From the NCBI GenBank assembly GCA_937868765.1, contig CALMNL010000003.1, forward strand, positions 496,001 to 560,000: a stretch of DNA of 64,000 bases, in the 5' to 3' direction. Source of the DNA: an uncultured Desulfatitalea sp. (lineage in GTDB: Bacteria; Desulfobacterota; Desulfobacteria; Desulfobacterales; Desulfosarcinaceae). The position numbers and the translations under genes are program-made. Positions 1 to 64,000 of this stretch are shown here, one piece after another. Within the stretch, counting starts at the first letter, position 1. Each line of letters begins with the position of its first letter. The notes beneath the pieces were generated by a model that was not told the origin of the DNA, made no database searches, and was given only the letters and a program-made list of their open reading frames with translations.

Positions 1-126
1 GTTCAACCGGCGTTCGGCCAGACGCTGTTTAAAGCGTGCCACGGTGGCGTCCGGAGAGATGATCTTGTCCTGATCATGGCAATAGCCTTTGAAAGCATCC
101 TGCAATAGGATCGGGTCCGGTTTCAT
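1..126 (-). CDS. YcaO-like family protein, N-terminal fragment
   Basis: This is the first 42 codons of a gene that runs leftward out of the window. The ATG at 124-126 is preceded on its own strand by AAAGGAG about 9 bases away, which supports the start. The visible N-terminus contains the phrase HDQDKIISPDATVARFKQRL. It resembles the opening of deltaproteobacterial YcaO-domain proteins, in which a D-K-x-x-S/P-E-E-T-V-x-R segment precedes the ATP-binding YcaO fold. YcaO proteins activate amide backbones with ATP or act as accessory factors in ribosomal protein S12 methylthiolation. No catalytic residue is inside the window, so the family call rests only on this short N-terminal likeness. Confidence 0.5.
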   Translation of the reverse strand, partial: MKPDPILLQDAFKGYCHDQDKIISPDATVARFKQRLAERRLN

Positions 127-271
127 CGGTTAAAGCTCCTTTAAAGGAATTATGCGAAAAATGGTGTCGGTACGCAAAACCACAAGCCTTTACAGGCCCC
201 ATCGAACGAAATCAACATCTAATCCCTGCTCGGGCAGGGGGTAAAAGGGGGGCGGCGCAGGTGGGGCGTAC

Positions 272-301
272 GGCCGCCTCCGGCCTATTTGTTTGCTTTT
301 T
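272..301 (+). terminator. Possible hairpin/attenuator upstream of hisB
   Basis: A 5-bp stem GGCCG/CGGCC with a 4-base loop (272-285) is followed by a T-rich run up to 301, and hisB starts at 359. It could be a weak leader terminator or attenuator for hisB. No leader peptide rich in histidine codons was noticed, so the role is speculative. The remainder of the 127-358 gap between the divergent genes shows no convincing promoter. Confidence 0.25.
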
Positions 302-358
302 CAATAGGATTGATGTAGTAGGGGGATCAAGCCTATACCCTCCGAAAAGGAACTTTCG

Positions 359-946
359 ATGAAACGTGCCGCTGAGATCGAGCGCAAGACCAAGGAAACC
401 CAGATTAGCGCCAGAGTTGCGTTGGACGGCAGCGGACGCTGTGAAGTGTCCACGGGCATTGGGTTTTTCGACCACATGCTCACGTTGCTTTCCGTCCACG
501 GGGCGATAGATCTTTCGGTGCGGGCCGAGGGGGATCTGCAGGTGGATTTCCACCACACCGTGGAAGATGTGGGGCTGGTGCTCGGCGAAGCCTTGACCAA
601 ATGCTTAGGGGATCGGAAGGGGATAAATCGATACGGCCATGCCGTCGTCCCCATGGACGACGCCCTGGCCGCCGTGACCATCGATCTTTCCAACCGGCCT
701 TATCTGAAAGTAACGCTGCCGGAGCGGATGCCGATCCAAAACAATTTCGATGCTTCGCTGGCCGGGGAATTTTTTCGTGCCCTGGCCCAAAAGGCCGGCA
801 TGAATCTGCACATCCGCGTCATCTACGGGGAAAACTGGCATCACATGATCGAGGCGATTTTCAAAGGCATCGGACGTGCCTTGCGACAAGCGACAAGCCC
901 CGACAGCCGCATGGTCGGCGTGCCTTCCTCCAAGGGCACGCTATGA
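359..946 (+). CDS. hisB: Imidazoleglycerol-phosphate dehydratase
   Basis: This enzyme dehydrates imidazole glycerol phosphate to imidazole acetol phosphate in cytoplasmic histidine biosynthesis. The 195-residue length is that of the stand-alone enzyme, without the phosphatase domain found in enterobacterial HisB. Both metal-binding signatures are visible: DFHHTVEDVGLVLG near residue 63 and NWHHMIEAIFKGIGRAL near residue 159, together with GFFDHML near residue 35. The start is supported by AAGGAA about 8 bases upstream. Its stop codon overlaps a possible ATG of the next gene (ATGA), suggesting co-transcription. No other his gene lies next to it here. Confidence 0.95.
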   Translation: MKRAAEIERKTKETQISARVALDGSGRCEVSTGIGFFDHMLTLLSVHGAIDLSVRAEGDLQVDFHHTVEDVGLVLGEALTKCLGDRKGINRYGHAVVPMDDALAAVTIDLSNRPYLKVTLPERMPIQNNFDASLAGEFFRALAQKAGMNLHIRVIYGENWHHMIEAIFKGIGRALRQATSPDSRMVGVPSSKGTL

Positions 947-981
947 TAAAAGCTAAAGGTGTCAGGCAGGGGTTTGTTTTT

Positions 982-1647
982 ATGTATCAAAAAATACTAT
1001 TAATATTGCTTGTATTTTTACTTCCGGCCGGTGTCGCTCAATCCCAACCGGAGCCAGTCGATACGCCGGAGCCCGAAATGCGCTCCAACCGGATCCTCTC
1101 TTTACCGGTCTATGACATGCACGCCGTCTACGGGGAAAACTTCAACATGCAGGGGCCTTTGTCCGGCAAAGTATTCACCTTGGATGAGGTGGACCCCTCG
1201 GCAACGGATTTCGTGCGAACCACCATATCGTCGATTCTTGAAAAAAACGGCTCGTACCATATGTTGCTAACGACAGCCAAGGAAGCCGAAGTGATGATCG
1301 GACTGACACCGGTGGCCGGGTCCCGGGCCGAGCGAATCGCCTTGATCCAAAAAACCGGCGAGCGGGTAGGGGCCGATTCAGTTTTGTGCACATATATCTA
1401 TGCATTCAGAAACCGGGTAGGCAGCGCCTATGGCGTTGAAAGACCAACCATGGTCTCATTCGAGATGAATCTGGTCAGCGTGGCCACCGGCCGCATCGTA
1501 TGGCAGCGGGATTTCACCGAAACCCAGCAAACGCTGAATGAAAACCTGCTGAAATTGGGTAAGTTTCTGCAACGCAAAGGCCGCTGGGTGACGGCCCAAG
1601 AGATGGCTGCCAAAGCCCTTGAGGATATTTTGGCATCCCTACCCTGA
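982..1647 (+). CDS. Secreted protein of unknown function
   Basis: The first usable in-frame start that gives a clean signal peptide is the ATG at 982, preceded by GGCAGGGG; an earlier in-frame ATG at 943 overlaps the hisB stop. The 221-residue product begins MYQKILLILLVFLLPAGVAQ, a typical signal peptide with no lipobox cysteine. The mature part has alternating strands and helices, with a central YIYAFRNRVGSAYG stretch and a later GRIVWQRDFTETQQ stretch. That layout recalls the TolB-N/CsgG/LpoB-type lipoprotein fold, but the likeness is weak. It follows hisB closely and is probably exported to the periplasm. Function unknown. Confidence 0.75.
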   Translation: MYQKILLILLVFLLPAGVAQSQPEPVDTPEPEMRSNRILSLPVYDMHAVYGENFNMQGPLSGKVFTLDEVDPSATDFVRTTISSILEKNGSYHMLLTTAKEAEVMIGLTPVAGSRAERIALIQKTGERVGADSVLCTYIYAFRNRVGSAYGVERPTMVSFEMNLVSVATGRIVWQRDFTETQQTLNENLLKLGKFLQRKGRWVTAQEMAAKALEDILASLP

Positions 1648-2058
1648 TGGGATTGGTAATCTTCCCAATCGTGTTTATCTTGGCGTCCAAGCGATCAGGG
1701 ATCGCAAATTGAAAGGCGATGGCAGGGGAGTAAGCGCATCAATCCTTCAACTGCGCAATTGTAAAAATCGGACAGAGCTGAATCGCAAGGATCGGGAACA
1801 GGAAAGGCTTTCAAGGCAATCCTTTTGCGGTAAGAGGCTTTTTTGCGGTTTGTGTTGACATTTTAGGTTTTATTCTGTAGCTTTGCAGATTTTAAAAAAT
1901 TGAAACAATCGATGAACCCATGCAGCTCACTCGCCGTACAAACAAGCATACCGCTCCCCAGTCGGACCCTTAGTTGCCGGACCCAGTGGGCTTTTCGAAA
2001 GCCCCTGCCCGGGTGAATGACCTTGCCAGGTCGTTTTGAAGGATGGAGGGCGCTCTCG
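1648..2058. other. Intergenic region upstream of dnaG
   Basis: About 410 bases without a convincing gene. It holds a short inverted repeat just after the preceding stop (GATTGG/CCAATC, about 1652-1670), which may be a weak terminator, and the promoter-like site described separately. A 79-codon open frame at 1619-1858 has no recognisable product, begins inside the previous gene and is not called. Confidence 0.5.
1855..1883 (+). promoter_or_regulatory. Putative sigma-70 promoter for dnaG-rpoD
   Basis: A perfect TTGACA lies at 1855-1860 and a weaker TAGCTT at 1878-1883, separated by 17 bases, about 175 bases ahead of the proposed dnaG start. The spacing is ideal, but the -10 element matches the consensus only partly. 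Confidence 0.45.
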
Positions 2059-3843
2059 TTGGTACATTCAATTCCAGAAGATACGATCCAGCGCATTAAA
2101 AACGTGGCCAATATCGTTGAGGTGGTTTCAGAGCATGTGGTGCTCAAGAAGGCCGGACGTAACTATCTGGGACTTTGTCCTTTTCACGCGGAGAAGACCC
2201 CATCGTTCACCGTCAGTGCGGAGAAGCAGATTTTTTACTGTTTTGGCTGCCATGTCGGTGGCAATGTTTTCAGTTTCCTCATGCAGCGGGAGGGGTTGGC
2301 TTTTCCCGAGGCGGTTCGTGTCCTGGCGGGTAGATACGGCATCGAGGTGCCCACGACGCATCTAAGCCCGGCGCAGAAAGAGAGGCTCTCTGAAAACGAG
2401 CAGTTGTATCGGGTGAACGCCGAGGCCATGCGCTTTTTTCAACGAACCCTCATGGAACCCCAGAGTGGGCAAAAGGCCATGAGCTATCTGGTCGGGCGCG
2501 GCATGACCCGCAAGATCATCGATGGTTTCCAATTGGGTTTCGCCCCCGAGCGCTGGGATGGTCTATACCGCCATCTGGAAGCAAAAAAGGTGCCCGGCGA
2601 TCTTATGGCTAAGGCCGGAGTGGTGATCCCTCGCAAAGACCGTAACGGTTTTTATGACCGGTTCAGGGATCGGGTGATTTTCCCGATCATGAATCTGAGT
2701 CAACAGGTAATCGGGTTCGGCGGCCGGGTCATGGGGCTCGATTTGCCCAAGTATCTCAATTCGCCTGAGACTCCTATTTATAATAAAAGCAGATGCTTGT
2801 ATGGAATTGACAAAGCCAACCGGCCGGCCCGGCTCTCCGGCCGGGTTTATGTGGTGGAAGGGTACTTCGATGTGCTTGCCATGCATCTGTACGGAATCGA
2901 AAATGCGGTGGCGACCCTGGGCACGGCATTGACGCCCGAACATGTGCAGATGATCAAGGGGATGGTGGGCGCATCGGGGCAGGTATACCTGGTATTCGAT
3001 TCGGACCAGGCAGGCATCAAAGCTGCTCAGCGCAGCGTGCGCGTATTCGAAGAGGGTTTTTTGGATGCCCGGGTGCTGGTCCTGCCCACGGGGCACGATC
3101 CGGATACCTATTTGAGAGAACATGGTCCTGATGAATTTTTCAAATGGGCCGATAAAGCTCAGGGAATGATTCCGTTCATCATCAGCATGGCGATCAACAC
3201 CCATGGCCTTTCCCTGGAGGGTAAGATCAAAGTGGTGGCCGAGGTGCAGGAGTCCCTGGCCGCCGTTCAAGACAGCGTGGCGCGCGCTCTGTACATCAAA
3301 CAGCTGTCGGAACGGTTGCAGATCGATGAGGGCGCTATCTTGGAGAAGGTCCGCCTGGTGGCTGGCCGGACAATGCCCCAGGTTCCGCAGAAGGTCTACA
3401 GACAGGAGCAAATGGAGGTCGGCGACAGTCGTCGTCTGGAGCAACAAATCGTAGCCATGATGCTCTGTTATCCACAAATGATTCCCGAAATCGTCAGCCG
3501 GAATCTCATCGAGTATTTTGAGGATGTCCAACTGCAGAAGATTGCCCGGATGCTTGGGCAGCGCGGTCTTACGGAAAAGGAAAGCGCCGCCGATATGGTT
3601 TCCATGATCGACGATCCCCGGTACCGCGGCCTGATGGCTCAGTTGGCGTTGGAAGAGTGCCATTGGGACCGGCAGGGGTGTGAGCGTTTTCTATCCCAAT
3701 TCGAAGCGCGCCATCGCCGCCGCATGCGCGAAGATCTGCAACGTCAGATCGAAGCAGCGGAACAAAACAAAGACACCGAACTGCTTTCCACACTATTACG
3801 CAAGAAGCAACAGCAAGCGGGTAGGGGATCGATCAACTCGTAA
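2059..3843 (+). CDS. dnaG: DNA primase
   Basis: DnaG makes the RNA primers for DNA replication. The N-terminal zinc-binding domain has C40, H43, C61 and C64 (CPFH ... CFGC). The TOPRIM catalytic core carries [11 protein letters not shown] and later [11 protein letters not shown]. The C-terminal ~150 residues are the helical DnaB-binding region. I prefer the TTG start at 2059 because GGAGGG sits 8 bases upstream and the protein then opens [15 protein letters not shown], as primases usually do. An in-frame ATG at 2017 would add 14 unusual residues. It lies 20 bases ahead of rpoD, as in the macromolecular synthesis operon, but rpsU is not upstream. Confidence 0.96.
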
Positions 3844-3863
3844 GGTGCAGGAGGCTCATTCCA

Positions 3864-5747
<1,884 letters not shown>

Positions 5748-5890
5748 CAACGTGTCGAAAACCAAGATTCAGGCCGCCGGGCATGGCGTGCAGCTTTCAA
5801 AAGCGCAGCCTGCATTCGGTATGTGGACATTTTGGGAAACCACACAACGCCGCATGGCGGCCTCATGCGAAGTTTTTCAAAAACCCGTTA
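5748..5890 (-). repeat. Dispersed intergenic repeat, copy A
   Basis: This segment starts at the base after the rpoD stop. Read on the minus strand it carries the family words TTTTTGAAAAACTTCGC, GGCCGCCATGCGGCG, then CTGCGCTTTT and GGTTTTCGACA, in the same order as copies B, C and D elsewhere in the window. The ends are imperfect inverted repeats. It has no coding capacity of note. The alignment was made by eye. Confidence 0.7.
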
Positions 5891-5937
5891 TGACCGGCAG
5901 CTATGGAAGCAAAATAGCGCAAAGGCCATTTAACAAA

Positions 5938-5966
5938 TTGACAAAGATCGCGGTGGTGGATAATAA
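5938..5966 (+). promoter_or_regulatory. Promoter of tRNA(CAU)
   Basis: A perfect TTGACA (5938-5943) is followed 15 bases later by GATAAT (5959-5964). A GC-rich discriminator stretch (GCCCGCG) follows before the tRNA begins at 5984. GC-rich discriminators are typical of stringently controlled stable-RNA promoters. Confidence 0.65.
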
Positions 5967-5983
5967 ATGCCCGCGACTTGGAC

Positions 5984-6056
5984 GGGCCCATAGCTCAGTT
6001 GGTAGAGCCACCGGCTCATAACCGGTCGGTCCCTGGTTCGAGCCCAGGTGGGCCCA
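5984..6056 (+). tRNA. tRNA with CAU anticodon (Ile2 or elongator Met)
   Basis: The cloverleaf is complete. The acceptor stem is GGGCCCA/TGGGCCC, the D-arm is TAGCTCAGTTGGTAGAGC, and the anticodon stem ACCGG/CCGGT closes a CTCATAA loop with CAT at 6017-6019. The T-arm contains GGTTCGAGCCC. The 3' CCA is not encoded. The CTCATAA loop is more usual for the lysidine-modified tRNA-Ile(CAU) than for elongator Met, but the two cannot be separated by eye. It is not an initiator tRNA. Confidence 0.93.
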
Positions 6057-6116
6057 CTTCACCTCTTCCGATGCCGGCAAATGCCGCCGAAGGAAAGGCG
6101 GGAGTGCAAGATTCAA

Positions 6117-6149
6117 GGGCGTGGTGTGCCAAACACCGCGCCCTTTTTT
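6117..6149 (+). terminator. Rho-independent terminator after tRNA(CAU)
   Basis: An 11-bp stem GGGCGTGGTGT/ACACCGCGCCC (one G-U pair) with a 5-base loop is followed by six T residues. It ends the tRNA transcript about 60 bases after the tRNA. Confidence 0.85.
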
Positions 6150-6251
6150 GTGTCTCGAACGCCCAATTGAGCCTGCGATCCGGCTTTCCAATATGTCGTT
6201 GCAAACAAACCCTGAAATGGTATAGAGCCAGTGCCGATAAGGATGATCGCG

Positions 6252-7094
6252 ATGCAGGGCAAATCAACGACAGAATGCTACGTGGGAGATGTGATCCAGA
6301 TCATGGAGCGTTTGGCGCCGCTCCATCTGGCCGAAGAGTGGGATAATTGCGGATTACAGGTTGGTTCGACCAATTGGCCGGTGCGCAAAATCTGGATCGC
6401 CCTCGATCCTCTGCCGGAAGTGGTGTGTGCCGCGGCAGAGCAACAGGTGGATTTGCTGATCACCCACCATCCCCTGATCTTCAAACCATTGCGAACGATA
6501 AATTCGATGACGCCGGTGGGCGGCATCATAGAAAGAGCCTTGGCCGCGCGCATGGCCATTTACTCAGCCCACACAAATCTGGACAGTGCGCGCGACGGGG
6601 TAAGCACCATCCTGGCTCGCACGCTCGGGCTGAAAAGGTTGACGCCTTTGGTGCCAAATGCAAGCGATCCAACCCCATCCGGCAAGGTGGCACGTCTGGG
6701 ACTGGGGCGACTGGGATCCCTGGACAGGGCAATGCAGCTGAGCGCCCTGATCGGCAGGGTCAAAAAGCGCATGCACTTGTTGACCGTCAAGGTGGCGGGC
6801 GATCCCCGGATAGAGGTTCGCCGGGTGGCGGTATGTTCGGGCAGTGGTTCGAGCCTGCTGGAGGCGTTTCTCGATTCTGACGCCCAGGTTTACATCAGCG
6901 GCGATTTGCATTACCATGCAGCCCGAACCGTATTGGATGCAGGACGGGCACTTATCGACGTAGGACATTTCGCTTCGGAACATCTGGTGACCGAGGCCCT
7001 GGCGAAGACGTTGAACGCTGCCGTTCAATCCAACGGCTGGCAAATTGCGGTGGCGCCTTGCCCCACGGAACGCGATCCATTCATGTTGCGATGA
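6252..7094 (+). CDS. Nif3-like dinuclear metal center protein
   Basis: Member of the Nif3/YbgI (GTP cyclohydrolase 1 type 2 homologue) family, 280 residues. Family motifs are present: APLHLAEEWDNCGLQVG at the start, LLITHHPLIFKPL with the paired metal-binding histidines near residue 85, AIYSAHTNLDSARDG, and a late YISGDLHYHAA. The biochemical role of the family is not settled. The ATG at 6252 is chosen because AAGG lies 9 bases before it; in-frame GTG 6231 and ATG 6243 are alternatives. The zinc-ribbon coiled-coil gene follows 12 bases later, a pairing common in Desulfobacterota. Confidence 0.9.
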   Translation: MQGKSTTECYVGDVIQIMERLAPLHLAEEWDNCGLQVGSTNWPVRKIWIALDPLPEVVCAAAEQQVDLLITHHPLIFKPLRTINSMTPVGGIIERALAARMAIYSAHTNLDSARDGVSTILARTLGLKRLTPLVPNASDPTPSGKVARLGLGRLGSLDRAMQLSALIGRVKKRMHLLTVKVAGDPRIEVRRVAVCSGSGSSLLEAFLDSDAQVYISGDLHYHAARTVLDAGRALIDVGHFASEHLVTEALAKTLNAAVQSNGWQIAVAPCPTERDPFMLR

Positions 7095-7106
7095 AAGCGA
7101 TGGGCG

Positions 7107-7838
7107 ATGAACGAGAGCATTAAAAAGAACTTGGTCACCCTGGCGATCCTGCAGCGCACCGATGCGGCTCGGGATACTTTGGAAAAATACCTGTCCGGCG
7201 TCGAGGAGCGCATCGAAAGCCTGTCCCGGCAGATGGCCGCCATGGATCAGCAGGTGACGGAAGGCCAGCTCCAGTTGGACGGGGTAAAGAAGCAGTATCG
7301 CTCCGATGAGAATGAAATCCGCAGCATCGAGGCGGGTGTTGAAAAGAGCGACGCCAAGCTGGGCTCGGTCAAGACCAACAAGGAGTACCAGAGCATCCTC
7401 AAAGAGATCGACGATCTCAAGCTGAAAAAAGGTGTCATCGAAGATCGTATGATCGAGATGCTCGAGCAGATCGAAAAGGTCGAAAAACAGGTCAAGGTGC
7501 TCAAAGCCGACCGCGCTGACTTGGCCCGGGAGATCGAAGAGCAACAAAACCTCATCCGCAAGGAGGCCGAAGAGCGGAGCCGGGAACTGGCATCGCTCAG
7601 CCGGGAGAGGGAGGAGATTTGGGCCGAACTGGAGCCCAAAATGCAGAAAATTTACGGCCGGGCCAAGCAGCAAGGCAAAGGCACCGCCGTGGCGGCCGTG
7701 GTGGACGGGGTCTGCCAGGTGTGCCGCATGAATATTCCGCCCCAGGCGTTCATCGAGTTGCTGCGCCTGGATAGCATGAGCATGTGCCCCAACTGCCAGC
7801 GGATCATCTATCCCAAGGCGGTGATTGAAGGGGCCTGA
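7107..7838 (+). CDS. C4-type zinc-ribbon coiled-coil protein
   Basis: The 243-residue product is a long charged helical hairpin (residues ~5-190) ending in a zinc ribbon with CQVC and, about 30 residues later, CPNC. This is the architecture of the CT398/DR0291 (COG1579) family, proposed to bind nucleic acid or to tether partners. It follows nif3 with a 12-base gap and precedes rnpB, so it is probably the second gene of a nif3 transcription unit. No signal peptide or membrane segment is seen, so it is probably cytoplasmic. Its molecular role is unknown. Confidence 0.88.
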   Translation: MNESIKKNLVTLAILQRTDAARDTLEKYLSGVEERIESLSRQMAAMDQQVTEGQLQLDGVKKQYRSDENEIRSIEAGVEKSDAKLGSVKTNKEYQSILKEIDDLKLKKGVIEDRMIEMLEQIEKVEKQVKVLKADRADLAREIEEQQNLIRKEAEERSRELASLSREREEIWAELEPKMQKIYGRAKQQGKGTAVAAVVDGVCQVCRMNIPPQAFIELLRLDSMSMCPNCQRIIYPKAVIEGA

Positions 7839-7856
7839 TCTTTTAAACAGTACGGT

Positions 7857-8228
<372 letters not shown>

Positions 8229-8340
8229 GCCGTTCGATTTCATTAATGCAGTCAGAAGTGGCGGTCTGCTGCCCGGATCTTAATGAGCTTTCAAAAAGGG
8301 CGGCGGCGCAGAAGCGGGGTGCAAAAAAAGAGGTGAACAG

Positions 8341-9117
8341 GTGTTAACAATCGAAGAACTCCGGGTGGAAGTGGGCGGCAGGGCGATCCTCAACAACGTC
8401 AATATGGAGATCCCCCGGGGGGAGACCCATATCCTTTTCGGGCCCAACGGTTCCGGCAAAACCAGTCTGATGATGACCATCATGGGTTTTTCCGGCTACA
8501 CCATTACCCATGGCAAGATCACCTTCAAGGGTCATGACATCACCCACATGCCGATCCACGAGCGGGCGCGACTGGGAATCGGTGTATCGGTGCAACGGCC
8601 TCCCACGGTACAGGGACTTAAGACCCGCAACCTGGTGGAGGTATGCGCCAAATACGGCCGGCGCACGGTGGACATCGAAGAATTGGCGCGCGAAGTCAAT
8701 TTCAACGCTTTTCTGGACCGGGACGTGAACCATAAATTTTCCGGAGGGGAGATCAAGCGCAGCGAGCTTTTGCAACTCATGGCCCAGGATCCGGACCTGA
8801 TCCTGCTGGACGAGCCCGAGTCCGGCGTGGACCTGGAAAACATGGCGCTGATCGGTGAAACCATCAATACCTTGCTGCATCGCGGCATCAAATACGCCAA
8901 AGGGAAACCCCACCGCCATAGCGTGACCAACGCCAGCAAGTCGGCCCTGATCATCACCCATACCGGTCACATCTTGGATTACATCACCGCCGATAAAGGC
9001 CAGGTTCTTTTCAACGGTCACTTGTGCTGCTCGCGCAATGCCCGCGAGATTCTCAAGTGGATAGGTGAATTCGGTTACGAGGAGTGCGTACGATGCGCGA
9101 TGGAAATGACCATATGA
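8341..9117 (+). CDS. sufC: SufC-type ABC ATPase for Fe-S cluster assembly
   Basis: The 258-residue ABC ATPase has Walker A GPNGSGKTS near residue 39, the signature FSGGEIKRSELLQ near residue 136 and Walker B LILLDEPESGVDLEN. The ESGVD phrase is characteristic of SufC. The start is GTG, with AGAGGTG a few bases upstream. The protein would form a cytoplasmic complex with the SufB-like protein encoded next, supplying ATP-driven conformational change during Fe-S scaffold function. The next gene overlaps its 3' end. No sufA, sufS, sufE or separate sufD is adjacent, so this is a minimal two-gene system. Confidence 0.9.
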   Translation: MLTIEELRVEVGGRAILNNVNMEIPRGETHILFGPNGSGKTSLMMTIMGFSGYTITHGKITFKGHDITHMPIHERARLGIGVSVQRPPTVQGLKTRNLVEVCAKYGRRTVDIEELAREVNFNAFLDRDVNHKFSGGEIKRSELLQLMAQDPDLILLDEPESGVDLENMALIGETINTLLHRGIKYAKGKPHRHSVTNASKSALIITHTGHILDYITADKGQVLFNGHLCCSRNAREILKWIGEFGYEECVRCAMEMTI

Positions 9118-10283
9118 CCAAGGATGCCGGCGGCGTCGACCTCAAACGATATGTTACCGAAGCCGACGATCACGGCTATGTGACCCGCCTGGCGGAGATT
9201 GCCGCCGGTGACAGCGCCAAATTCCTGGATGTGGGGATCGATACCGGCGAAGAGGGCCGCGCCGGAACCTTCATTCAAAAGGACAGATCCGTGATCCATT
9301 CCTGCGCCCATCAGGAGGGTGTCACGATCATGTCCATTTCCCAGGCCCAGAACACCTATCCCTGGCTGTCGGAGTATGTGTGGCGGGAGATCGATCCGCA
9401 AAAGGATGTTTTTACGGCCCAGGCCAAGAAGGTCCCCCATGAGGGTTATTTCATCCGTTCGGCGCCGGGTGTTCAGGTGGCCCAACCGGTGCAGGCGTGT
9501 CTTTACATCGCCAAGGAGGGGTTTTCCCAGAACGTTCACAACGTGGTGATCGCCGAAGAGGGCTCTCGGCTGCAAGTCATCACCGGATGCGCCACTGCCC
9601 CCCATCTGGTTTCCGGCCTGCACGTGGGGGTGTCCGAGTTCTACGTGAAAAAAGGCGCCCAACTGCACTTCACCATGATTCATGACTGGGGCCGGGAGGT
9701 CAATGTGCGCCCGCGCACAGTGGTGCGGGTGGAGGCCGGCGGTGTGTTCGTTTCCAATTACATATCCCTCAAGCCGGTGGGGTCGCTGCAGATGTATCCC
9801 ACTACCCTGCTTGCCGGAGAAGGCGCCGTCGCGCGCTTTAACAGCGTGCTGGTGGCCGGCAAGGGATGCTCCCTGGATGTAGGCTCCCGGGTCATTTTAA
9901 GCGCCCCCGGGACACGGGCCGAGATCATTTCGCGGGCCATCGCCGCCGGAGGGACCATCGTGGCCCGCGGCGAACTGGTGGGCCAGTGTCCGGGGATAAA
10001 GGCCCACCTGGAGTGCAAGGGACTAATTCTAAAAGAAGGCCTGATGCAGGCCATTCCGGAGTTGAGCGGGACGATGCCCGGTGTGGAGATGAGCCACGAG
10101 GCTGCCGTGGGAAAGATCGACCAGGGCGAAATCGAATATCTCATGGCCCGGGGCGTGGACGAAGAAGAGGCGGTCTCGATGATCGTGCGCGGTTTCTTGA
10201 ATGTGGACATTGAAGGGCTGCCGCTCGCCCTGCGCCAGAAGATCGACCGCATCATCCAAGACACTCAAAAAGACATGATGTAG
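9093..10283 (+). CDS. SufB/SufD-family Fe-S cluster scaffold protein
   Basis: The 396-residue protein belongs to the SufBD beta-helix family, the scaffold partner of SufC. Recognisable stretches are HNVVIAEEGSRLQVITGCAT, the repeated beta-helix core and a C-terminal helical tail (GEIEYLMARGVDEEEAVSMI) that contacts SufC. The ATG at 9093 is chosen because GAGGAG lies 8 bases upstream; an earlier in-frame GTG at 9084 is less likely. It overlaps sufC by 25 bases. Two-gene SufC-SufB systems of this type in anaerobes have been termed SMS (SUF-like minimal system). The next gene starts directly after its stop. Confidence 0.88.
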   Translation: MRDGNDHMTKDAGGVDLKRYVTEADDHGYVTRLAEIAAGDSAKFLDVGIDTGEEGRAGTFIQKDRSVIHSCAHQEGVTIMSISQAQNTYPWLSEYVWREIDPQKDVFTAQAKKVPHEGYFIRSAPGVQVAQPVQACLYIAKEGFSQNVHNVVIAEEGSRLQVITGCATAPHLVSGLHVGVSEFYVKKGAQLHFTMIHDWGREVNVRPRTVVRVEAGGVFVSNYISLKPVGSLQMYPTTLLAGEGAVARFNSVLVAGKGCSLDVGSRVILSAPGTRAEIISRAIAAGGTIVARGELVGQCPGIKAHLECKGLILKEGLMQAIPELSGTMPGVEMSHEAAVGKIDQGEIEYLMARGVDEEEAVSMIVRGFLNVDIEGLPLALRQKIDRIIQDTQKDMM

Positions 10284-11606
10284 ATGGAATCTTACAAGCC
10301 CGATGATGACAACTACTGCGAGATCTCCTTTGCCGAAAAGGTACGGCTCTTCTCGCATGACTACCTCAAGTGCTGCGTATATCTGGCGAATGGCTCGCTG
10401 CCGCCGTCGTTCTTCACTAAAAAACTCTATTCCGAGCTGGTTTCCACCTCCCAGGTGCTCGAAGACTTCCTTGATTTCCATGGCGCCAAAAACAATGAAG
10501 AGTGGTATCTATACCGGGAGCTGGCCGCAGCCATCCGTCACCTGAGTCTGGGCGCCTATTCCCAGAAGCACATCTCCAACCGGCTGGTGTTTTATGAGCT
10601 GCCCGAAAGCGATGAATTCCGGTCGGGCGGCCTGCAGGCCGCGGCTTTCCTGAATGCCTGCCTGATGAAATTGGCACCGGTGATCATTTCCGAGGCACAG
10701 CGATTGGGCATTCCCATGCCGACGAGCGCCTTTGGTCCGGAAGACTTCCCGGGCACCACCACCGGCGAGATGCTGCCGTTCAGCATCGACGATGAGGCCA
10801 AGGACCTGCAAAAGAAACATATCGTCAAAATCGCCAGCGAATTTGTTGGCATATCGGCGAAGTTCGACCATCTCGGCTTTTACGAACCTTATGGCATCGA
10901 AGATATCCGGCGGCTGGTGCCTGCCCAGGTGAATGAAGTGGAGATCCGGCGCTTCGAGATGGTGCTGCACAATCTGCAGTCCTCCTTCGACACATACGTC
11001 ATCCATGGCGGTTTCCGGTTCGGCAACCGCAAGCTCAAGAATTTGCGCAGCTATTTTTCGGTGGTTTTCCATCTGCTTCAGATGATGGGCCGTCTGCTGC
11101 ACTTTTATGAGCGCCATCTGCACGAAGCCGGCTATAAGAACACCTATAAAAAGGTGCAGGATCGGCTGGCTTCGCTCATCGATCCCGACCAACTCCTGGC
11201 CCATACCGTCAATTACGGCCTGTACTGGGCATGTCACTACCTGGCCACAGGCAAGGATGTGGCTCGCGAGATTCTCAACGAGAACATCGAACGCGGCCGA
11301 ATCCAGGTGGGCATCCCCGTCAAGCTGGGGTTTCACAGCCGGCCCAGCCTGCTGGTGGCCAAGATCGTCCAGTACTACGGCGGTCAGGTGGAGCTGGTAA
11401 TCGGCGAAGACCGATTCGACGCCAGCAGTGTGCTGGATATCCAGTGGGCGGGCGGCAAGATCCAGAAGGAGAATATCCAGCAGGTCGTGTTCGAAGGCGA
11501 CGTGCGGGCCTTGAACGATATCCAGATCCTGGCCGGCGTCAACTACGGCGAGGACACCATGGGCAAAGGGGTGCCGCTGCCCAAGGAGCTCAAGTATCTG
11601 CGATGA
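10284..11606 (+). CDS. HPr-like domain fused to a large helical domain
   Basis: The first ~340 residues are mostly alpha-helical and match no family I recognise. The last ~95 residues resemble HPr: PVKLGFHSRPSLLVAKIV contains the G-x-H-x-R-P phosphohistidine signature. The stretch DASSVLDIQWAGG sits where HPr carries its regulatory serine. HPr passes phosphate from enzyme I of the phosphotransferase system, but no PTS gene is nearby. The start codon directly follows the sufB-like stop, and ispD starts inside its stop (ATGA), so it is embedded in an Fe-S/isoprenoid transcription unit. No signal peptide. A role as a phosphorylation-responsive regulator is an inference. Confidence 0.75.
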   Translation: MESYKPDDDNYCEISFAEKVRLFSHDYLKCCVYLANGSLPPSFFTKKLYSELVSTSQVLEDFLDFHGAKNNEEWYLYRELAAAIRHLSLGAYSQKHISNRLVFYELPESDEFRSGGLQAAAFLNACLMKLAPVIISEAQRLGIPMPTSAFGPEDFPGTTTGEMLPFSIDDEAKDLQKKHIVKIASEFVGISAKFDHLGFYEPYGIEDIRRLVPAQVNEVEIRRFEMVLHNLQSSFDTYVIHGGFRFGNRKLKNLRSYFSVVFHLLQMMGRLLHFYERHLHEAGYKNTYKKVQDRLASLIDPDQLLAHTVNYGLYWACHYLATGKDVAREILNENIERGRIQVGIPVKLGFHSRPSLLVAKIVQYYGGQVELVIGEDRFDASSVLDIQWAGGKIQKENIQQVVFEGDVRALNDIQILAGVNYGEDTMGKGVPLPKELKYLR

Positions 11607-12298
11607 CGGTCGCCGCTTTGATCGTAGCTGCGGGTCAAGGCCTGCGCATGGGCTCGGATCGGCGTAAACAGTACCTGGATCTGGCCGGCCGGCCGATCCT
11701 GGCGCATACCGTCGAAGCATTTTGCGCCGTTTCCGAGGTGGACCTCATCCTGCTGGCCGTGCCGGCCGAAGAGATCGACTATTGCCGAAATCGGATCATT
11801 AGGTCGTTGGCCGGCACTAAACAGATCCGGCTGGTGCCGGGCGGCGAACGGCGCCAGGACTCGGTGCGCAACGGACTGGCATCGTTGGGTGCCGATGGCC
11901 CCATTGTTCTGATTCATGACGGCGTTCGTCCACTGGTTCGTCCTTCGCTGATCGTCGCCTGCATCGAAGGGGCCCGCAAATGGGGGGCCTGTATCCCCGC
12001 GTTGGAAGTCACCGACACGCTGAAAAAGGCCGACGGGACCGGTACTATCCTGCACACCGTGCCGCGGGGGGGGCTTTACGCCGCCCAGACTCCCCAAGCC
12101 TTTCAAACCGAATTGATCCTGCAGGCGCACCGCCGTGCCGTCCAAGAGGGCTGGCAAGCCACCGACGATGCCTCCCTGGTGGAAAGAATGGGCATTGCCG
12201 TCCACATCATCCCCGGGTCGCGCAGCAACATCAAGATCACCCTGCCGGAGGATCTGCAGTGGGCGAATATGCTTCTCGCCTTCAAAGCGCAGGATTAG
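11603..12298 (+). CDS. ispD: 2-C-methyl-D-erythritol 4-phosphate cytidylyltransferase
   Basis: Second enzyme dedicated to the MEP isoprenoid pathway: it joins CTP and methylerythritol phosphate to give CDP-ME. The 231-residue protein has the N-terminal nucleotide-binding loop ALIVAAGQGLRMGSDRRKQY, VLIHDGVRPLV near residue 100, LYAAQTPQAF near residue 155 and IKITLPEDL at the C-terminus. The ATG at 11603 overlaps the previous stop (ATGA), which indicates translational coupling and excludes the much longer open frame upstream. The Fe-S enzymes IspG/IspH of the same pathway need the Suf products made upstream, a plausible reason for the grouping. Confidence 0.93.
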   Translation: MTVAALIVAAGQGLRMGSDRRKQYLDLAGRPILAHTVEAFCAVSEVDLILLAVPAEEIDYCRNRIIRSLAGTKQIRLVPGGERRQDSVRNGLASLGADGPIVLIHDGVRPLVRPSLIVACIEGARKWGACIPALEVTDTLKKADGTGTILHTVPRGGLYAAQTPQAFQTELILQAHRRAVQEGWQATDDASLVERMGIAVHIIPGSRSNIKITLPEDLQWANMLLAFKAQD

Positions 12299-12319
12299 AA
12301 AAGCTTTTAAAAAGCGTCT

Positions 12320-12823
12320 TCAGTCTACTCGGCTAACTTGATCAAGAATGCTTTGAATCCTTGCGATGGCCTCTTGCGGCGTGGCCGCGGTGCAGACAGA
12401 GCCATGACCCTGGTAAAACTGCAAGCATTGCGATAGGTCATACCCCAGGGTGATAACAGGTTTACCGTGCTTCAAGGCCAGGGCGATTTCCGACAGGGTG
12501 CCGGCACCGCCCGAGCAGGCCACGATTACGTTGCTGCTCAGCACATTGATGACGTTGCGGGCGGAGCCCATGCCGGTGCAGACGGCGACACGGACGAATT
12601 GGCTGGCGTTGGCGGTGTGGGCATCCGGCAAAATGCCGATGGTCAAGCCGCCCGCTTCGGCCGCGCCCCGGGCCGAGGCCTCCATGATGCCGGTGTTGCG
12701 GCCGCCGTTGAGCAGCACCCATCCCTGAAGGGCGATCAAGGCCCCTAGCCGGTAGGCATTTTCACAACTGGCTGCATCCGCCCGGGCGCCACCCATGACT
12801 CCCACTATGCATGGGCGCCTCAT
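12320..12823 (-). CDS. TIGR00725/SLOG-family nucleotide-binding protein
   Basis: The 167-residue Rossmann-like protein has VGVMGGARADAAS at the N-terminus, GGRNTGIMEASARGA near residue 40 and CSGGAGTLSEIALALKHGKP near residue 107. These are the dinucleotide/phosphate-binding loops of the TIGR00725 family, relatives of the lysine decarboxylase-like LOG proteins. The PGGxGTxxE motif of LOG is here SGGAGTLSE. Substrate unknown. Its start overlaps the yvcK stop by four bases, so the two are co-transcribed. Its stop faces ispD convergently with a 21-base gap. Confidence 0.82.
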   Translation of the reverse strand: MRRPCIVGVMGGARADAASCENAYRLGALIALQGWVLLNGGRNTGIMEASARGAAEAGGLTIGILPDAHTANASQFVRVAVCTGMGSARNVINVLSSNVIVACSGGAGTLSEIALALKHGKPVITLGYDLSQCLQFYQGHGSVCTAATPQEAIARIQSILDQVSRVD

Positions 12824-13824
12824 TCCTTATTCTCCTGGAAAAAGATCGTTTGCAGCAAAGCCGCCAGTTTGCGTGGATGGTGGCGCAACACGGCACCGTC
12901 GGATTCCAGCAGATCACCGGAAAATACCGTGCGCTTGGACCAGAAGGGGTTTTCGGGGTCCAGACGGACGCATTCCGATTTCTGCTCATGGTACATGCGG
13001 CAGATCTCTTCCGACGGCAAGCGGCTGTTGTAGACCACGCCGTCCACACTTCTTTTCAGGTATGCTTCCAGGCGATCTACGAAATCCGGAGCCTCGAAAT
13101 TGTGGGTCTCGCCGAATTTGGTCATCAAGTTCACAATATGGATCAGGCGGGCTTTGCTGGTCCGCAAGGCGTCTGCCACACCCGGCACGACCAGGTTGGG
13201 TATGATGCTGGTGAAAAGATCGCCGGGCCCGAGCAGAATATAGTCGGCGGCGGTGATGGCCTTGATCACCGGCGGGTAAACATGTATCGTATCCGAGTGG
13301 TGGGGGACCAGGAAGACATCGCGAATCTTCTCTCGCTGGTGGCCGCGGGGCATATCGATGGCCTGCTCGCCGAAAATCCGGGAGCCATCGGTGAGTTCGG
13401 CTACCAGTGTGGCCGGGTCGGTGGTTACCGGCAATATGGTCCCCTTGGCTTCCAGGATCTCGCATAAAGCCGCAACACCCGAAGGGAAGCTGCCTGTGTA
13501 GCGCGACAGCATGGTCAGCAGCATGTTGCCGGCGTTGTGACCAATCAGGCGGGCATCTTTTTCGAATCGCTTCTGGAGAATGGTGCGGGCGAAGGTGTGG
13601 TGGGGCGAGAGAGCGACCACGCATTTAAGGATATCGCCGGGCGGCAAAATGCCGAGTTCATCGCGCAGGCGGCCTGTGCTGCCGCCGCTGTCCATCATGG
13701 AAACGACGGCGGTGATGGAGATTCCTTCCATTTCCCGCAGCCCCGATAGCAAGGCGAACTGACCGGAACCGCCGCCGATGGTGACCACATGGACCGGAGC
13801 AGCGTCATTTGGGGGTGCATTCAT
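12820..13824 (-). CDS. YvcK/CofD-family gluconeogenesis factor
   Basis: The 334-residue protein belongs to the YvcK branch of the CofD fold, which binds UDP-N-acetylglucosamine and influences cell shape and growth on gluconeogenic carbon in bacteria where it was studied. Family motifs are TIGGGSGQFALLSGLR at the N-terminus, MMDSGGSTGRLRDELG near residue 42, and IGHNAGNMLLTML near residue 95. The start is set at 13824 because AAGGAAA lies upstream. The longer in-frame extension to 13878 runs into a dispersed repeat and is rejected. It overlaps the following TIGR00725 gene by four bases. Confidence 0.88.
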   Translation of the reverse strand: MNAPPNDAAPVHVVTIGGGSGQFALLSGLREMEGISITAVVSMMDSGGSTGRLRDELGILPPGDILKCVVALSPHHTFARTILQKRFEKDARLIGHNAGNMLLTMLSRYTGSFPSGVAALCEILEAKGTILPVTTDPATLVAELTDGSRIFGEQAIDMPRGHQREKIRDVFLVPHHSDTIHVYPPVIKAITAADYILLGPGDLFTSIIPNLVVPGVADALRTSKARLIHIVNLMTKFGETHNFEAPDFVDRLEAYLKRSVDGVVYNSRLPSEEICRMYHEQKSECVRLDPENPFWSKRTVFSGDLLESDGAVLRHHPRKLAALLQTIFFQENKE

Positions 13825-13844
13825 GCGCTTGTCGCTTTCCTTGG

Positions 13845-13991
13845 CAGGCTGTTGTAAAACTTCGCCTGAGGCCGCCATGCGGCGTTGCGCGGTTTTAAAA
13901 AAATGCTCACATACTGCGTGTGTATGCTGCGCTTTTCGAACACCGTGCGCCTTGCCTGACGGCCTTATTCTTGTTTTTCAACAGCCTGTTA
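13845..13991 (+). repeat. Dispersed intergenic repeat, copy B
   Basis: This is the best-preserved copy. The ends are inverted repeats: CAGGCTGTTGTAAAAC on the left and GTTTTTCAACAGCCTG on the right, 15 of 16 bases complementary. Inside are CTTCGCCT, GCCGCCATGCGGCGTTGCG, ATGCTGCGCTTTTCG and GCCTTGCCTGACGGCC. It lies just upstream of yvcK and about 240 bases upstream of the thioredoxin-reductase fusion gene. Confidence 0.75.
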
Positions 13992-14155
13992 GATTCGATG
14001 GCCTGACAGGCTGCGCCGAATGTATCCTTATGTAAGAGATACATGGCAGATTCGAACTGATCGATCCTGCGACATTTTATTTCAAATTGCAATGCGCGAA
14101 TGGATGGGGGAACGAGCAAAACCGCTGCGCCCCCAGCGAGCCTCCCTGCACCGAG

Positions 14156-14184
14156 TTGACAACAAGAGGGCCGAATCGCATCTT
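14156..14184 (+). promoter_or_regulatory. Possible promoter of the TrxR fusion gene
   Basis: TTGACA at 14156-14161 is consensus, but the best hexamer 17 bases later (CATCTT) is poor. The gap 13992-14231 otherwise holds only an inverted GCCTGACAGGC motif near 14000. The call rests mainly on position. Confidence 0.3.
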
Positions 14185-14231
14185 ATGGCCGTTTTTGAAG
14201 CCCAACTCATTGTAAATGAAAGGAGTTCAAC

Positions 14232-15866
14232 ATGGCTTTGGGATTGGATCGTGGTGAGAAGGCGGCCCAGGACGCCCAGCAGGCGTTCCTGCAGCAGTTG
14301 AAACGTACCTTTGCTTCGCTTCCCCGAGAGATTCCGCTGCTGCTGTTCGTGCAGCGCGGCAAAGAAGATGTCTTCGTGGATGCTTGCCGCCAGGTGGTGC
14401 GCGCCTTCAGAGGGTTGACCGACAAGATTACGCTCAAGGAGTATAATCTGGATCACGAGCTGGCGGCCAAACACAATGTGGACAGCTCTCCCACGCTGCT
14501 GATCGATCCAGACCATTATAATATCCGGTGGCTGGGCGCGCCCATGGGCGAGGAGGGCCGCTCTTTTCTGGAAGCTATGTTGCTCGTCGGCAACGGCAAG
14601 GCCGATTTGGGCGAGCAGTCTCTCAAGGTGCTCGATCATCTGGACGGTCCGCGCCTGGTGAAGATATTCGTCAGTCCCACCTGCCCTTACTGCCCCCAGC
14701 AGGTGGTCAACGGGCTCAAGGCCGCCATCCAGAAGCCTGAGCTGGTATCGCTTGAAATCATCGATATCCAATGCCGTCCAGATCTGGCCGATCAATATGG
14801 CGCCCAGAGCGTGCCCCAGGCATATGCCAACGATGTGCTCATCGGTCAGGGCGCCCAACAGGAAGAAGTGTTTCTATCCTCCCTGGTCAAACTGGCTCCG
14901 CAAACCATCTTCATTCCCGAAAGCACTGAAAAAGTGGTTCATACCGATGTGGTCATCGTGGGCGGCGGACCCGCCGGGCTCACCGCAGGCATCTATACCG
15001 AACGCAGCGGGTTGCGCACTGCGGTGATCGAACGGGACGCCCTGGGCGGGCAGGTGGCACTGACCCCTATCGTGGAAAACTATCCGGGGTTTACCCAGGT
15101 AGGCGGCAAGACACTGGTGGACATCATGGTGAGCCATGCCCTGCAATATGTACAGATCTTCCAAGGCGAGGAAGTTCTGGATGTCAAGCCGGGCGACCCC
15201 ATCGAAGTGACCACCACCCGTCGAAAGTTCTTCACCCGCACCTTGCTGCTGGCCACTGGCGCCAACCACCGCCATCTGGGCGTACCGGGCGAACAGCAGT
15301 TTTCCGGTCGGGGGGTGAGCTATTGTGCCACCTGTGACGGACCGCTTTTTAAAGGGCGCAAAGTAATCATGGTGGGCGGCGGTAATTCGGCGGTCACCGA
15401 GGCACTTTACCTCAAGCATATGGGGGTGGATGTCACCCTGGTGCATCGCCGGGATCGTTTGCGGGCACAGGATGTGCTGGCTAACCAGCTGCCGGCTGCC
15501 GGTATTTCCATCATGTATGATACCGAGATCAAAGCCATCGAGGGCCGAGAAAAGGTCCAGCGGGTGCGGCTGATCAATTCCAAGTCCGGCAAGAGCAGCG
15601 ACTTGGCCGTGGATGGCGTCTTCATCGCCATCGGCTATGAGCCGGCTGTGGCCTTGGCCCGGAAGATCGGCGTCGAATTGAACGAGGAGGGTTACATCAA
15701 GCACGATGCCTTCCACCGTACGAACATACCCGGCATCTACTCGGCCGGTGATGTGGAGGGTGGCTACAAACAGATCGTCACGGCCACCGGTCAGGGCGCC
15801 GCAGCCGCCATGACGATTTTCGAGGATTTGATCAATCCCTACTGGAAGATGGCCGAAGCCTCCTGA
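14232..15866 (+). CDS. Thioredoxin reductase fused to tandem thioredoxin folds
   Basis: The 544-residue protein has two thioredoxin-like folds (residues ~1-220) followed by a complete thioredoxin-reductase module (~235-544). The first fold lacks a CxxC. The second has C151-P-Y-C154. The reductase part has FAD-binding VGGGPAGLTAGIY (G244 region), the disulfide C365-A-T-C368, NADPH-binding MVGGGNSAVTEA and the terminal IYSAGDVEGG. The order resembles AhpF, in which the N-terminal domain relays electrons from the TrxR module to a partner protein. The partner is not encoded here. GAAAGGAG lies upstream of the ATG. Expected to be cytoplasmic. Confidence 0.9.
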   Translation: MALGLDRGEKAAQDAQQAFLQQLKRTFASLPREIPLLLFVQRGKEDVFVDACRQVVRAFRGLTDKITLKEYNLDHELAAKHNVDSSPTLLIDPDHYNIRWLGAPMGEEGRSFLEAMLLVGNGKADLGEQSLKVLDHLDGPRLVKIFVSPTCPYCPQQVVNGLKAAIQKPELVSLEIIDIQCRPDLADQYGAQSVPQAYANDVLIGQGAQQEEVFLSSLVKLAPQTIFIPESTEKVVHTDVVIVGGGPAGLTAGIYTERSGLRTAVIERDALGGQVALTPIVENYPGFTQVGGKTLVDIMVSHALQYVQIFQGEEVLDVKPGDPIEVTTTRRKFFTRTLLLATGANHRHLGVPGEQQFSGRGVSYCATCDGPLFKGRKVIMVGGGNSAVTEALYLKHMGVDVTLVHRRDRLRAQDVLANQLPAAGISIMYDTEIKAIEGREKVQRVRLINSKSGKSSDLAVDGVFIAIGYEPAVALARKIGVELNEEGYIKHDAFHRTNIPGIYSAGDVEGGYKQIVTATGQGAAAAMTIFEDLINPYWKMAEAS

Positions 15867-15994
15867 TCCGGCTTCCAGACGCGTTTGTCGAAATCATTAA
15901 AGATTATAGGGCGACAGGCCGATGGCTGTGGGGATGGCGTGAAGCTTTTCGGGGTGCACGCCATAACCCCAATTTCTGATCAAGGAGTCTACCT

Positions 15995-16195
15995 ATGGCG
16001 GTGGGGATCGTTCGTTCCTTCAACGACGAGCAGGGATACGGTTTCATCGAAACCGACGAAGGTGAATTTTTCTTTGTACACCACAGTGTTATCGAAATGG
16101 AGGGATTCCGAACCCTGGCCAGAGGGGATAAGGTTATTTTTGATGTCACCATCACGCGGCGGGGCCAGGAAGCGGCTCACGTGCGCAAGATCTGA
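15995..16195 (+). CDS. Cold-shock-domain protein
   Basis: A 66-residue single-domain OB-fold protein that binds single-stranded RNA or DNA. The RNP1-like motif GYGFIET and the RNP2-like motif FFFVHHSVI are in place, and the N-terminus GIVRSFNDEQ fits the family. AAGGAG lies 10 bases before the ATG. It stands alone, downstream of the thioredoxin-reductase fusion and facing aroQ. Whether it responds to cold cannot be told from sequence. Confidence 0.9.
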   Translation: MAVGIVRSFNDEQGYGFIETDEGEFFFVHHSVIEMEGFRTLARGDKVIFDVTITRRGQEAAHVRKI

Positions 16196-16273
16196 CACGG
16201 CCTGGACCCTGCCGGATGCTGAAGGCCGATGCCGGAGCGCCGGTACCCCCAAATGTGGTTCGGTATCAAAGCC

Positions 16274-16744
16274 TTATGGCTGATCCGTGGTTCCTAGAAT
16301 CCGGGCCAGCGCCCGCAATGCCAGATAGTAACCGTTGACCCCCAACCCCACAATCTGACCCGTAACCACATCCGCCATCAGGGATTTGTGACGAAACGCC
16401 TCGCGTTTATGGATGTTGGATAAGTGCACTTCGATGATGGGCACCGATAAGATCGCGATGGCGTCGCGGATGGCGATACTGGTGTGGGTATATGCCGCTG
16501 GATTGATGATCATTCCATCGATCTTTCCCAAAGACGCCTGCAGTTTGTCGACGATGGCCCCCTCGTGGTTGGACTGAAAGCAGCTCACTTCCAAACCCGA
16601 TTGACGGCCCATGGCAACGAGTTGCGTGTCGATTTCAACCAGGCCGGTGCGACCGTACAACTCGGGTTCGCGCAGACCGAGCATGTTCAGATTGGGGCCG
16701 TGGATCACGAGCACAGGCAGCATCACTTTTTTTATTTTTCCCAT
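16274..16744 (-). CDS. aroQ: 3-dehydroquinate dehydratase, type II
   Basis: This enzyme catalyses the third step of the shikimate pathway. The 156-residue length is that of the dodecameric type II enzyme. Motifs present are VIHGPNLNMLGLREPELYG (catalytic Tyr), QSNHEGAIVDKL, IINPAAYTHTS with its conserved Asn, and IEVHLSNIHKREAFRHKS with the catalytic His. The ATG overlaps the rpe stop by one base, so it is translationally coupled as the last gene of the long minus-strand block. An internal ATG at 16723 is an alternative start. Confidence 0.94.
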   Translation of the reverse strand: MGKIKKVMLPVLVIHGPNLNMLGLREPELYGRTGLVEIDTQLVAMGRQSGLEVSCFQSNHEGAIVDKLQASLGKIDGMIINPAAYTHTSIAIRDAIAILSVPIIEVHLSNIHKREAFRHKSLMADVVTGQIVGLGVNGYYLALRALARILGTTDQP

Positions 16745-17403
16745 TATTCCCCCGATCCGCCGGTTTTCAAACGGGAAATCTTCCGGGCATAGTCGCCACT
16801 GCCGAAAACGGCTGACCCGGCCACGAGCACATCGGCGCCGGCCCGAACAACTTCGGCGACCGTGCGGTCATTGACCCCGCCGTCGATTTCAATCAAGGTT
16901 TTCAACCCCTGTCCATCGATGAGGGCCCGCAAACGACGGATTTTTTCCAGGCTGGCGGTGATGAATTTCTGACCGCCGAAACCCGGGTTGACGCTCATGA
17001 TCAGCACCACGTCCAGGTCGGCGAGCATCCATTCGAGGGCGGACAAGGGGGTGGCCGGATTCAGTACGGCCCCAGCCTTGGCACCCTTTTCCTTTATCAA
17101 ATGGATGGTGCGATGCAAGTGGGGGCACGTCTCCACCTGTGCGGTGATGATGTCGGCACCGGCTTTTACGAATGCCTCGATATAGGCATCCGGATTTTCG
17201 ATCATCAGATGCACATCCACCGGCAGGCGCGTCGAACGGCGAACCGCTTCGACCACCAGGGGGCCCATGGTGATATTGGGAACAAAGTGGCCGTCCATGA
17301 CATCCACATGGATCCAATCGGCGCCCGCTTTTTCCACGGCGCGGATTTCACTGCCCAATTGCGTAAAGTCGGCGGAAAGGATGGAGGGGGCGATCAATGG
17401 CAT
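16744..17403 (-). CDS. rpe: Ribulose-phosphate 3-epimerase
   Basis: Interconverts ribulose 5-phosphate and xylulose 5-phosphate in the pentose phosphate pathway. This is a 219-residue TIM barrel with [32 protein letters not shown] (metal-binding His and Asp), [20 protein letters not shown] and EIDGGVND. The ATG at 17403 has GGAG 9 bases upstream; the longer frame would need a TTG start and is less likely. It lies 41 bases after the PASTA gene and overlaps aroQ by one base. Confidence 0.94.
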
Positions 17404-17444
17404 GGGGCGTATCTCCAATTATTGGGCTGAGGCACGATAGCAGC

Positions 17445-18410
17445 CTATTCGTAATGGGTGGTTTGGATCAGTTCGTCATCCACATAGAGAAAAAGGGTGC
17501 CGGGCTTCGTTCCAGGTAACAGAAGCCATATTTCACAATCTGGTTTGACGAAGTCATCGAATAAAACCATAGAAGAACCCAACTGGTTGAGCCGCACACG
17601 GATGTATGAATTCAAAACACCTGGTGCAGTGCGGTGACGAAAAAGGCGCATCGCCTCTCGGCGGCTTCCGGTACCTGGCCTCGGGTCATGATTCACGCTG
17701 AAGGCCACGGTACTGCCTGCGAGCACGGGATATCCGGCCACCGGCTGGTGATCCGCCACCGCGCCCTCCGCAAGGCCGACCTCCCGAATAGATCGAATCA
17801 CACCGCTTGTCAAATGGAGCTTTTCAATGATTTTCATGGCCTGATCAAATGCCAGGTTGCGTAGATCCGGCATGACCATGACCTTGGGCGGCGGCCCCGC
17901 ACTGATCAGCAGGTCCACGGTATCTCCGCGCAGGCCCCGGGTGCCGCCGCGAGGATACTGGGAAATGATCTCCTCTTTGGGTGTGGCTGGATCGCAGGCG
18001 TAACTCAGGTTCCCCTGGCGCAGATCGTTGTCGTCAAGAAAGATGCGGGCCTGGGCAAGACCGACACCTGCGATATTGGGCAGGACGACGTTTTGGGCGC
18101 CTTTGGAGATGACGATACGCACATCCCGACCGCGTTTGATTTGGCTGCCCGGAGCGGGATCCTGGTAGATGACATGGTGCTTGGGAACATCCGGGTTGTA
18201 TTCGGAGCCCTTGACCTTGGTATTCAGCCCCAGGTCGGAAAGCCGCTCCAGCGTCTGGACCACCTCTTTGCCCACCAGGTCAGGTACCACCACCGTGTCT
18301 TCACTTCGGATCAGCCAGCGCAGCGTCAGGTAGGTGGCGCCAGCGCTCGTGATGACGAACAGTGCCATCAGCAGCATGATTCGGGCGATGCGTTTGAGCA
18401 TGGCGGTCAT
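17445..18410 (-). CDS. PASTA-domain membrane protein
   Basis: The 321-residue protein has one N-terminal membrane segment (residues ~9-33) and three extracytoplasmic PASTA repeats: VVPDLVGKEVVQTLERL, VLPNIAGVGLAQARIFL and VMPDLRNLAFDQAMKII. A ~80-residue C-terminal extension follows. PASTA repeats bind peptidoglycan fragments or mediate cell-wall interactions. Here they are not attached to a kinase or a penicillin-binding protein, a stand-alone form common in Desulfobacterota. It follows the TPR gene by three bases in the same operon. The partner is unknown. Confidence 0.85.
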   Translation of the reverse strand: MTAMLKRIARIMLLMALFVITSAGATYLTLRWLIRSEDTVVVPDLVGKEVVQTLERLSDLGLNTKVKGSEYNPDVPKHHVIYQDPAPGSQIKRGRDVRIVISKGAQNVVLPNIAGVGLAQARIFLDDNDLRQGNLSYACDPATPKEEIISQYPRGGTRGLRGDTVDLLISAGPPPKVMVMPDLRNLAFDQAMKIIEKLHLTSGVIRSIREVGLAEGAVADHQPVAGYPVLAGSTVAFSVNHDPRPGTGSRREAMRLFRHRTAPGVLNSYIRVRLNQLGSSMVLFDDFVKPDCEIWLLLPGTKPGTLFLYVDDELIQTTHYE

Positions 18411-18413
18411 GTC

Positions 18414-19358
18414 TTAAAAATTGAAGCGGACAGCCACCACAACGCCGTCCGTCAAGCTTCGGGAGTTCTGCGGCGGCAGGGCGCCGAGGTTGATGCGCAT
18501 CTGTTGCCTCAACCGGTCCACGAAATCCTGCTGGTGCGCCCGATTAAATTTGTGGGCGTCGCTGATCGCGCCATAGATGTTCGCGGTGTAGAATCCCAAG
18601 CCGGCGATGCTCAGCAAGACACCCAGGGCATCGAGGTCGTTGTCGAAGGACTCATAGGCGGCCACGAACAAGCCTGCATTTACCACCAGGGCGGCCAGGG
18701 CATCCTCGTATCGGCCACAGTAGAGTTGCCCCGCGCCCGGCACGATTGAAAGAGATCCAGCCAGTGCAGGGCTTTTCCGGGGGATCGCATCGGCGCGGGC
18801 CAGCGCGGCTTCGAGCGCTTCGACATTCAGGCGCCTGCGGCCTTCCGCAGAGATGCGGCCGAAGGCGTAGCCTGCACCGCTCCAATCCATCTGGTCGATG
18901 TGGATCCAGCCGATGCGCAGATAGGCACTGTCCCGCAAGGCAGGGTCATCGGTTCTGGTGATCAGTGTCTGCATCTCGAGAACGGCAAGGTTGGGATTGC
19001 CCATGCGGGCATGGCATTCAGCAGCCATGAAATGGGCATCCAGGGCCACCGGGTCCGGTGGTTCCAGTCGTGTCAGCTCATTGAAGCGCTTCAGCGCCGT
19101 CGAAGGTTCGCCGGCTTGCAGGAAGGCCCGGGCGGCGTCGAAAAGCGCCCGGCGCCGTTCGGGTGCCTGCGGAAAAAAGTAGGCAAAGCGTTCGAACTCT
19201 TCCGCGGCACGCAGAAATTGGCCCTGCTCGTAAAGCTGCCGGGCGTATTGCAGTTGCCGAGGGGCATCGATGACCAGCGGCTCGGCCCAAGCCGCGGTCA
19301 TGGAGAACATCCACGCGGCCAGGGCCCACACCCATGGCCTGAAGAAAGGGGCCGTCAT
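18414..19358 (-). CDS. Secreted TPR protein with hydrophobic C-terminal region
   Basis: The start at 19358 gives a 314-residue protein with a signal peptide ending near AWAEP. Residues ~35-180 are helical repeats of TPR type (QYARQLYEQGQFLRAAEEFERF and similar units). The last third contains SIVPGAGQLYCGRYEDALAA followed by two hydrophobic helices, a pattern like the DUF5683-type PGxGQxYxGR membrane domain. It starts one base after the YidD-like stop. This points to an envelope-associated partner in the same operon, perhaps linked to secretion. No specific function can be assigned. Confidence 0.72.
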   Translation of the reverse strand: MTAPFFRPWVWALAAWMFSMTAAWAEPLVIDAPRQLQYARQLYEQGQFLRAAEEFERFAYFFPQAPERRRALFDAARAFLQAGEPSTALKRFNELTRLEPPDPVALDAHFMAAECHARMGNPNLAVLEMQTLITRTDDPALRDSAYLRIGWIHIDQMDWSGAGYAFGRISAEGRRRLNVEALEAALARADAIPRKSPALAGSLSIVPGAGQLYCGRYEDALAALVVNAGLFVAAYESFDNDLDALGVLLSIAGLGFYTANIYGAISDAHKFNRAHQQDFVDRLRQQMRINLGALPPQNSRSLTDGVVVAVRFNF

Positions 19359-19359
19359 G

Positions 19360-19821
19360 TCAGTGCACTTTCCACCAGAAGGTGTTGGCATCCAAGGGGT
19401 CATAGGCATATGGACGACCCTGGACGCGAATGGGATCGGCCAGGCGGGTTTCGTCCCGTCCACAACGCAGGAGGCGGTCGCAGGTGAGCACCCATCCCAT
19501 CAGCGGGCCTTCCTGGGCAAAGGCCTGGGAGGCATAATGGGAACAGGTGGGATACATCGAACAGCGGTCACCATCAGCCTTGGAGATGAAGCGTTGGAGC
19601 CGTTTCAAAGGGGAAATTGGAGCGGGTGCCGGCTGGGGATCATGCGCAGAAACCAGGATTTGGTCCTGGGCTGACGCCCATCCGGGGCAGAGGCCGACTG
19701 CCATAGCCGTCATCAAGATAGCGGCGAGCAGCAGATATAACAAGGTCTGGCGGGGTTTCGATACCAAAGATGCGGACCTCCCATGGTCAGCGGCGGTAGT
19801 GTACGGGCGGAGGGCGATCAT
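19360..19821 (-). CDS. YidD-like protein with signal peptide
   Basis: The 153-residue protein contains the YidD (DUF37) core DRCSMYPTCSHYASQAF and GWVLTCDRLLRCGRDE, including the conserved cysteines and arginines. YidD is usually a short protein on the cytoplasmic face of the membrane that helps YidC insertion. This version instead has a long N-terminal extension with a hydrophobic segment and an apparent signal peptidase site (GWASAQ near residue 52). Its ATG overlaps the gspE stop (ATGA), so it belongs to the type II secretion transcription unit rather than to the usual rpmH-rnpA-yidC locus. Confidence 0.78.
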   Translation of the reverse strand: MIALRPYTTAADHGRSASLVSKPRQTLLYLLLAAILMTAMAVGLCPGWASAQDQILVSAHDPQPAPAPISPLKRLQRFISKADGDRCSMYPTCSHYASQAFAQEGPLMGWVLTCDRLLRCGRDETRLADPIRVQGRPYAYDPLDANTFWWKVH

Positions 19822-21548
19822 TTCTGAGTGACGCGCACCACCTCCTCGATGGTGGTGATGCCCCGCAGCACCTTTTCGATGCCATCCCGTCGCAGGGTGT
19901 TCATGCCCAGTTTGAGGGCTTCCTGTTTGATCTGGAAGGAGTCGACGGTCCGCTGGATCAAGGTTTTGATCTTGTTGTCCATCAGCATGATTTCATAAAT
20001 GCCGATACGGCCGCGGTAGCCGGTCTGGAAGCATTTGTCGCACCCCTTGGCCCGGTAGAAGGTGTACTTGCTCAGGCGGTCGGGGCGCACCCCCAGGGTC
20101 TGCAGGGTCATGTCAGGCTTGTAGGGCTCCTTGCAGTGTTCGCACAGCACGCGCACCAGGCGCTGGGCGATGACGGCCAGCAGTGAGGAACTGATCAGGA
20201 AGGGTTCCACGCCGATATCCACCAGGCGGGTGATCGCACTGGGTGAATCGTTGGTATGCAGCGTGGAGAAGACCAGATGACCGGTCAGGGCCGACTGCAC
20301 GGCGATCTCCGCCGTTTCCCGGTCGCGGATTTCACCGATGAGAATCACGTCCGGGTCCTGGCGGACGATGGAACGCAACCCCCTGGCAAAGGTCAGTTCG
20401 ATCTTGGGGTTGACCTGGATCTGGCTGATGCCCTTGAGCTGGTACTCCACCGGGTCCTCAATGGTGATGATGTTGATGTCCGGTGTGTTGATCGACGAGA
20501 GCACCGAGTAGAGGGTCGTGGTTTTGCCGCTGCCGGTAGGGCCGGTGACCAGGATGATGCCGTTGGGCGAGCTGACCAGCTCTTTGATCAACTTAAGTTG
20601 GCTTTTGTTCAGGCCGATCTCGCTTAGCTCGAAGATGTTGCTGGACTTGTTCAGCAGACGCATGACCACCCGCTCGCCGAAGGTGGTGGGCAGGGTGGAG
20701 ACGCGCACATCGATGTTCTGCTGGCCGATTTTGACTTCGAAGCGACCGTCCTGGGGCAACCGCTTCTCGGCGATATTGAGCTTGGACATAACCTTGATGC
20801 GTGAGGTCAGCGCCGGTTGGATCCACTTGGGCGGTGTGAGCAGATCGTATAGGATGCCGTCCACGCGATAACGCACCTTGAAGCTGTCCTGGTAGGGCTC
20901 GATGTGAATATCGCTGGCCCGTGCCTTGATCGACTGGGAGAGGATATGGTTCACCAGTTTGATGATAGGCGCGTCGCTGGTGTCTTCGAGCAGGTCGGCC
21001 GTGTCTTCGATCTGGCTGATGATGTCGCTCTCGTCCTCCATGTCCTGGACCAGCTGTTGGGCCGAATCCTGGCTCAGGTCGAAAGCCAGATTGATGGCCG
21101 CCAGAATCGCCTGGCGGGTGGAGAGCACTATTTTGCACGACGCCAGGCCAAGCAGCCGCGTCAGGTCGTCCACGGCATTGAAGTTGCTCGGATCGTTGAC
21201 GGCGACGATGAAGACCGCATCCTGACTCTTGATGTCGGTGTTTCCGTTGGCCTGGGTCGCAGCAGGGTTGGGCACGGCCAGCGGCACCATGTTGTGGCGC
21301 TTGAGAAACTGGATGGAAATCTTCTTGGCGAACTCGCCGCCCATGATGCTCTCCATGGGCAGTTCAGGCCAGAAGGGGATCTCGTACTGGATGCTCAAGG
21401 CTTCGAGCAACTGGGTTTCGGACAGGGACTGCCGCTGTATCAGGATATCGCCCAGGTGCCCGCCTTTTTCCTGTTGGACATGGCGTGCTTCGGCCAGGGC
21501 ATCTTCCGGCAATCCGAAACGGTGTTTCAATATGTGGGCCAGTTCCAT
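19818..21548 (-). CDS. gspE: Type II secretion ATPase GspE
   Basis: Cytoplasmic hexameric ATPase that powers the type II secretion pseudopilus. The 576-residue protein has the N1/N2 domain (GDILIQRQSLSETQLLEAL) and Walker A GPTGSGKTTT near residue 336. It also has the Asp box IEDPVEYQLKG, Walker B VILIGEIRDRETAE, the His box LVFSTLHTNDSPSA, and the C4 zinc finger CEHC/CDKC that distinguishes GspE and PilB from PilT. It starts 13 bases after gspD and overlaps the YidD-like gene by four. Confidence 0.96.
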   Translation of the reverse strand: MELAHILKHRFGLPEDALAEARHVQQEKGGHLGDILIQRQSLSETQLLEALSIQYEIPFWPELPMESIMGGEFAKKISIQFLKRHNMVPLAVPNPAATQANGNTDIKSQDAVFIVAVNDPSNFNAVDDLTRLLGLASCKIVLSTRQAILAAINLAFDLSQDSAQQLVQDMEDESDIISQIEDTADLLEDTSDAPIIKLVNHILSQSIKARASDIHIEPYQDSFKVRYRVDGILYDLLTPPKWIQPALTSRIKVMSKLNIAEKRLPQDGRFEVKIGQQNIDVRVSTLPTTFGERVVMRLLNKSSNIFELSEIGLNKSQLKLIKELVSSPNGIILVTGPTGSGKTTTLYSVLSSINTPDINIITIEDPVEYQLKGISQIQVNPKIELTFARGLRSIVRQDPDVILIGEIRDRETAEIAVQSALTGHLVFSTLHTNDSPSAITRLVDIGVEPFLISSSLLAVIAQRLVRVLCEHCKEPYKPDMTLQTLGVRPDRLSKYTFYRAKGCDKCFQTGYRGRIGIYEIMLMDNKIKTLIQRTVDSFQIKQEALKLGMNTLRRDGIEKVLRGITTIEEVVRVTQK

Positions 21549-21561
21549 GAGCGCTCAACCA

Positions 21562-23955
21562 CTATAGTTTGATGAGAATCGGAGCAAATTGGTCCGCCTT
21601 GAGTTTCTCGATCACCGGTTCGGCCTCCTGTTTGGTAGGATAGTAGCCGATGCGCACGCGATACCAGACATTGCCTTCCGTGCCCATGCGCACGGTATAG
21701 GCGGCATAGCCTTTGGCGTTGAGCTGATCGAGCAGTTCATTGGCTTTTTCCAGGGTCGGCATAGAGGCCACCTGGAGGGTGTAGCCTTCGACGCGGGGGG
21801 AGCCACTGGAAGAATCGCCTGAAGAGGTGCCGGATTGCGGGGATTGGGCGGCAGGCGGCGCGGGGTTGCCTGAGGATTGCGGCGCCACCTGGCTCGGCGA
21901 TACATTTTCGGACTCGGAATTTGGAATTCTCAACTCATCCGGTGGAACAAATATGTTCTCGTTGCGTTTAAAGAGATTGATCTTTTTGGGCACACTATCG
22001 ATCTGCTGGCGTTTGTCAGCCGATACATCTCTGGCCTCTTTGGGGTTTTCGATCACCCTCGGCGTTAGAAAAATGTAGAGGTTCGATTTGCTGAAGGAGG
22101 TGGAGCGTGAACTGAAGAGCAGGCCCAGGCCTGGGATATCCCCAAGACACGGTGTCTTGTATTGGGCTGCGCCTTCGGTATCATCGATCAACCCGCCCAG
22201 GACCACCGTCGAGCCGTCTTTACAGATCGCAGTAGTATCTATGGTGCGCTTGAGCGTGGTCGGCCGATCGGTCTGCGCTTCGTTTTCAAGCGCCGTGACC
22301 TCCAGGGAAAGCACCAGGCGCACCATGCGGTCCTGGCTGATCTGGGGTGTAATTTTCAGGGTTTTGCCCACATCCTTGTACTCATAGGAGTTGTAGACAT
22401 CACCGGCGATGGTGGTCGACGCGGAGGTCTGGGTCTGGAAGGGGACATTCTTGCCCACATAGATCTTGGCCTCCTGGTTGTCGGTGGTCAAGATCTGGGG
22501 GGTTGACAGGATGCGGGCATCCTTGTCCGTCTGATATGCCTGAATTATGGCCTGGATGCTGGGGAAGGTAACCCCCGAAATTTCGAGAGCCTCGCCAAAA
22601 ACGCCCAGAGACAAGCCGGTGGGCAGGCTCGGTACCGGGGCACCGAGTGCTTGGGTCAGAGCCGCGTCGGTGGAGATCAGATTGTTATCGGTCTTGAAGC
22701 CGCCCCCTGTGATGATATCCTTGCCGTCAACGGAACCGGTTTCTCCAATCTGCCACTGAACACCCAATTGAAAGTTCTTAGCTACATTGACCTCCATGAT
22801 CAACGCCTCAATGTAGACCATGGCCCGGGGAATGTCGATTTTCTTGATGATCGCTTCGAGGGCCGCGTAATCGGCGGCGTCCGCCATGATGATCAGGCTG
22901 TTGGTAGCCTTGTCCGCGGCGATGCGCACCTTGTCGGAAACCACGGGCGTGCTGGGTTTGCCGCCCTCTTTGGCATCCGAAGCAGCGGCTTTTTGGGGGA
23001 TATCCATCAACACTTTGGCCACATCTTCGGCTGTCGCATGCTTCAGATAGTAGACATTGATGTTGCCTTGTCCCCGGGGGGTCTCCTTATCCAGGGTTTT
23101 GACCAGTTCGCGTACATTGTCCACTTCGCCTTCGCTGGCCAGCATCACGATGACGTTGGTGCGCTCATCGGCCACGAAGGTGATTTCGTTGGAGCCGGGT
23201 GCCCGGCCCTTGCCGCTGGGCTTGAAGATGTTCTGCAGCAGGGTCACCAGCTTGGGGGCGCTGGCGTTTTGAACCGGGATCACGGCGATCTGCTGGCCCA
23301 CGCCGGTAATGTCGATGGTTTTTAGGATCTTAATCAGGCGGTTGATGTTGGAGTAGGTATCGGTGACGATGATGGTGTTGGTCGGGGGATAGGCCTGGAT
23401 AATGCTGTTGCGTGAGACCAGCGGCGTGAAGAGGTTCTTGACTTCGTTGGGGTCGGCATAGCGCAAGGGAATGATCTGGGTCACGATGGAGTCGTCCACC
23501 GCCCCGGTCTCCTCTTTCAAGCGGGTCTTGATGCTCTTGGATCTGGCATCCGGCGCCGGGACGATCTTGGTGATCTCTCCCGAAGGGACAGTTGCAAATC
23601 CATTGACTTCCAGGACCGATTCAAAGACTTTGTAGGCCTCGCCTACCGTGATTTTGCCGGGGGAGATGATGGTCACCTTGCCCCGGACCTTCTCGTCTAC
23701 GACGAAGTTGGTTTTGGTCAGATCGCTGATGAATTTGATGAAGACGCCGATATCCACGTTGTTGAAATCGATGGAAACCAGTTGGTTGCCGTTGCTCGCA
23801 GGCGCGAGGGGTACGGAGGGCGGCGCGCCTCCGGAGGGCGCGGTTCGAGCGCCTTCGGGTTCCTGGGCAGCGGCCCAGGAGGGCGCCATCAGGAAACTAC
23901 AGATAACCAGAATAATAATGAGCACGGGTAAATAGGATCGTATGGCTGGTTTCAT
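21562..23955 (-). CDS. gspD: Type II secretion secretin GspD with C-terminal SPOR domain
   Basis: Outer-membrane secretin channel of type II secretion. The ATG at 23955 gives a signal peptide (MKPAIRSYLPVLIIILVICS..., cleavage near AWAAAQ) and 797 residues. The N0 domain (VDIGVFIKFISDLTKTNFVV) and N1-N3 KH-like domains come first. The secretin core then has VPFQTQTS, VVLGGLIDD and a final PGLGLLFSSRSTS. The last ~75 residues are a SPOR domain (YTLQVASMPTLEKANELLDQ ... VWYRVRIGYYPTKQEAEPVI), joined by a Pro/Ser/Gly linker. SPOR domains bind denuded septal peptidoglycan, so the secretin may be tied to the wall. This is an unusual fusion. Confidence 0.95.
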   Translation of the reverse strand: MKPAIRSYLPVLIIILVICSFLMAPSWAAAQEPEGARTAPSGGAPPSVPLAPASNGNQLVSIDFNNVDIGVFIKFISDLTKTNFVVDEKVRGKVTIISPGKITVGEAYKVFESVLEVNGFATVPSGEITKIVPAPDARSKSIKTRLKEETGAVDDSIVTQIIPLRYADPNEVKNLFTPLVSRNSIIQAYPPTNTIIVTDTYSNINRLIKILKTIDITGVGQQIAVIPVQNASAPKLVTLLQNIFKPSGKGRAPGSNEITFVADERTNVIVMLASEGEVDNVRELVKTLDKETPRGQGNINVYYLKHATAEDVAKVLMDIPQKAAASDAKEGGKPSTPVVSDKVRIAADKATNSLIIMADAADYAALEAIIKKIDIPRAMVYIEALIMEVNVAKNFQLGVQWQIGETGSVDGKDIITGGGFKTDNNLISTDAALTQALGAPVPSLPTGLSLGVFGEALEISGVTFPSIQAIIQAYQTDKDARILSTPQILTTDNQEAKIYVGKNVPFQTQTSASTTIAGDVYNSYEYKDVGKTLKITPQISQDRMVRLVLSLEVTALENEAQTDRPTTLKRTIDTTAICKDGSTVVLGGLIDDTEGAAQYKTPCLGDIPGLGLLFSSRSTSFSKSNLYIFLTPRVIENPKEARDVSADKRQQIDSVPKKINLFKRNENIFVPPDELRIPNSESENVSPSQVAPQSSGNPAPPAAQSPQSGTSSGDSSSGSPRVEGYTLQVASMPTLEKANELLDQLNAKGYAAYTVRMGTEGNVWYRVRIGYYPTKQEAEPVIEKLKADQFAPILIKL

Positions 23956-24013
23956 AAGCTTCAACTCAATCCATTCTTGGGTCGATGGTGCTATATCGCC
24001 GTTAGCATCCGTT

Positions 24014-24928
24014 CTATTGAAGATTGTAGGTGATCGTACGCTCCTGCCCCCTGCGTCGCACCTGGACCTGGACTTCGCTGGACGATCTGATGCTTTGGTA
24101 CATTCGCATGGCATCCTCGGGCGATTGAATGGCTTCGCCGTTCACCCCCAACAGCACGTCACCGTTGCGCAGCCCCATTCGACGGAAAATGGAATTGGGC
24201 GATATCCGGTTCAACGATAACCCGTTGATCTGGCCGTCCTCCATATTTGGTGTGATGGCAATTTCGGTCATCAGTCGGTTCATGTCGTTGAAAGACTCCT
24301 CCACCATGCTGCGCTGCAAGGTGATAGTCTGCTCCGGACCTCCGCCGCTACCGCCGGCTGGGGGGATGGGCTGATAGGAACGAGGTGAACGGCCCCTGGA
24401 TGCCACCATCGGAGAAGAAGCGCCGCCACCGGTAATTTCCTCCATGGCGAGCACCTCATCCCGTCCATCCACGTTGAGCACCACTTTCTCGCGCATGACG
24501 ATTTTTACCGTGGCATTTTGAATGGTGTCGCCCACGCGATAAAGGTTTTGCTCGTGCTTCTGGAGATCTTCTATCACGGCATATGCCTGGTCGGCATCGC
24601 CGGACACGGTGCCCCAAAGTTTCAGGTTGAGCTGGGTGGGCGCGAGGGTGTCGGGATTGACTTCGGGGCTTTTGGCCGGTGCCGCGGCTTTTCCAATTTT
24701 GAACAGATCTCTTTCCAGAATGGGATTGTATTGATCCACTGACTTATATAAGGCCGTGCTCCCCCTGGATGCGGTACGGGTGACGATTTCCGCCGGTGCC
24801 TGGGGTTTGATGTACATTCCGACGACTTGGTAGAAAAGATTGACTCCCAAATACGCGCCCAGGGTCAGCAACCCCAGATTGACGGCCACCGTCAGACGCT
24901 GCAGATTCAATGTATTAACGTATGACAT
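24014..24928 (-). CDS. gspC: Type II secretion inner-membrane protein GspC
   Basis: Bitopic inner-membrane protein that links the cytoplasmic-membrane platform to GspD. The ATG at 24928 gives 304 residues: a short cytoplasmic stretch, a membrane helix (VAVNLGLLTLGAYLGVNLFY), and the HR domain near residues 95-170 (LNLKLWGTVSGDADQAYAVI). A Gly/Pro-rich linker and a C-terminal PDZ domain (IFRRMGLRNGDVLLGVNGEA) follow. It overlaps gspN by 14 bases and precedes gspD, the partner its HR domain contacts. Its position after gspN rather than at the head of the operon fits the deltaproteobacterial gene order. Confidence 0.92.
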   Translation of the reverse strand: MSYVNTLNLQRLTVAVNLGLLTLGAYLGVNLFYQVVGMYIKPQAPAEIVTRTASRGSTALYKSVDQYNPILERDLFKIGKAAAPAKSPEVNPDTLAPTQLNLKLWGTVSGDADQAYAVIEDLQKHEQNLYRVGDTIQNATVKIVMREKVVLNVDGRDEVLAMEEITGGGASSPMVASRGRSPRSYQPIPPAGGSGGGPEQTITLQRSMVEESFNDMNRLMTEIAITPNMEDGQINGLSLNRISPNSIFRRMGLRNGDVLLGVNGEAIQSPEDAMRMYQSIRSSSEVQVQVRRRGQERTITYNLQ

Positions 24929-25781
24929 AGCTAGGATTGTCCAATGTACCGGAAATACGCAAAACGACACCCCGCTTCTGGGCCGTCTCCGATCCCAACA
25001 TTGCGGCGATCATATCGTTGCGGTGTTCTGCAATGAAAGCCGCCTGGGGCTTGAGCGTGCACGACAATGTGAGCCGGCTGCTTTGAATAGGCTGCCGGAA
25101 AACGATGGAGCCCGTTATCTTTCCTTCGATCTGCGCTCCGGCGGCGTCGCAGCGTTTGATTTGGATCATGCGGGGTGTAACGGTCATTTCGGTTTGAACC
25201 TGGGAAAACTCCAACTGCTCGATTCCCATCAATGGGTTGGTAAATGTTATTCGGGCCGGGGCCAGATCCAGGCTGACGTTGGTGGTGCCGCCGGTCCCTT
25301 TGCGACTGTCGAAATCGACATAGGCATTCAAGTCGCCGGCGACCTTGTAATCGGGCCACTGCTTGAGAAATGTCAGCAGGTCGAGGGGAACTCGATCCAG
25401 ATTCAGCGTGATTTTTGACTGTCCACGATCTTCGCTGGTCAACGCGGCTTTGCCTTTGAGGATGCCAGGCCCCAAGACACCGTTGAAGTCGATCTCTTTT
25501 TGGCTGCCCAGCAGCGACAACAGGCCCGGTGTAATCTTGAGATAATCGAACCGGGCGATGGGCAGATCGGCGTAGGCCATGGTAACTGGTTCGAGTTTCA
25601 ACCCTGGGGGGAAGGTCGCATAGGTGTTTTCGATCTCCACCTGGAGAACCGGTGAGACCTGTTTGATCTGGGCGACAATCAGATCGCTGACTGTCCTGGA
25701 GGGGAAGCGCCAAAAGAGGAAAAAGCCCATGGCCACCAGGGCGTAGAGCGTGTAAAATATTATTTTACGGCTGTTCTTCAT
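24915..25781 (-). CDS. gspN: Type II secretion protein GspN
   Basis: The 288-residue protein has an N-terminal membrane anchor (IIFYTLYALVAMGFFLFW) and a large beta-rich periplasmic part (PGLKLEPVTMAYADLPIARF, later QPIQSSRLTLSCTLKP). This matches the GspN family as found in Desulfobacterota, a non-essential accessory of the secretion platform related to AsmA/LptC-like beta structures. It sits four bases after gspM and overlaps gspC, which supports the assignment. Its exact role is not established even in model systems. Confidence 0.85.
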   Translation of the reverse strand: MKNSRKIIFYTLYALVAMGFFLFWRFPSRTVSDLIVAQIKQVSPVLQVEIENTYATFPPGLKLEPVTMAYADLPIARFDYLKITPGLLSLLGSQKEIDFNGVLGPGILKGKAALTSEDRGQSKITLNLDRVPLDLLTFLKQWPDYKVAGDLNAYVDFDSRKGTGGTTNVSLDLAPARITFTNPLMGIEQLEFSQVQTEMTVTPRMIQIKRCDAAGAQIEGKITGSIVFRQPIQSSRLTLSCTLKPQAAFIAEHRNDMIAAMLGSETAQKRGVVLRISGTLDNPSYVIR

Positions 25782-25785
25782 ATGG

Positions 25786-26382
25786 CTATAGCTGGAAAGT
25801 CTCCACTTGCAGTACGGCGTCGATCAATTGCCCTTCCTTTTCTCCCTTGGCCAATGAAACACGCTTGACCCAGATCATTTCCTGGGATGTTTCCACGCCA
25901 TGCAAGAAATTGACCAACTGTTCCATTGTGAGATTATTTATTTTCATTTCCACCATGGAGAGCGAATATGGGCTGTTTTTCAAATTGGTGGAAGAGGGCT
26001 TCATATAGATGATGTTCTGTTTGATACCGCTCTTGCCGGCCAATGCATCCAAAAACGAGAAAAGAGTGAAGCTCTTGGGGCGGTTTTTCAGCAGAGCTTC
26101 GTTGCTGAGCGTGCCGCTGGTCAGGGCCTGATATTCGCCGGCCAATTGTTTGATCTCCGCCAGCTCCTGACGCTTTTGGACGATCCGTTTACTCAGCGTG
26201 TCGCGGCGGTCGATGATTGGAAAAACGACCAATTGCAGCAGAAGCAGCACCACCAGCAGAACGCCGGCCACCGCCACGATGATTTTCTCACGGCGCTGCA
26301 GGTTCATGTTGAACGGCGCCGGCAGCGCATGAATATTCAAAGTCTTAATTGATTTGAATAAATCCAGAAGCTTGGCGATCAT
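25786..26382 (-). CDS. gspM: Type II secretion inner-membrane protein GspM
   Basis: Platform protein that partners GspL. The 198-residue product has a membrane helix after RREKIIVAVAG, then a coiled-coil (DTLSKRIVQKRQELAEIKQL) and a C-terminal ferredoxin-like domain. The ATG at 26382 overlaps the gspL stop (ATGA). An in-frame ATG at 26307 would start the protein at MNLQRREK, closer to typical GspM proteins, but it has no obvious ribosome site. The assignment rests on topology and on its place between gspL and gspN. Confidence 0.88.
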   Translation of the reverse strand: MIAKLLDLFKSIKTLNIHALPAPFNMNLQRREKIIVAVAGVLLVVLLLLQLVVFPIIDRRDTLSKRIVQKRQELAEIKQLAGEYQALTSGTLSNEALLKNRPKSFTLFSFLDALAGKSGIKQNIIYMKPSSTNLKNSPYSLSMVEMKINNLTMEQLVNFLHGVETSQEMIWVKRVSLAKGEKEGQLIDAVLQVETFQL

Positions 26383-27827
26383 AGGTCCAACTTCAACTTG
26401 AATTGCACTTTGTTGCCACCTCGATCCATGTTGGCCGAAGATATGGTGACCTGTTTAAACATCCCGCTTTTTTCCAGATACCCTTTGATTTCGTCCACGG
26501 TATTGAAGGCGGCGGCTTCGCCGGAAAGGGTTACGCCGTCATTGCCGTAGACCAGTCGGTTGAAGACCATGTCCAGGTCCTTTGGAATCGATTGGCTCAG
26601 CTTCAAGAGCAAGTCGACGGTGCGCACCGGGTTGGGGCCGTGTTCCGTGTCGATGCCGCCGCTCTTGCTTCGCTTGATTTCGCTCTTCATCTGGTCCAGG
26701 GCATCCCCCACCCGACGTGTGCCCGGCAGGGTCTCGGAAAAGACCGCTTCAATCTGGGCGTCGAGGGCATCGACCTGTCTCTTCAAGAAAATGCTGTTGA
26801 TTACAACACCGACCAGGCCCAGCAGGAGAATGGCGGCCAACAACGTCAGCGGTCCACGCAGATAGGGACGATAGGTGGTCCAATAATTGCGCAAAGGCGA
26901 ACCACTGCGATGGAAACTGGGGCAGGGGCGCCCCTCGGCCTCCACCAGCGCCAGCGCCAGAGCATCGTCGAAAAGGCAAGGATGCCATTGGGGCAGCGTT
27001 GAAGCCGCCTCAAGCTTGTCGGCGCTTTTTTGCAGATTGACCATATGGGGGGGCATTTCCAAAGCTTCGGATAAACGCCGATCGATTTCGCCTTCGACGA
27101 AGGCCGGGCCGCTGAGAAAGATGTGATCGAATTCGAATCCTCCGGGTTGTGTCTCCGTGAAGGCGGTCAAGGTTTGACGGACTTTGAGCGCCAGCGCCTC
27201 GATGCCCATTTCGGTGGAGATGTCCGCGCCCAGGGTTCGTACCAGGAGGAGTCGCTGGAACTTCAATATGAAGAGGGTGGCCTTTTTGGGGCCTACGCTC
27301 AAGAAAAGCGTGGGACCTTCAACCGTTTCCATTTGCGCAGCCAGTGACAGCGCCAGGGGAAAATTCCCCGGAACCACCAATTGTGGCCGCCAATCCACTG
27401 CCGCAAGCGTCTCCATGACGATTTCCAGGTAATTGCGATCCACGGCCACCGTCAATAGACCGTCTTTTTCAGGCTCATCCGAGGCTTGAAAGTCGAACAC
27501 CAGAGTGTCCACTGCCACAGGCAGGCTGGGTTCGAGCTCAAAGGGCAGTACCTGTCTGATCTTCTTTTCGTCCTTGAAGGGAACACTTACAGTGCGGCAG
27601 ATGGTCTGGTCCGGCGGCAGGCTCACCACCACATTGGGCCGTTCCAAATGCAGTTTTTCTTTCAGGTCCCTGAGCGCCGCAAGGAGGGGGGCGGTTGCTT
27701 CTTCGCTGGCAGAGGGTAGTGCGGCATGGGCGCATGCATCGATGGTATTGCTTTTGAGGCCCGTGCTCAAAACGACTGCGGCAATGGAAGAATTGCGAAT
27801 ATCAATGGCTAAGATTTGTCGGCTCAT
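26379..27827 (-). CDS. gspL: Type II secretion inner-membrane protein GspL (PilM-like)
   Basis: The 482-residue protein has an actin-like PilM-type cytoplasmic domain (ILAIDIRNSSIAAVVLSTGL, later VVVSLPPDQTICRTVSVPFK). One membrane helix follows near residue 335 (LTLLAAILLLGLVGVVINSI). A PilN-like periplasmic part with a coiled-coil completes it. GspL recruits the ATPase GspE to the membrane and pairs with GspM, encoded next with a four-base overlap. A 186-base gap without an evident gene separates it from gspK, so a separate promoter here is possible, though no good match was found. Confidence 0.9.
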   Translation of the reverse strand: MSRQILAIDIRNSSIAAVVLSTGLKSNTIDACAHAALPSASEEATAPLLAALRDLKEKLHLERPNVVVSLPPDQTICRTVSVPFKDEKKIRQVLPFELEPSLPVAVDTLVFDFQASDEPEKDGLLTVAVDRNYLEIVMETLAAVDWRPQLVVPGNFPLALSLAAQMETVEGPTLFLSVGPKKATLFILKFQRLLLVRTLGADISTEMGIEALALKVRQTLTAFTETQPGGFEFDHIFLSGPAFVEGEIDRRLSEALEMPPHMVNLQKSADKLEAASTLPQWHPCLFDDALALALVEAEGRPCPSFHRSGSPLRNYWTTYRPYLRGPLTLLAAILLLGLVGVVINSIFLKRQVDALDAQIEAVFSETLPGTRRVGDALDQMKSEIKRSKSGGIDTEHGPNPVRTVDLLLKLSQSIPKDLDMVFNRLVYGNDGVTLSGEAAAFNTVDEIKGYLEKSGMFKQVTISSANMDRGGNKVQFKLKLDL

Positions 27828-28013
27828 GCCTTATTCATCAATTTATGGTTCGAAAAGCAGGCAAGTGGTTTACTGCTGAGATTGCCCGCCCAAGCCCAAC
27901 CGTGCCTTTCCGGGGGATGTGGGTCCGTTCCTGGACCGAAGAAGGCGCCGTCATAAGAGATAGTGGAAACAGCCGCGTTTTGTCGGTTCCTGCTTTTCCT
28001 GTCCCTTTATATG

Positions 28014-29141
28014 CTAATCCGTCTTCCAATTCAAGACCTTACATTGCCATGGCTCGGATTCCTTGGGCTTGACCCGTTCGATTACAGCGGTGGTGGTCAC
28101 CTGGACGTTGTTCAAGCTGGCGGTCGCCGTAATCCTGAATATTTGACTGGACACCGATATCAAATTCGAGTCGATTTCCGCGCCAGCCAACCCGGGGACA
28201 CCCTTATGCCAGCCCAATCGGGTCACATCGTTGACATACAGGGTGCCGTTGGTGGCTTCGCGATATTCGATCAGAAGAGGGGCGAATTCGGCATTCTCGG
28301 GTGGCAGCAGTGCCGCCAGCACAGGCAGTTGGGCCGTGTTGATGTTGATCTTTCCCGGGAAAGTGAATTTTTCGTTCTCGACCTCTTCGGCGCCATAAAC
28401 CGTCACATATTCACTGAGGCCTGCGGCCCCTCCCACGCCTGCAAAAAGCTCTGGTGTGATCCCTTTGACCAGCCGCAATTCGGACAAATCATCGAACGGT
28501 CCGTTCTTGCAGGCATATGGGGGATCCAGGCTCTCGTAGTAATCGGATTCGGCGCCGTTCAAACCGGTGATGGCGTCGTCATCCCCCGAATCCATCCAGT
28601 CCTTGATACAGCTGATAATGGTAATCGGATCGATATCCTCTTCTTTTTCTTTGTCGTTCGGGCGCTTTTCTTTGCCTTCTTCCAAATTTTCCATGGCCGT
28701 CATAAGGCCGCCTACAAAACGGCCCCAGAGTTCCTGCTGGCTGTTGTTGACGTTGCGTCCCTCGGGAAACTGGAGAAGGGCATTGATCTGGATTTTGCTC
28801 AGCTCGTCGGTGATTTCGAGGGTGACCGACCCTTCTTGGAAGGGAATTTCATTCAACAGCGTGGCAATGGTTTCGTTATCGGCCCAATCCTCCTGCAGCG
28901 AGTCGCTTTCCGATTCCAGACGATCTTTGATCAATATCGCCATGGCCAGGTTGATGGCCGAAGCACCCATCTCCTCCAGCGTGGTGCGATCGCGCATGAC
29001 AGCCGAACTCATCATGTTGGCGCGCTCGCTGATGTGCAGTTCCAGGGCCGCCGTCACCACCATCATCATGGTCGCCAGGGCCAGGACCACCACCATGCCG
29101 CGGTTGCTTTGATCTTTTGGCGTATCGGGTCTCCCGAGCAT
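28014..29141 (-). CDS. gspK: Minor pseudopilin GspK
   Basis: The 375-residue protein is the large minor pseudopilin that caps the pseudopilus tip with GspI and GspJ. The N-terminus has the prepilin peptidase site RG/MVVVLALATMMMV, and the residue at mature position 5 is not glutamate, as is usual for GspK. The following ~300 residues hold the helical insertion domain (VTLEITDELSKIQINALLQF, then VKGITPELFAG). It starts five bases after gspJ. Confidence 0.92.
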   Translation of the reverse strand: MLGRPDTPKDQSNRGMVVVLALATMMMVVTAALELHISERANMMSSAVMRDRTTLEEMGASAINLAMAILIKDRLESESDSLQEDWADNETIATLLNEIPFQEGSVTLEITDELSKIQINALLQFPEGRNVNNSQQELWGRFVGGLMTAMENLEEGKEKRPNDKEKEEDIDPITIISCIKDWMDSGDDDAITGLNGAESDYYESLDPPYACKNGPFDDLSELRLVKGITPELFAGVGGAAGLSEYVTVYGAEEVENEKFTFPGKININTAQLPVLAALLPPENAEFAPLLIEYREATNGTLYVNDVTRLGWHKGVPGLAGAEIDSNLISVSSQIFRITATASLNNVQVTTTAVIERVKPKESEPWQCKVLNWKTD

Positions 29142-29146
29142 GCGTT

Positions 29147-29854
29147 TTATCTCTTCGGCTCTATGAAACGGTGCATGGGCAATGAAATCATCACACTAAA
29201 CTCATAGGGGCTTTCCTCTTCGCCGATTTTCAACGTCACCTTGACGGCGGCCGGCGTACTGTATTCGTAATCGTCGTCCTCGGAATCCCATTCCTCCTGT
29301 TCGCGTCCTTCCTTATCGAAGAACAGCAATTTGAAGGAGAGTACCTTTTCGCAAAGGATCGGATCGGTTTCTGCGGGCTTGAAATCCTCCGGATAGGGGT
29401 AGAGATGGTCCGCGCGCCGCAGGACATACCCTTCGCCCCCCTCTTCCTGGGCGTAATAGACGATCTCGGCGATGCCTTCGGAAAATTGTCCGGAGGTGGG
29501 TAGATGGGCTTGAGAAGTAAAGCGTATGTGCGTAAAAGTATTCCCGCCCATGGTTTCGTTTTTCGCCACTACGCGGAAGATATCCGGCTCCGAATCTATA
29601 TCCGGTTTTTTGTAACGCGGCGTCTGCATGACGTGAATGGCGGTCAAGTCTGTCGTGATGCGCCCCAGGCAGGTATCCGCCATTTCATAAATGGCGCTGG
29701 ATTGGGTGACATGCTCGGCATTGGAGAAAACACCTTCGAAGCTGCCGAAGATCAGCGCCGTGACAATGGCAAAGATCGACATGGCCACCAGGATCTCCAA
29801 CAGCGTGAAACCACTGGCGCTGGAGCGACGGCCGCCTTGCGGCCTAGTCCACAT
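29147..29854 (-). CDS. gspJ: Minor pseudopilin GspJ
   Basis: The preferred ATG at 29854 gives 235 residues and a short leader ending SSASG before the cleavage site and FTLLEILVAMSIFAIVTALI, with the conserved Glu at mature position 5. The C-terminal part is beta-rich and acidic (EEWDSEDDDYEYSTPAAVKV). The start overlaps the gspI stop by 11 bases. GspJ joins GspI and GspK at the pseudopilus tip. Confidence 0.92.
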   Translation of the reverse strand: MWTRPQGGRRSSASGFTLLEILVAMSIFAIVTALIFGSFEGVFSNAEHVTQSSAIYEMADTCLGRITTDLTAIHVMQTPRYKKPDIDSEPDIFRVVAKNETMGGNTFTHIRFTSQAHLPTSGQFSEGIAEIVYYAQEEGGEGYVLRRADHLYPYPEDFKPAETDPILCEKVLSFKLLFFDKEGREQEEWDSEDDDYEYSTPAAVKVTLKIGEEESPYEFSVMISLPMHRFIEPKR

Positions 29855-30272
29855 GAAAGCGATAGGTTCGCAAGTCATAGCTCAAATTTTCGTCCTGGCT
29901 GACGGTCACTTCAATACGTGTCAGATGATACTTCCGATCCTTGAGAAGCTCGGAGTGCACCTCCTCGACGCCCACTTTCCACGTGTAGCCGGGATACTCC
30001 TGCCCGAAGTCGCCAGTGCCGCCGGTCAGGTTTTTGAAACCCTGGATCTCCATTTCGGAAAGCTTGCTCTTGGCCAGCATGGGGGCCAGGGTGTAAAAAC
30101 GGGCGCTCGCGCTCATGCGGTAGGTGTCGCCCTGCAGCCGATAGACGCTGGTCATGGCGATCACCAGGATGGAAATGGCCACCAGCACTTCAATCAGGGT
30201 GAAGCCGTGCTGACGGGAGCCGGCCCTGCAAACCCGTTTTTCGGAAGGAGCGCTATTCAGTAGCTGATCCAT
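29844..30272 (-). CDS. gspI: Minor pseudopilin GspI
   Basis: The 142-residue minor pseudopilin has a 22-residue leader ending RQHG before FTLIEVLVAISILVIAMTSV. The mature part is short, with the strands typical of GspI (YTWKVGVEEVHSE). It nucleates tip assembly with GspJ and GspK. The start overlaps the gspH 3' end by 16 bases, consistent with a tightly packed operon. Confidence 0.92.
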   Translation of the reverse strand: MDQLLNSAPSEKRVCRAGSRQHGFTLIEVLVAISILVIAMTSVYRLQGDTYRMSASARFYTLAPMLAKSKLSEMEIQGFKNLTGGTGDFGQEYPGYTWKVGVEEVHSELLKDRKYHLTRIEVTVSQDENLSYDLRTYRFHVD

Positions 30273-30772
30273 TGGTCCACCACTTTCACCCTGGGGAGCA
30301 GCGGTTCGATCTTAAACGCCATACGTTCCGAATCACCGGTTTCGATGTTGATGGCCGCCTGGTCCGAATAGCCGCCGGGATAAAAAACTATCATGGCTTT
30401 TCCGGATCCGACGCTCTCTTTGCCTGAAAACTGAACCTCCATGATGCGCATACCGCCAGGTAGCGCGAAGCCATTTTCCGCCGCCCCCTTTTGGGCCTCA
30501 TCGTCCATTTCAGCATCCGTGACCCAGAGGCGGTTGTCATCGACATCGACGACCAGGATCTGGCTTTTTTGTTTTTCCGTGGCTGCCGCGCGCAGGGCGC
30601 TGACGGTGTTTATCATCCAGCGGGCGGTCTTTTTGCGGGGGTCTTGCAAGAGGGATGTGTCCAGACGCGGGATGGTAACGCCTAGCATGATGGTGATCAA
30701 CAGCATGACCACCATCAATTCGATCAGTGTGAAGCCTTTGTCCTCACTATGCCACTGCCCGGTCCGGGACAT
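30257..30772 (-). CDS. gspH: Minor pseudopilin GspH
   Basis: The ATG at 30772 gives 171 residues with a leader ending EDKG before FTLIELMVVMLLITIMLGVT. The mature region carries the GspH/FimT-like segment KKTARWMINTVSALRAAATE and a beta-rich C-terminus. The longer frame to 30847 overlaps gspG and adds no family sequence, so it is not used. GspH lies at the base of the tip complex in the pseudopilus. Confidence 0.9.
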   Translation of the reverse strand: MSRTGQWHSEDKGFTLIELMVVMLLITIMLGVTIPRLDTSLLQDPRKKTARWMINTVSALRAAATEKQKSQILVVDVDDNRLWVTDAEMDDEAQKGAAENGFALPGGMRIMEVQFSGKESVGSGKAMIVFYPGGYSDQAAINIETGDSERMAFKIEPLLPRVKVVDQWISY

Positions 30773-30782
30773 GGTTTCAGTG

Positions 30783-31226
30783 CTATTCTTTATCCCAACT
30801 GGTGATGTCCTTGTTGTACTCTTCTCCGCCGGCCACGCCGTCGGCACCGTAGGACATCAGGTCGAAGTCGCCGTGGGCGCCTGGGCACATATAGACATAG
30901 TCGTTCATCCACGGATCTTTGGGCACCTTGCCTTCAAGATAGCCGCCCTTGCGCCACTTTTTGGGAATATCGCCGGACTGGGGCGGGGTCACCAGGGCTT
31001 CCAGGCCTTGGTCGGTGCTCGGGTAGTTGCCGTTGTCCAGCTTGTACATTTTAAGGGCCGAACTGATGCTCTCGATCTGTATTTTGGCGGCGCTGACCTT
31101 GGCATCATCACTGTGGCCGATCACACGCGGCCCGACGATGCCCACCAGCAGGCCGAGAATGAGCAGGACCACGAGAAGTTCGATCAGGGTAAAGCCTTTG
31201 TTGTTACGTTTGGAAAATGATTTCAT
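30783..31226 (-). CDS. gspG: Major pseudopilin GspG
   Basis: The main subunit of the type II pseudopilus. The start at 31226 gives 147 residues with a short leader MKSFSKRNNKG before FTLIELLVVLLILGLLVGIV. The GspG signature NYPSTDQGLEALVTPP and the calcium-site region near the C-terminus (LMSYGADGVAGGEEYNKDI) are present. It follows gspF after about 170 bases and precedes gspH by 10. A higher expression level than the minor pseudopilins would be expected. Confidence 0.94.
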   Translation of the reverse strand: MKSFSKRNNKGFTLIELLVVLLILGLLVGIVGPRVIGHSDDAKVSAAKIQIESISSALKMYKLDNGNYPSTDQGLEALVTPPQSGDIPKKWRKGGYLEGKVPKDPWMNDYVYMCPGAHGDFDLMSYGADGVAGGEEYNKDITSWDKE

Positions 31227-31396
31227 TGCTTGTCTTCGTCCTCCATGGGTTGTGCTTTGCGCCCGGATAAGAACCGCAGGCGTCCACCGGCAAAAAATCT
31301 TACGTCGAACCGCAGGAACTTTCAACCAACTTGTTGCGGAAATAGGGAAAGCCTGAAAAAGCGCTTCGATTCGCCTGAGAATGAAGAAGTGTATTT

Positions 31397-32626
31397 CTAC
31401 CTCACCAGTTGATTCATTTCAAAGATGGGCAAACAAATAGAGAGGACGATGAAAAACACGATGCCGGCCATGATCATCAACATGACCGGCTCCACCAGCG
31501 CCGTGAGCCGCATGACCGTGGTTTCCACCTCTTTTTCAAATACGTCGGCCACTTTGTTGAGCATATCTTCCAAGTTGCCGCTCTGTTCACCCACTTGGAT
31601 CATCTGGATGGCCATGGGGGGAAAAGCCCTCCTGACATCCAAGGCCACGCCAAGGGCCTTGCCTTTGCTCACCTCCATTGCACTGTCGGCCACCACCTGG
31701 GCGATGAACACATTGCCCACGATGTTCTGGACGATGCCCAGGGCCGGCAGCATGGAGACCCCGTTATCCAGCAGAGAACCTAGTGTGCGGGCGAATTGGA
31801 CCACCGAGAACCGGCGAACCAGCGAGCCGAAAAGCGGCAGACCAAGCATTTTGGTGTCCAGCCAGCGCCGACCCGTTTCGCTCCGGTAGATGGCCCGCAA
31901 CCCCAGCAAAAAGGCGATCAATAGAATCACCAGCACCCACCAGTAGGACTTGAACAGGTCGCTCGTGCCCAGCAGGATGCGGGTGGGCAGCGGCAGTTGC
32001 TGCTTCATATTGCTGAACATGGCCATGATCTTGGGGGTCACGTAAACCAGCAAAAGCGTCACGATCAGCGCGCTGATGGCCAGGATACAGAGGGGGTAGA
32101 TCATTGCGGTGAGCATGCGCCCCTTGAGCGCCTCTTGCTTTTCGGTCATATCGGCCAGGCGTTCCAGTACGATTTCGAGGGTGCCCGATGATTCGCCGGA
32201 GGTGACCATGTTGACATAAATCGGCGAGAAGGCGCTGGGATATTTGGCCAGGGCATTGGCGAAGGTGCTGCCTTCGACCACCGTGCTCTTGATGCTGGCG
32301 ATGATCTTCTTCAAACCGGGACTGGGGATTTGAGCCGTCAAGGATTCCAGGGCCGACACCAGGGGAAATCCTGCGCCGATGAGCGTCGCCAGTTGGCGGG
32401 TCATGATGGCCACTTCCGCCGGCCGAACCCGACTGAAAAGCTGGGAGAGACGCACCTTATGCTTTTCACTCTTCTCGGCGGCGCCGTTTTTCATTTGACG
32501 CAGACTGACGGGATAGTGACCTGCGGCGCGGATTTTCTGACGGGCTGCGGCCTCGCCGTCGGCATCGATGATGCCGGTGATGTTTTTACCCTTGGCGTCG
32601 AGGGCGGTGTAATCATAAACTGGCAT
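31397..32626 (-). CDS. gspF: Type II secretion inner-membrane protein GspF
   Basis: The 409-residue polytopic platform protein contacts GspE and GspL. It contains two copies of the T2SSF domain: PAEVAIMTRQLATLIGAGFP near residue 70 and VVQFARTLGSLLDNGVSMLP near residue 272. It has three membrane helices, with the last at the C-terminus (MLMIMAGIVFFIVLSICLPI). It is the first gsp gene of the operon in transcription direction, 109 bases after rsmB. Confidence 0.94.
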   Translation of the reverse strand: MPVYDYTALDAKGKNITGIIDADGEAAARQKIRAAGHYPVSLRQMKNGAAEKSEKHKVRLSQLFSRVRPAEVAIMTRQLATLIGAGFPLVSALESLTAQIPSPGLKKIIASIKSTVVEGSTFANALAKYPSAFSPIYVNMVTSGESSGTLEIVLERLADMTEKQEALKGRMLTAMIYPLCILAISALIVTLLLVYVTPKIMAMFSNMKQQLPLPTRILLGTSDLFKSYWWVLVILLIAFLLGLRAIYRSETGRRWLDTKMLGLPLFGSLVRRFSVVQFARTLGSLLDNGVSMLPALGIVQNIVGNVFIAQVVADSAMEVSKGKALGVALDVRRAFPPMAIQMIQVGEQSGNLEDMLNKVADVFEKEVETTVMRLTALVEPVMLMIMAGIVFFIVLSICLPIFEMNQLVR

Positions 32627-32654
32627 AGGCAGGTATCCGGTCTCTGTTCAGGTT

Positions 32655-32725
32655 TTGATTCCGCTTTACAAAAGAAAATATCTGAAAAAACTAAAATATA
32701 AATGGTAAACGCATCCTGTGATGCG
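32655..32725 (-). promoter_or_regulatory. Possible terminator/promoter element between rsmB and gspF
   Basis: On the minus strand a small hairpin CGCATC/GATGCG (32710-32725) follows the rsmB stop. An AT-rich stretch containing TTATATTTTAG comes next, ahead of gspF. It may be a weak terminator of the upstream genes followed by a -10-like element for the secretion operon. No convincing -35 box is seen. Confidence 0.3.
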
Positions 32726-32735
32726 CCCAGCGCTG

Positions 32736-34085
32736 TCAGTTTCGTTTTATGAAGGCCGCCCCGAAAAAGCCGTCCATCAGGTGTCGATGGGGAAGGGTGT
32801 TCAACCATCCCTCCGGTGTCATCAATGAGGGCCGGAGGACGGCGGCCGCCTGCCTGCCGGGGTGATATATAGCAAAATCAGGGTGGTTTTGCAAAAAGGC
32901 ATTCACCACCTCGTCGTTCTCTTCCGGTTCGAAACTGCAGACCGCATAAACCAGGCGCCCTCCCGGCCGTAGATGCAGCGCTGCGCATGATAGCAAGTGG
33001 ATCTGCCGCTGTTGATACCGTTGCAGTGCCTGGGCGCCGATATGCCATTTCCCATCCGGATTTTTCTGGAGAACCCCAAGGCCGGAGCAGGGTGCGTCCA
33101 CCAGAATACGATCGAAACGAGGCAGATCGGAAGGCTGCTCCCCGATTAAATCCAAGGTTCGGCAGGTTACCATGGTGATGCCCAGTCGTTTCATCTCTGC
33201 GGCCAGGCGTTCCAGTTTGGCCGCGCTCGTGTCGCTGGCGAACAGCTGCCCCTGGTTGTTCATGAGTTGGGCAATGTGCGCGGTTTTTGTCCCTAATCCT
33301 GCACAGGCGTCCCAGACGATCTCCCCCGGCCGAGGGGCCAGCAGATGGACCACCAGTTGGGCCGCTTCGTCCTGAACCTGAAACCAGCCCTTTTCAAAAC
33401 ACGGCCACTGGGGGATGGGACGTTTCAATGCGACGAGTTTGATCCCTTCGGGAGCATAGTCCGTGGTCTCCACTTGCCCTGCTTCGGATGCAACAGATTT
33501 GGTAAGCGTCACACGATCGGTTTTGAGAGTATTGGTCCGCAGGGTAATGGCGGGAATTGTGTTGATGGTTTCACACAAACGATGTGTTTCCTCAAATCCC
33601 CAGCGCCCCAGCCAACGCACGACCAGCCAGTGGGGGAAGGAGCACTTGGCCGCCAGGGCCAAAGCGGGATTGGTGCTCTCATTCGGCCAGGGCAGCGGTG
33701 GGCGCTTGGTCGCCCGCCGCAGAAGGCCGTTGATGAATCCGGTAGCCCATTTCAAACGATTGTTTTTTGCCAACTCGACGGCGCAGTGAACCGCGGCCGC
33801 TTCTGGAATGCGATCCATGTGGTCCAACTGAAATAGGGCCATACGCAGGATGATGCGGGCGCGCCAATCGATCTTGCCGGGTCTTTCGGCCAGGTGGTCG
33901 ATGATGAAATCCAGGCGGCCTTGCCAGCGCAGGGTGCCGTAAACGAGGGCATGGGACAAGGCCCGGTCGGCGCGGGATAATCCCTTGAAGCGTGGTTCGG
34001 CCAGATCCAACCAGTGGTCCAGCGGATGACGGCCATCATGGGCTTGTCTCAGGAGATCATAGGCGATCTGGCGGGCGGAACTCAT
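32736..34085 (-). CDS. rsmB: 16S rRNA (cytosine-967-C5)-methyltransferase
   Basis: The 449-residue enzyme has an N-terminal NusB-like RNA-binding domain (RQIAYDLLRQAHDGRHPLDH) and a C-terminal SAM-dependent methyltransferase domain. Catalytic signatures are WFQVQDEAAQLV, DACAGLGTKTAHIAQL, DAPCSGLGVLQKNPDGKW (first catalytic Cys) and AVCSFEPEEN (second Cys). It methylates C967 of 16S rRNA. It lies 75 bases after fmt in the conserved def-fmt-rsmB arrangement. Confidence 0.95.
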   Translation of the reverse strand: MSSARQIAYDLLRQAHDGRHPLDHWLDLAEPRFKGLSRADRALSHALVYGTLRWQGRLDFIIDHLAERPGKIDWRARIILRMALFQLDHMDRIPEAAAVHCAVELAKNNRLKWATGFINGLLRRATKRPPLPWPNESTNPALALAAKCSFPHWLVVRWLGRWGFEETHRLCETINTIPAITLRTNTLKTDRVTLTKSVASEAGQVETTDYAPEGIKLVALKRPIPQWPCFEKGWFQVQDEAAQLVVHLLAPRPGEIVWDACAGLGTKTAHIAQLMNNQGQLFASDTSAAKLERLAAEMKRLGITMVTCRTLDLIGEQPSDLPRFDRILVDAPCSGLGVLQKNPDGKWHIGAQALQRYQQRQIHLLSCAALHLRPGGRLVYAVCSFEPEENDEVVNAFLQNHPDFAIYHPGRQAAAVLRPSLMTPEGWLNTLPHRHLMDGFFGAAFIKRN

Positions 34086-34160
34086 GGAAAACAGGCCATA
34101 AAAAGTTCAATCATAGCTTTAACTTTTCGTTCCCAATGCTGTTGAAAGTTTTAATGAGGC

Positions 34161-35099
34161 TTACTTCAGGGTGCTGCCCGGAACAAGGGGGTGTCCCCGC
34201 AGGAAATCTTTAACCGCCATACGTTTGCCGGAGTCGCTTTGAATCTGCAAGATCTGCAGCACCCCTTGTGTGGTGGCCACGCGCAACTCGTCCGGAAAAC
34301 CCGCTACCACGGTGCCAGGTGGGGCCTCGATGTGGACCCCCTCCAGGCCCCGGGCCTGGATGATTTTCAAGCGTTTTTGGCCCCAAAAGCAATAGGCACC
34401 GGGCCAAGGCGTCATGGCGCGGATAAGGGCGTCGATACGACCCGCCGATTGTTCCCACTGGATGCGGCCATCGTGTTTCCTGAGCATCGGGGCATAGGTG
34501 GCGTCATCGTGTTTCTGGGAATAGGGGAAGAGGGTGCCCAGACGCAAGCGATGCAGTGTCTCCACCACCATTTCGGCGCCCATGCGGGAAAGGCGGTGAT
34601 GCAGGTGGTCGGCATTCTCGGTATCCTGGATGTCGGTGGCACGCTGCAGCAGGATATCACCGGTGTCCACGCCCACATCCATGAGCATCGTGGTGATGCC
34701 GGTTTGCCGTTCGCCCCGGAGGATGGCCCATTGGATAGGCGCCGGTCCCCGGTACTTGGGCAGTAAAGAGGCGTGGATGTTGATGGAACCTGCCATTGGA
34801 ATCTGCAAGATGCTCTGCGGCAGAATCTGTCCAAAGGCCACCACCACCAGAAAGTCAGGGGCCATGGGCTTGAGACGGTCGATGAATTCCGGGGCGCGCA
34901 CCTTCGGCGGCTGGGCCACTTCGCACCCAAGGCGCAGAGCCGCTTCCTTGACGGGTGGGGCGGCCACTCCGCGACCGCGCCCCTTAGGCCGGTCCGGCTG
35001 GGTCACCACCAATGGAATTCGAAAGCCGGCCGCATGCAACGCCTCCAGCGGCGGTACCGCGAAATCCGGCGTGCCCATGAACACCAAGGCGGGCTGCAC
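34161..35099 (-). CDS. fmt: Methionyl-tRNA formyltransferase
   Basis: Formylates initiator Met-tRNA using 10-formyltetrahydrofolate. The 312-residue protein has VFMGTPDFAVPPLEALHAAG at the N-terminus, the folate/catalytic segment INIHASLLPKYRGPAPIQWA near residue 108, and DVGVDTGDILLQ. A C-terminal OB-like tRNA-binding domain follows (PGTVVAGFPDELRVATTQGV). It begins two bases after the def stop. Confidence 0.96.
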   Translation of the reverse strand: MQPALVFMGTPDFAVPPLEALHAAGFRIPLVVTQPDRPKGRGRGVAAPPVKEAALRLGCEVAQPPKVRAPEFIDRLKPMAPDFLVVVAFGQILPQSILQIPMAGSINIHASLLPKYRGPAPIQWAILRGERQTGITTMLMDVGVDTGDILLQRATDIQDTENADHLHHRLSRMGAEMVVETLHRLRLGTLFPYSQKHDDATYAPMLRKHDGRIQWEQSAGRIDALIRAMTPWPGAYCFWGQKRLKIIQARGLEGVHIEAPPGTVVAGFPDELRVATTQGVLQILQIQSDSGKRMAVKDFLRGHPLVPGSTLK

Positions 35100-35101
35100 T
35101 T

Positions 35102-35617
35102 CTAAACCCCCTGGTGTTTGATCTGTTTTTTGATCCGGCGGGTGTAAAACTGCCGTTTCAGTGCGCTGATGCGGTCAATGAACAAGGTGCCGTTGAGGTG
35201 GTCGATTTCGTGCTGCAATACGATGGCCAGCAAACCATCGGCTTCCAAACGCAGCGGCTTGCCCTCACGATCGACCCCTTCGACGAGAATTCGGGCCGCC
35301 CGGGGGACATCGGCCCGATAATCGGGCACGCTCAAACAGCCTTCGTTTTCGGAGATGATCTGCCCCTCCTTTTCGATGATTTTGGGATTGATCAAGACAT
35401 GCAACTCTTTGCCTTGCTCCTGGGGGGCGATGTCGTACACCAGCAGGCTCTTGTCCAGGCCTACCTGAATGGCGGCCAAGCCGACGCCGGGGGCATGGTA
35501 CATGGTTTCCGCCATCTGGTCGATGATCGTTTGCAGCGCTCCGTCGATATTTTCAATGGGGCGGACGGGGTTCTTCAAAAATTCGTTCGGAAAGGTCAAT
35601 ATATCAAGAATGCTCAT
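35102..35617 (-). CDS. def: Peptide deformylase
   Basis: Removes the N-formyl group from nascent proteins using a bound metal. All three motifs are present: [17 protein letters not shown] (metal-binding Cys) and [12 protein letters not shown] (two metal-binding His and the catalytic Glu). The ATG at 35617 has AAGGAG 8 bases upstream and gives 171 residues; the earlier in-frame ATG at 35626 lies within the Shine-Dalgarno context. The start overlaps the upstream membrane-protein gene by 14 bases. Confidence 0.96.
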
Positions 35618-36722
35618 GAACGACACTCCTTTGGGATTTATCGGCGGTTGGATCGGCTTTTTTCCCCCCGAAAGTCAGTTGCCAGATGTTGGCGCTGGTG
35701 ATCAGGGCCGAGAGCAGACCGAGCAGGATCACCGGAAACATTTGCACGGCATGGTTCACCAAGGTGAAGCCAGCGGCGTCCTTGGCCGGCACGCCGAAGA
35801 GGGCCAGTGCAAAAACACCGCCTGCCTCCCACAGCCCCCAGAACCCGGGAGCCGACGGCAAAGCGATAAAAAAGCAGACCACTACCATAACCGTGGTCAA
35901 TTCAATATAAGAAAGGTGGATGCCCGGGCACCCCAATGAAAACGTCCAGTAGCCGAGAGCGGACAACGCCCAAATCAGGATGGTCAGGCCCAGACAGGCC
36001 AGGGCGCGTTTAGGGTGCGCCACCAGGCCCAGGCCCACGGCAAATCCCTCCACCATGCCGATGAGAAATCGGCTTGTTTTATCCGCCTTGGGGCGCAGCA
36101 CGCGGATTTTTGTGCCGATAAAGCCCATGCTTGCTTCTATGGCGCGCACGACCCGGCGCCGCGTGGCCGAGAAGGCCAGGCAGGCCAGCGCGATCAGCAG
36201 AACGACGGCCAACCGGATCATGGCCCCGGCGGCCCCCTCTAAAACCCGGCTGTTCAAATGCCATCCGCCAAAGGCGATATTCAGATCGGTGCGCTGGGCG
36301 ACTTTGGAAAACACAGCGGCCAGTAAGCCGATCAATACCACCATGTCAAAAATCCGTTCGGTCGCCACAGTGGCGATGCCGGTGCTGAACGGAATGGACT
36401 GCTCTTTTTTAAGGATGGCCGGCCGGGCGATCTCTCCCACCCGTCCGGGCAGGATACAATTGATCATGAAGCCGATCATCAGCGGATGGTAGGCCTGCCG
36501 GAAACCGACACGTTTGGCGCTCTTGAGAATCAGTTGCCAGCGATAGGCCCGCAACACAAAAGCCAGCACCACCAAGCCCACCGAGGGTACGATCCACAAG
36601 TAGGCGATGCTTCCCAGATAGGCGACCAATTCGGTCAGGGGGACGCTGCGGAAGGCCAGGTATAAGGCCGCTGCCGACATCAGGACGCCAACGAGCAGGG
36701 AGATGATGATTTTCTTGGACAT
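35604..36722 (-). CDS. YbhN/UPF0104-type flippase-like membrane protein
   Basis: The 372-residue integral membrane protein belongs to the lysylphosphatidylglycerol synthase transmembrane (UPF0104/YbhN) family. Evidence is about eight hydrophobic helices and the motifs [31 protein letters not shown] and [14 protein letters not shown]. Members are proposed lipid or polyprenol-lipid transporters. No catalytic LPG-synthase domain is attached. It lies between ribF and def in the same direction, overlapping def. The substrate cannot be inferred. Confidence 0.85.
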
Positions 36723-36746
36723 AGGCCCACCGCATGTTGACGTATA

Positions 36747-37685
36747 TCAGAGGTTGCTCAAGATCTCGCGGGCATGGGCCACATCTTTATGGATCTGGGC
36801 GGCCAAGGCCTCAATCCCATTGAATTTTATTTCGTCGCGCAACCGCTGGATGAAATTGACGCGAATAGCGTCGTTGTAGATGTTTTTATTGAAATCCAGG
36901 ATGTGAACTTCCACGGTGAAGAGATGATCTTCGAAGGTGGGGCTGTAACCGATGTTGGCCACCCCTTTATAGGTCTGGCCGGCATGTTCCACGGTCACCG
37001 CGTAGATTCCCTGCTTGGGGCAGAGTTCGTCCTGGAGAAGGATGTTGGCGGTCGGGAAACCCAAAAGACGGCCGCCCCGATTGCGTCCGCCAGCAACGGT
37101 CCCGCGGATTTGATAATAGCGCCCGAGCATGCGTCGGGCATCTTCCATCTGCCCTGCCATGACCAATTCGCGAATTTGGGTGCTGCTGATTCGCTGCACA
37201 TTGCCGTTGGCACCCTGTATCCAATCAACCACCAGCACCTCGAAGCCCAGTTCCCTGGACCACTGCTGCAAGAGCGGTAAATTGCCCTCACGGTTGCGAC
37301 CGAAGGAGTAGTCATGCCCCACCACCATGGCGCACATACCCAGACGGTGCATGAGAAGATCTTCCACAAAACCCCGGGCGGAAATGGCGGCAAATTCGCG
37401 CGTGAAGGGTATACAAATCAAGACGTCGATCCCTGCCTTGGCGATGAGTTCGGCTTTTTGTTCGGCCATGGTGATCATGGGCGGGTGGCCGTTGGGGGAA
37501 AGCACCCGCATGGGATGGGGATCGAAAGTCATGGCCACGGCCGTGCCTTTGATGGCCTCGGCCTTATCGATGACCGTGTGGAACAGGGCTTGATGACCGA
37601 TATGGACGCCATCGAAATTGCCGATGGTGATAACGGCTTTTTGCAGCGGATTTTTGATCTCGGTTAAGTCTCTGACAATATCCAT
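36747..37685 (-). CDS. ribF: Bifunctional riboflavin kinase / FAD synthetase
   Basis: Converts riboflavin to FMN and FMN to FAD. The 312-residue protein has an N-terminal adenylyltransferase domain (TIGNFDGVHIGHQALFHTVI, later SSTQIRELVMAGQM) and a C-terminal flavokinase domain (YYQIRGTVAGG, GRLLGFPTANI). It is the first gene of the long minus-strand block. A tRNA-Leu lies upstream in the opposite direction, and the intervening ~110 bases must hold promoters for both. Confidence 0.95.
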   Translation of the reverse strand: MDIVRDLTEIKNPLQKAVITIGNFDGVHIGHQALFHTVIDKAEAIKGTAVAMTFDPHPMRVLSPNGHPPMITMAEQKAELIAKAGIDVLICIPFTREFAAISARGFVEDLLMHRLGMCAMVVGHDYSFGRNREGNLPLLQQWSRELGFEVLVVDWIQGANGNVQRISSTQIRELVMAGQMEDARRMLGRYYQIRGTVAGGRNRGGRLLGFPTANILLQDELCPKQGIYAVTVEHAGQTYKGVANIGYSPTFEDHLFTVEVHILDFNKNIYNDAIRVNFIQRLRDEIKFNGIEALAAQIHKDVAHAREILSNL

Positions 37686-37715
37686 GATGATCTTCCGAAA
37701 CAGCGCAATTTAGTC

Positions 37716-37742
37716 TTGACACCAAAAACGAATCCATATAGT
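37716..37742 (+). promoter_or_regulatory. Promoter of tRNA-Leu(CAG)
   Basis: TTGACA at 37716-37721 is perfect and TATAGT at 37737-37742 matches five of six -10 bases, with a 15-base spacer. This is the same unusual spacing as at the other tRNA promoter in the window. The tRNA begins about 54 bases downstream. Confidence 0.6.
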
Positions 37743-37796
37743 TAATGCATCTTCCGCATGAAATCAACTTTTTAAAAGCCGTGCGGAAAACCTCGT

Positions 37797-37883
37797 GCCG
37801 AAGTGGCGGAACTGGTAGACGCGCTAGGTTCAGGGTCTAGTGGGGGTTCCCTCGTGGGAGTTCGAGTCTCCCCTTCGGCACCA
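37797..37883 (+). tRNA. tRNA-Leu (CAG anticodon), 3' CCA encoded
   Basis: Class II tRNA with acceptor stem GCCGAAG/CTTCGGC and a D-arm (GCGGAACTGGTAGACGCGC). The anticodon loop is TTCAGGG with CAG at 37831-37833. A variable arm contains TGGGGGTTCCCTCGTGGG, and the T-arm contains GTTCGAGTCTC. Unlike the CAU tRNA in this window, its terminal CCA is encoded. Confidence 0.95.
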
Positions 37884-37894
37884 TAAGAAAAGAT

Positions 37895-37927
37895 GGGGTC
37901 GGCTTTCAGCCGGCCCCTTTCTTTTTT
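37895..37927 (+). terminator. Rho-independent terminator after tRNA-Leu
   Basis: A 10-bp stem GGGGTCGGCT/AGCCGGCCCC (one G-U pair) with a 3-base loop is followed by TTTCTTTTTT. It may also act on convergent transcription from the hydrolase gene that ends at 37962. Confidence 0.85.
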
Positions 37928-37961
37928 GCTTCCAGAGAACGAGAGAATAAGATTCCTCGTT

Positions 37962-38714
37962 TTACTCCAGTCCGATGGTATCCATGGCCGCAAAGCGCGG
38001 CTCGTGCAATGGGATCAGGATATCCGCCATGGACTTGATCCTTACCAGGATGTCGTATGCCTCGTAGGCATTGACATGGGTGCCTGGCGGGATGACTTCC
38101 ATTTCCATGGCCGTGATCTCCTTGGGCGGGTAAAAATTTTGATCGATGGTGCAAAAACCGGTGATGATCGCCCTCCCTTTGGGGGTGGCCACTGCCACCG
38201 AAAGGCCGCCGGGGGTATGGGCCGGCGTGTGGAGCACCTCGATGCCAGGGAAGAGCTGCATATCGCCTGTCACGGTGCGAATCTGGCCGTTTTCTTCCAC
38301 ATCGCTGATATAGTCTTCCAGGTATCGGAAATCCAGGGGATGCGGATTGTGGATCCGGGCCAGCTCTTTTTCATGCAGGTAAATCTCTGCGCGATCGCAC
38401 TTGAAATCGTTCTCGCAGTGATCGTTGTGCAAATGGGTGTGAATGATCACGTCGATCTGTGCGGGCGTCAATCCCCAACGGGCCAGCCCCTGCTCGAAAG
38501 TGTAGATCTTCCCGCCGATGGCTGCTTCCCGATCCGGAGATTGGATAGGGCTCATTTCTCCGCTATCCACCAGTATTTTGCGGTCACCGCCCTCCAGATA
38601 CCAGCAATATATGGGGATAGCATACGGTTTGCCCTGACCGTACTGATAGGTCATCATCGATTGGTCGAAGAGCTTGGTACCCATGACGATAGGATGTATG
38701 GTGTATTGCGTCAC
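37962..38714 (-). CDS. Metallo-beta-lactamase-fold hydrolase (lactonase-like)
   Basis: I set the start at the GTG at 38714 because AGGAGG lies 6 bases before it, giving 250 residues; the longer frame to 38888 has no family sequence. The binuclear zinc motif HTHLHNDHCE is near residue 110, followed by HTPAHTPGGLSVAV and GFCTIDQNFYPP. The overall pattern is that of the N-acyl homoserine lactonase (AiiA-like) subfamily. The third metal ligand region reads GFCTID, where a bridging Asp is usual, so the exact ligand set is uncertain. Substrate unknown, and it stands alone. Confidence 0.8.
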   Translation of the reverse strand: MTQYTIHPIVMGTKLFDQSMMTYQYGQGKPYAIPIYCWYLEGGDRKILVDSGEMSPIQSPDREAAIGGKIYTFEQGLARWGLTPAQIDVIIHTHLHNDHCENDFKCDRAEIYLHEKELARIHNPHPLDFRYLEDYISDVEENGQIRTVTGDMQLFPGIEVLHTPAHTPGGLSVAVATPKGRAIITGFCTIDQNFYPPKEITAMEMEVIPPGTHVNAYEAYDILVRIKSMADILIPLHEPRFAAMDTIGLE

Positions 38715-38980
38715 GATTGGCCTCCTGTCTATTTTCTGGCCCTGATAAATCTTGAGGCACATGGAGCCGGAACCCGTCGATTCCATAACATGGCATTTCC
38801 AGAGGCGTAAAGCTCTGCATGGGATTGGCGGCCGCCGGGACGATCCATGATCGCAATGTGTTTTAAAAAAGCGGTTGATCAAATCCAAACACCGGGGCTA
38901 AAAAACAAGTTTTGGATATCAACGCGCACCGGCGCAAAAATCCCGGTCCATAGCAGTCCCGGCAGCGGAGCATCGAGCAA

Positions 38981-39571
38981 ATGAACTACCTGGCCCACCT
39001 ATACCTCGCCGACACGACCCATGATTCCCTCGTCGGTCAGCTGTTGGGAGATTTCGTCAAAGGTGCCGCCGTTCAGGACTTCGATACAGCTATACAAGGC
39101 GCCATTCGCTTTCATCGCAAGATCGACAGCTTTTCCGACGCCCACGCGCTCACCCGTGCCAGCCGCAATCGTATCAGCCCTCAATGGCGCCGCTTTGCAG
39201 GCATCATGGTGGATGTGTGCTACGATCATTTCCTGGCCAGAAGCTGGGGGCGTTTTTCAGACGAAGCGTTGCCGGACTTTGTACGGCGAATGTATGGGCA
39301 CCTGCAGGAAAACCGCAGCCGGCTCCCCGAAGCAGCTGAACGGGTTCTCAACCGGATGGTATTCTATGACTGGCTGGGGAGCTACGGTGATTTGAATAAG
39401 GTGGGGATCGCCCTGGACCGTGTTGCCAGTCGTCTCACGCGGGGTGAACGTTTTTTAGGCGCGATCGCCGATATCCGGGCCAACTATCGGGCGCTGCAAA
39501 ACGATTTTTTGGCTTTTTTCCCGGACCTGATCGATTTTGCGCGCACCTTCAAACAGAACGAGAAAGGATAG
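38981..39571 (+). CDS. ACP phosphodiesterase family protein (AcpH-like)
   Basis: The 196-residue helical protein starts MNYLAHLYLADTTHDSLVGQ and contains GDFVKG, IRFHRKIDSFSDAH and FAGIMVDVCYDHFLARSW. These are the metal-binding HD-like motifs of the AcpH/DUF479 family, which removes 4'-phosphopantetheine from acyl carrier protein. The gene for an enoyl-CoA hydratase/isomerase-like protein follows three bases after its stop, so the two form one unit. Confidence 0.88.
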   Translation: MNYLAHLYLADTTHDSLVGQLLGDFVKGAAVQDFDTAIQGAIRFHRKIDSFSDAHALTRASRNRISPQWRRFAGIMVDVCYDHFLARSWGRFSDEALPDFVRRMYGHLQENRSRLPEAAERVLNRMVFYDWLGSYGDLNKVGIALDRVASRLTRGERFLGAIADIRANYRALQNDFLAFFPDLIDFARTFKQNEKG

Positions 39572-39574
39572 CCC

Positions 39575-40276
39575 ATGGGCATGTACGAGTACGTTGTGGA
39601 CGAAAATGTAGCCATACTGACCATGAACAATGGTGAGAACCGCTTTAATTTCGATTCGATCGAAGCATTTTTAGCCGTCCTGGATCAGATCGAATCAGAG
39701 AGCAGGGTCAACGCCCTGGTGACCACCAGTTCCCACCAAAAAATCTGGTCCAACGGCATCGACCTGGATTGGCTCCTGCCGGCGCTTCAAAAAGAGGGGG
39801 AAGGCCTGATGGACCGTTTCCGATGTGAAATGTTCACCCTTTTCAAGCGGGTGCTCACGTTTCCGATGCCCACCGTGGCGGCTTTGAACGGGCACGCCTT
39901 CGCCGGCGGCGCCTTTTTGTCGTTTGCCCATGACTTCCGTTTCATGCGCTCGGACCGCGGATGGCTTTGTCTTCCCGAAGTAGATCTGGGGATTCCCCTG
40001 GGACAGGTCTTTCTGGCTTTCAGCAAGCGCGTGCTGCCCATGCACTTGCTCGAGGAAATGGAGTACACCGGTCGTCGGCTCACGGCTGCCGAGTGCGAAT
40101 CATACCACATCATCAGAAAGGCCTGTCCGCTGGAGCAGCTTATGACCGAGGCGGTGGGATTCGCCAAGTCACTGAACAAACGGCGGGATATCATTCAAAA
40201 GATGAAACTGGAAACCGGCCTGCCGATCATCAAAGTCATCGATGAAACCATTGCGGCGCATTCGAAATCCTCCTGA
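39575..40276 (+). CDS. Enoyl-CoA hydratase/isomerase family protein
   Basis: The 233-residue crotonase-fold protein is somewhat shorter than the usual ~260. The oxyanion-hole region is GHAFAGGAFLSFAHDFRFMR. A single glutamate is present in LCLPEVDLGIPLGQVF, the arrangement found in delta3,delta2-enoyl-CoA isomerases rather than in hydratases, which use two. This suggests isomerisation of a double bond in an acyl-CoA. It follows acpH by three bases and precedes the GntR/glycyl-radical cluster by ~190 bases. Assignment to a specific pathway is not possible. Confidence 0.85.
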   Translation: MGMYEYVVDENVAILTMNNGENRFNFDSIEAFLAVLDQIESESRVNALVTTSSHQKIWSNGIDLDWLLPALQKEGEGLMDRFRCEMFTLFKRVLTFPMPTVAALNGHAFAGGAFLSFAHDFRFMRSDRGWLCLPEVDLGIPLGQVFLAFSKRVLPMHLLEEMEYTGRRLTAAECESYHIIRKACPLEQLMTEAVGFAKSLNKRRDIIQKMKLETGLPIIKVIDETIAAHSKSS

Positions 40277-40402
40277 TGCCGGTTCCCTCGCCTTGGCGCC
40301 GGGGCCGTGCCGCACGCTGGTGACGAAGCGGCATGGCCCTGGTGGAACATTCCGAGACATTCTATCTTGCTGAAACGTAGCAGGAATTTGGAATTACAAC
40401 GA

Positions 40403-40432
40403 TTGACAACAACAAACGGTTTTTGGTAAATT
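40403..40432 (+). promoter_or_regulatory. Promoter of the GntR-glycyl radical operon
   Basis: TTGACA at 40403-40408 is perfect. TAAATT at 40427-40432 matches four -10 positions with an 18-base spacer. The PdhR-like operator overlaps its downstream edge, which fits repression. Confidence 0.55.
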
Positions 40433-40442
40433 GGTATTACCA
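40429..40442 (+). promoter_or_regulatory. PdhR/LldR-like operator
   Basis: AATTGGTATTACCA contains the inverted half-sites TGGT and ACCA with a 3-base centre, as in the binding boxes known for PdhR-type GntR/FCD regulators. It overlaps the promoter 22 bases before the GntR start codon, suggesting autoregulation and control of the glycyl radical enzyme. Confidence 0.6.
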
Positions 40443-40464
40443 CCAGCCATGATCGGGGTAAGCC

Positions 40465-41184
40465 ATGCTCGCACTGCTGCAACCTATCAAGAACGAATGC
40501 CTGAAAGAGATCTGCGCCGGACGTCTCGAAGAGTTGATTCTATCTGGCGAAGTGCCTGTCGGTCACAAATTGCCACCGGAAAGGGAACTGGCCCGACAAT
40601 TGGGCGTCAGCCGACCAGTGGTTCACGAAGCCCTGCTCGAATTGGCCAATAAGGGCTTGATCGCCCTTGTGCCGCGGGTGGGGGCAGTGGTCAACGATTT
40701 CCGCAAAGAGGGATCCGTCGCGCTGCTGACCTCCCTGCTCAAGTATCAGGGGGCGCTGGCACCCAACCTGCTGGAGGGCCTTTTGGCCATGCGGATCTTG
40801 TTCGAGGTGGAGACTGCCCGTCTGGCCGCGATCCACCGCACCGATGCGCAAAACCAGGAAATGCGGGAATTGATCGTCTCCGAAGAGCAAAGCGAGCCCA
40901 CCGATATCGCACGGCTCACGGCCCTGGACTTCGACTTCCATCTCCTGGTGGCCATGGCCAGCGGCAATCCAACCTATCCGCTGCTGCTCAACTCGTTCAA
41001 GCCGGTCTACACCAATCTGTCAGGACAATTTTTCAAGGATTCGACGGTGGTGCCCACCGTGATCGGTTTCCACCGTGACCTGGCCGATGCCATCAAAAAA
41101 CAGGACGACCAACTGGCCATTGCCGTCATGCGCTGCCTGCTCGCCCATGGGGAAGAGCATTTGCGTGGCGAAGCGGCGCTGTGA
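40465..41184 (+). CDS. GntR-family regulator with FCD domain
   Basis: The 239-residue protein has an N-terminal winged helix-turn-helix (GHKLPPERELARQLGVSRPVVHEALLEL) and a C-terminal FCD ligand-binding domain with DFDFHLLVAMASGNP and a later FHRDLADAIKK, where the metal-binding histidines lie. FCD regulators sense carboxylates or acyl-CoA-like metabolites. It lies 21 bases upstream of the glycyl radical enzyme gene. GGGGTAAG is a modest ribosome site. By context it should control the glycyl radical cluster. Confidence 0.9.
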   Translation: MLALLQPIKNECLKEICAGRLEELILSGEVPVGHKLPPERELARQLGVSRPVVHEALLELANKGLIALVPRVGAVVNDFRKEGSVALLTSLLKYQGALAPNLLEGLLAMRILFEVETARLAAIHRTDAQNQEMRELIVSEEQSEPTDIARLTALDFDFHLLVAMASGNPTYPLLLNSFKPVYTNLSGQFFKDSTVVPTVIGFHRDLADAIKKQDDQLAIAVMRCLLAHGEEHLRGEAAL

Positions 41185-41205
41185 CGGAAGAAGGAGCTTT
41201 TGAAA

Positions 41206-43725
41206 ATGCAAAGGGCCTTCGTTCCAAAGGTCGGGGTTGAACCGGAACCGCCCCCGCCTCTCTCGCCCCGGATCCAATGGCTGCGGGACTATTATTTCAA
41301 AGGCACTCAGCGAACCTGGAATAACGAATTCACTGCCTGGACTACCGGCACGCCCTGGGATTTGCTCTTTAACGAGATGACCTACTACATCGTGCCGGAA
41401 ACCTACCCGCTGCTCCAGACCATGGGCGGATCCTTCCTGCAGGCCGCCCGTCCCGTGCGACTGTCCGATCATTTCTGGTCCCTGAGCCTGGTGGAGCGGC
41501 GTGCCTGGTTCGTCAAGCAGGTCATGGTCCACCACGTCCCCAAGGAGGTGCTGCCGGGGGACCTCATCGCCGGCGCCCGATTCAATGTGCAAACATCCAT
41601 GTGCCTGACTCGCCAGGAGCGCAGGCAATACGACCGTCTGGTAACCGGCCGGCACGGCGTCCGTCAGCAGGTGCTATGGTTCCACAATCATGGCTACGGC
41701 AACGCCGGCGCCACCAGCGGCCACCTGATTCCCGACCATGTCCGAGCCCTGCGCCTGGGTTGGCAGGGCATCCACGCCGATCTGCATGCGCGCTACCGCG
41801 AACTGGAGCCGGACGAGCAGCGCGGTTCCATGGGCGCGCAACTGGGAGCGATGATCACCGCCGCTTCCATGGCCAGGGAAGTGGCCGCCGGCTACGCGGC
41901 CTTGTGTCGACGCATGGCCGCAGCCGGCGACGACGGACGGCGGCGGAGCGAGTTGGTGCAGATGGCAGCCAACCTGGAACGCGTGCCCTGGCTGCCGTCC
42001 AGGACCTTCTGGGAGGCCGTTCAAGCCTTGTGGATCAACCACATGCTGGTGATGAGCGACGAAAATTATCCAGGCCCAGGCGTCTCGTTCGGCCGCATCG
42101 ACCAATATCTGCTGCCCTACTGGGAGTACTCGCTGGCCCATGGCATGGACCGCGAGTTCGGCAAAGAGATTCTCAAATGCTTCTGGATTCATTGCAACAC
42201 GGCCTATGACGCCATGATCCGCAACGGAAACCAGGGCATCACCGCCGGTTTCGGTCAGCTGATCACCCTTTCCGGCCTGGGGCCGGATGGCAGGGATATG
42301 ACCAACGATCTGACCTATGCCATCCTGGAAGTGATCGACGAAATGAGCCCCATTTTGGAGCCCAAGCCCAATGTGCGGCTGCACCGCAATTCTCCCGACC
42401 AACTGCTGGATCGCCTGGTGGCGATGATCAGCCGCAATGCAGGCGCCCCTTTTCTGCTCAATTTCGACGAACGGGCCATGGCCGGGCTCATGCGCCAGGC
42501 ACGCCTGGCCGGCGAGAGCGATTATATCCATGCCGGCAATGTCCACGACTATGCCCCTGTGGGTTGCCTGGAGAACACCATGGCGGGCAACGACCGCTCG
42601 GGCACGGTGGACAACAATCTCAATCTGCTCAAGGCGGTGGAACTGACGCTCACCGGCGGCAAGGACCTGCTGCCGTTTACCGACCCTTTGAGCGGCCGCA
42701 GCGCACGCATCCGCCAGGACGGGCCGACCACGGGTGATGCCGACCGATTTGAAACCTGGGAAGCGTTCTGGGACGCTTATGCCCGGCAGACCGCATTTAT
42801 TATCCAGCGCTGTGTGGATCTTTACGAGCTTTCAGAATCGGTGCGCGCCCGTTTCTTCCCCACGCCCTATCTCTCTTGCCTGGTGACCGGTTGCGCTGAA
42901 AAAGCCCTGGATGTCACCCGGGGAGGGGCCCAAATCAACCATACCACCCTGGAGGCGGTCACCTTCGCCACCACCGTGGATGCCCTGCTGGCCGTCAAAT
43001 ACCTGGTGTACGACCGGAAGCGCTGCACCATGGCGCAATTGATTCAAGCCCTGCGCAACAACTGGGACGGTTTCGAGGTGCTGCGCGCCATGGCGCGCAA
43101 CAAGGCGCCCAAGTACGGCCGCGACGACGATACCGCCGACGAGATGGGCCGCCGGGTGATGGAGTTGTGGACCCGTGAAACCTGGAAGCACCGCACCCAC
43201 GCCACCGGCCGCCAATTCCGCCCCGGCATGCTCAGCTGGAACTATTGGGCCGGCGATGGCTTTCTGATGGCGGCCAGCGCCGATGGACGCAAACAGGGAC
43301 AGTTTCTTTCCAACGCCATCTGCCCCTCCAATGGCGCCGACATCTACGGGCCTACGGCCAACGCCAACTCCGTGGGCAAAGTACTCGGCGGTCGGGCGGC
43401 CGATGACCGCGGCGACTGGGAAAACTACTTGAACGCGCTGCCCAACGGCGCCAGCCACACCATCAGTTTCAATCCCGCCATCGTGCGCGATCCGGACCAT
43501 CGGGAGAAGTTCAAAGCCTTTTTGAAGGCGTATGCGCATAACGGCGGCACAGCGCTGCAGATCAATATGATCGATGCCGACCTATTGCGTGACGCCCAGC
43601 AGCACCCCCAGGAGTACCGCCACCTGCTGGTGCGGGTAACCGGCTACAATGCTTACTTCACCACCGTGGGCAAAGAACTGCAGGACGAAATCATTGCGCG
43701 GCTCACCCATTGCGCGCGCTCCTGA
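41206..43725 (+). CDS. Glycyl radical enzyme, substrate unassigned
   Basis: The 839-residue enzyme is of the pyruvate formate-lyase-like superfamily. The thiyl cysteine is C454 in APVGCLENTMAGND. The glycyl radical site is G813 in LLVRVTGYNAYF, close to the C-terminus as expected. The GCLE motif (Cys-x-Glu) is seen in dehydrating and decarboxylating members. The long N-terminal part (WLRDYYFKGTQRTWNNEF, later HNHGYGNAGATSGHLIPD) looks more like the benzylsuccinate-synthase/archaeal PflD branch than choline, glycerol or isethionate lyases. AAGGAG is 9 bases before ATG 41206. An activase follows. Oxygen-sensitive, cytoplasmic. Substrate unknown. Confidence 0.93.
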   Translation: MQRAFVPKVGVEPEPPPPLSPRIQWLRDYYFKGTQRTWNNEFTAWTTGTPWDLLFNEMTYYIVPETYPLLQTMGGSFLQAARPVRLSDHFWSLSLVERRAWFVKQVMVHHVPKEVLPGDLIAGARFNVQTSMCLTRQERRQYDRLVTGRHGVRQQVLWFHNHGYGNAGATSGHLIPDHVRALRLGWQGIHADLHARYRELEPDEQRGSMGAQLGAMITAASMAREVAAGYAALCRRMAAAGDDGRRRSELVQMAANLERVPWLPSRTFWEAVQALWINHMLVMSDENYPGPGVSFGRIDQYLLPYWEYSLAHGMDREFGKEILKCFWIHCNTAYDAMIRNGNQGITAGFGQLITLSGLGPDGRDMTNDLTYAILEVIDEMSPILEPKPNVRLHRNSPDQLLDRLVAMISRNAGAPFLLNFDERAMAGLMRQARLAGESDYIHAGNVHDYAPVGCLENTMAGNDRSGTVDNNLNLLKAVELTLTGGKDLLPFTDPLSGRSARIRQDGPTTGDADRFETWEAFWDAYARQTAFIIQRCVDLYELSESVRARFFPTPYLSCLVTGCAEKALDVTRGGAQINHTTLEAVTFATTVDALLAVKYLVYDRKRCTMAQLIQALRNNWDGFEVLRAMARNKAPKYGRDDDTADEMGRRVMELWTRETWKHRTHATGRQFRPGMLSWNYWAGDGFLMAASADGRKQGQFLSNAICPSNGADIYGPTANANSVGKVLGGRAADDRGDWENYLNALPNGASHTISFNPAIVRDPDHREKFKAFLKAYAHNGGTALQINMIDADLLRDAQQHPQEYRHLLVRVTGYNAYFTTVGKELQDEIIARLTHCARS

Positions 43726-43736
43726 AGGGTGGATCG

Positions 43737-44723
43737 ATGACGATCCTTGCGAACAACGCCTTGCCTTTGACGGCCCGTCTTCTGGAAATTCAACGCATGT
43801 CCACCGAGGACGGGCCGGGGCTGCGCACCACCATTTTTTTCAAAGGGTGCAGCCTCAAGTGCCGCTGGTGCCACAATCCGGAAAGTATTGCCGCCCATCC
43901 CCAGGTGATGTGGGTCGAAAACCGTTGCATCGGCTGCGGGACATGTGCGGAGCAGTGTCCGGAGGGCGCACTGACGCTCACTGGCCAAGGGATGGTTATC
44001 GACCGACAGGTGTGCCGCAACTGCAGCATCTGTGCCGAAGCATGCCCGACCGCCGCGCTCGAGCGGATGGGGAAAAAGTGGCGTATGGAAGATCTGCTCG
44101 TGGAGGTCCTGAAAGACAGGGCCTACTTCGATGCTTCGGGCGGTGGCGTGACGCTCTCGGGGGGTGAACCCGCCCTCCAGGTGCGCTTTGCGTCGGCCTT
44201 CCTCGAACGATTGCGGGAGCAGGGTGTGCACACCGCCCTGGATACCTGCGGGCTATATGAGGTCGGCATTTTGGAGCAGCTCATGCCGGTGACCGATCTT
44301 CTGCTGTATGACCTGAAGCTCATGGAACCCATGCGGCACCACAAGCTTACCGGACATGACAACGAGAGGATTCTGGACAACGCCATTGCTGCGGCCCGCC
44401 ATTTACGGCACCGCGCCGACGGCCGCCGGATGTGGATCCGCACGCCCATCATTCCCGGCGCCACCGATGGCCAGGAGAACATCATCGGCATCGGCCGCTT
44501 CATCGCCACTCGCCTGGAAGGCATGGTGAGCCGATGGGAATTGTGTGTCTTCAACAATCTTTGCGCAGACAAGTATCGACGCCTGGGGCTGGCGTGGCCC
44601 TATGCGGATTACCCCCTGCCGACCGCCCACCGCATGGAAAACCTGGCGGACATGGCGCGGGCATCGGGAGTGGATGCCGACATCGTGTGCTGGAGCGGCG
44701 CAACGGCCGTAAAAGGGGCGTAA
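43737..44723 (+). CDS. Glycyl radical enzyme activating enzyme (radical SAM)
   Basis: The 328-residue activase uses SAM and a [4Fe-4S] cluster to install the glycyl radical on its partner. The radical SAM motif CSLKCRWC is at the N-terminus. Two ferredoxin-type clusters follow (CIGCGTCAEQCP and CRNCSICAEACP), as in activases of non-PFL glycyl radical enzymes. GGGVTLSGGEPALQ is the SAM-binding GGE region. The ATG at 43737 with AGGGTGGA upstream is preferred to 43710, which overlaps the enzyme gene. Directly downstream of the enzyme gene, so the pairing is clear. Confidence 0.95.
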   Translation: MTILANNALPLTARLLEIQRMSTEDGPGLRTTIFFKGCSLKCRWCHNPESIAAHPQVMWVENRCIGCGTCAEQCPEGALTLTGQGMVIDRQVCRNCSICAEACPTAALERMGKKWRMEDLLVEVLKDRAYFDASGGGVTLSGGEPALQVRFASAFLERLREQGVHTALDTCGLYEVGILEQLMPVTDLLLYDLKLMEPMRHHKLTGHDNERILDNAIAAARHLRHRADGRRMWIRTPIIPGATDGQENIIGIGRFIATRLEGMVSRWELCVFNNLCADKYRRLGLAWPYADYPLPTAHRMENLADMARASGVDADIVCWSGATAVKGA

Positions 44724-44724
44724 A

Positions 44725-45567
44725 ATGCAAACCGGATTTGCTTTCGATGACCAAGCCATCCAGGCCACCGCTCCGGCCGAGAAGATCGGGCTGGTGGCCA
44801 CCGTCAGTCCTGAGGGACGGCCCCATCTGACATTGCTCACTTCCCTGCGTGCTGACCATGCGCATCGGCTCACCATCGGTGAGTTCTGCAAAGGTTCGAG
44901 CAAGACCCACATGCAGCAAAACCCAAGGGTGGGTTTTTTGATCATGACGCGCGATCGAAGCCTGTGGCGGGGCAAGGCCTGCTGGACCCATCTGCGACAA
45001 GAGGGGCCGGAGTACGAGCAGTACAATAACCTGCCCATGTTCCGCTACAACGCCTATTTCGGGATCAATACCGTTCATTACCTGGATCTGAAAGCCCTGA
45101 CGGCAAAGGAGAAGCTGCCCATGGGCGCCATCCTGACCGGAGCCCTGCGAACGCGCCTGGTCAAGGGCGCGCTGGCCGATGCCAATGGTGAGAAGATATT
45201 GAGCCCGTTTGCATATCGCCTGTTCAACCGGTTGGATACCCTCAAATTCATCGCCCATATCGACGAGGACGGGTATCCGCGCATCATCCCAATCATCCAA
45301 TGCCAATCCGCCGGTTACGGGCGGCTGGCGTTTACCATGAAACCTTTCAGCGACGAGCTCGAGCGCATCACCCAGGGGAGCGCCGTGGCCATCTTCGGGT
45401 TGACCATGACCATGGAAGATGTGCTGGTGCGCGGATGTTTCCGCAAGTCCAGGCACCGGCTTACACGACTGGGGGGTGTGACAATCGACTGGGTCTATAA
45501 CAGCATGCCCCCTTGCCATGGCCAGATTTATCCACCTATCGAATTGACGCCGATCATCGATTATTAG
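44725..45567 (+). CDS. Tandem FMN-binding split-barrel protein (PNPOx-like)
   Basis: The 280-residue protein appears to hold two pyridoxamine-phosphate-oxidase-like split barrels. The first is at residues ~15-150 (KIGLVATVSPEGRPHLTLLT, FCKGSSKTHMQQNPRVGFLI). The second is at ~175-270 (LKFIAHIDEDGYPRIIPIIQ). Members bind FMN, F420 or haem and act as reductases or oxidases. It starts one base after the activase stop, so it is part of the glycyl radical operon and may reduce or protect the pathway product. No membrane segment. Exact activity unknown. Confidence 0.78.
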   Translation: MQTGFAFDDQAIQATAPAEKIGLVATVSPEGRPHLTLLTSLRADHAHRLTIGEFCKGSSKTHMQQNPRVGFLIMTRDRSLWRGKACWTHLRQEGPEYEQYNNLPMFRYNAYFGINTVHYLDLKALTAKEKLPMGAILTGALRTRLVKGALADANGEKILSPFAYRLFNRLDTLKFIAHIDEDGYPRIIPIIQCQSAGYGRLAFTMKPFSDELERITQGSAVAIFGLTMTMEDVLVRGCFRKSRHRLTRLGGVTIDWVYNSMPPCHGQIYPPIELTPIIDY

Positions 45568-45621
45568 ACCAGTTCGAAGCGACCCATCCTTACGACTTGA
45601 CTTCACCGCCGATCCCATTTA

Positions 45622-45634
45622 TTTAGCATACAAA
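45622..45634 (+). promoter_or_regulatory. MarR operator-like site 1
   Basis: TTTAGCATACAAA lies 12 bases upstream of the marR start codon. The same 13-mer, with one difference, recurs between marR and the following oxidoreductase gene. The core is close to the MarR-type palindrome TTTG-n4-CAAA. Confidence 0.5.
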
Positions 45635-45646
45635 GGAAATGTCGCG

Positions 45647-46054
45647 ATGGGCTATGTCGATTGTATCGTCTTTCTACTGGCCAAAGCCAGCCAGAAGTCA
45701 CAGAATTTATTGAAGAACAGGCTCAAGCCGCTGGGATTGACCTCCGTGCAGGCCCTGGTATTGGAAGCACTCATGGAAGAGGATGGCTTGACCGCCGGCG
45801 AGATCGGCAAACGCCTGCTGTTGGACAATGCCACGGTCTCGGGAGTGCTCGATCGGCTGGCCGACGGCCAGTGGATCACTAAGCACAGCGATGCTGAGGA
45901 CAAGCGGGTGTTGCGTGTTTTTCTTGCCGTTAAGGCCAAGGAGATGGAGCCCCGATTAATTCATGACCGGAATGCGGCGAACGAGGAAATCCTGGCCGGA
46001 TTTACCATGGAAGAGCGAGTTGTCCTGAAACGTTTGTTGCGTGATTTTTTATGA
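45647..46054 (+). CDS. MarR-family transcriptional regulator
   Basis: The 135-residue winged-helix protein has the recognition region LTAGEIGKRLLLDNATVSGVL and the wing segment DAEDKRVLRVFLAVKAKEME (the DxRxxxV-type wing of MarR). AAAGGAAA precedes the start. It sits between the glycyl radical operon and a large Fe-S flavoprotein gene in the same direction. Near-identical sites lie upstream of it and of that gene, suggesting that it controls both. Ligand unknown; MarR proteins often sense phenolic or aromatic compounds. Confidence 0.88.
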   Translation: MGYVDCIVFLLAKASQKSQNLLKNRLKPLGLTSVQALVLEALMEEDGLTAGEIGKRLLLDNATVSGVLDRLADGQWITKHSDAEDKRVLRVFLAVKAKEMEPRLIHDRNAANEEILAGFTMEERVVLKRLLRDFL

Positions 46055-46061
46055 TCATTCA

Positions 46062-46074
46062 TTTTGCATACAAA
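46062..46074 (+). promoter_or_regulatory. MarR operator-like site 2
   Basis: TTTTGCATACAAA lies 49 bases before the start of the flavoprotein gene and matches site 1 at 12 of 13 positions. The inner TTTGCATACAAA is an imperfect palindrome. Confidence 0.5.
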
Positions 46075-46122
46075 CTATCATCCAACACGAACAAGCCAAC
46101 ATGATGAAGAGAAGGGGGATTT

Positions 46123-48126
46123 ATGCGCGATCCGTTGTTTGAGCCCATTAAGATCAACCGGCTGGAGGTGAAGAATCGCATCTACATGCCGGCCATGCAC
46201 ATGAACATGGCTCACAACTATGAGGTGACCGATCGGCTGGTTGAGTTCTATGCGGAGCGGGCCCGGGGAGGGGCCGGCATGATCGTGGTGGGCTATGCCA
46301 CGGTGGACGAACTCTCTGGAAACGTGATGAACATCGGCGCCCATAAAGACGAGTTCATTCCAGGCCTCGCCCGGCTGGCTGAGGCCATCAACGCCAACGG
46401 CGCGCGCTCGGCCGTGCAGATCAACCACGCCGGCCGCTACAATCATTCGATTTTCCTAAATGGTAAGCAGCCGGTGGCCCCTTCGGCCGTGGCCTCGCGC
46501 ATGACCCGCGAAACCCCCAAGGCGCTGACGGTGGAAGAGATCCAGGAGGTGGTGGATCATTTCGCCCAGGCGGCCCTGCGAGTGAAGAAAGCCGGTTACA
46601 GCGCCGTGGAAATCCTGAGCGGCACCGGTTATCTGATCAGTGAATTTCTCTCCCCCCTGACCAACAAACGCGAGGATCAGTACGGTGGAGATCTGGATAA
46701 CCGCATGCGGTTCGGGCTGGAAGTCATGCAGGCCATCCGCAAAACGGTGGGGGCAGATTATCCGGTCATCGTGCGCATGAACGGCAACGATTTCATGCCT
46801 GGTGGACAGGGACGGGTCGAATTGCAGGCTTACGCCCAGGCCCTGGTGGAAAAGGCAGGGGTCGATGCCCTGTGCATCAACGTGGGATGGCACGAGGCAC
46901 GGGTGCCCCAGATTATCACCGGTGTGCCCAGGGGCGTCTTCGCCTATCTGTCACGGGGCATCAAGGAGAAGGTGCGTGTGCCGGTGATCGCCAGCCATCG
47001 CATCAACGACCCCTATACGGCCAGGGAAATGATTGGCGACGGCATGTGCGACATGGTGGCCATGGGTCGCAGCCTGATTGCCGATCCCTTCCTGCCTGAG
47101 AAGGCGCGCTCAGGCCGGGACGACCAGATCGTGCACTGCATCGCCTGCGCCCAGGGCTGTTTCGACAATCTCTTCAAGCTCAAGGCCGTGGAGTGTCTGT
47201 GCAACCCCAAGGCCGGCAGGGAAAAAGAAACCCGAGCGGTGCCGGTGGCCCAGCCCAAGCGGGTGATGGTGATCGGCGGCGGTCCGGCTGGCATGAGCGC
47301 AGCCCTGGCAGCGGCCGAGCGCGGTCACAAGGTGACCCTGTATGAACAGAGCGACCGGCTGGGCGGACAACTGCATCTGGCCGGTGCGCCTCCGGGGCGT
47401 GAGGAATTCACCGTGCTGGCCCGCGATCTGGCCAAGCAGATCGCCCTCAGCCCGGTGACGGTGCGCCTCCAGCAGACCGTGGACGAGAAATTGCTCGATA
47501 CCGAAAAGCCCGACACCGTCATCGTGGCCACCGGCGCCATGCCCGTCATGCCCCCGATCCCCGGTGCGGAGCTGCCTCATGTGGTACAGGCCTGGGATGT
47601 GCTGGCCAACAAAGTCCACGTGGGGCGACGGGTCGTGATCGTCGGCGGCGGCGCCGTGGGGGTGGAAACAGCCCTGTTCCTGGCCGAAAAAGGGACACTG
47701 TCCGGCGAGGCCCTCAAATTCCTGATGATCAATCGCGCCGAAACACCCGAAACGCTCTTCGAACTGGCCATCAAGGGCAGTAAAGAAATTCTTCTGATCG
47801 AAATGCTTGAGGCCATCGGCAAGGATATCGGTCGGTCCACCAAATGGTGCATGTTTCAAGATATGGATCGCACGGCTATCAAGCGGTTGACCGTTACCAA
47901 GGCGGTGGAGATCACTCCGGAGGGGATTACCATCGAAGGACCCGAGGGGCGTCAAAAAATTCCGGCCGATACTGTCGTAATGGCAGTGGGCGCAAAATCC
48001 CGGCAAGACCTGTGTGCCGTATTGGAAAGAAAAGGGATCGCCCACCAGAAGGTGGGTGACGCCAGGCAAGTGGCCCAGGCCATCGATGCCATCCACCAGG
48101 GCTTCCAGGCCGGCCAAGCTGCTTAG
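46123..48126 (+). CDS. Old-yellow-enzyme-type Fe-S/FAD oxidoreductase (enoate reductase-like)
   Basis: The 667-residue multidomain protein resembles 2,4-dienoyl-CoA reductase (FadH), BaiCD and clostridial enoate reductase. The N-terminal TIM barrel binds FMN (FEPIKINRLEVKNRIYMPAM, AVQINHAGRYNH, SPLTNKREDQYGGDLDNR). The [4Fe-4S] ligands are CIACAQGC plus a later CNP cysteine. The C-terminal FAD/NAD(P) module has MVIGGGPAGMSAALAAAE and VVIVGGGAVGVETAL. It would reduce activated C=C bonds with NAD(P)H. GGGGGG precedes the ATG. A MarR gene is upstream. The physiological substrate is unknown. Confidence 0.92.
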   Translation: MRDPLFEPIKINRLEVKNRIYMPAMHMNMAHNYEVTDRLVEFYAERARGGAGMIVVGYATVDELSGNVMNIGAHKDEFIPGLARLAEAINANGARSAVQINHAGRYNHSIFLNGKQPVAPSAVASRMTRETPKALTVEEIQEVVDHFAQAALRVKKAGYSAVEILSGTGYLISEFLSPLTNKREDQYGGDLDNRMRFGLEVMQAIRKTVGADYPVIVRMNGNDFMPGGQGRVELQAYAQALVEKAGVDALCINVGWHEARVPQIITGVPRGVFAYLSRGIKEKVRVPVIASHRINDPYTAREMIGDGMCDMVAMGRSLIADPFLPEKARSGRDDQIVHCIACAQGCFDNLFKLKAVECLCNPKAGREKETRAVPVAQPKRVMVIGGGPAGMSAALAAAERGHKVTLYEQSDRLGGQLHLAGAPPGREEFTVLARDLAKQIALSPVTVRLQQTVDEKLLDTEKPDTVIVATGAMPVMPPIPGAELPHVVQAWDVLANKVHVGRRVVIVGGGAVGVETALFLAEKGTLSGEALKFLMINRAETPETLFELAIKGSKEILLIEMLEAIGKDIGRSTKWCMFQDMDRTAIKRLTVTKAVEITPEGITIEGPEGRQKIPADTVVMAVGAKSRQDLCAVLERKGIAHQKVGDARQVAQAIDAIHQGFQAGQAA

Positions 48127-48152
48127 CAACCTGCTTTGATCTGGTTCGTCTT

Positions 48153-48188
48153 CCGACCGTTCCCGCTCTCAAGGGCGGGAACGGTCGG
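48153..48188. terminator. Strong 14-bp hairpin after the Fe-S flavoprotein gene
   Basis: CCGACCGTTCCCGC and GCGGGAACGGTCGG pair perfectly over 14 bp around an 8-base loop, 27 bases after the stop. No T-run follows on either strand, so it is either a factor-assisted terminator, an mRNA-stabilising hairpin, or part of the junction with the decayed gene beyond it. Confidence 0.55.
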
Positions 48189-48594
48189 CCCTCCGGCTGT
48201 AATTCTTCTGGTAAGAAGTCTTCACGATGGGGCAAACCCTGGGTTTTCCGGCGCTGATCATCTCGTCCGTCAACGTCGCAGCGGTGCGCATCGACACGCC
48301 GATCTTTTCCACCTGGCTGATGAGCCGGTCGATCAAATCCCCATGCCTCTTCTTGAGTGGCGCCTTGCAGGCATAGTGGATATTGCCGCCGGCCGTGGAT
48401 GATCCAGGCCTTCTTGGGCGCAGATGTCGGAGACCGGGGATAAATCAACTCCTGTCCGGTTTCCGGATTGATGGCCCATCACTTGCTTTGCCTCGCTGGC
48501 CTAAAGTCGTTCCCATGGGGGGCATTACGGCGCGATTTGGAATCATGGTATTCTTAATTGTAATGGGTGATAACAGGACATTAAGTTGACTCAT
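48186..48594 (-). pseudogene. Remnant of a second old-yellow-enzyme/FAD reductase
   Basis: The minus strand holds fragments of a reductase like the intact one upstream. From 48594 it reads MSQLNVLLSPITIKNTMIPN, then AVMPPMGTTLGQ and GKASD, the N-terminus of the FMN barrel. After ~40 residues the family sequence stops. It resumes in another frame as NPETGQELIYPRSP and APKKAWIIHG, the linker to the FAD domain. A further frame change gives GGNIHYACKAPLKKRHGDLI and QVEKIGVSMRTAATLTDEMI, the next FAD-domain piece. Some 330 residues are missing and frames are broken, so it cannot make a working enzyme. AGGAGGATTCG precedes the old start. Confidence 0.75.
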
Positions 48595-48722
48595 CGAATC
48601 CTCCTTCAGAATTGATTCCACACATGTTAGAAAAAAATTGAGATTAGAGCGCAATATGGATTATCGCATGCTGCATGACATGATTCAGGCCGCCGACAAT
48701 GGCGGAGAAAGGTACGAAAAAG

Positions 48723-49622
48723 ATGAACACCGAGAATTCACACTTCGATCACAGGTTTGCAGATGTAAATGGCATCCGGTTGCACTATGCTTCTGCGGGG
48801 CAGGGAGAATTGATCCTCTTTGTGCATGGATTCCCGGAATTCTGGGCCGCCTGGGAGAATCAGCTGGAGACCTTCGGTAAGAGCCGACAGGCCGTCGCAC
48901 TGGATTTGCGGGGCTTCAACCTCTCTTCCAAACCCGCCGATCCCCGGCAGTACCATATCAAGCTGCTGGTGGAAGATCTGCGTGGACTCATGACACATCT
49001 TGGCCATCGTCGGATGGTCCTGGTGGCCCATGACTGGGGAGGCGGGGTGGCGTGGGCGTTTGCCAACCGCTACCCTGAATGCGTAGATAAGCTGGTGATA
49101 ATCAATTCGCCGCACCCAGTGATTTTCGCCCGCGAGTTGTTGCACAATCCGGAACAGAGGCGTGCCAGCGCCTATATGAACGTGTTCCGATCGCCCGATG
49201 CCGAAAAGATTTTGTCCGCCGATGGTTACAGCTACCTCACCGACATCCTGTTCGGCTGGGGCAGCCAGTGGCGCATCACGCCCGAAATGCGCCAACGATA
49301 TATCGAAGCCTGGTCCAGGCCCGGAGCGCTCACCGGCGGGTTGAATTATTACCGGATTTCTCCCCTTCACCCGCCGTTGTCCGAAGCCGAAGAGGCAAGC
49401 ATACGCCAGGTAGCTGAGGCACCGGCCAAAGCTTTTTCAGTCTCGGTTCCCACCTTGGTCATCTGGGGGGAAAAGGATGAGGCCTTGCTTGTGGGCAACC
49501 TGAACGGTCTAGAACAATTCGTGGAGACATTGACCCTGCGACGTATCCCCGAGGCTACTCACTGGTTGGTTCACGAACAGCCCGAAAGAGTCAATGGATA
49601 TATCCGTTCGTTTGTCGATTAG
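48723..49622 (+). CDS. Alpha/beta hydrolase, epoxide-hydrolase-like
   Basis: The 299-residue alpha/beta hydrolase has the oxyanion motif FVHGFPEFWAAW and the nucleophile elbow VAHDWGGGVAWA, with aspartate as nucleophile. This is characteristic of epoxide hydrolases and haloalkane dehalogenases; HGFPE favours the epoxide-hydrolase branch. The acid is probably in WGEKDEALL and the histidine in EATHWLVHEQPERV. The ATG at 48723 is preceded by GGAGAAAGG; an in-frame ATG at 48699 is less likely. It may belong to the neighbouring catabolic cluster. Copy C of the dispersed repeat begins right after its stop. Confidence 0.88.
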   Translation: MNTENSHFDHRFADVNGIRLHYASAGQGELILFVHGFPEFWAAWENQLETFGKSRQAVALDLRGFNLSSKPADPRQYHIKLLVEDLRGLMTHLGHRRMVLVAHDWGGGVAWAFANRYPECVDKLVIINSPHPVIFARELLHNPEQRRASAYMNVFRSPDAEKILSADGYSYLTDILFGWGSQWRITPEMRQRYIEAWSRPGALTGGLNYYRISPLHPPLSEAEEASIRQVAEAPAKAFSVSVPTLVIWGEKDEALLVGNLNGLEQFVETLTLRRIPEATHWLVHEQPERVNGYIRSFVD

Positions 49623-49772
49623 CAGGCTGTCGAAGATCAAGAGCAGGCCGTCAGGCAAGACGCACGGTTTTCGAAAAGGACAGCATACACGCAGCAGTAA
49701 GTACGCATTTTCTGAAACTACGCATCGCCGCTTGGCGGCCTAAGGCGAAGCTTTTCAAAAACCTTTCAGGGC
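49623..49772 (-). repeat. Dispersed intergenic repeat, copy C
   Basis: Read on the minus strand it carries AAGCTTCGCCTTAGGCCGCC, GCGGCGATGCG, TGCGTGTATGCTG, CCGTGCGTCTTGCCTGACGG and a terminal TTCGACAGCCTG, in the same order as copy B. It begins one base after the hydrolase stop codon. One inverted-repeat end is degraded. Confidence 0.7.
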
Positions 49773-49822
49773 CGGTCGTATATAGAACGTTTCCGCTTCC
49801 CTGCACCGAATGGCCAAAAAAG

Positions 49823-50419
49823 CTAATTGCTTCCGCCCGATTCAGGCGGTGCCGGGGAAGGATCCAGGGTGGGAGAGGTAACTTCGGGTGCGGGATCTTT
49901 GGCCGCCGGGCCGGTGCCATGTTCGTCATCAGGTTTGGGCTCATCTTTTGTGGGAGCGGGACTGGCAGCGGGCCGTGTAGGCTCCGATGGTGGCTGCTTG
50001 TGTATCTTGGGCGTCGCCGAAATTCCCGGTACTTTGTCAGGTTTGGGGGCTGGCTGGTAATCATCTGTTTTAAAAGCGGCTTTGGCTTGGGCAGCTGATA
50101 GCTGACGTTCCAGGGCATTAAGCATTTGTTGCATGCGTTCGACTTTTTCCTTCTCCTCATTCAACTGCTGCTGGGAGGACTTAAGGAAAAGCTTGGTCTC
50201 TTTCAGCTCTTTTTGTACATCTGCGTTCGCCTGGTTGTTGTTCAGCGTTGCGCTTTCCAGTTTTTTGGCATCGGCTTTTCGCAAGTTGTTCAATTGAATA
50301 CCGGATACGGCCGCTAATGATGCGGCGATAATGGTTAACAAGGCGCATGCGATGGCGAAAATTTGGTACTTTCTGTAGATGGCTTGCATGTATTTTATGC
50401 TTTGAACTGTCGTCGTCAT
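49823..50419 (-). CDS. Membrane-anchored coiled-coil protein, unknown function
   Basis: I do not recognise this 198-residue protein. It has one membrane helix near the N-terminus (IFAIACALLTIIAASLAAVS). A predicted coiled-coil follows at residues ~48-115 (QKELKETKLFLKSSQQQLNE). A ~75-residue tail is rich in Pro, Lys, Asp and Glu and is probably disordered. Topology is inner membrane with either a periplasmic or a cytoplasmic tail. It is followed on its own strand by the end of repeat copy C. It lies downstream of another membrane coiled-coil gene in the same direction, and the two may work together. Confidence 0.7.
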   Translation of the reverse strand: MTTTVQSIKYMQAIYRKYQIFAIACALLTIIAASLAAVSGIQLNNLRKADAKKLESATLNNNQANADVQKELKETKLFLKSSQQQLNEEKEKVERMQQMLNALERQLSAAQAKAAFKTDDYQPAPKPDKVPGISATPKIHKQPPSEPTRPAASPAPTKDEPKPDDEHGTGPAAKDPAPEVTSPTLDPSPAPPESGGSN

Positions 50420-50493
50420 TCGGCCCCCTGCTACGCGTTGTTCATATGCCTTCCCGATGGCGTGTCAGCGAAGGATGGATTTTTATGGGACAA

Positions 50494-51279
50494 TCAATCG
50501 CGCTGCCCTACGATCAAGGAGATGGACCATTCTCGATATTTGTTGTTGATTTGCGCCGATACCGAAAAACCCATGGTTGTCAGCGTGCGTTGCAGAAATT
50601 TGGCGTAAGACGGCGCCGTTTCCTTGCTGTGGATCACTAGTACGAAACCGTCCGGTGCTTGGGAAAAGGCGCTTTGTATGATTTCCGATGTGGACCAACC
50701 TTGGTCGTCGAAGATCTGTTTCATTTCCAGTGCCATTTCATGGGATTCCGGGGAGTCCAGTACTGAGATGATGTCCAGTTCCCCCTTGGGGCCGGAATTG
50801 AGCAATTTAGCCAGCATTTTACGCTGTTGCGCGTCGAGGGCGCCGGCATTCGTGGTGACTTCAACCGGTTGCGTTGTGGTGGCGCCACCCTGCGTTTGGG
50901 TGATGCTCATGTGTTTGAGTTCGTCGATGCGATCCTTTAAAGCTCCCTCGGCTTCCGCGTAGCGTTTGCGCGTGCGCTCCACCTCTTTGCGCAGGGTTTC
51001 GGCGTCCATTTCTGCCAAGCGGCGCCGTTGATCGGCAATATCGTGATTCTGCTGGGTGGCCAAAAGCTCCTTGCGAATCTGCTCGGCGGCTTTCTCCACC
51101 GCCTTGATTTTTTTGCTGGCGCTTTGCTCTCTGTCGATCAGATAATTGGACATGCGGTTGCCATTCCACCAGAGCAACAGAATGCTGATGGTCGTCAGGG
51201 CGGCACCCAACATGGCGAACAACTGCATCCAGGTGTTAAACGCAGTGGTCGCCTCCAAGCTATTCCACCATGCAAACAT
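50494..51279 (-). CDS. Membrane coiled-coil protein with alpha/beta C-terminal domain
   Basis: The ATG at 51279 with GAAAGGGG upstream gives 261 residues. There is one membrane helix (LFAMLGAALTTISILLLWW), a long coiled-coil (residues ~45-125) and a C-terminal ~100-residue alternating alpha/beta domain (KGELDIISVLDSPESHEMAL, later DGFVLVIHSKETAPSYAKFL). The C-terminal pattern (a GW-containing turn, a hydrophobic strand, and a final SISLIVG strand) resembles an uncharacterised cytoplasmic domain found on similar membrane coiled-coil proteins. No function known. It is divergent from the next gene, with a 372-base gap between them. Confidence 0.72.
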   Translation of the reverse strand: MFAWWNSLEATTAFNTWMQLFAMLGAALTTISILLLWWNGNRMSNYLIDREQSASKKIKAVEKAAEQIRKELLATQQNHDIADQRRRLAEMDAETLRKEVERTRKRYAEAEGALKDRIDELKHMSITQTQGGATTTQPVEVTTNAGALDAQQRKMLAKLLNSGPKGELDIISVLDSPESHEMALEMKQIFDDQGWSTSEIIQSAFSQAPDGFVLVIHSKETAPSYAKFLQRTLTTMGFSVSAQINNKYREWSISLIVGQRD

Positions 51280-51651
51280 GGATTCCCCTTTCACATCATG
51301 GGCGAACTGAGGCCCTTAATTAAATTAACGAATAATACCGATGAATTGAATGATAAGCAAGGACTAAATTGCTTATTCCGTCGCGCTTAATACAAAGACC
51401 TTTTGGGTGGATGGGTGGGATGGCCGATGCGGATGCAATCCGGCGCAGGGCCGGCTTCGTATCGCGGTCGGTTGTGTCGCGTATTGACAATCAGGGGGAA
51501 TTGGGTTACCAGGGGTATTTGAAATTTATATTATAATGAAGTGGTTATAGTATTAACCAATGCCTGTTGGGGATTGTCTCCCGGCCCAAATCCAGTAAAA
51601 CGATGCAATGCCGGATGGTTTCCGGTAATTTCGATTGAAGAGGAATGTTGA
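51280..51651. other. Divergent intergenic region with AT-rich promoter signals
   Basis: This gap separates two divergent membrane-protein genes. TTGACA occurs at 51484-51489 without a good -10 partner. A perfect TATAAT at 51532-51537 lies in an AT-rich stretch but lacks a good -35, so it may be a weak or activator-dependent promoter for the rightward gene. No coding region is supported. Confidence 0.45.
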
Positions 51652-52221
51652 ATGGTGCTCGTGATGAAACGTGAGATTTTTGTTCTTTTGCGTATCGTGA
51701 TCAGCTGTCTGACGGCCGCGGCCCTTATATTCTTCATTTCAGCATTGTCCGGTGAAGATTTGCTAAAGAATAACAATGAGATCAGGAGCAACGCGGCCCT
51801 GATTGCCGAGATAAACTCAGAATTGGAAGGGGGAATAGCCCAACGGTTGGCCCAATTGGGAGAGGTGCCCGAAAAGAATCCATTTCGCAAGTTTTATGCA
51901 GTGGAACTGGCCAAAGAGATTCACGACCTCTCGTCCCTCACGGAAAAGCAGCGTATGCTTTTCGATACTTACAATGTGCGCAGTTTCGAGGTGCAGCTCA
52001 AGCGCATGATGGAGTATACGGATAAATCCGATGTAAAGAGCTTGATGGATGAATTGGAGGTCGTCCGGAGGGAGTTGAAAAATTCAGCCAACCTGATCGA
52101 AAAGAAGCGAGCCAAGCTCATCCGGCAACGCACGGCCTATATAGTACTGTTTGTGGTTTTCTGGATCGTTCTTTACCTCTATTACAGTCGTGGGATCATT
52201 TTTAAAAAGACAGACGACTGA
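51652..52221 (+). CDS. Bitopic membrane protein with helical periplasmic loop
   Basis: I do not recognise this 189-residue protein. It has two membrane helices, near the N-terminus (LLRIVISCLTAAALIFFISA) and the C-terminus (AYIVLFVVFWIVLYLYYS). They enclose a ~125-residue charged helical region that would lie outside the cytoplasmic membrane if both ends are inside. GAGGAA lies upstream of the ATG, and an internal ATG at 51664 is an alternative. It is the first gene of a rightward run leading to the ExeA-like ATPase. A role in an envelope complex is inferred only from context. Confidence 0.65.
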   Translation: MVLVMKREIFVLLRIVISCLTAAALIFFISALSGEDLLKNNNEIRSNAALIAEINSELEGGIAQRLAQLGEVPEKNPFRKFYAVELAKEIHDLSSLTEKQRMLFDTYNVRSFEVQLKRMMEYTDKSDVKSLMDELEVVRRELKNSANLIEKKRAKLIRQRTAYIVLFVVFWIVLYLYYSRGIIFKKTDD

Positions 52222-52372
52222 AAACCAAGGGGTGCTTTAGACAAACCCCGGTCGCGTGCACAATAACCCGACTTTTTGCCCGCGATGAAGCGTTCAAAAG
52301 TAAACACCCATGTCAAGCCCGGGAGCCAGGAGCTTACCGAAGACTCGCCGGCGTTCATAGAACGGACACACA

Positions 52373-54046
52373 ATGTATTTAAAACACTATCAACTTACCA
52401 CCAAACCCTTTCAAATCACGGCGGATCCAAAATTTTTATGGCTGGGTGAAAAGCACAAAGAGGCATTGGCCACCCTACGCTATGGAATTTTGGACAATCG
52501 TGGTTTTTTGTTGCTTACCGGTGAGGTGGGCACCGGTAAAACCATCCTTATCAATCGGCTGGTTTCCATGCTCGACCTGGATACGGTAGTGGCTACTCTT
52601 CCCGATCCGGATCTGTCGAGCATGGACTTTTACAATCTGCTTGCCGATGGCTTTAAGATGAACCGAACCTTTGACAGCAAAGGCGCCTTTTTGATCCACC
52701 TGCGAGATTTTCTGCATCAAAGTTACGCCAATCGCAAGCAGGTGCTTCTGGCGATAGATGAAAGTCAGCGCTTGAACCACCACCTCATGGAAGATATCCG
52801 TGTCTTATCCAACATTGAACTGCATGATCGAAAATTGATCAATATCTTCTTTGTGGGGCAGCAGGAATTCAATACGATTCTATCCGCGCCTCAAAATCGG
52901 GCTCTGGCACAAAGAATTACAGTCCGGTACAATATCGCTCCTTTGGATAAAGATGAAGTCGGCAAATACGTCAGCCACCGGCTGAAGGTGGCCGGAAGCA
53001 CCCAAAGATTATTCACTCCCGCTGCCATTGGTGAAGTATTTCAATTTTCTGGCGGTATTCCGCGGCTCATCAATATCATTTGTGATCACGCATTGCTGAC
53101 AGGTTACGCCCGCGGAACAAAAGAGGTCGATGACAAAATTGTCAAAGAATGCGCAGAAGAGCTGCGCATTCCTGTTAAAACGGCTACTGGCCAAGGGAGC
53201 CAAAACCATCAGGCGCCTGACACCAAATCCATCGCCAATGCGGCGGCTAAAAAATCCAGCGAACTATCAGGAAAGCCTGGCGTTACTGCTATCGAAGGCG
53301 GTCGGCGCGCAGAGGACAAAATCCCGGCATCGACATCGCGCTCTCCCGCTTGGAAAATTCTTTATGTTGGCATCGTGTTGTTGCTGGTGGCATTGGGTGC
53401 CTATGCCATAAATAATTATACGGGGTCGGAGAGCACAAAATACGATGCGGACGATCTGACCCCAAAGAAGTATAAAACAACGTTGGAGCAAGAAAAAGAA
53501 ACGCTTGCCAAACGCATGGAAAAAGGGGGCGCTGAGGCCGAAGCAGATGGGGCTTCCGTGAGTCAGCAAAGCCAGGGAAAATCATCGGTTGGCGGTCCGG
53601 GGGGCCGTAATGATTCCACCGGGGCCCAGGGAAATGCCGCCGGCGCAGCCGCAACGAATCAGAAAATGGGTGATATCGCCCCGCTGCCTTTGATCAAAGA
53701 CAAGACAATCATCCATTTCAGCATTAACTCGAATGAAATCGATCCCGATTCATATGCTACGCTCGATGGTATCGCAGCTTATCTTGCAGATCATCCGACC
53801 CAGGTGGCCCGCATAAAAGGCTATACCGACTCGATTGGATCTTCCACCTATAACGAGAGCGTGTCTCGTTTTCGAGCCAGTGCCGTGAAATCCTATCTGA
53901 TGGGCAAGGGAGCACCGCCTGAAAATCTTCAGATTTTTGCCATGGGGGACAGTGCCCCCATTGCTTCCAATGATTCGGCCCAGGGGCGCGGATTAAACCG
54001 CAGGGTGGAGATCGAATTCCCGAACAGCGAGGTATCTAATCAATAG
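52373..54046 (+). CDS. ExeA/GspA-like AAA ATPase fused to OmpA peptidoglycan-binding domain
   Basis: The 557-residue protein has a cytoplasmic ExeA-type AAA ATPase: the N-terminal MYLKHYQLTTKPFQITADPK signature, Walker A GEVGTGKT at residue 50 and Walker B VLLAIDESQRL near residue 127. One membrane helix follows (residues ~327-346), then a low-complexity linker. An OmpA-like domain (residues ~441-550) has TIIHFSINSNEIDPDS, IKGYTDSIGSSTYN and GRGLNRRVEIEF. ExeA works with ExeB to insert the type II secretin through peptidoglycan and normally carries a different peptidoglycan-binding domain. The gsp operon here lacks gspA/gspB, so a link is plausible but unproved. Confidence 0.88.
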   Translation: MYLKHYQLTTKPFQITADPKFLWLGEKHKEALATLRYGILDNRGFLLLTGEVGTGKTILINRLVSMLDLDTVVATLPDPDLSSMDFYNLLADGFKMNRTFDSKGAFLIHLRDFLHQSYANRKQVLLAIDESQRLNHHLMEDIRVLSNIELHDRKLINIFFVGQQEFNTILSAPQNRALAQRITVRYNIAPLDKDEVGKYVSHRLKVAGSTQRLFTPAAIGEVFQFSGGIPRLINIICDHALLTGYARGTKEVDDKIVKECAEELRIPVKTATGQGSQNHQAPDTKSIANAAAKKSSELSGKPGVTAIEGGRRAEDKIPASTSRSPAWKILYVGIVLLLVALGAYAINNYTGSESTKYDADDLTPKKYKTTLEQEKETLAKRMEKGGAEAEADGASVSQQSQGKSSVGGPGGRNDSTGAQGNAAGAAATNQKMGDIAPLPLIKDKTIIHFSINSNEIDPDSYATLDGIAAYLADHPTQVARIKGYTDSIGSSTYNESVSRFRASAVKSYLMGKGAPPENLQIFAMGDSAPIASNDSAQGRGLNRRVEIEFPNSEVSNQ

Positions 54047-54075
54047 CATTGCCACTTGTGCTGGCATACTGCCCC

Positions 54076-55086
54076 ATGGTGAGGACACCTATCAATAAGA
54101 CGCTTTTACTTCTTCTCTTGATCGGCTGGGTAACCGTTTCAGGGGCCGTAGCGGATAAGGTCGTGCTGAAAGACGGATCGGTGGAAGAGTCCGTTCGTGT
54201 CTGGGAAACTGATCGGTACGTGCATTTCATCCTCAAGGGTACCCGCTCGGTAGAAATTCGCTACGCCAAAGAGATTGTAGACCACATCGAGGGGGCCGAT
54301 GGCACCATCCATGCGGTTGCCGCCAAACCGCCAGATTCCGGTATGGCATCGGCTCCGGTCAGTCCGGAGCCGCCTGCTTCGGCCACCACAAAGGAAACGG
54401 AACCACCCAAAGAGACAAAATCGGATATGGGGTCCACTCAGGGTTCCAAAGCAGACCTCATTTCTCTGGATCACACCTTCATCGAAAGAAACCGGAATTT
54501 AAGTTTTTACGACCCCCGCCGCCACGAGCGCTATTGGGCTGATCGTCAATCCAAGCATGAACACTATGGCGAGGCCATAACGGTTTTGGCCGCCCAGTAC
54601 GGCCATTCCGTCGAATGGATTGAGAAAAACATGGGCCAGGAGAATGATTTGGGCGCCATTCATGCTCGTTTGATTGCCGCCGTGGAAGCGGAAGCGGCAC
54701 CCGTTTCACATCAGACCAGCACCAACCAACCATTGGCCGTCCCCCAGGAAGGAACGCCAACGCCCAAACCTAATGACATCCATCGCGTTCCAGCTGCACC
54801 AACCCCTACCCTGGAACCTACACCGGCCGCTATGAAAGTGCAGGAAGGTTCGGTATCGCCCGTTGAGCCCATACCCCCGGGAATCGCTTTTTACGACCCC
54901 CGCCGTCCCGACAAATATTGGGTTACGCCCGAGGCGCATTGCACTAGCTTGTCGGAGGCCATCCAATTATTGGCAAAAATTTATGGTGTCCCAACGGCTT
55001 ACGTCGAATCGAATCTCGGAGAATCCAACGATATTTCCAAAATCCACGCAAATATTCAGAAGAGTCTGGGGCTGGTTCAAAAATAG
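54076..55086 (+). CDS. Secreted protein with duplicated FYDPRR module
   Basis: I do not recognise this protein. The start at 54076 gives 336 residues with a signal peptide (LLLLLLIGWVTVSGAVA). The first domain (VVLKDGSVEESVRVWETDRY) looks like a small beta domain. Pro/Thr-rich linkers join two copies of a ~60-residue module at residues ~144-205 and ~272-332. Both start FYDPRR, continue with YW and EAI, then LA..YG, and end with a N-[ML]-G-x-x-ND-x(4)-IHA pattern. The track start at 54049 would be TTG. It lies 29 bases after the ExeA-OmpA gene and is probably co-transcribed, so it may be a periplasmic partner. Confidence 0.75.
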   Translation: MVRTPINKTLLLLLLIGWVTVSGAVADKVVLKDGSVEESVRVWETDRYVHFILKGTRSVEIRYAKEIVDHIEGADGTIHAVAAKPPDSGMASAPVSPEPPASATTKETEPPKETKSDMGSTQGSKADLISLDHTFIERNRNLSFYDPRRHERYWADRQSKHEHYGEAITVLAAQYGHSVEWIEKNMGQENDLGAIHARLIAAVEAEAAPVSHQTSTNQPLAVPQEGTPTPKPNDIHRVPAAPTPTLEPTPAAMKVQEGSVSPVEPIPPGIAFYDPRRPDKYWVTPEAHCTSLSEAIQLLAKIYGVPTAYVESNLGESNDISKIHANIQKSLGLVQK

Positions 55087-55093
55087 AGAATTT

Positions 55094-55411
55094 TTAAAAC
55101 ATTTCGGTTGCCAGGATCAGGCGGCATACAAAGCATGCTGAAAGAACGATCACGGCAATGAAAAGGCATTTTGACCGGGAATAACCCAACCTGCGCTCCA
55201 AGAATGGATTCTTCTCCCGGGCCAATCGCATCAAGGCACCCGCATCCATGGTTTCAACACGGGCGCCACTGCCGAGCCGGATGCAGTGCTCAAGCTTGTT
55301 ATCTGAGAGCACAATTTCAAACCGATCACACGTTGTCACTCGGTGAAATGGCTCAGACAGATGCCACACATGTAGAAACAATCCATCAAACTGAACCATC
55401 ACATCCACCAT
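55094..55411 (-). CDS. Small tail-anchored protein, unknown function
   Basis: The 105-residue frame has a mixed N-terminal part (FDGLFLHVWHLSEPFHRV, DRFEIVLSDNKLEHCIRLGS) and one C-terminal membrane helix (CLFIAVIVLSACFVCRLIL). The N-terminal region reads like a small beta-rich domain, possibly FHA- or PilZ-like, but no motif is decisive. AAGG lies a few bases before the ATG; an in-frame ATG at 55399 is an alternative. It converges with the FYDPRR gene with a gap of seven bases. It could be a chance frame, hence the modest confidence. Confidence 0.45.
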   Translation of the reverse strand: MVDVMVQFDGLFLHVWHLSEPFHRVTTCDRFEIVLSDNKLEHCIRLGSGARVETMDAGALMRLAREKNPFLERRLGYSRSKCLFIAVIVLSACFVCRLILATEMF

Positions 55412-55836
55412 TGGGCCTTGGGCGGATGGACGGTAGACGCCTTAGAATTCGATCATTCCATCCTGCTATGAAAAAGCTTGAAACAGCGATTTTTGCTCAC
55501 CGGCGAATCCTGATAGTCAGAATAAGCACGCATTGTGCCATGCTTTTCCGTTTAAATAGTTAATTAAAATAAATAGATAATGTATAATAGGAAGCTTCGA
55601 AGGGGGCGCTTGCCGAATTTTGTCAATCAATTTAGGGTTTTTGGCAGATCAACGGTCGAGGGCGGCACAATCTTGAGCGTTTGGAACGGTGTTAATAGCT
55701 ATTGACAGTAGCTTGCATCCGACGCGAAAATACTTTGTTGAGCAGGCAGGCCGGACGGTAAACCCTGCATGAGATTGGATAGGGGGCGGATATGGCGAAA
55801 TGCTGAGCTGTCGGTTCGCAGTAATGGGGGATTTGT
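55412..55836. other. Intergenic region upstream of the HNH gene
   Basis: About 425 bases with no supported gene. It contains an AT-rich stretch with TATAAT at 55584-55589. TTGACA lies at 55702-55707, with GAAAAT 18 bases downstream at 55726-55731. Either may be the promoter for the HNH gene. Nothing else stands out. Confidence 0.4.
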
Positions 55837-56349
55837 GTGATGTCCCAGTGTATTTTGCTAAACGCAGATTATTCGTTCATGAACATGGTCGACTGGCGAC
55901 GGGCGTTGCGCCTGGTGGTCAAGAACAAGGTGACCGTGCTGCGGTATTCCGAAAGGTGGATCAAGGGCGCCGAAGGCCTGGTGGTGCGCATTCCGGCCGT
56001 AATGAAACTGATAAAGTTGATTCGCTCGGTATATAGATCGCGCGTTCCTTTCAGCAAGCGCAACATCCTGGTGCGTGATGGTTTTGCGTGTGCCTATTGC
56101 GGGACGCGGGACGGAAGGATGACCATCGACCATATCATTCCCCGGAGTCGGGGAGGCGACTCCACATTTGAGAATTGCGTCGCCTGCTGCCGTCCATGCA
56201 ATACAAAGAAAGGCAGCCGTACCCCCAACGAGGCGCGCATGTATTTGCACCGACGCCCCCATCAACCCACCATCTCAGAGTTCTTGCGACTGCGGCTTCA
56301 GCGTCTTGGCATACACGACTTTTGGGAGCAGCTGGGTCTGATTGAATAG
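55837..56349 (+). CDS. HNH endonuclease family protein
   Basis: The 170-residue protein has a C-terminal HNH domain. CAYCGTRDG and CRPCNTKKG are the paired CxxC zinc ligands, and MTIDHIIPRSRGGDSTFENC carries the catalytic DH and the Asn. The N-terminal ~65 residues (LLNADYSFMNMVDWRRALRL) match the common stand-alone bacterial HNH proteins of about this size. It stands alone beside fabH and shows no mobile-element or restriction context. Its cellular role is unknown. Confidence 0.88.
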   Translation: MMSQCILLNADYSFMNMVDWRRALRLVVKNKVTVLRYSERWIKGAEGLVVRIPAVMKLIKLIRSVYRSRVPFSKRNILVRDGFACAYCGTRDGRMTIDHIIPRSRGGDSTFENCVACCRPCNTKKGSRTPNEARMYLHRRPHQPTISEFLRLRLQRLGIHDFWEQLGLIE

Positions 56350-56355
56350 TTTTTA

Positions 56356-57357
56356 TCAAGAGGGGGGGATGCTCCAGCGCAACAGCGTTGCCCCCCAGGT
56401 CAGACCGGCCCCGAAACTGACCAGAAGAACATGATCCCCTGCTTTCATCCGTCCGATTCGGAATGCCTCGTCCATGGCAATGGGGATCGATGCCGAAGAG
56501 GTGTTGCCGTACCTGTCCAGGTTGGTGAAAAATTTTTCCATGGAGATCTTCAGCTTTTCCGCAACGGCCTGCAAAATGCGGATGTTTGCCTGGTGAGGAA
56601 TCACGAGATGAATATCATCGCGGGTCATGCCGTTTTTTTGCAGGGCGAGTTCAGCGATATTGGCCATGGAGGGCACTGCCTGCTTGAATAATCGGTTGCC
56701 TTCCATCCTGAGGTGAAACGGTGTGGTGGCCAGCCCTTTGAGGCTCTCAGGGGGTGGTTGATTCCCCGATTCGCTGTAAAGCAAATCCCAGAGGCGGCCG
56801 TCGGATTTGATATGTGTGGATAAAATGCCTCCCTCTGTTTCATCGGCCCGAATCACAACGGCCCCGGCGCCATCGCCCAGTAGAACGCATGTGCCGCGAT
56901 CCTGCCAGTTGACCAGGGAGGAGAGACGCTCGGCACCTACTACCAGAACGGTTTTTGCCACACCGGCCTTGATGCTGTTGTTGGCCATTTCTAAGGCATA
57001 GACAAATCCTGAACAGCCGGCCGAAACATCATAAGCAGCAGCGTTTTCGGCTCCCAATTCTCTCTGAATCATGCATGCTGCAGAAGGAAAAATGCGATCT
57101 GCTGAAACCGTAGCAGTAATGATAGTATCGATTTCTTCGGGGGCAATATCCGCCATCTCCAAGGCGCGGCGGGCTGCAAGCGAGCCTAGCTCTGTCGTCG
57201 ATTCGTTATTATCCATCATGGCGATGCGGCGTTCTTTGATGCCGGTGCGCCGTGTAATCCACTCATCGGTGGTATCTACAATCCTTTCCAATCCGGCATT
57301 ATCGAGAATGCGTTGGGGAAGCGCCGAGCCGGTACCTTTAATATGTGCAAATGTCAT
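56356..57357 (-). CDS. fabH: 3-oxoacyl-ACP synthase III
   Basis: Initiates fatty acid synthesis by condensing an acyl-CoA with malonyl-ACP. The 333-residue thiolase-fold enzyme has the catalytic Cys in DVSAGCSGFVYAL (near residue 110), His in IPHQANIRIL and Asn in LDRYGNTSSASIP. The ATG at 57357 is preferred to the TTG-initiated extension to 57375; GGAG lies 12 bases upstream. No plsX, acpP or fabD gene is adjacent, so this copy is outside the usual fab cluster and could serve a specialised acyl chain. Confidence 0.93.
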   Translation of the reverse strand: MTFAHIKGTGSALPQRILDNAGLERIVDTTDEWITRRTGIKERRIAMMDNNESTTELGSLAARRALEMADIAPEEIDTIITATVSADRIFPSAACMIQRELGAENAAAYDVSAGCSGFVYALEMANNSIKAGVAKTVLVVGAERLSSLVNWQDRGTCVLLGDGAGAVVIRADETEGGILSTHIKSDGRLWDLLYSESGNQPPPESLKGLATTPFHLRMEGNRLFKQAVPSMANIAELALQKNGMTRDDIHLVIPHQANIRILQAVAEKLKISMEKFFTNLDRYGNTSSASIPIAMDEAFRIGRMKAGDHVLLVSFGAGLTWGATLLRWSIPPS

Positions 57358-57538
57358 AGAATTTATCCGCTCCAAGATGATAACACGCTGAACTTATTGG
57401 GTTACAAATGGATGGGCCGACCTGTAACCCTTTAAAACAGAATTTACTTATAAATCATAATCCTGCCAAGGAGTCAAAAGCGAATTGCACTAAAAAATCG
57501 CTTTAGCGAAAATGATTGGCATTCGCATGAATGTAAAA

Positions 57539-57829
57539 CTACAGGCTGAATTCGGCATCCGATGACTGTATTGCTTCAGCCTTTCTTCGTTGAAGCGTGC
57601 AGATGCCGATTTTTCTGATGGCGCTGCGCCGGTCAAAGCCGCTGCGTCTTTCCTGGCCTGAACGATGGTCTTCATGCCGGATGGGTATTTGGCGCAGCCG
57701 ACGATCGAAAATTTTTCTGCGTCCGCCAAAATCGGCGATGACTTTTATTAAGCAGGGTCCGTGGGAAAGGGCGTCCTCTGATTTTTCAGAGGCACGCCCA
57801 TCTTCTTTGGTCTTATCGAAGGAGTTCAT
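57539..57829 (-). CDS. Small arginine-rich protein with two DRR motifs
   Basis: The 96-residue product starting at ATG 57829 has two similar basic motifs: GGRRKIFDRRLRQ near residue 36 and ERRSGFDRRS near residue 60. The ERRSGxDRR phrase recurs in small Desulfobacterota proteins and at the ends of signalling proteins, but has no assigned function. It lies 11 bases after asd in the same direction, ahead of fabH, so it may be co-transcribed with asd. No membrane segment or signal peptide. Possibly a nucleic-acid- or protein-binding peptide, but that is a guess. Confidence 0.5.
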   Translation of the reverse strand: MNSFDKTKEDGRASEKSEDALSHGPCLIKVIADFGGRRKIFDRRLRQIPIRHEDHRSGQERRSGFDRRSAIRKIGICTLQRRKAEAIQSSDAEFSL

Positions 57830-57840
57830 GGGAAGCGATT

Positions 57841-58959
57841 TTATCCCATATGTTCCAATAGGATGCGGAGCATGCGGCGCAAGGGTTCGGCCGCTCCCCA
57901 CAGCAACTGGTCGCCAACCGTAAATGCCGTCACATATTCGGGCCCCATGATCAATTTTCGCAAGCGCCCCACAGGAACGGAGAGCGTACCGGATACCTTT
58001 GCAGGTGTCAGTTCCGCCAGCGTGATCTCTTTAGCGTTGGGGACAACTTTGACCCATGAATTGTGTGCCGCGACGATGTCCTGAATTTCATCCAGGGGCA
58101 CATCTTTTTTCAATTTGATGGTTACGGCCTGGCTGTGGCAACGCATGGCACCGACGCGAACACAAAGCCCGTCTATCGGAATCGGGTTGTTCCGGCGACC
58201 CAAAATCTTGTTGGTTTCGGCATTTCCCTTCCACTCCTCGCGCGTTTGACCATTATCCATGGCGCGGTCGATCCAGGGAATCAGGCTGGCAGCCAAAGGT
58301 GCCCCGAAATTAGCTATGGGGAATTGCCGGTCACGGATGGTATTTGTGACCTGGCGATCAATCTCCAGGATCGAAGCGGCTGGATTGGCAAGCAGATCGG
58401 CTGCGTTCTGGCCGATGGCATGCATCTGCTGGACCAGTTCCTGCATATTTTTGGCGCCGGCCCCTGAGGCCGCCTGGTAGGTCATGGAGGTCATCCATTC
58501 GACCAAATTTTGAGCGAATAAACCGCCGAGACCCATCAGCATTAACGAAACCGTACAGTTGCCGCCGATGTAATCCTTGATCCCTTTCGCCAGCGCATCT
58601 TGAATGACCTGTCGATTGACCGGGTCAAGAACGATGATGCTGGAATCCTGCATGCGAAGCGTGGAGGCCGCATCGATCCAGTACCCTTTCCATCCGCTCT
58701 GGCGCAATTTCGGGTAGCACGTCTGGGTGTAATCGCCGCCCTGACAGGAGACGATGATGTCCATGGATGCCAGTTTTTGCAGATTATAGGCCTCTTCCAC
58801 CGGCTGCTCTGCCTGACCGATATCCGGCCCCTTTTGGCCTGCCTGTGAGGTTGAGAAGAAAGTGAAGGCAAAATATTTGAAATCGTCTTCGGCCCGCATG
58901 CGTTCCATGAGGACGGAACCGACCATCCCGCGCCATCCGACGAATCCGACTGAATGCAT
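57841..58959 (-). CDS. asd: Aspartate-semialdehyde dehydrogenase
   Basis: Reduces aspartyl phosphate to aspartate semialdehyde, the branch point to lysine, diaminopimelate, threonine and methionine. The ATG at 58959 has AAGGAG about 7 bases upstream and gives 372 residues, as for the proteobacterial (E. coli-like) enzyme. Motifs are [18 protein letters not shown] at the N-terminus, [13 protein letters not shown], the catalytic Cys in [10 protein letters not shown] (near residue 137), and [11 protein letters not shown] with the catalytic His. Confidence 0.95.
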
Positions 58960-59134
58960 AATTTTCTCCTTGAATCCGAGATTTCGATGTGAACTACGGA
59001 GCACGATCATTAGGTTGGGTCACCCCAATTGTCAAGGGGATTGTCGCCCTTGAGCCATGCAAGGGGGTGTGTTAAAAGAATATTGGTTTTAGGAAAAGCC
59101 AACGCCAACTGTTTTTCGAGAAAAGGTGCAAAGT

Positions 59135-59596
59135 GTGTCTGGTCAATTGACGCAGGTGGTCATCGCAAAAGAAGATGCCGTTTTCTGGATGGATCGTTTC
59201 GGTCAATGGTACAATGCCAGCGGACGTTTCCGCCACAAGAAAATCATAGATCATTTCAATGCCTCTATCCGCAAAGACGAACATGGCTATTTTTTGGAGC
59301 AAATCAGGGATTCGGTCCACGAGAAAGTATACTTCCGGTATGAAGATACGCCCTTGTTCGTGGTGGAAGCTACGGAGACCGATCCTGTGCAGCTGCAACT
59401 GAATACAGGCGAGCAACTCTTTCTCGATCCTGCCCAACTCTTTGTCCATGCCGACAGCCTCTACCTGAAGAGGGCTGACGAGCGAATTAAATTCTCGGAC
59501 CGTGTCTTGATGCGCCTTTCCGCTCGCCTCGACTTTGATGGCGGAAGCTATTACTTTCGCAGCGGAACCGAGCGCCAGCGAATCCCCCAGCAGTAG
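59135..59596 (+). CDS. DUF1285-like protein of unknown function
   Basis: The 153-residue beta-rich protein resembles DUF1285 proteins: a glycine/tryptophan turn (WMDRFGQWYNASGRFRHKKI), a central HEKVYFRYEDTPLFVVEATE and a final RLSARLDFDGGSYYFRSGTE. The family has a PH-like fold and no established role. The GTG at 59135 has AAAAGG 8 bases upstream; a GTG at 59126 is an alternative. It is divergent from asd, with ~175 bases between, and convergent with the cyclase gene across repeat copy D. No signal peptide. Confidence 0.7.
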   Translation: MSGQLTQVVIAKEDAVFWMDRFGQWYNASGRFRHKKIIDHFNASIRKDEHGYFLEQIRDSVHEKVYFRYEDTPLFVVEATETDPVQLQLNTGEQLFLDPAQLFVHADSLYLKRADERIKFSDRVLMRLSARLDFDGGSYYFRSGTERQRIPQQ

Positions 59597-59606
59597 TCTT
59601 TCTAAA

Positions 59607-59746
59607 CAGGTTGCAGAAAGACTTCGCCTAATACGGCCACGCGGCGTTGCGCGGTCTTCGAAAATGCTCACCTGCGGCGTGAATGCTGCGCTTCTCCAAC
59701 GCTGCGGGCTTTGCCTGACGCCTGATACTTGTTTCTCAACCGCCTG
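59607..59746 (+). repeat. Dispersed intergenic repeat, copy D
   Basis: This copy reads CAGGTTGCAGAAAGACTTCG, then CGGCCACGCGGCGTTGCGCG, AATGCTGCGCTTCTCCAACG, GGGCTTTGCCTGACG and a terminal CTCAACCGCCTG. It fills the gap between two convergent genes, starting 11 bases after one stop and ending at the base before the other. Confidence 0.75.
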
Positions 59747-60652
59747 TTAAAGCCGTTCGAATCGGATCGAGATCGGCGAACCGGGGGCTGCCTTTTCGCC
59801 AAGCCCGATAATGCCTGCGGCAGGCAAGACAACCTCATCCCGGCGTACGAGGGGGCCTTGGCCGTCAGAGGCCATGATGTACGTACCGTTCGTACTTTGG
59901 TCTACGAGGATGAAACGGTCTTTGCGGAGTTCAATGCGGGCATGCAGGCGGGATACGCGCGGATCATTGATGACGATTTCGTTGGCAGCGTCGCGGCCCA
60001 TGTTGATCACTGGTTGGCGGCTGGAAAGTGTCCAGCACATTCCCTGGAAATGAAGTAGAAGGGAAATTTCAGCATCGGGCCTGGCGCTGGCCATGCTTTG
60101 CGAGAAGGTGGTGATCATGGTGAGCTCGCCGGGCTGCCCCCAGGAAAGTTCATAAATGTCGATGGGGTCGGGTTTGCCCTTGACCCGGGTTTGATCCACG
60201 AGGCGCGCCGTGTTTCGGCGATCAGAAGAGAGCATCGCCAAAGTCAAGCCATTGGTAATGATTTGACCGCCCTTGGCTTGAGCCACCATCCGGGCGGCGA
60301 TGTTTACGGCATCCCCATACACATCTTTCGATTCGGAGATCACCGGACCGTGATGAAGGCCGATGCGAACCTGTAAATGGTAGGGAGACAGTGTCGGATC
60401 GGCGCAGACATCTTCATGCATGCCAACCGCAGCGGACACGGCTTGATCAGGAAGCTCGAAGATGCTCATCACTTCATCCCCGATGGTTTTGACCAGGGTT
60501 CCATGGCAGGCCCGGGTGCGGGCAGTCAGCAGGTCCAGGCAATGGGTGATCAATGCAAGAGCGCGCTGGTCGCCCAGCTGGTCATAGAGGCGGGTGCTGC
60601 CGGCGACGTCGGCGAAGAGAATGGTACGTAGGCGTTCTGCAGAAGCAACCAT
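59747..60652 (-). CDS. Class III nucleotide cyclase with FHA domain
   Basis: The 301-residue cytoplasmic protein has an N-terminal class III adenylate/guanylate cyclase domain. Metal-binding aspartates are in LFADVAGSTRLY and VKTIGDEVM, and DVYGDAVNIAARM holds the transition-state Asn/Arg pair. A C-terminal FHA domain at residues ~200-300 (VINMGRDAANEIVINDPRVS, SRLHARIELR, DQSTNGTYI) binds phosphothreonine peptides. The order cyclase-FHA suggests that cNMP synthesis is gated by, or localised through, a phosphorylated partner. No Ser/Thr kinase is in the window. The stop codon abuts repeat copy D. Confidence 0.9.
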   Translation of the reverse strand: MVASAERLRTILFADVAGSTRLYDQLGDQRALALITHCLDLLTARTRACHGTLVKTIGDEVMSIFELPDQAVSAAVGMHEDVCADPTLSPYHLQVRIGLHHGPVISESKDVYGDAVNIAARMVAQAKGGQIITNGLTLAMLSSDRRNTARLVDQTRVKGKPDPIDIYELSWGQPGELTMITTFSQSMASARPDAEISLLLHFQGMCWTLSSRQPVINMGRDAANEIVINDPRVSRLHARIELRKDRFILVDQSTNGTYIMASDGQGPLVRRDEVVLPAAGIIGLGEKAAPGSPISIRFERL

Positions 60653-60888
60653 AACCGCTCGCTTTTAGTGATGCCATGAAGCTCTTCGGATATTCGTTGC
60701 GATTTTTCCAAAGATGTCTGAAAAATGGCACGAGGGACCGAAGTATGTCAAGCCGGCCGGCATCGTCCGTGGAAACAATCAGTGGGTGGCCCAATTCTGA
60801 GTGGCCATGCGCGGGCCGCTGCTTTACCCTTGACCCTTCTATGGATGGATTTTATAAACGGGCATCGATGGTTGGTGAGAGGATTCAC

Positions 60889-61713
60889 GTGATTCGAAAA
60901 ATCATATCATGCGGGCAAACTGGTGTGGAATCGGCCGCTCTGGATATTGCCCTTAAACTAGGTATCACTCATGGCGGCTGGACATCCCGGGGGCGACGCA
61001 ATGAGGAAGGGGCGATTCCGGACCTATATGACCTCATGGAGACCATCTCCCTGGGTTTTAATGAAGCGCTGGAAAAAAATGTTGCTGAATCGGACGGGAC
61101 CCTGGTGATATCCAGGGGCATCAAAAGCCCCGGGCCGACCAAAGCCGTTCAAATGGCGCTCAAGCATCAACGCCAGTTTCTGCATGTGGATCTGCGTCAG
61201 TATGCTTTGTTTGAAGCGGCGTCGCTTGCCAATTCATGGATGTCTCAGAAAATGATCCAGGTGGTTTACATTACCGGCCCCATGGCCAGTGAGGACCAGC
61301 AGATTTACCAGCAGACGCGCAAATTGCTGGAGACCGCTTTTTACCTTGGATTTGTCAAATCGGGCGTGCAGCCGGATCTGACCGCAGTGCGTGTCGAAGC
61401 CCCGGGAAATAAGCGGGCCTCTTACCCCCGGTCCGTGGATGAGGCAGTCCAGCGGCTCAAGACAAACTTGCCACTCAAGGATCGCAGCCTTCTCGCCAAC
61501 ATGCAGCCCGATGAGTTGAGCCATCTGAACAGCGGGCTTGGCGAATACATCAAGCAGAATTTCGGATTATATGTGGGCAACGAACCGCTCATGGAATCAT
61601 GCGCTCTCGCAGGCCAAGTGACCGGACCCCTTACCGACGAGGCGTGCGCCATCATTGTGCGTGCCTTGTGGGAAGACCTGCGTAAAACCCATAAATTGCG
61701 CGTCGTTAAATAA
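60889..61713 (+). CDS. Circularly permuted YpsA/SLOG protein with C-terminal extension
   Basis: The GTG at 60889 has AGAGGA 6 bases upstream and gives MIRKIISCGQTGVESAALDI, the usual opening of the circularly permuted YpsA (cpYpsA) SLOG family. Residues ~1-130 are this Rossmann-like domain, with GGWTSRGRRNEEG and LVISRGIKSPGPTKAVQMAL. Some members are annotated as putative molybdenum carrier proteins, while SLOG domains in general bind nucleotide-derived ligands. The remaining ~140 residues (VVYITGPMASEDQQIYQQTR, later LGEYIKQNFGLYVGNEPLM) are an added helical domain I cannot place. It is divergent from the cyclase-FHA gene. Confidence 0.75.
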   Translation: MIRKIISCGQTGVESAALDIALKLGITHGGWTSRGRRNEEGAIPDLYDLMETISLGFNEALEKNVAESDGTLVISRGIKSPGPTKAVQMALKHQRQFLHVDLRQYALFEAASLANSWMSQKMIQVVYITGPMASEDQQIYQQTRKLLETAFYLGFVKSGVQPDLTAVRVEAPGNKRASYPRSVDEAVQRLKTNLPLKDRSLLANMQPDELSHLNSGLGEYIKQNFGLYVGNEPLMESCALAGQVTGPLTDEACAIIVRALWEDLRKTHKLRVVK

Positions 61714-61913
61714 TCCTACGTCTCGTTTTTTCTATTCAACCCGGCCTCCTGCCACGCAAAATCACTGCCGATTCCGGATTGATCCACATCACACGGCCTG
61801 CATCGCCGTAAAGAAGTTGCCTTTATTTGACTTGGAGGTGGTTTGTTGATATGCCCCCACATTTCAATGTCTGTCCAGCGGCAGATGACCTGCGTGCGCA
61901 TAAGGAGATTGTC

Positions 61914-63239
61914 ATGGCTGAAGTGGTTCCCTTTTATGGTGTCCGATATAATCCGAAGGTGGTTACAGATATGGCCGCAGTGGTAGCGCCGCCCTATGAT
62001 GTAATCAGCCCAAAAGAGCAGGAGAGCTTTCACGAACGGCATCCCAACAATGTGATTCGCCTCGAATTGGGAAAAAATCAGCCTGGTGACAATGCCCAGG
62101 ACAACGTGCATACCAGAGCCGGGCGCTATTTCCAGTCCTGGATGGCGGAAAAGGTCCTGGTATCCGAAAAAAAGCCTGCAATTTATCTGACGACGGTGAC
62201 CTTCAACAGTGGCGGGACATGCCATACCCGTTTCGGAATTATCGGCCGGGTGCGGCTGGAGCCTTTCGAAAAGGGCATCGTTCTTCCCCACGAGCGGACT
62301 TTCTCCAAAGTGAAATCCGAACGACTTTCGTTGATGAAATCCTGCCATGCGAACTTCAGTCCGGTTTTCGGTCTTTTTGCCGATGGCCGAGAAATCCTCC
62401 AGCGCATGAAGGAGATCACGGAAAACCAGAACCCCGACATAGATCTGGTAGACGAAAAGGGGCACCAGCACAAGATGTGGTGTCTCACCGACAAAAAAAT
62501 CACGGATCAATTGACCCAATTTTTTGCAGATGAACGCATTTACATTGCCGATGGCCATCATCGGTATGAAACCGCTTTGAACTATCGGGAGTGGGTCAAA
62601 GAGAATACCCCCGGTTTTTCATCCAACCATCCTGCCAACTTCATCATGATGAGTTTGAGCAGTATGATGGACCCCGGAATGATCATCCTTCCGGCCCACC
62701 GGCTTCTCAAGGCATTGCCGCAAGGCAGTGTTTCGGCGCTGCTGCGCAGATCCACGGAGTGCTTCGATATCTTAACGGTTCCGCTCGACAAGGGATTGGA
62801 ACTCGCCATGGGCGAATTCAACCGGCATTTGGCTTCCAACGCCCATACGAACGCTATTGGGCTTTATATCAAGGATCCCGGCCTGTTGCAGGTTATGGCA
62901 CTGAAACAGGGCGTCATGGAGCGTTTTTTCCAAGGCCAACTCGACGCCGCCTTAAGGGACCTGGATGTGAATGTATTGACCCAATTGATCATGATGGAGT
63001 TGATGGGATTCGACCAGGCCCGGTTGGATGATGAAACCAAGATCGCCTACCGCACCACCTCCATGGATGCCGTGGCGGCGGTCAATGCCGGAGAGGCAGA
63101 GCTTGCCTTTATCCTCAACCCCACCAAAATCGAACAGGTGCGACGCGTGTCGGAGAGAGGCTTGATCATGCCTCGCAAATCTACCTATTTTTATCCCAAG
63201 GTGATCAGCGGGCTGGTGTTTAATCGGCTCGGCGATTGA
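61914..63239 (+). CDS. DUF1015 family protein
   Basis: The 441-residue protein belongs to DUF1015 (COG4198). Typical segments are VVPFYGVRYNP, VVAPPYDVISPKEQESFHER at the N-terminus, the histidine-rich IYIADGHHRYETALNYREW near residue 215, and the C-terminal LIMPRKSTYFYPKVISGLVF. AAGGAG immediately upstream supports the ATG at 61914 over the earlier frame start. Family members are widespread in anaerobes and often near serine or glycine metabolism genes, but the biochemical activity is not settled. It is followed by a convergent DUF3783 gene. Confidence 0.9.
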   Translation: MAEVVPFYGVRYNPKVVTDMAAVVAPPYDVISPKEQESFHERHPNNVIRLELGKNQPGDNAQDNVHTRAGRYFQSWMAEKVLVSEKKPAIYLTTVTFNSGGTCHTRFGIIGRVRLEPFEKGIVLPHERTFSKVKSERLSLMKSCHANFSPVFGLFADGREILQRMKEITENQNPDIDLVDEKGHQHKMWCLTDKKITDQLTQFFADERIYIADGHHRYETALNYREWVKENTPGFSSNHPANFIMMSLSSMMDPGMIILPAHRLLKALPQGSVSALLRRSTECFDILTVPLDKGLELAMGEFNRHLASNAHTNAIGLYIKDPGLLQVMALKQGVMERFFQGQLDAALRDLDVNVLTQLIMMELMGFDQARLDDETKIAYRTTSMDAVAAVNAGEAELAFILNPTKIEQVRRVSERGLIMPRKSTYFYPKVISGLVFNRLGD

Positions 63240-63243
63240 AACT

Positions 63244-63666
63244 TCATCGATCCTTGGCCAAGGCGGCCCGCTCCGCAGACAGTTCCCTGAGGAGCTGGCC
63301 CAAGGGCCAGGTTTCGGAGGTGGGGGTCAGTGTCGCCCAGAGCGCCTGGCGCATGCCCGCCTGGCGACACCCGGCCATCAGGGTGTGCAATTCATTCTCT
63401 TCCAGCCCCGCGACGATGACGGCCCGGGGCAGTTCTGAATCGATGCCCTCACCACTGCCATCCGGTCGTGAGAACACGCCTCCCACGGCTTCTGCGACAT
63501 CCTGGGCCGTGGCCCACACCAGGGGCACGGCGCCAATGCCGATCATCCCCAGCAAGGTTTTGAATTTTGATTGGGCGGCGGCGGCAAACCCGCACAACAG
63601 CAATTTGCGCGAACCATAAAGGCGCCGGTTCGTCTGACCCAGTTTTTCAAAGGTTGCATCGACCAT
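63244..63666 (-). CDS. DUF3783 family protein
   Basis: The 140-residue protein has a C-terminal DUF3783-type region (RAVIVAGLEENELHTLMAGC, then ALWATLTPTSETWPLGQLLR). The N-terminal half (SRKLLLCGFAAAAQSKFKTL) looks like a related receiver-like alpha/beta unit. No catalytic motif is visible and the function is unknown. It converges with the DUF1015 gene (4-base gap) and lies downstream of the hemerythrin gene on the same strand. Confidence 0.75.
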   Translation of the reverse strand: MVDATFEKLGQTNRRLYGSRKLLLCGFAAAAQSKFKTLLGMIGIGAVPLVWATAQDVAEAVGGVFSRPDGSGEGIDSELPRAVIVAGLEENELHTLMAGCRQAGMRQALWATLTPTSETWPLGQLLRELSAERAALAKDR

Positions 63667-63756
63667 TTTTCCCCCGAGGAGAATCGGATTCTGTTCCGAA
63701 GCTTGAAAAGCTACACCATCGCTCCGCTGGGATGCAAGCCGAAAGTGGTCGCGAAA

Positions 63757-64000
63757 TCAAACGACGCCTTTAGCGCTCATGAACGGTCCATACTTCTTAT
63801 CCACGATCTGAATGTGCTTGATGAGCCAATCTTTGAGAAAATTCAACACCTCCATCGAAAGCAAAATGCGACCCAGTTTCAAATCATTCTGAAAACCAGC
63901 CACTTTTTCAATGAACGCATTGTGCTCACGGGTATGCCGGGTTGTTTCGGGGTAGCCATGTTTCAAGAAAAGCTGTTCTTCGGACATGAAATGGCGCTGG
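63757..64000 (-). CDS. Bacteriohemerythrin, C-terminal part
   Basis: The visible part continues past the right edge of the window. It reads RHFMSEEQLFLKHGYPETTR, then HTREHNAFIEKV and a terminal LKDWLIKHIQIVDKKYGPFM. The spaced histidines and acids (HF..EE, H..EH..F, L..WL..HI...D..Y) are the diiron ligands of the hemerythrin fold, which binds O2 reversibly. In an anaerobe it may sense or deliver oxygen for detoxification. Whether a methyl-accepting domain or other module is attached upstream cannot be seen. Confidence 0.88.
   Translation of the reverse strand, partial: QRHFMSEEQLFLKHGYPETTRHTREHNAFIEKVAGFQNDLKLGRILLSMEVLNFLKDWLIKHIQIVDKKYGPFMSAKGVV

Follow-up and report, generated by a model that had tools for sequence, protein, structure and literature searches.

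A candidate eliminase-type group of glycyl radical enzymes and its tandem split-barrel companion protein

Introduction

Glycyl radical enzymes (GREs) perform some of the hardest reactions in anaerobic carbon cycling, and many of their groups have no known substrate. In the B12-independent glycerol dehydratase (GD), roles are assigned to residues H164, H281 and D447. The product of another GRE, HypD, is taken up by ProC. The accessible parts of published reports give Cys-x-Glu (CXE) as the conserved feature that defines GRE eliminases (PMC7077986, PMC8473560), describe His160 of HypD as a shared substrate-contacting site (PMC8473560) and place a Cys-adjacent glutamate also in the decarboxylases HPAD and IAD (PMC6181972). 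In the operon of limonenylsuccinate synthase (lss), LssP, whose function is unclear, is listed as a putative pyridoxamine phosphate oxidase, according to the available portion of that report (PMC12583861).

Here we analyze a GRE locus in a stretch of 64,000 nucleotides (the window) from an uncultured Desulfatitalea sp. We call its enzyme GRE1 and the accompanying tandem split-barrel protein SPB. In our best reading of the sequences, GRE1 represents a new eliminase-type group, set apart from the groups tested and having SPB as a probably obligate flavoprotein accessory. In the open-access literature, as far as its text was accessible, we found no description of the GRE1 family with an SPB partner.

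Results

Layout of the locus

Four genes follow each other on the plus strand at 40465-45567, with short gaps or overlaps (Table 1). Open reading frames and Pfam matches agree with the series of GntR, GRE, activase and split-barrel genes given in the original prediction. From their spacing and one operator-like site we infer a single transcript. The gene order is beyond chance, because it is common to dozens of genomes.

GRE1 belongs to the GRE superfamily: both Pfam families score above cut-off (PFL-like 387 bits, residues 172-681; Gly_radical 73 bits) and C454 and G813 are invariant. The numbering proposed for C454, E456 and G813 is right when counted from the ATG at 41206; none of the three varies in the 90 close rows (89 distinct) or in eight more distant ones. 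The activase had been described as a three-cluster protein, and Pfam indeed finds a radical SAM domain with two Fer4 stretches; at 304 bits against a TIGR02494 cut-off of 174, and with two extra 4Fe-4S motifs, it is a GRE-activating enzyme. SPB is a member of the PNPOx-like split-barrel superfamily (31.3 bits to PF01243, cut-off 28.1; fold Z up to 14.7). A CoA-transferase, a small subunit of the Bss type and microcompartment genes are all missing from the ten proteins scanned between 37962 and 49622, as had been stated; the missing small subunit is a difference from BSS-type systems.

Table 1. Features of the GRE1 locus (positions in the window)
Feature	Position	Strand	Basis
Probable GntR operator, TGGTATTACCA(CCA)	40432..40445	+	Conserved palindrome near GntR frame start
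FCD-type GntR transcriptional regulator	40465..41184	+	PF00392 and PF07729
Glycyl radical enzyme GRE1	41206..43725	+	PF02901, PF01228; C454-L-E456, G813, H173
GRE1 alternative start	TTG at 41200	+	Possible start upstream of ATG 41206
GRE activase, radical SAM with two extra 4Fe-4S motifs	43710..44723	+	TIGR02494, Fer4, Radical_SAM
Activase start	ATG ~43737	+	Likely, by eye
SPB, tandem split-barrel (PNPOx-like) flavin-type protein	44725..45567	+	PF01243; R107-Y108-N109-x-Y111 loop

Placement of GRE1 among glycyl radical enzymes

GRE1 stays under every NCBIfam equivalog cut-off, the best score being 395 bits against 678 (TIGR01774). It reaches 359 of the 1100 bits set for HypD (NF043068), and the corresponding values are 298/1050 for CutC, 343/1000 for HpsG, 341/1000 for HpfG, 164/1150 for HPAD, 218/1100 for IAD, 262/1109 for PRK09983 formate C-acetyltransferase and 73/994 for PFL1. 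The nearest solved GREs are HypD, which is the best single-sequence PDB match (281 bits), A. fulgidus PFL2, CutC and GD; HplG and YbiW are weaker matches.

In a tree of 27 rows, which took in seven solved GREs and left out HPAD, IAD, PhdB, HpsG, HplG and the YbiW type, the GRE1 family groups in a clade of its own (100/100) with a long stem. This clade is separate from solved HypD, GD, CutC, IslA, BSS and MasD. It stands among the eliminase references, where the tree does not resolve its exact place. GRE1 is not of the fumarate-adding BSS/Mas type: it falls into another clade and has E456, whereas those enzymes lack a glutamate at the CXE site. The N-terminal half had been thought to resemble BSS, a likeness that we did not find. 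A search with its first 175 residues gave no PDB chain with an E value below 1.1, only stretches of 8 and 22 residues align with a MasD-like GRE (E 0.12 and 0.55), and the catalytic region also branches away from BSS/MasD.

The source genome holds one other GRE by family search, on another contig, with a weakly supported SCP2 domain (19.6 bits, cut-off 21.3).

The active site

The active-site alignment comprised 90 close and eight subclade B rows of the GRE1 family, seven solved GREs, the MasD-like GRE, three sequences of a second GRE (GRE2, see below) and the other GRE of the genome. C454, E456 and H173 are invariant throughout the family. The Cys loop carries the eliminase motif as C454-L455-E456, and the invariance of E456 bears out the Cys-x-Glu reported earlier as typical of eliminases and decarboxylases. 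H173 aligns with His160 of HypD and His164 of GD; the CXE motif and this histidine site are what GRE1 has in common with each of them.

The rest of the pocket differs from both. HypD residues D278, S334, D339, F340, Y450 and T645 are not kept but align with P291, T346, a gap, G350, N471 and W678, T346 being N in six of eight subclade B rows; the alignment is gappy around D339/F340, and by hand F340 could instead pair with F349. The catalytic residues D278 and D339 of HypD are represented by a proline and a gap. Among the GD residues H164 has its counterpart in H173, whereas H281, S282, F333 and D447 align with P, G, T/N and V (V468). Thirty-six invariant GRE1 residues, including R464, N471 and W678-W681, are absent from all other rows compared. 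A structure model of GRE1 was set aside as a source of pocket geometry, its confidence around the pocket being too weak (mean pLDDT 72; below 50 at 453-469 and 677-690).

Elimination chemistry is supported because CXE and H173 are invariant, as in GRE eliminases, and falls short of proof because HPAD and IAD share the Cys-adjacent glutamate. Judged from these residues, the balance tips modestly towards elimination. A decarboxylase of the HPAD/IAD/PhdB type would also account for Cys-x-Glu, and the invariant aromatic residues W678, Y680 and W681 (with N679) would suit it, W678 aligning with a substrate contact of HypD, T645. Yet the scores for IAD and HPAD (218 and 164 bits) lie below that for HypD (359 bits; the tree held no HPAD, IAD or PhdB), and H173 aligns with the substrate-contacting histidine of HypD and GD. 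We regard decarboxylation as distinctly improbable.

Among the groups tested, by NCBIfam cut-offs, the tree with seven solved GREs and the pocket map, GRE1 has no characterized match and does not fall inside a characterized group with matching pocket residues, in accordance with the original prediction. We consider the operon as a gene group, and its separation from the tested GRE groups, to be solid. As far as sequence comparison goes, the novelty is that of a sequence group and not of a reaction.

Fold and conserved loop of SPB

The AlphaFold2 model of SPB (pLDDT 86) contains two split barrels, and each half matches split barrels, just as the proposed double split-barrel required. In VIA-align comparisons the first half matches HupZ (Z 14.7, rmsd 3.1, 118 aligned) and Desulfovibrio FMN-bp (Z 12.8, rmsd 2.6, 113 aligned), the second half a FAD-binding split barrel (Z 10.8, rmsd 3.2, 101 aligned). 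The modelled fold suggests flavin binding, which is in some doubt since HupZ, the best structural match, binds haem. Likeness to HupZ, FMN-bp and F420-binding relatives is one of fold in the N-terminal half; SPB differs from PNPOx-like proteins by its two barrels in tandem, its invariant RYNxY and its co-occurrence with one GRE family.

Between subclades A and B, 160 GRE positions are kept (all 8 B rows, 98% of 90 A rows), against 21 SPB positions, mostly Gly and Pro, under a less strict threshold (85% of 75 A rows, 70% of 11 B rows). The sole run of invariant SPB residues is R107-Y108-N109-x-Y111, present in 75/75 A and 11/11 B rows and located in a part of the model with low confidence (62). 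Its commonest form, RYNAYF, resembles GYNAYF, the loop of the GRE itself. A search of 303,636 residues from other reading frames, many of which are unlikely to be genes, gave a single instance of the pattern YN[ASTC]Y[FTM]. The likeness is a lead only, because the comparison was post hoc and the motif is common to other GREs.

Distribution and gene order

Within the order, a close GRE is present in 13 of 96 genomes: the source genome, ten with full-length copies (63-73% identity), one with a copy cut by a contig end (71%) and one with a fragment (74%). Elsewhere in the order there is a partial match at 53% (G027), and the next complete matches reach at most 38%. Scanning a species-genome collection yielded 142 GRE1 relatives, the best 80 of which span 65-86% identity. 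By record title these 80 belong to Deltaproteobacteria/Thermodesulfobacteriota, Chloroflexota, Spirochaetota, Bacteroidota and Poribacteria, together with three titled Myxococcota/Myxococcales, three ranked Pseudomonadota and five without a phylum; such labels come from titles of metagenome bins, which can err. Judged by record titles, the group is common among genomes of sediment, digester and groundwater origin. Transfer between phyla was considered and set aside: 17 changes, counted with NCBI names on a FastTree of the close rows, become six for five groups after merging Myxococcota, Thermodesulfobacteriota and Pseudomonadota, and 14 of 17 rows ranked as Myxococcota by NCBI are titled 'Deltaproteobacteria bacterium'.

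Comparison of neighbours across genomes, as suggested originally, showed that both GntR and SPB recur. GntR adjoins the GRE in 55 of the 80 loci whose upstream sequence is 1.2 kb or longer. Among the 90 close-GRE loci (89 distinct), 71 have at least 2.5 kb downstream; the activase is found in 69 and SPB in 70 of these. No further conserved neighbour gene was seen among the loci scanned, and none of the 25 commonest Pfam families (E up to 1e-10) was shared by more than 3 of the 63 nearest genes downstream or 3 of the 52 nearest upstream; these neighbours were picked by ORF length, and some may be spurious. Crotonase, MarR, an OYE-type flavoenzyme and a hydrolase were set aside as pathway partners for want of recurrence; the crotonase cluster appears in 8 of 93 loci (one pair duplicate), and four of the eight were scanned with Pfam along with the window's own.

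A few loci depart from the usual order. Three of them (L048, L051, L060) lack an activase gene between the GRE and the SPB downstream of it, and two of these, L048 and L060, stop a short way further on. G068 keeps its GRE beside the activase and has SPB at a separate place. Locus L030 of genome G039 is devoid of both downstream genes, which lie together on another contig of that genome. These cases bear on the idea that SPB donates electrons to the activase as a dedicated replacement of flavodoxin. Such a donor would explain the structural match to FMN-bp (Z 12.8), the usual position beside the activase and the G039 pair of activase and SPB without GRE. It is hard to reconcile with the three GRE-SPB loci without an activase between, with G068 and with other GRE-activase pairs that have no SPB match beside them (L035, L104, L176), and we give it little credence. 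Because L048, L051 and L060 pair SPB with the GRE in this way, SPB appears to be tied to the GRE and not to the activase. That G068 and G039 retain SPB at all, apart from the GRE, also speaks for the partnership; G039 argues against a tie to the GRE alone, since there SPB adjoins the activase, away from the GRE (L030, L129).

Co-occurrence of GRE1 and SPB

By profile, tandem SPB is found in 11 of the 96 order genomes: 11 of the 13 with GRE1 and none of the 83 others. In the two GRE1 genomes without SPB (G004, G024) the contig stops inside the GRE or 523 bases past it. In a set of 247 phylum genomes, overlapping in part with the 96, GRE1 (E up to 1e-130) and tandem SPB (above 45 bits, next match 28) occur in the same 28 genomes with no exceptions (Fisher p 1.5e-37, uncorrected for ancestry). 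These searches scored at most four candidates per genome for GRE1 and GRE2 and at most nine for SPB, so that a copy could escape. The cut-offs of more than 45 bits for SPB and at least 60% identity for GRE2 were chosen after the lists were seen and fall into gaps from 48 to 28 bits and from 60 to 45%, respectively.

GRE1 and SPB share one contig in 26 of the 28 genomes; the other two, G162 and G208, have them at the ends of contigs, a separation that a broken assembly would explain. The subclade B pair is found in 11 of the 28, its GRE 44-48% identical to the window's in four compared and its SPB scoring only 48-146 bits. The 28 genomes represent 12 family codes, in five of which (f81, f82, f85, f90, f102) another sampled member has neither gene.

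Split-barrel proteins beside other GREs

Single split-barrel proteins adjoin GRE activases in L126, L033 and L127. L126 consists of a MasD-like GRE (736 bits to 9o8u), two split-barrel proteins, the activase and an ATPase, which we take to be of the MoxR type (GvpN-like at 52 bits). Two operons of the MasD/BSS/limonenylsuccinate synthase kind, L126 and, in the accessible text on it, lss, thus hold PNPOx-like split-barrel proteins; those of L126 resemble SPB only distantly (38.7 bits) and may have a different function. Since split-barrel proteins accompany both the MasD-like GRE and the lss operon, a GRE-tied, substrate-independent role of SPB is plausible. As the GREs of L126 and lss add fumarate and do not eliminate, a role tied to the GRE seems likelier than one tied to the substrate.

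The same observation weighs against SPB as a flavin-dependent reductase acting on the GRE product, the pair forming a two-step pathway by analogy to ProC after HypD. The fold class includes F420- and FMN-binding reductases, SPB is the sole conserved gene besides GntR and the activase, and its co-occurrence with GRE1 is complete among the 247 genomes, all of which a reductase would explain. However, conservation of SPB between subclades is far below that of the GRE and is mostly confined to one loop and Gly/Pro positions, unlike what would be expected of a substrate-binding enzyme. We judge a reductase unlikely, though worth keeping in mind.

A second GRE at some loci

A different GRE, GRE2, follows SPB in L075, L083, L088, L089 and L095. 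At a subclade B locus (L142), a GRE 57-59% identical to GRE2 of L075 and L083 precedes GRE1. GRE2 (at least 60% identity) is present in 7 of the 247 genomes, all among the 28 with GRE1 (p 1.2e-7, uncorrected); the match in G223 covers part of the length. GRE2 keeps D447 of GD, where GRE1 has V468. For the unlinked GRE2 copies of four genomes, the 2-7.5 kb examined to each side showed no activase, and the genes around unlinked copies suggested no pathway. On this sequence evidence GRE1 and GRE2 likely act in a shared pathway. One activase perhaps serves both; the accessible part of one report describes an activase beside two radical enzymes (PMC11528403).

Regulation

A palindrome, TGGTNNNACCA, often extended to TGGTGGTAATACCACCA, is found at GntR in 47 of 58 loci, where shuffled sequences predict 0.24; the search reached from 200 bases upstream to 120 bases downstream of where the stop-to-stop GntR frame begins. 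Of 28 loci without an adjacent GntR, none has TGGTNNNACCA close to the beginning of its GRE frame. In the window the palindrome lies just before GntR, and the entire genome contains its exact form, TGGTNNTACCACCA, a single time, at 40432-40442. Its weight as an operator comes from place and conservation, not from rarity, since the backward-read control occurs three times. The arrangement fits an operon regulated by its own GntR. A wider GntR regulon was set aside: the genome has no second exact TGGTNNTACCACCA site, and the operator-like site seen in G223 goes with a different GRE, which has a divergent GntR of its own.

Discussion

We propose that the locus constitutes an autonomous GRE module under a regulator of its own. 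By analogy with the superfamily, the activase would install a radical on G813, from which it would pass to C454, and E456 of the CXE motif together with H173 may hold a substrate hydroxyl. GRE1 would then most likely perform a radical 1,2-elimination, of the dehydratase or lyase type, on a small polar substrate. The pocket residues suggest that this substrate is other than that of HypD, GD, CutC or IslA.

Of the three readings of SPB, an accessory role is our leading guess. SPB, whose co-occurrence with GRE1 is observed, would be the GRE's obligate partner, not the activase's; as an accessory flavoprotein it might dock on GRE1 through RYNxY and help to keep, rescue or gate the radical enzyme. 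For the eliminase-type module with a docking flavoprotein taken as a whole, we put the chances a little short of even. A bolder version makes SPB the first of a new kind of GRE accessory, in which the RYN[AST]Y loop mimics GYNAYF, the glycyl-radical loop of the enzyme, and docks at the site of that loop's movement to gate, protect or reset the radical, and distant single-domain versions serve fumarate-adding GREs; this is a long shot.

An obligate flavoprotein partner would be, to our knowledge, a new feature for the GRE superfamily. Our observations suggest a new, two-protein version of known radical chemistry. If SPB is such a partner, what similar proteins such as LssP do in hydrocarbon-activating operons becomes testable, and a single substrate assignment for GRE1 would annotate many genomes together.

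Glycyl radical enzymes accompanying GRE1

The glycyl radical enzyme (GRE) of the window, GRE1, has one companion found in its own genome (Table), which carries an N-terminal extension of about 190 residues whose likeness to SCP2 is weak (19.6 bits vs the cut-off of 21.3). Relatives of this companion at 46% identity or more were found in 13 of the 96 genomes sampled from the order, 8 of the 13 being GRE1 genomes. Co-occurrence of the two enzymes gave a Fisher p of 1e-5 over all 96 genomes and of 4e-4 when limited to the 60 genomes with any GRE match, both values uncorrected. At one locus (L104), a GRE of the companion type lies directly upstream of the GRE1 operon.

A second, uncharacterised family, GRE2, is likewise recurrent with GRE1; compared with glycerol dehydratase, it keeps D447 of that enzyme.

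Further loci and neighbouring genes

Activase genes are also present at three further GRE loci. The L033 region additionally contains a single-domain split-barrel gene, and the MasD-like operon comprises two split-barrel proteins and an AAA-type ATPase, with short Cys-rich ORFs upstream. The L176 pair has its own divergent GntR and two operator-like sites, TGGTNNNACCA, located near the GntR start and between the two genes. At 2 of 63 loci, the closest neighbour picked on the downstream side was an OYE-type gene.

Table. Coordinates of GRE loci (L numbers) and of other window features
Feature	Location	Remark
Second GRE of window's genome	L035:7664-10633 = G000:C7:378669-381626	sole other GRE found there
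GRE2 copies	L142:9650-12136; L075:12416-14794; also L083, L088, L089, L095	
Relative of GRE of subclade B (diverged GRE1 pairs)	L033:7252-10378	broken or misassembled
GRE and activase	L176:5325-9785 (G223:C6)	
MasD-like (alkylsuccinate synthase type) GRE operon	L126:4362-11556	
MarR regulator	window 45647-46054	precedes flavoenzyme
OYE/BaiCD-like flavoenzyme	window 46123-48126	530 bits, below cut-off 825
RNase P class A RNA	window 7858-8231	329 bits
tRNA-Met, tRNA-Leu	window 5984-6057, 37797-37883
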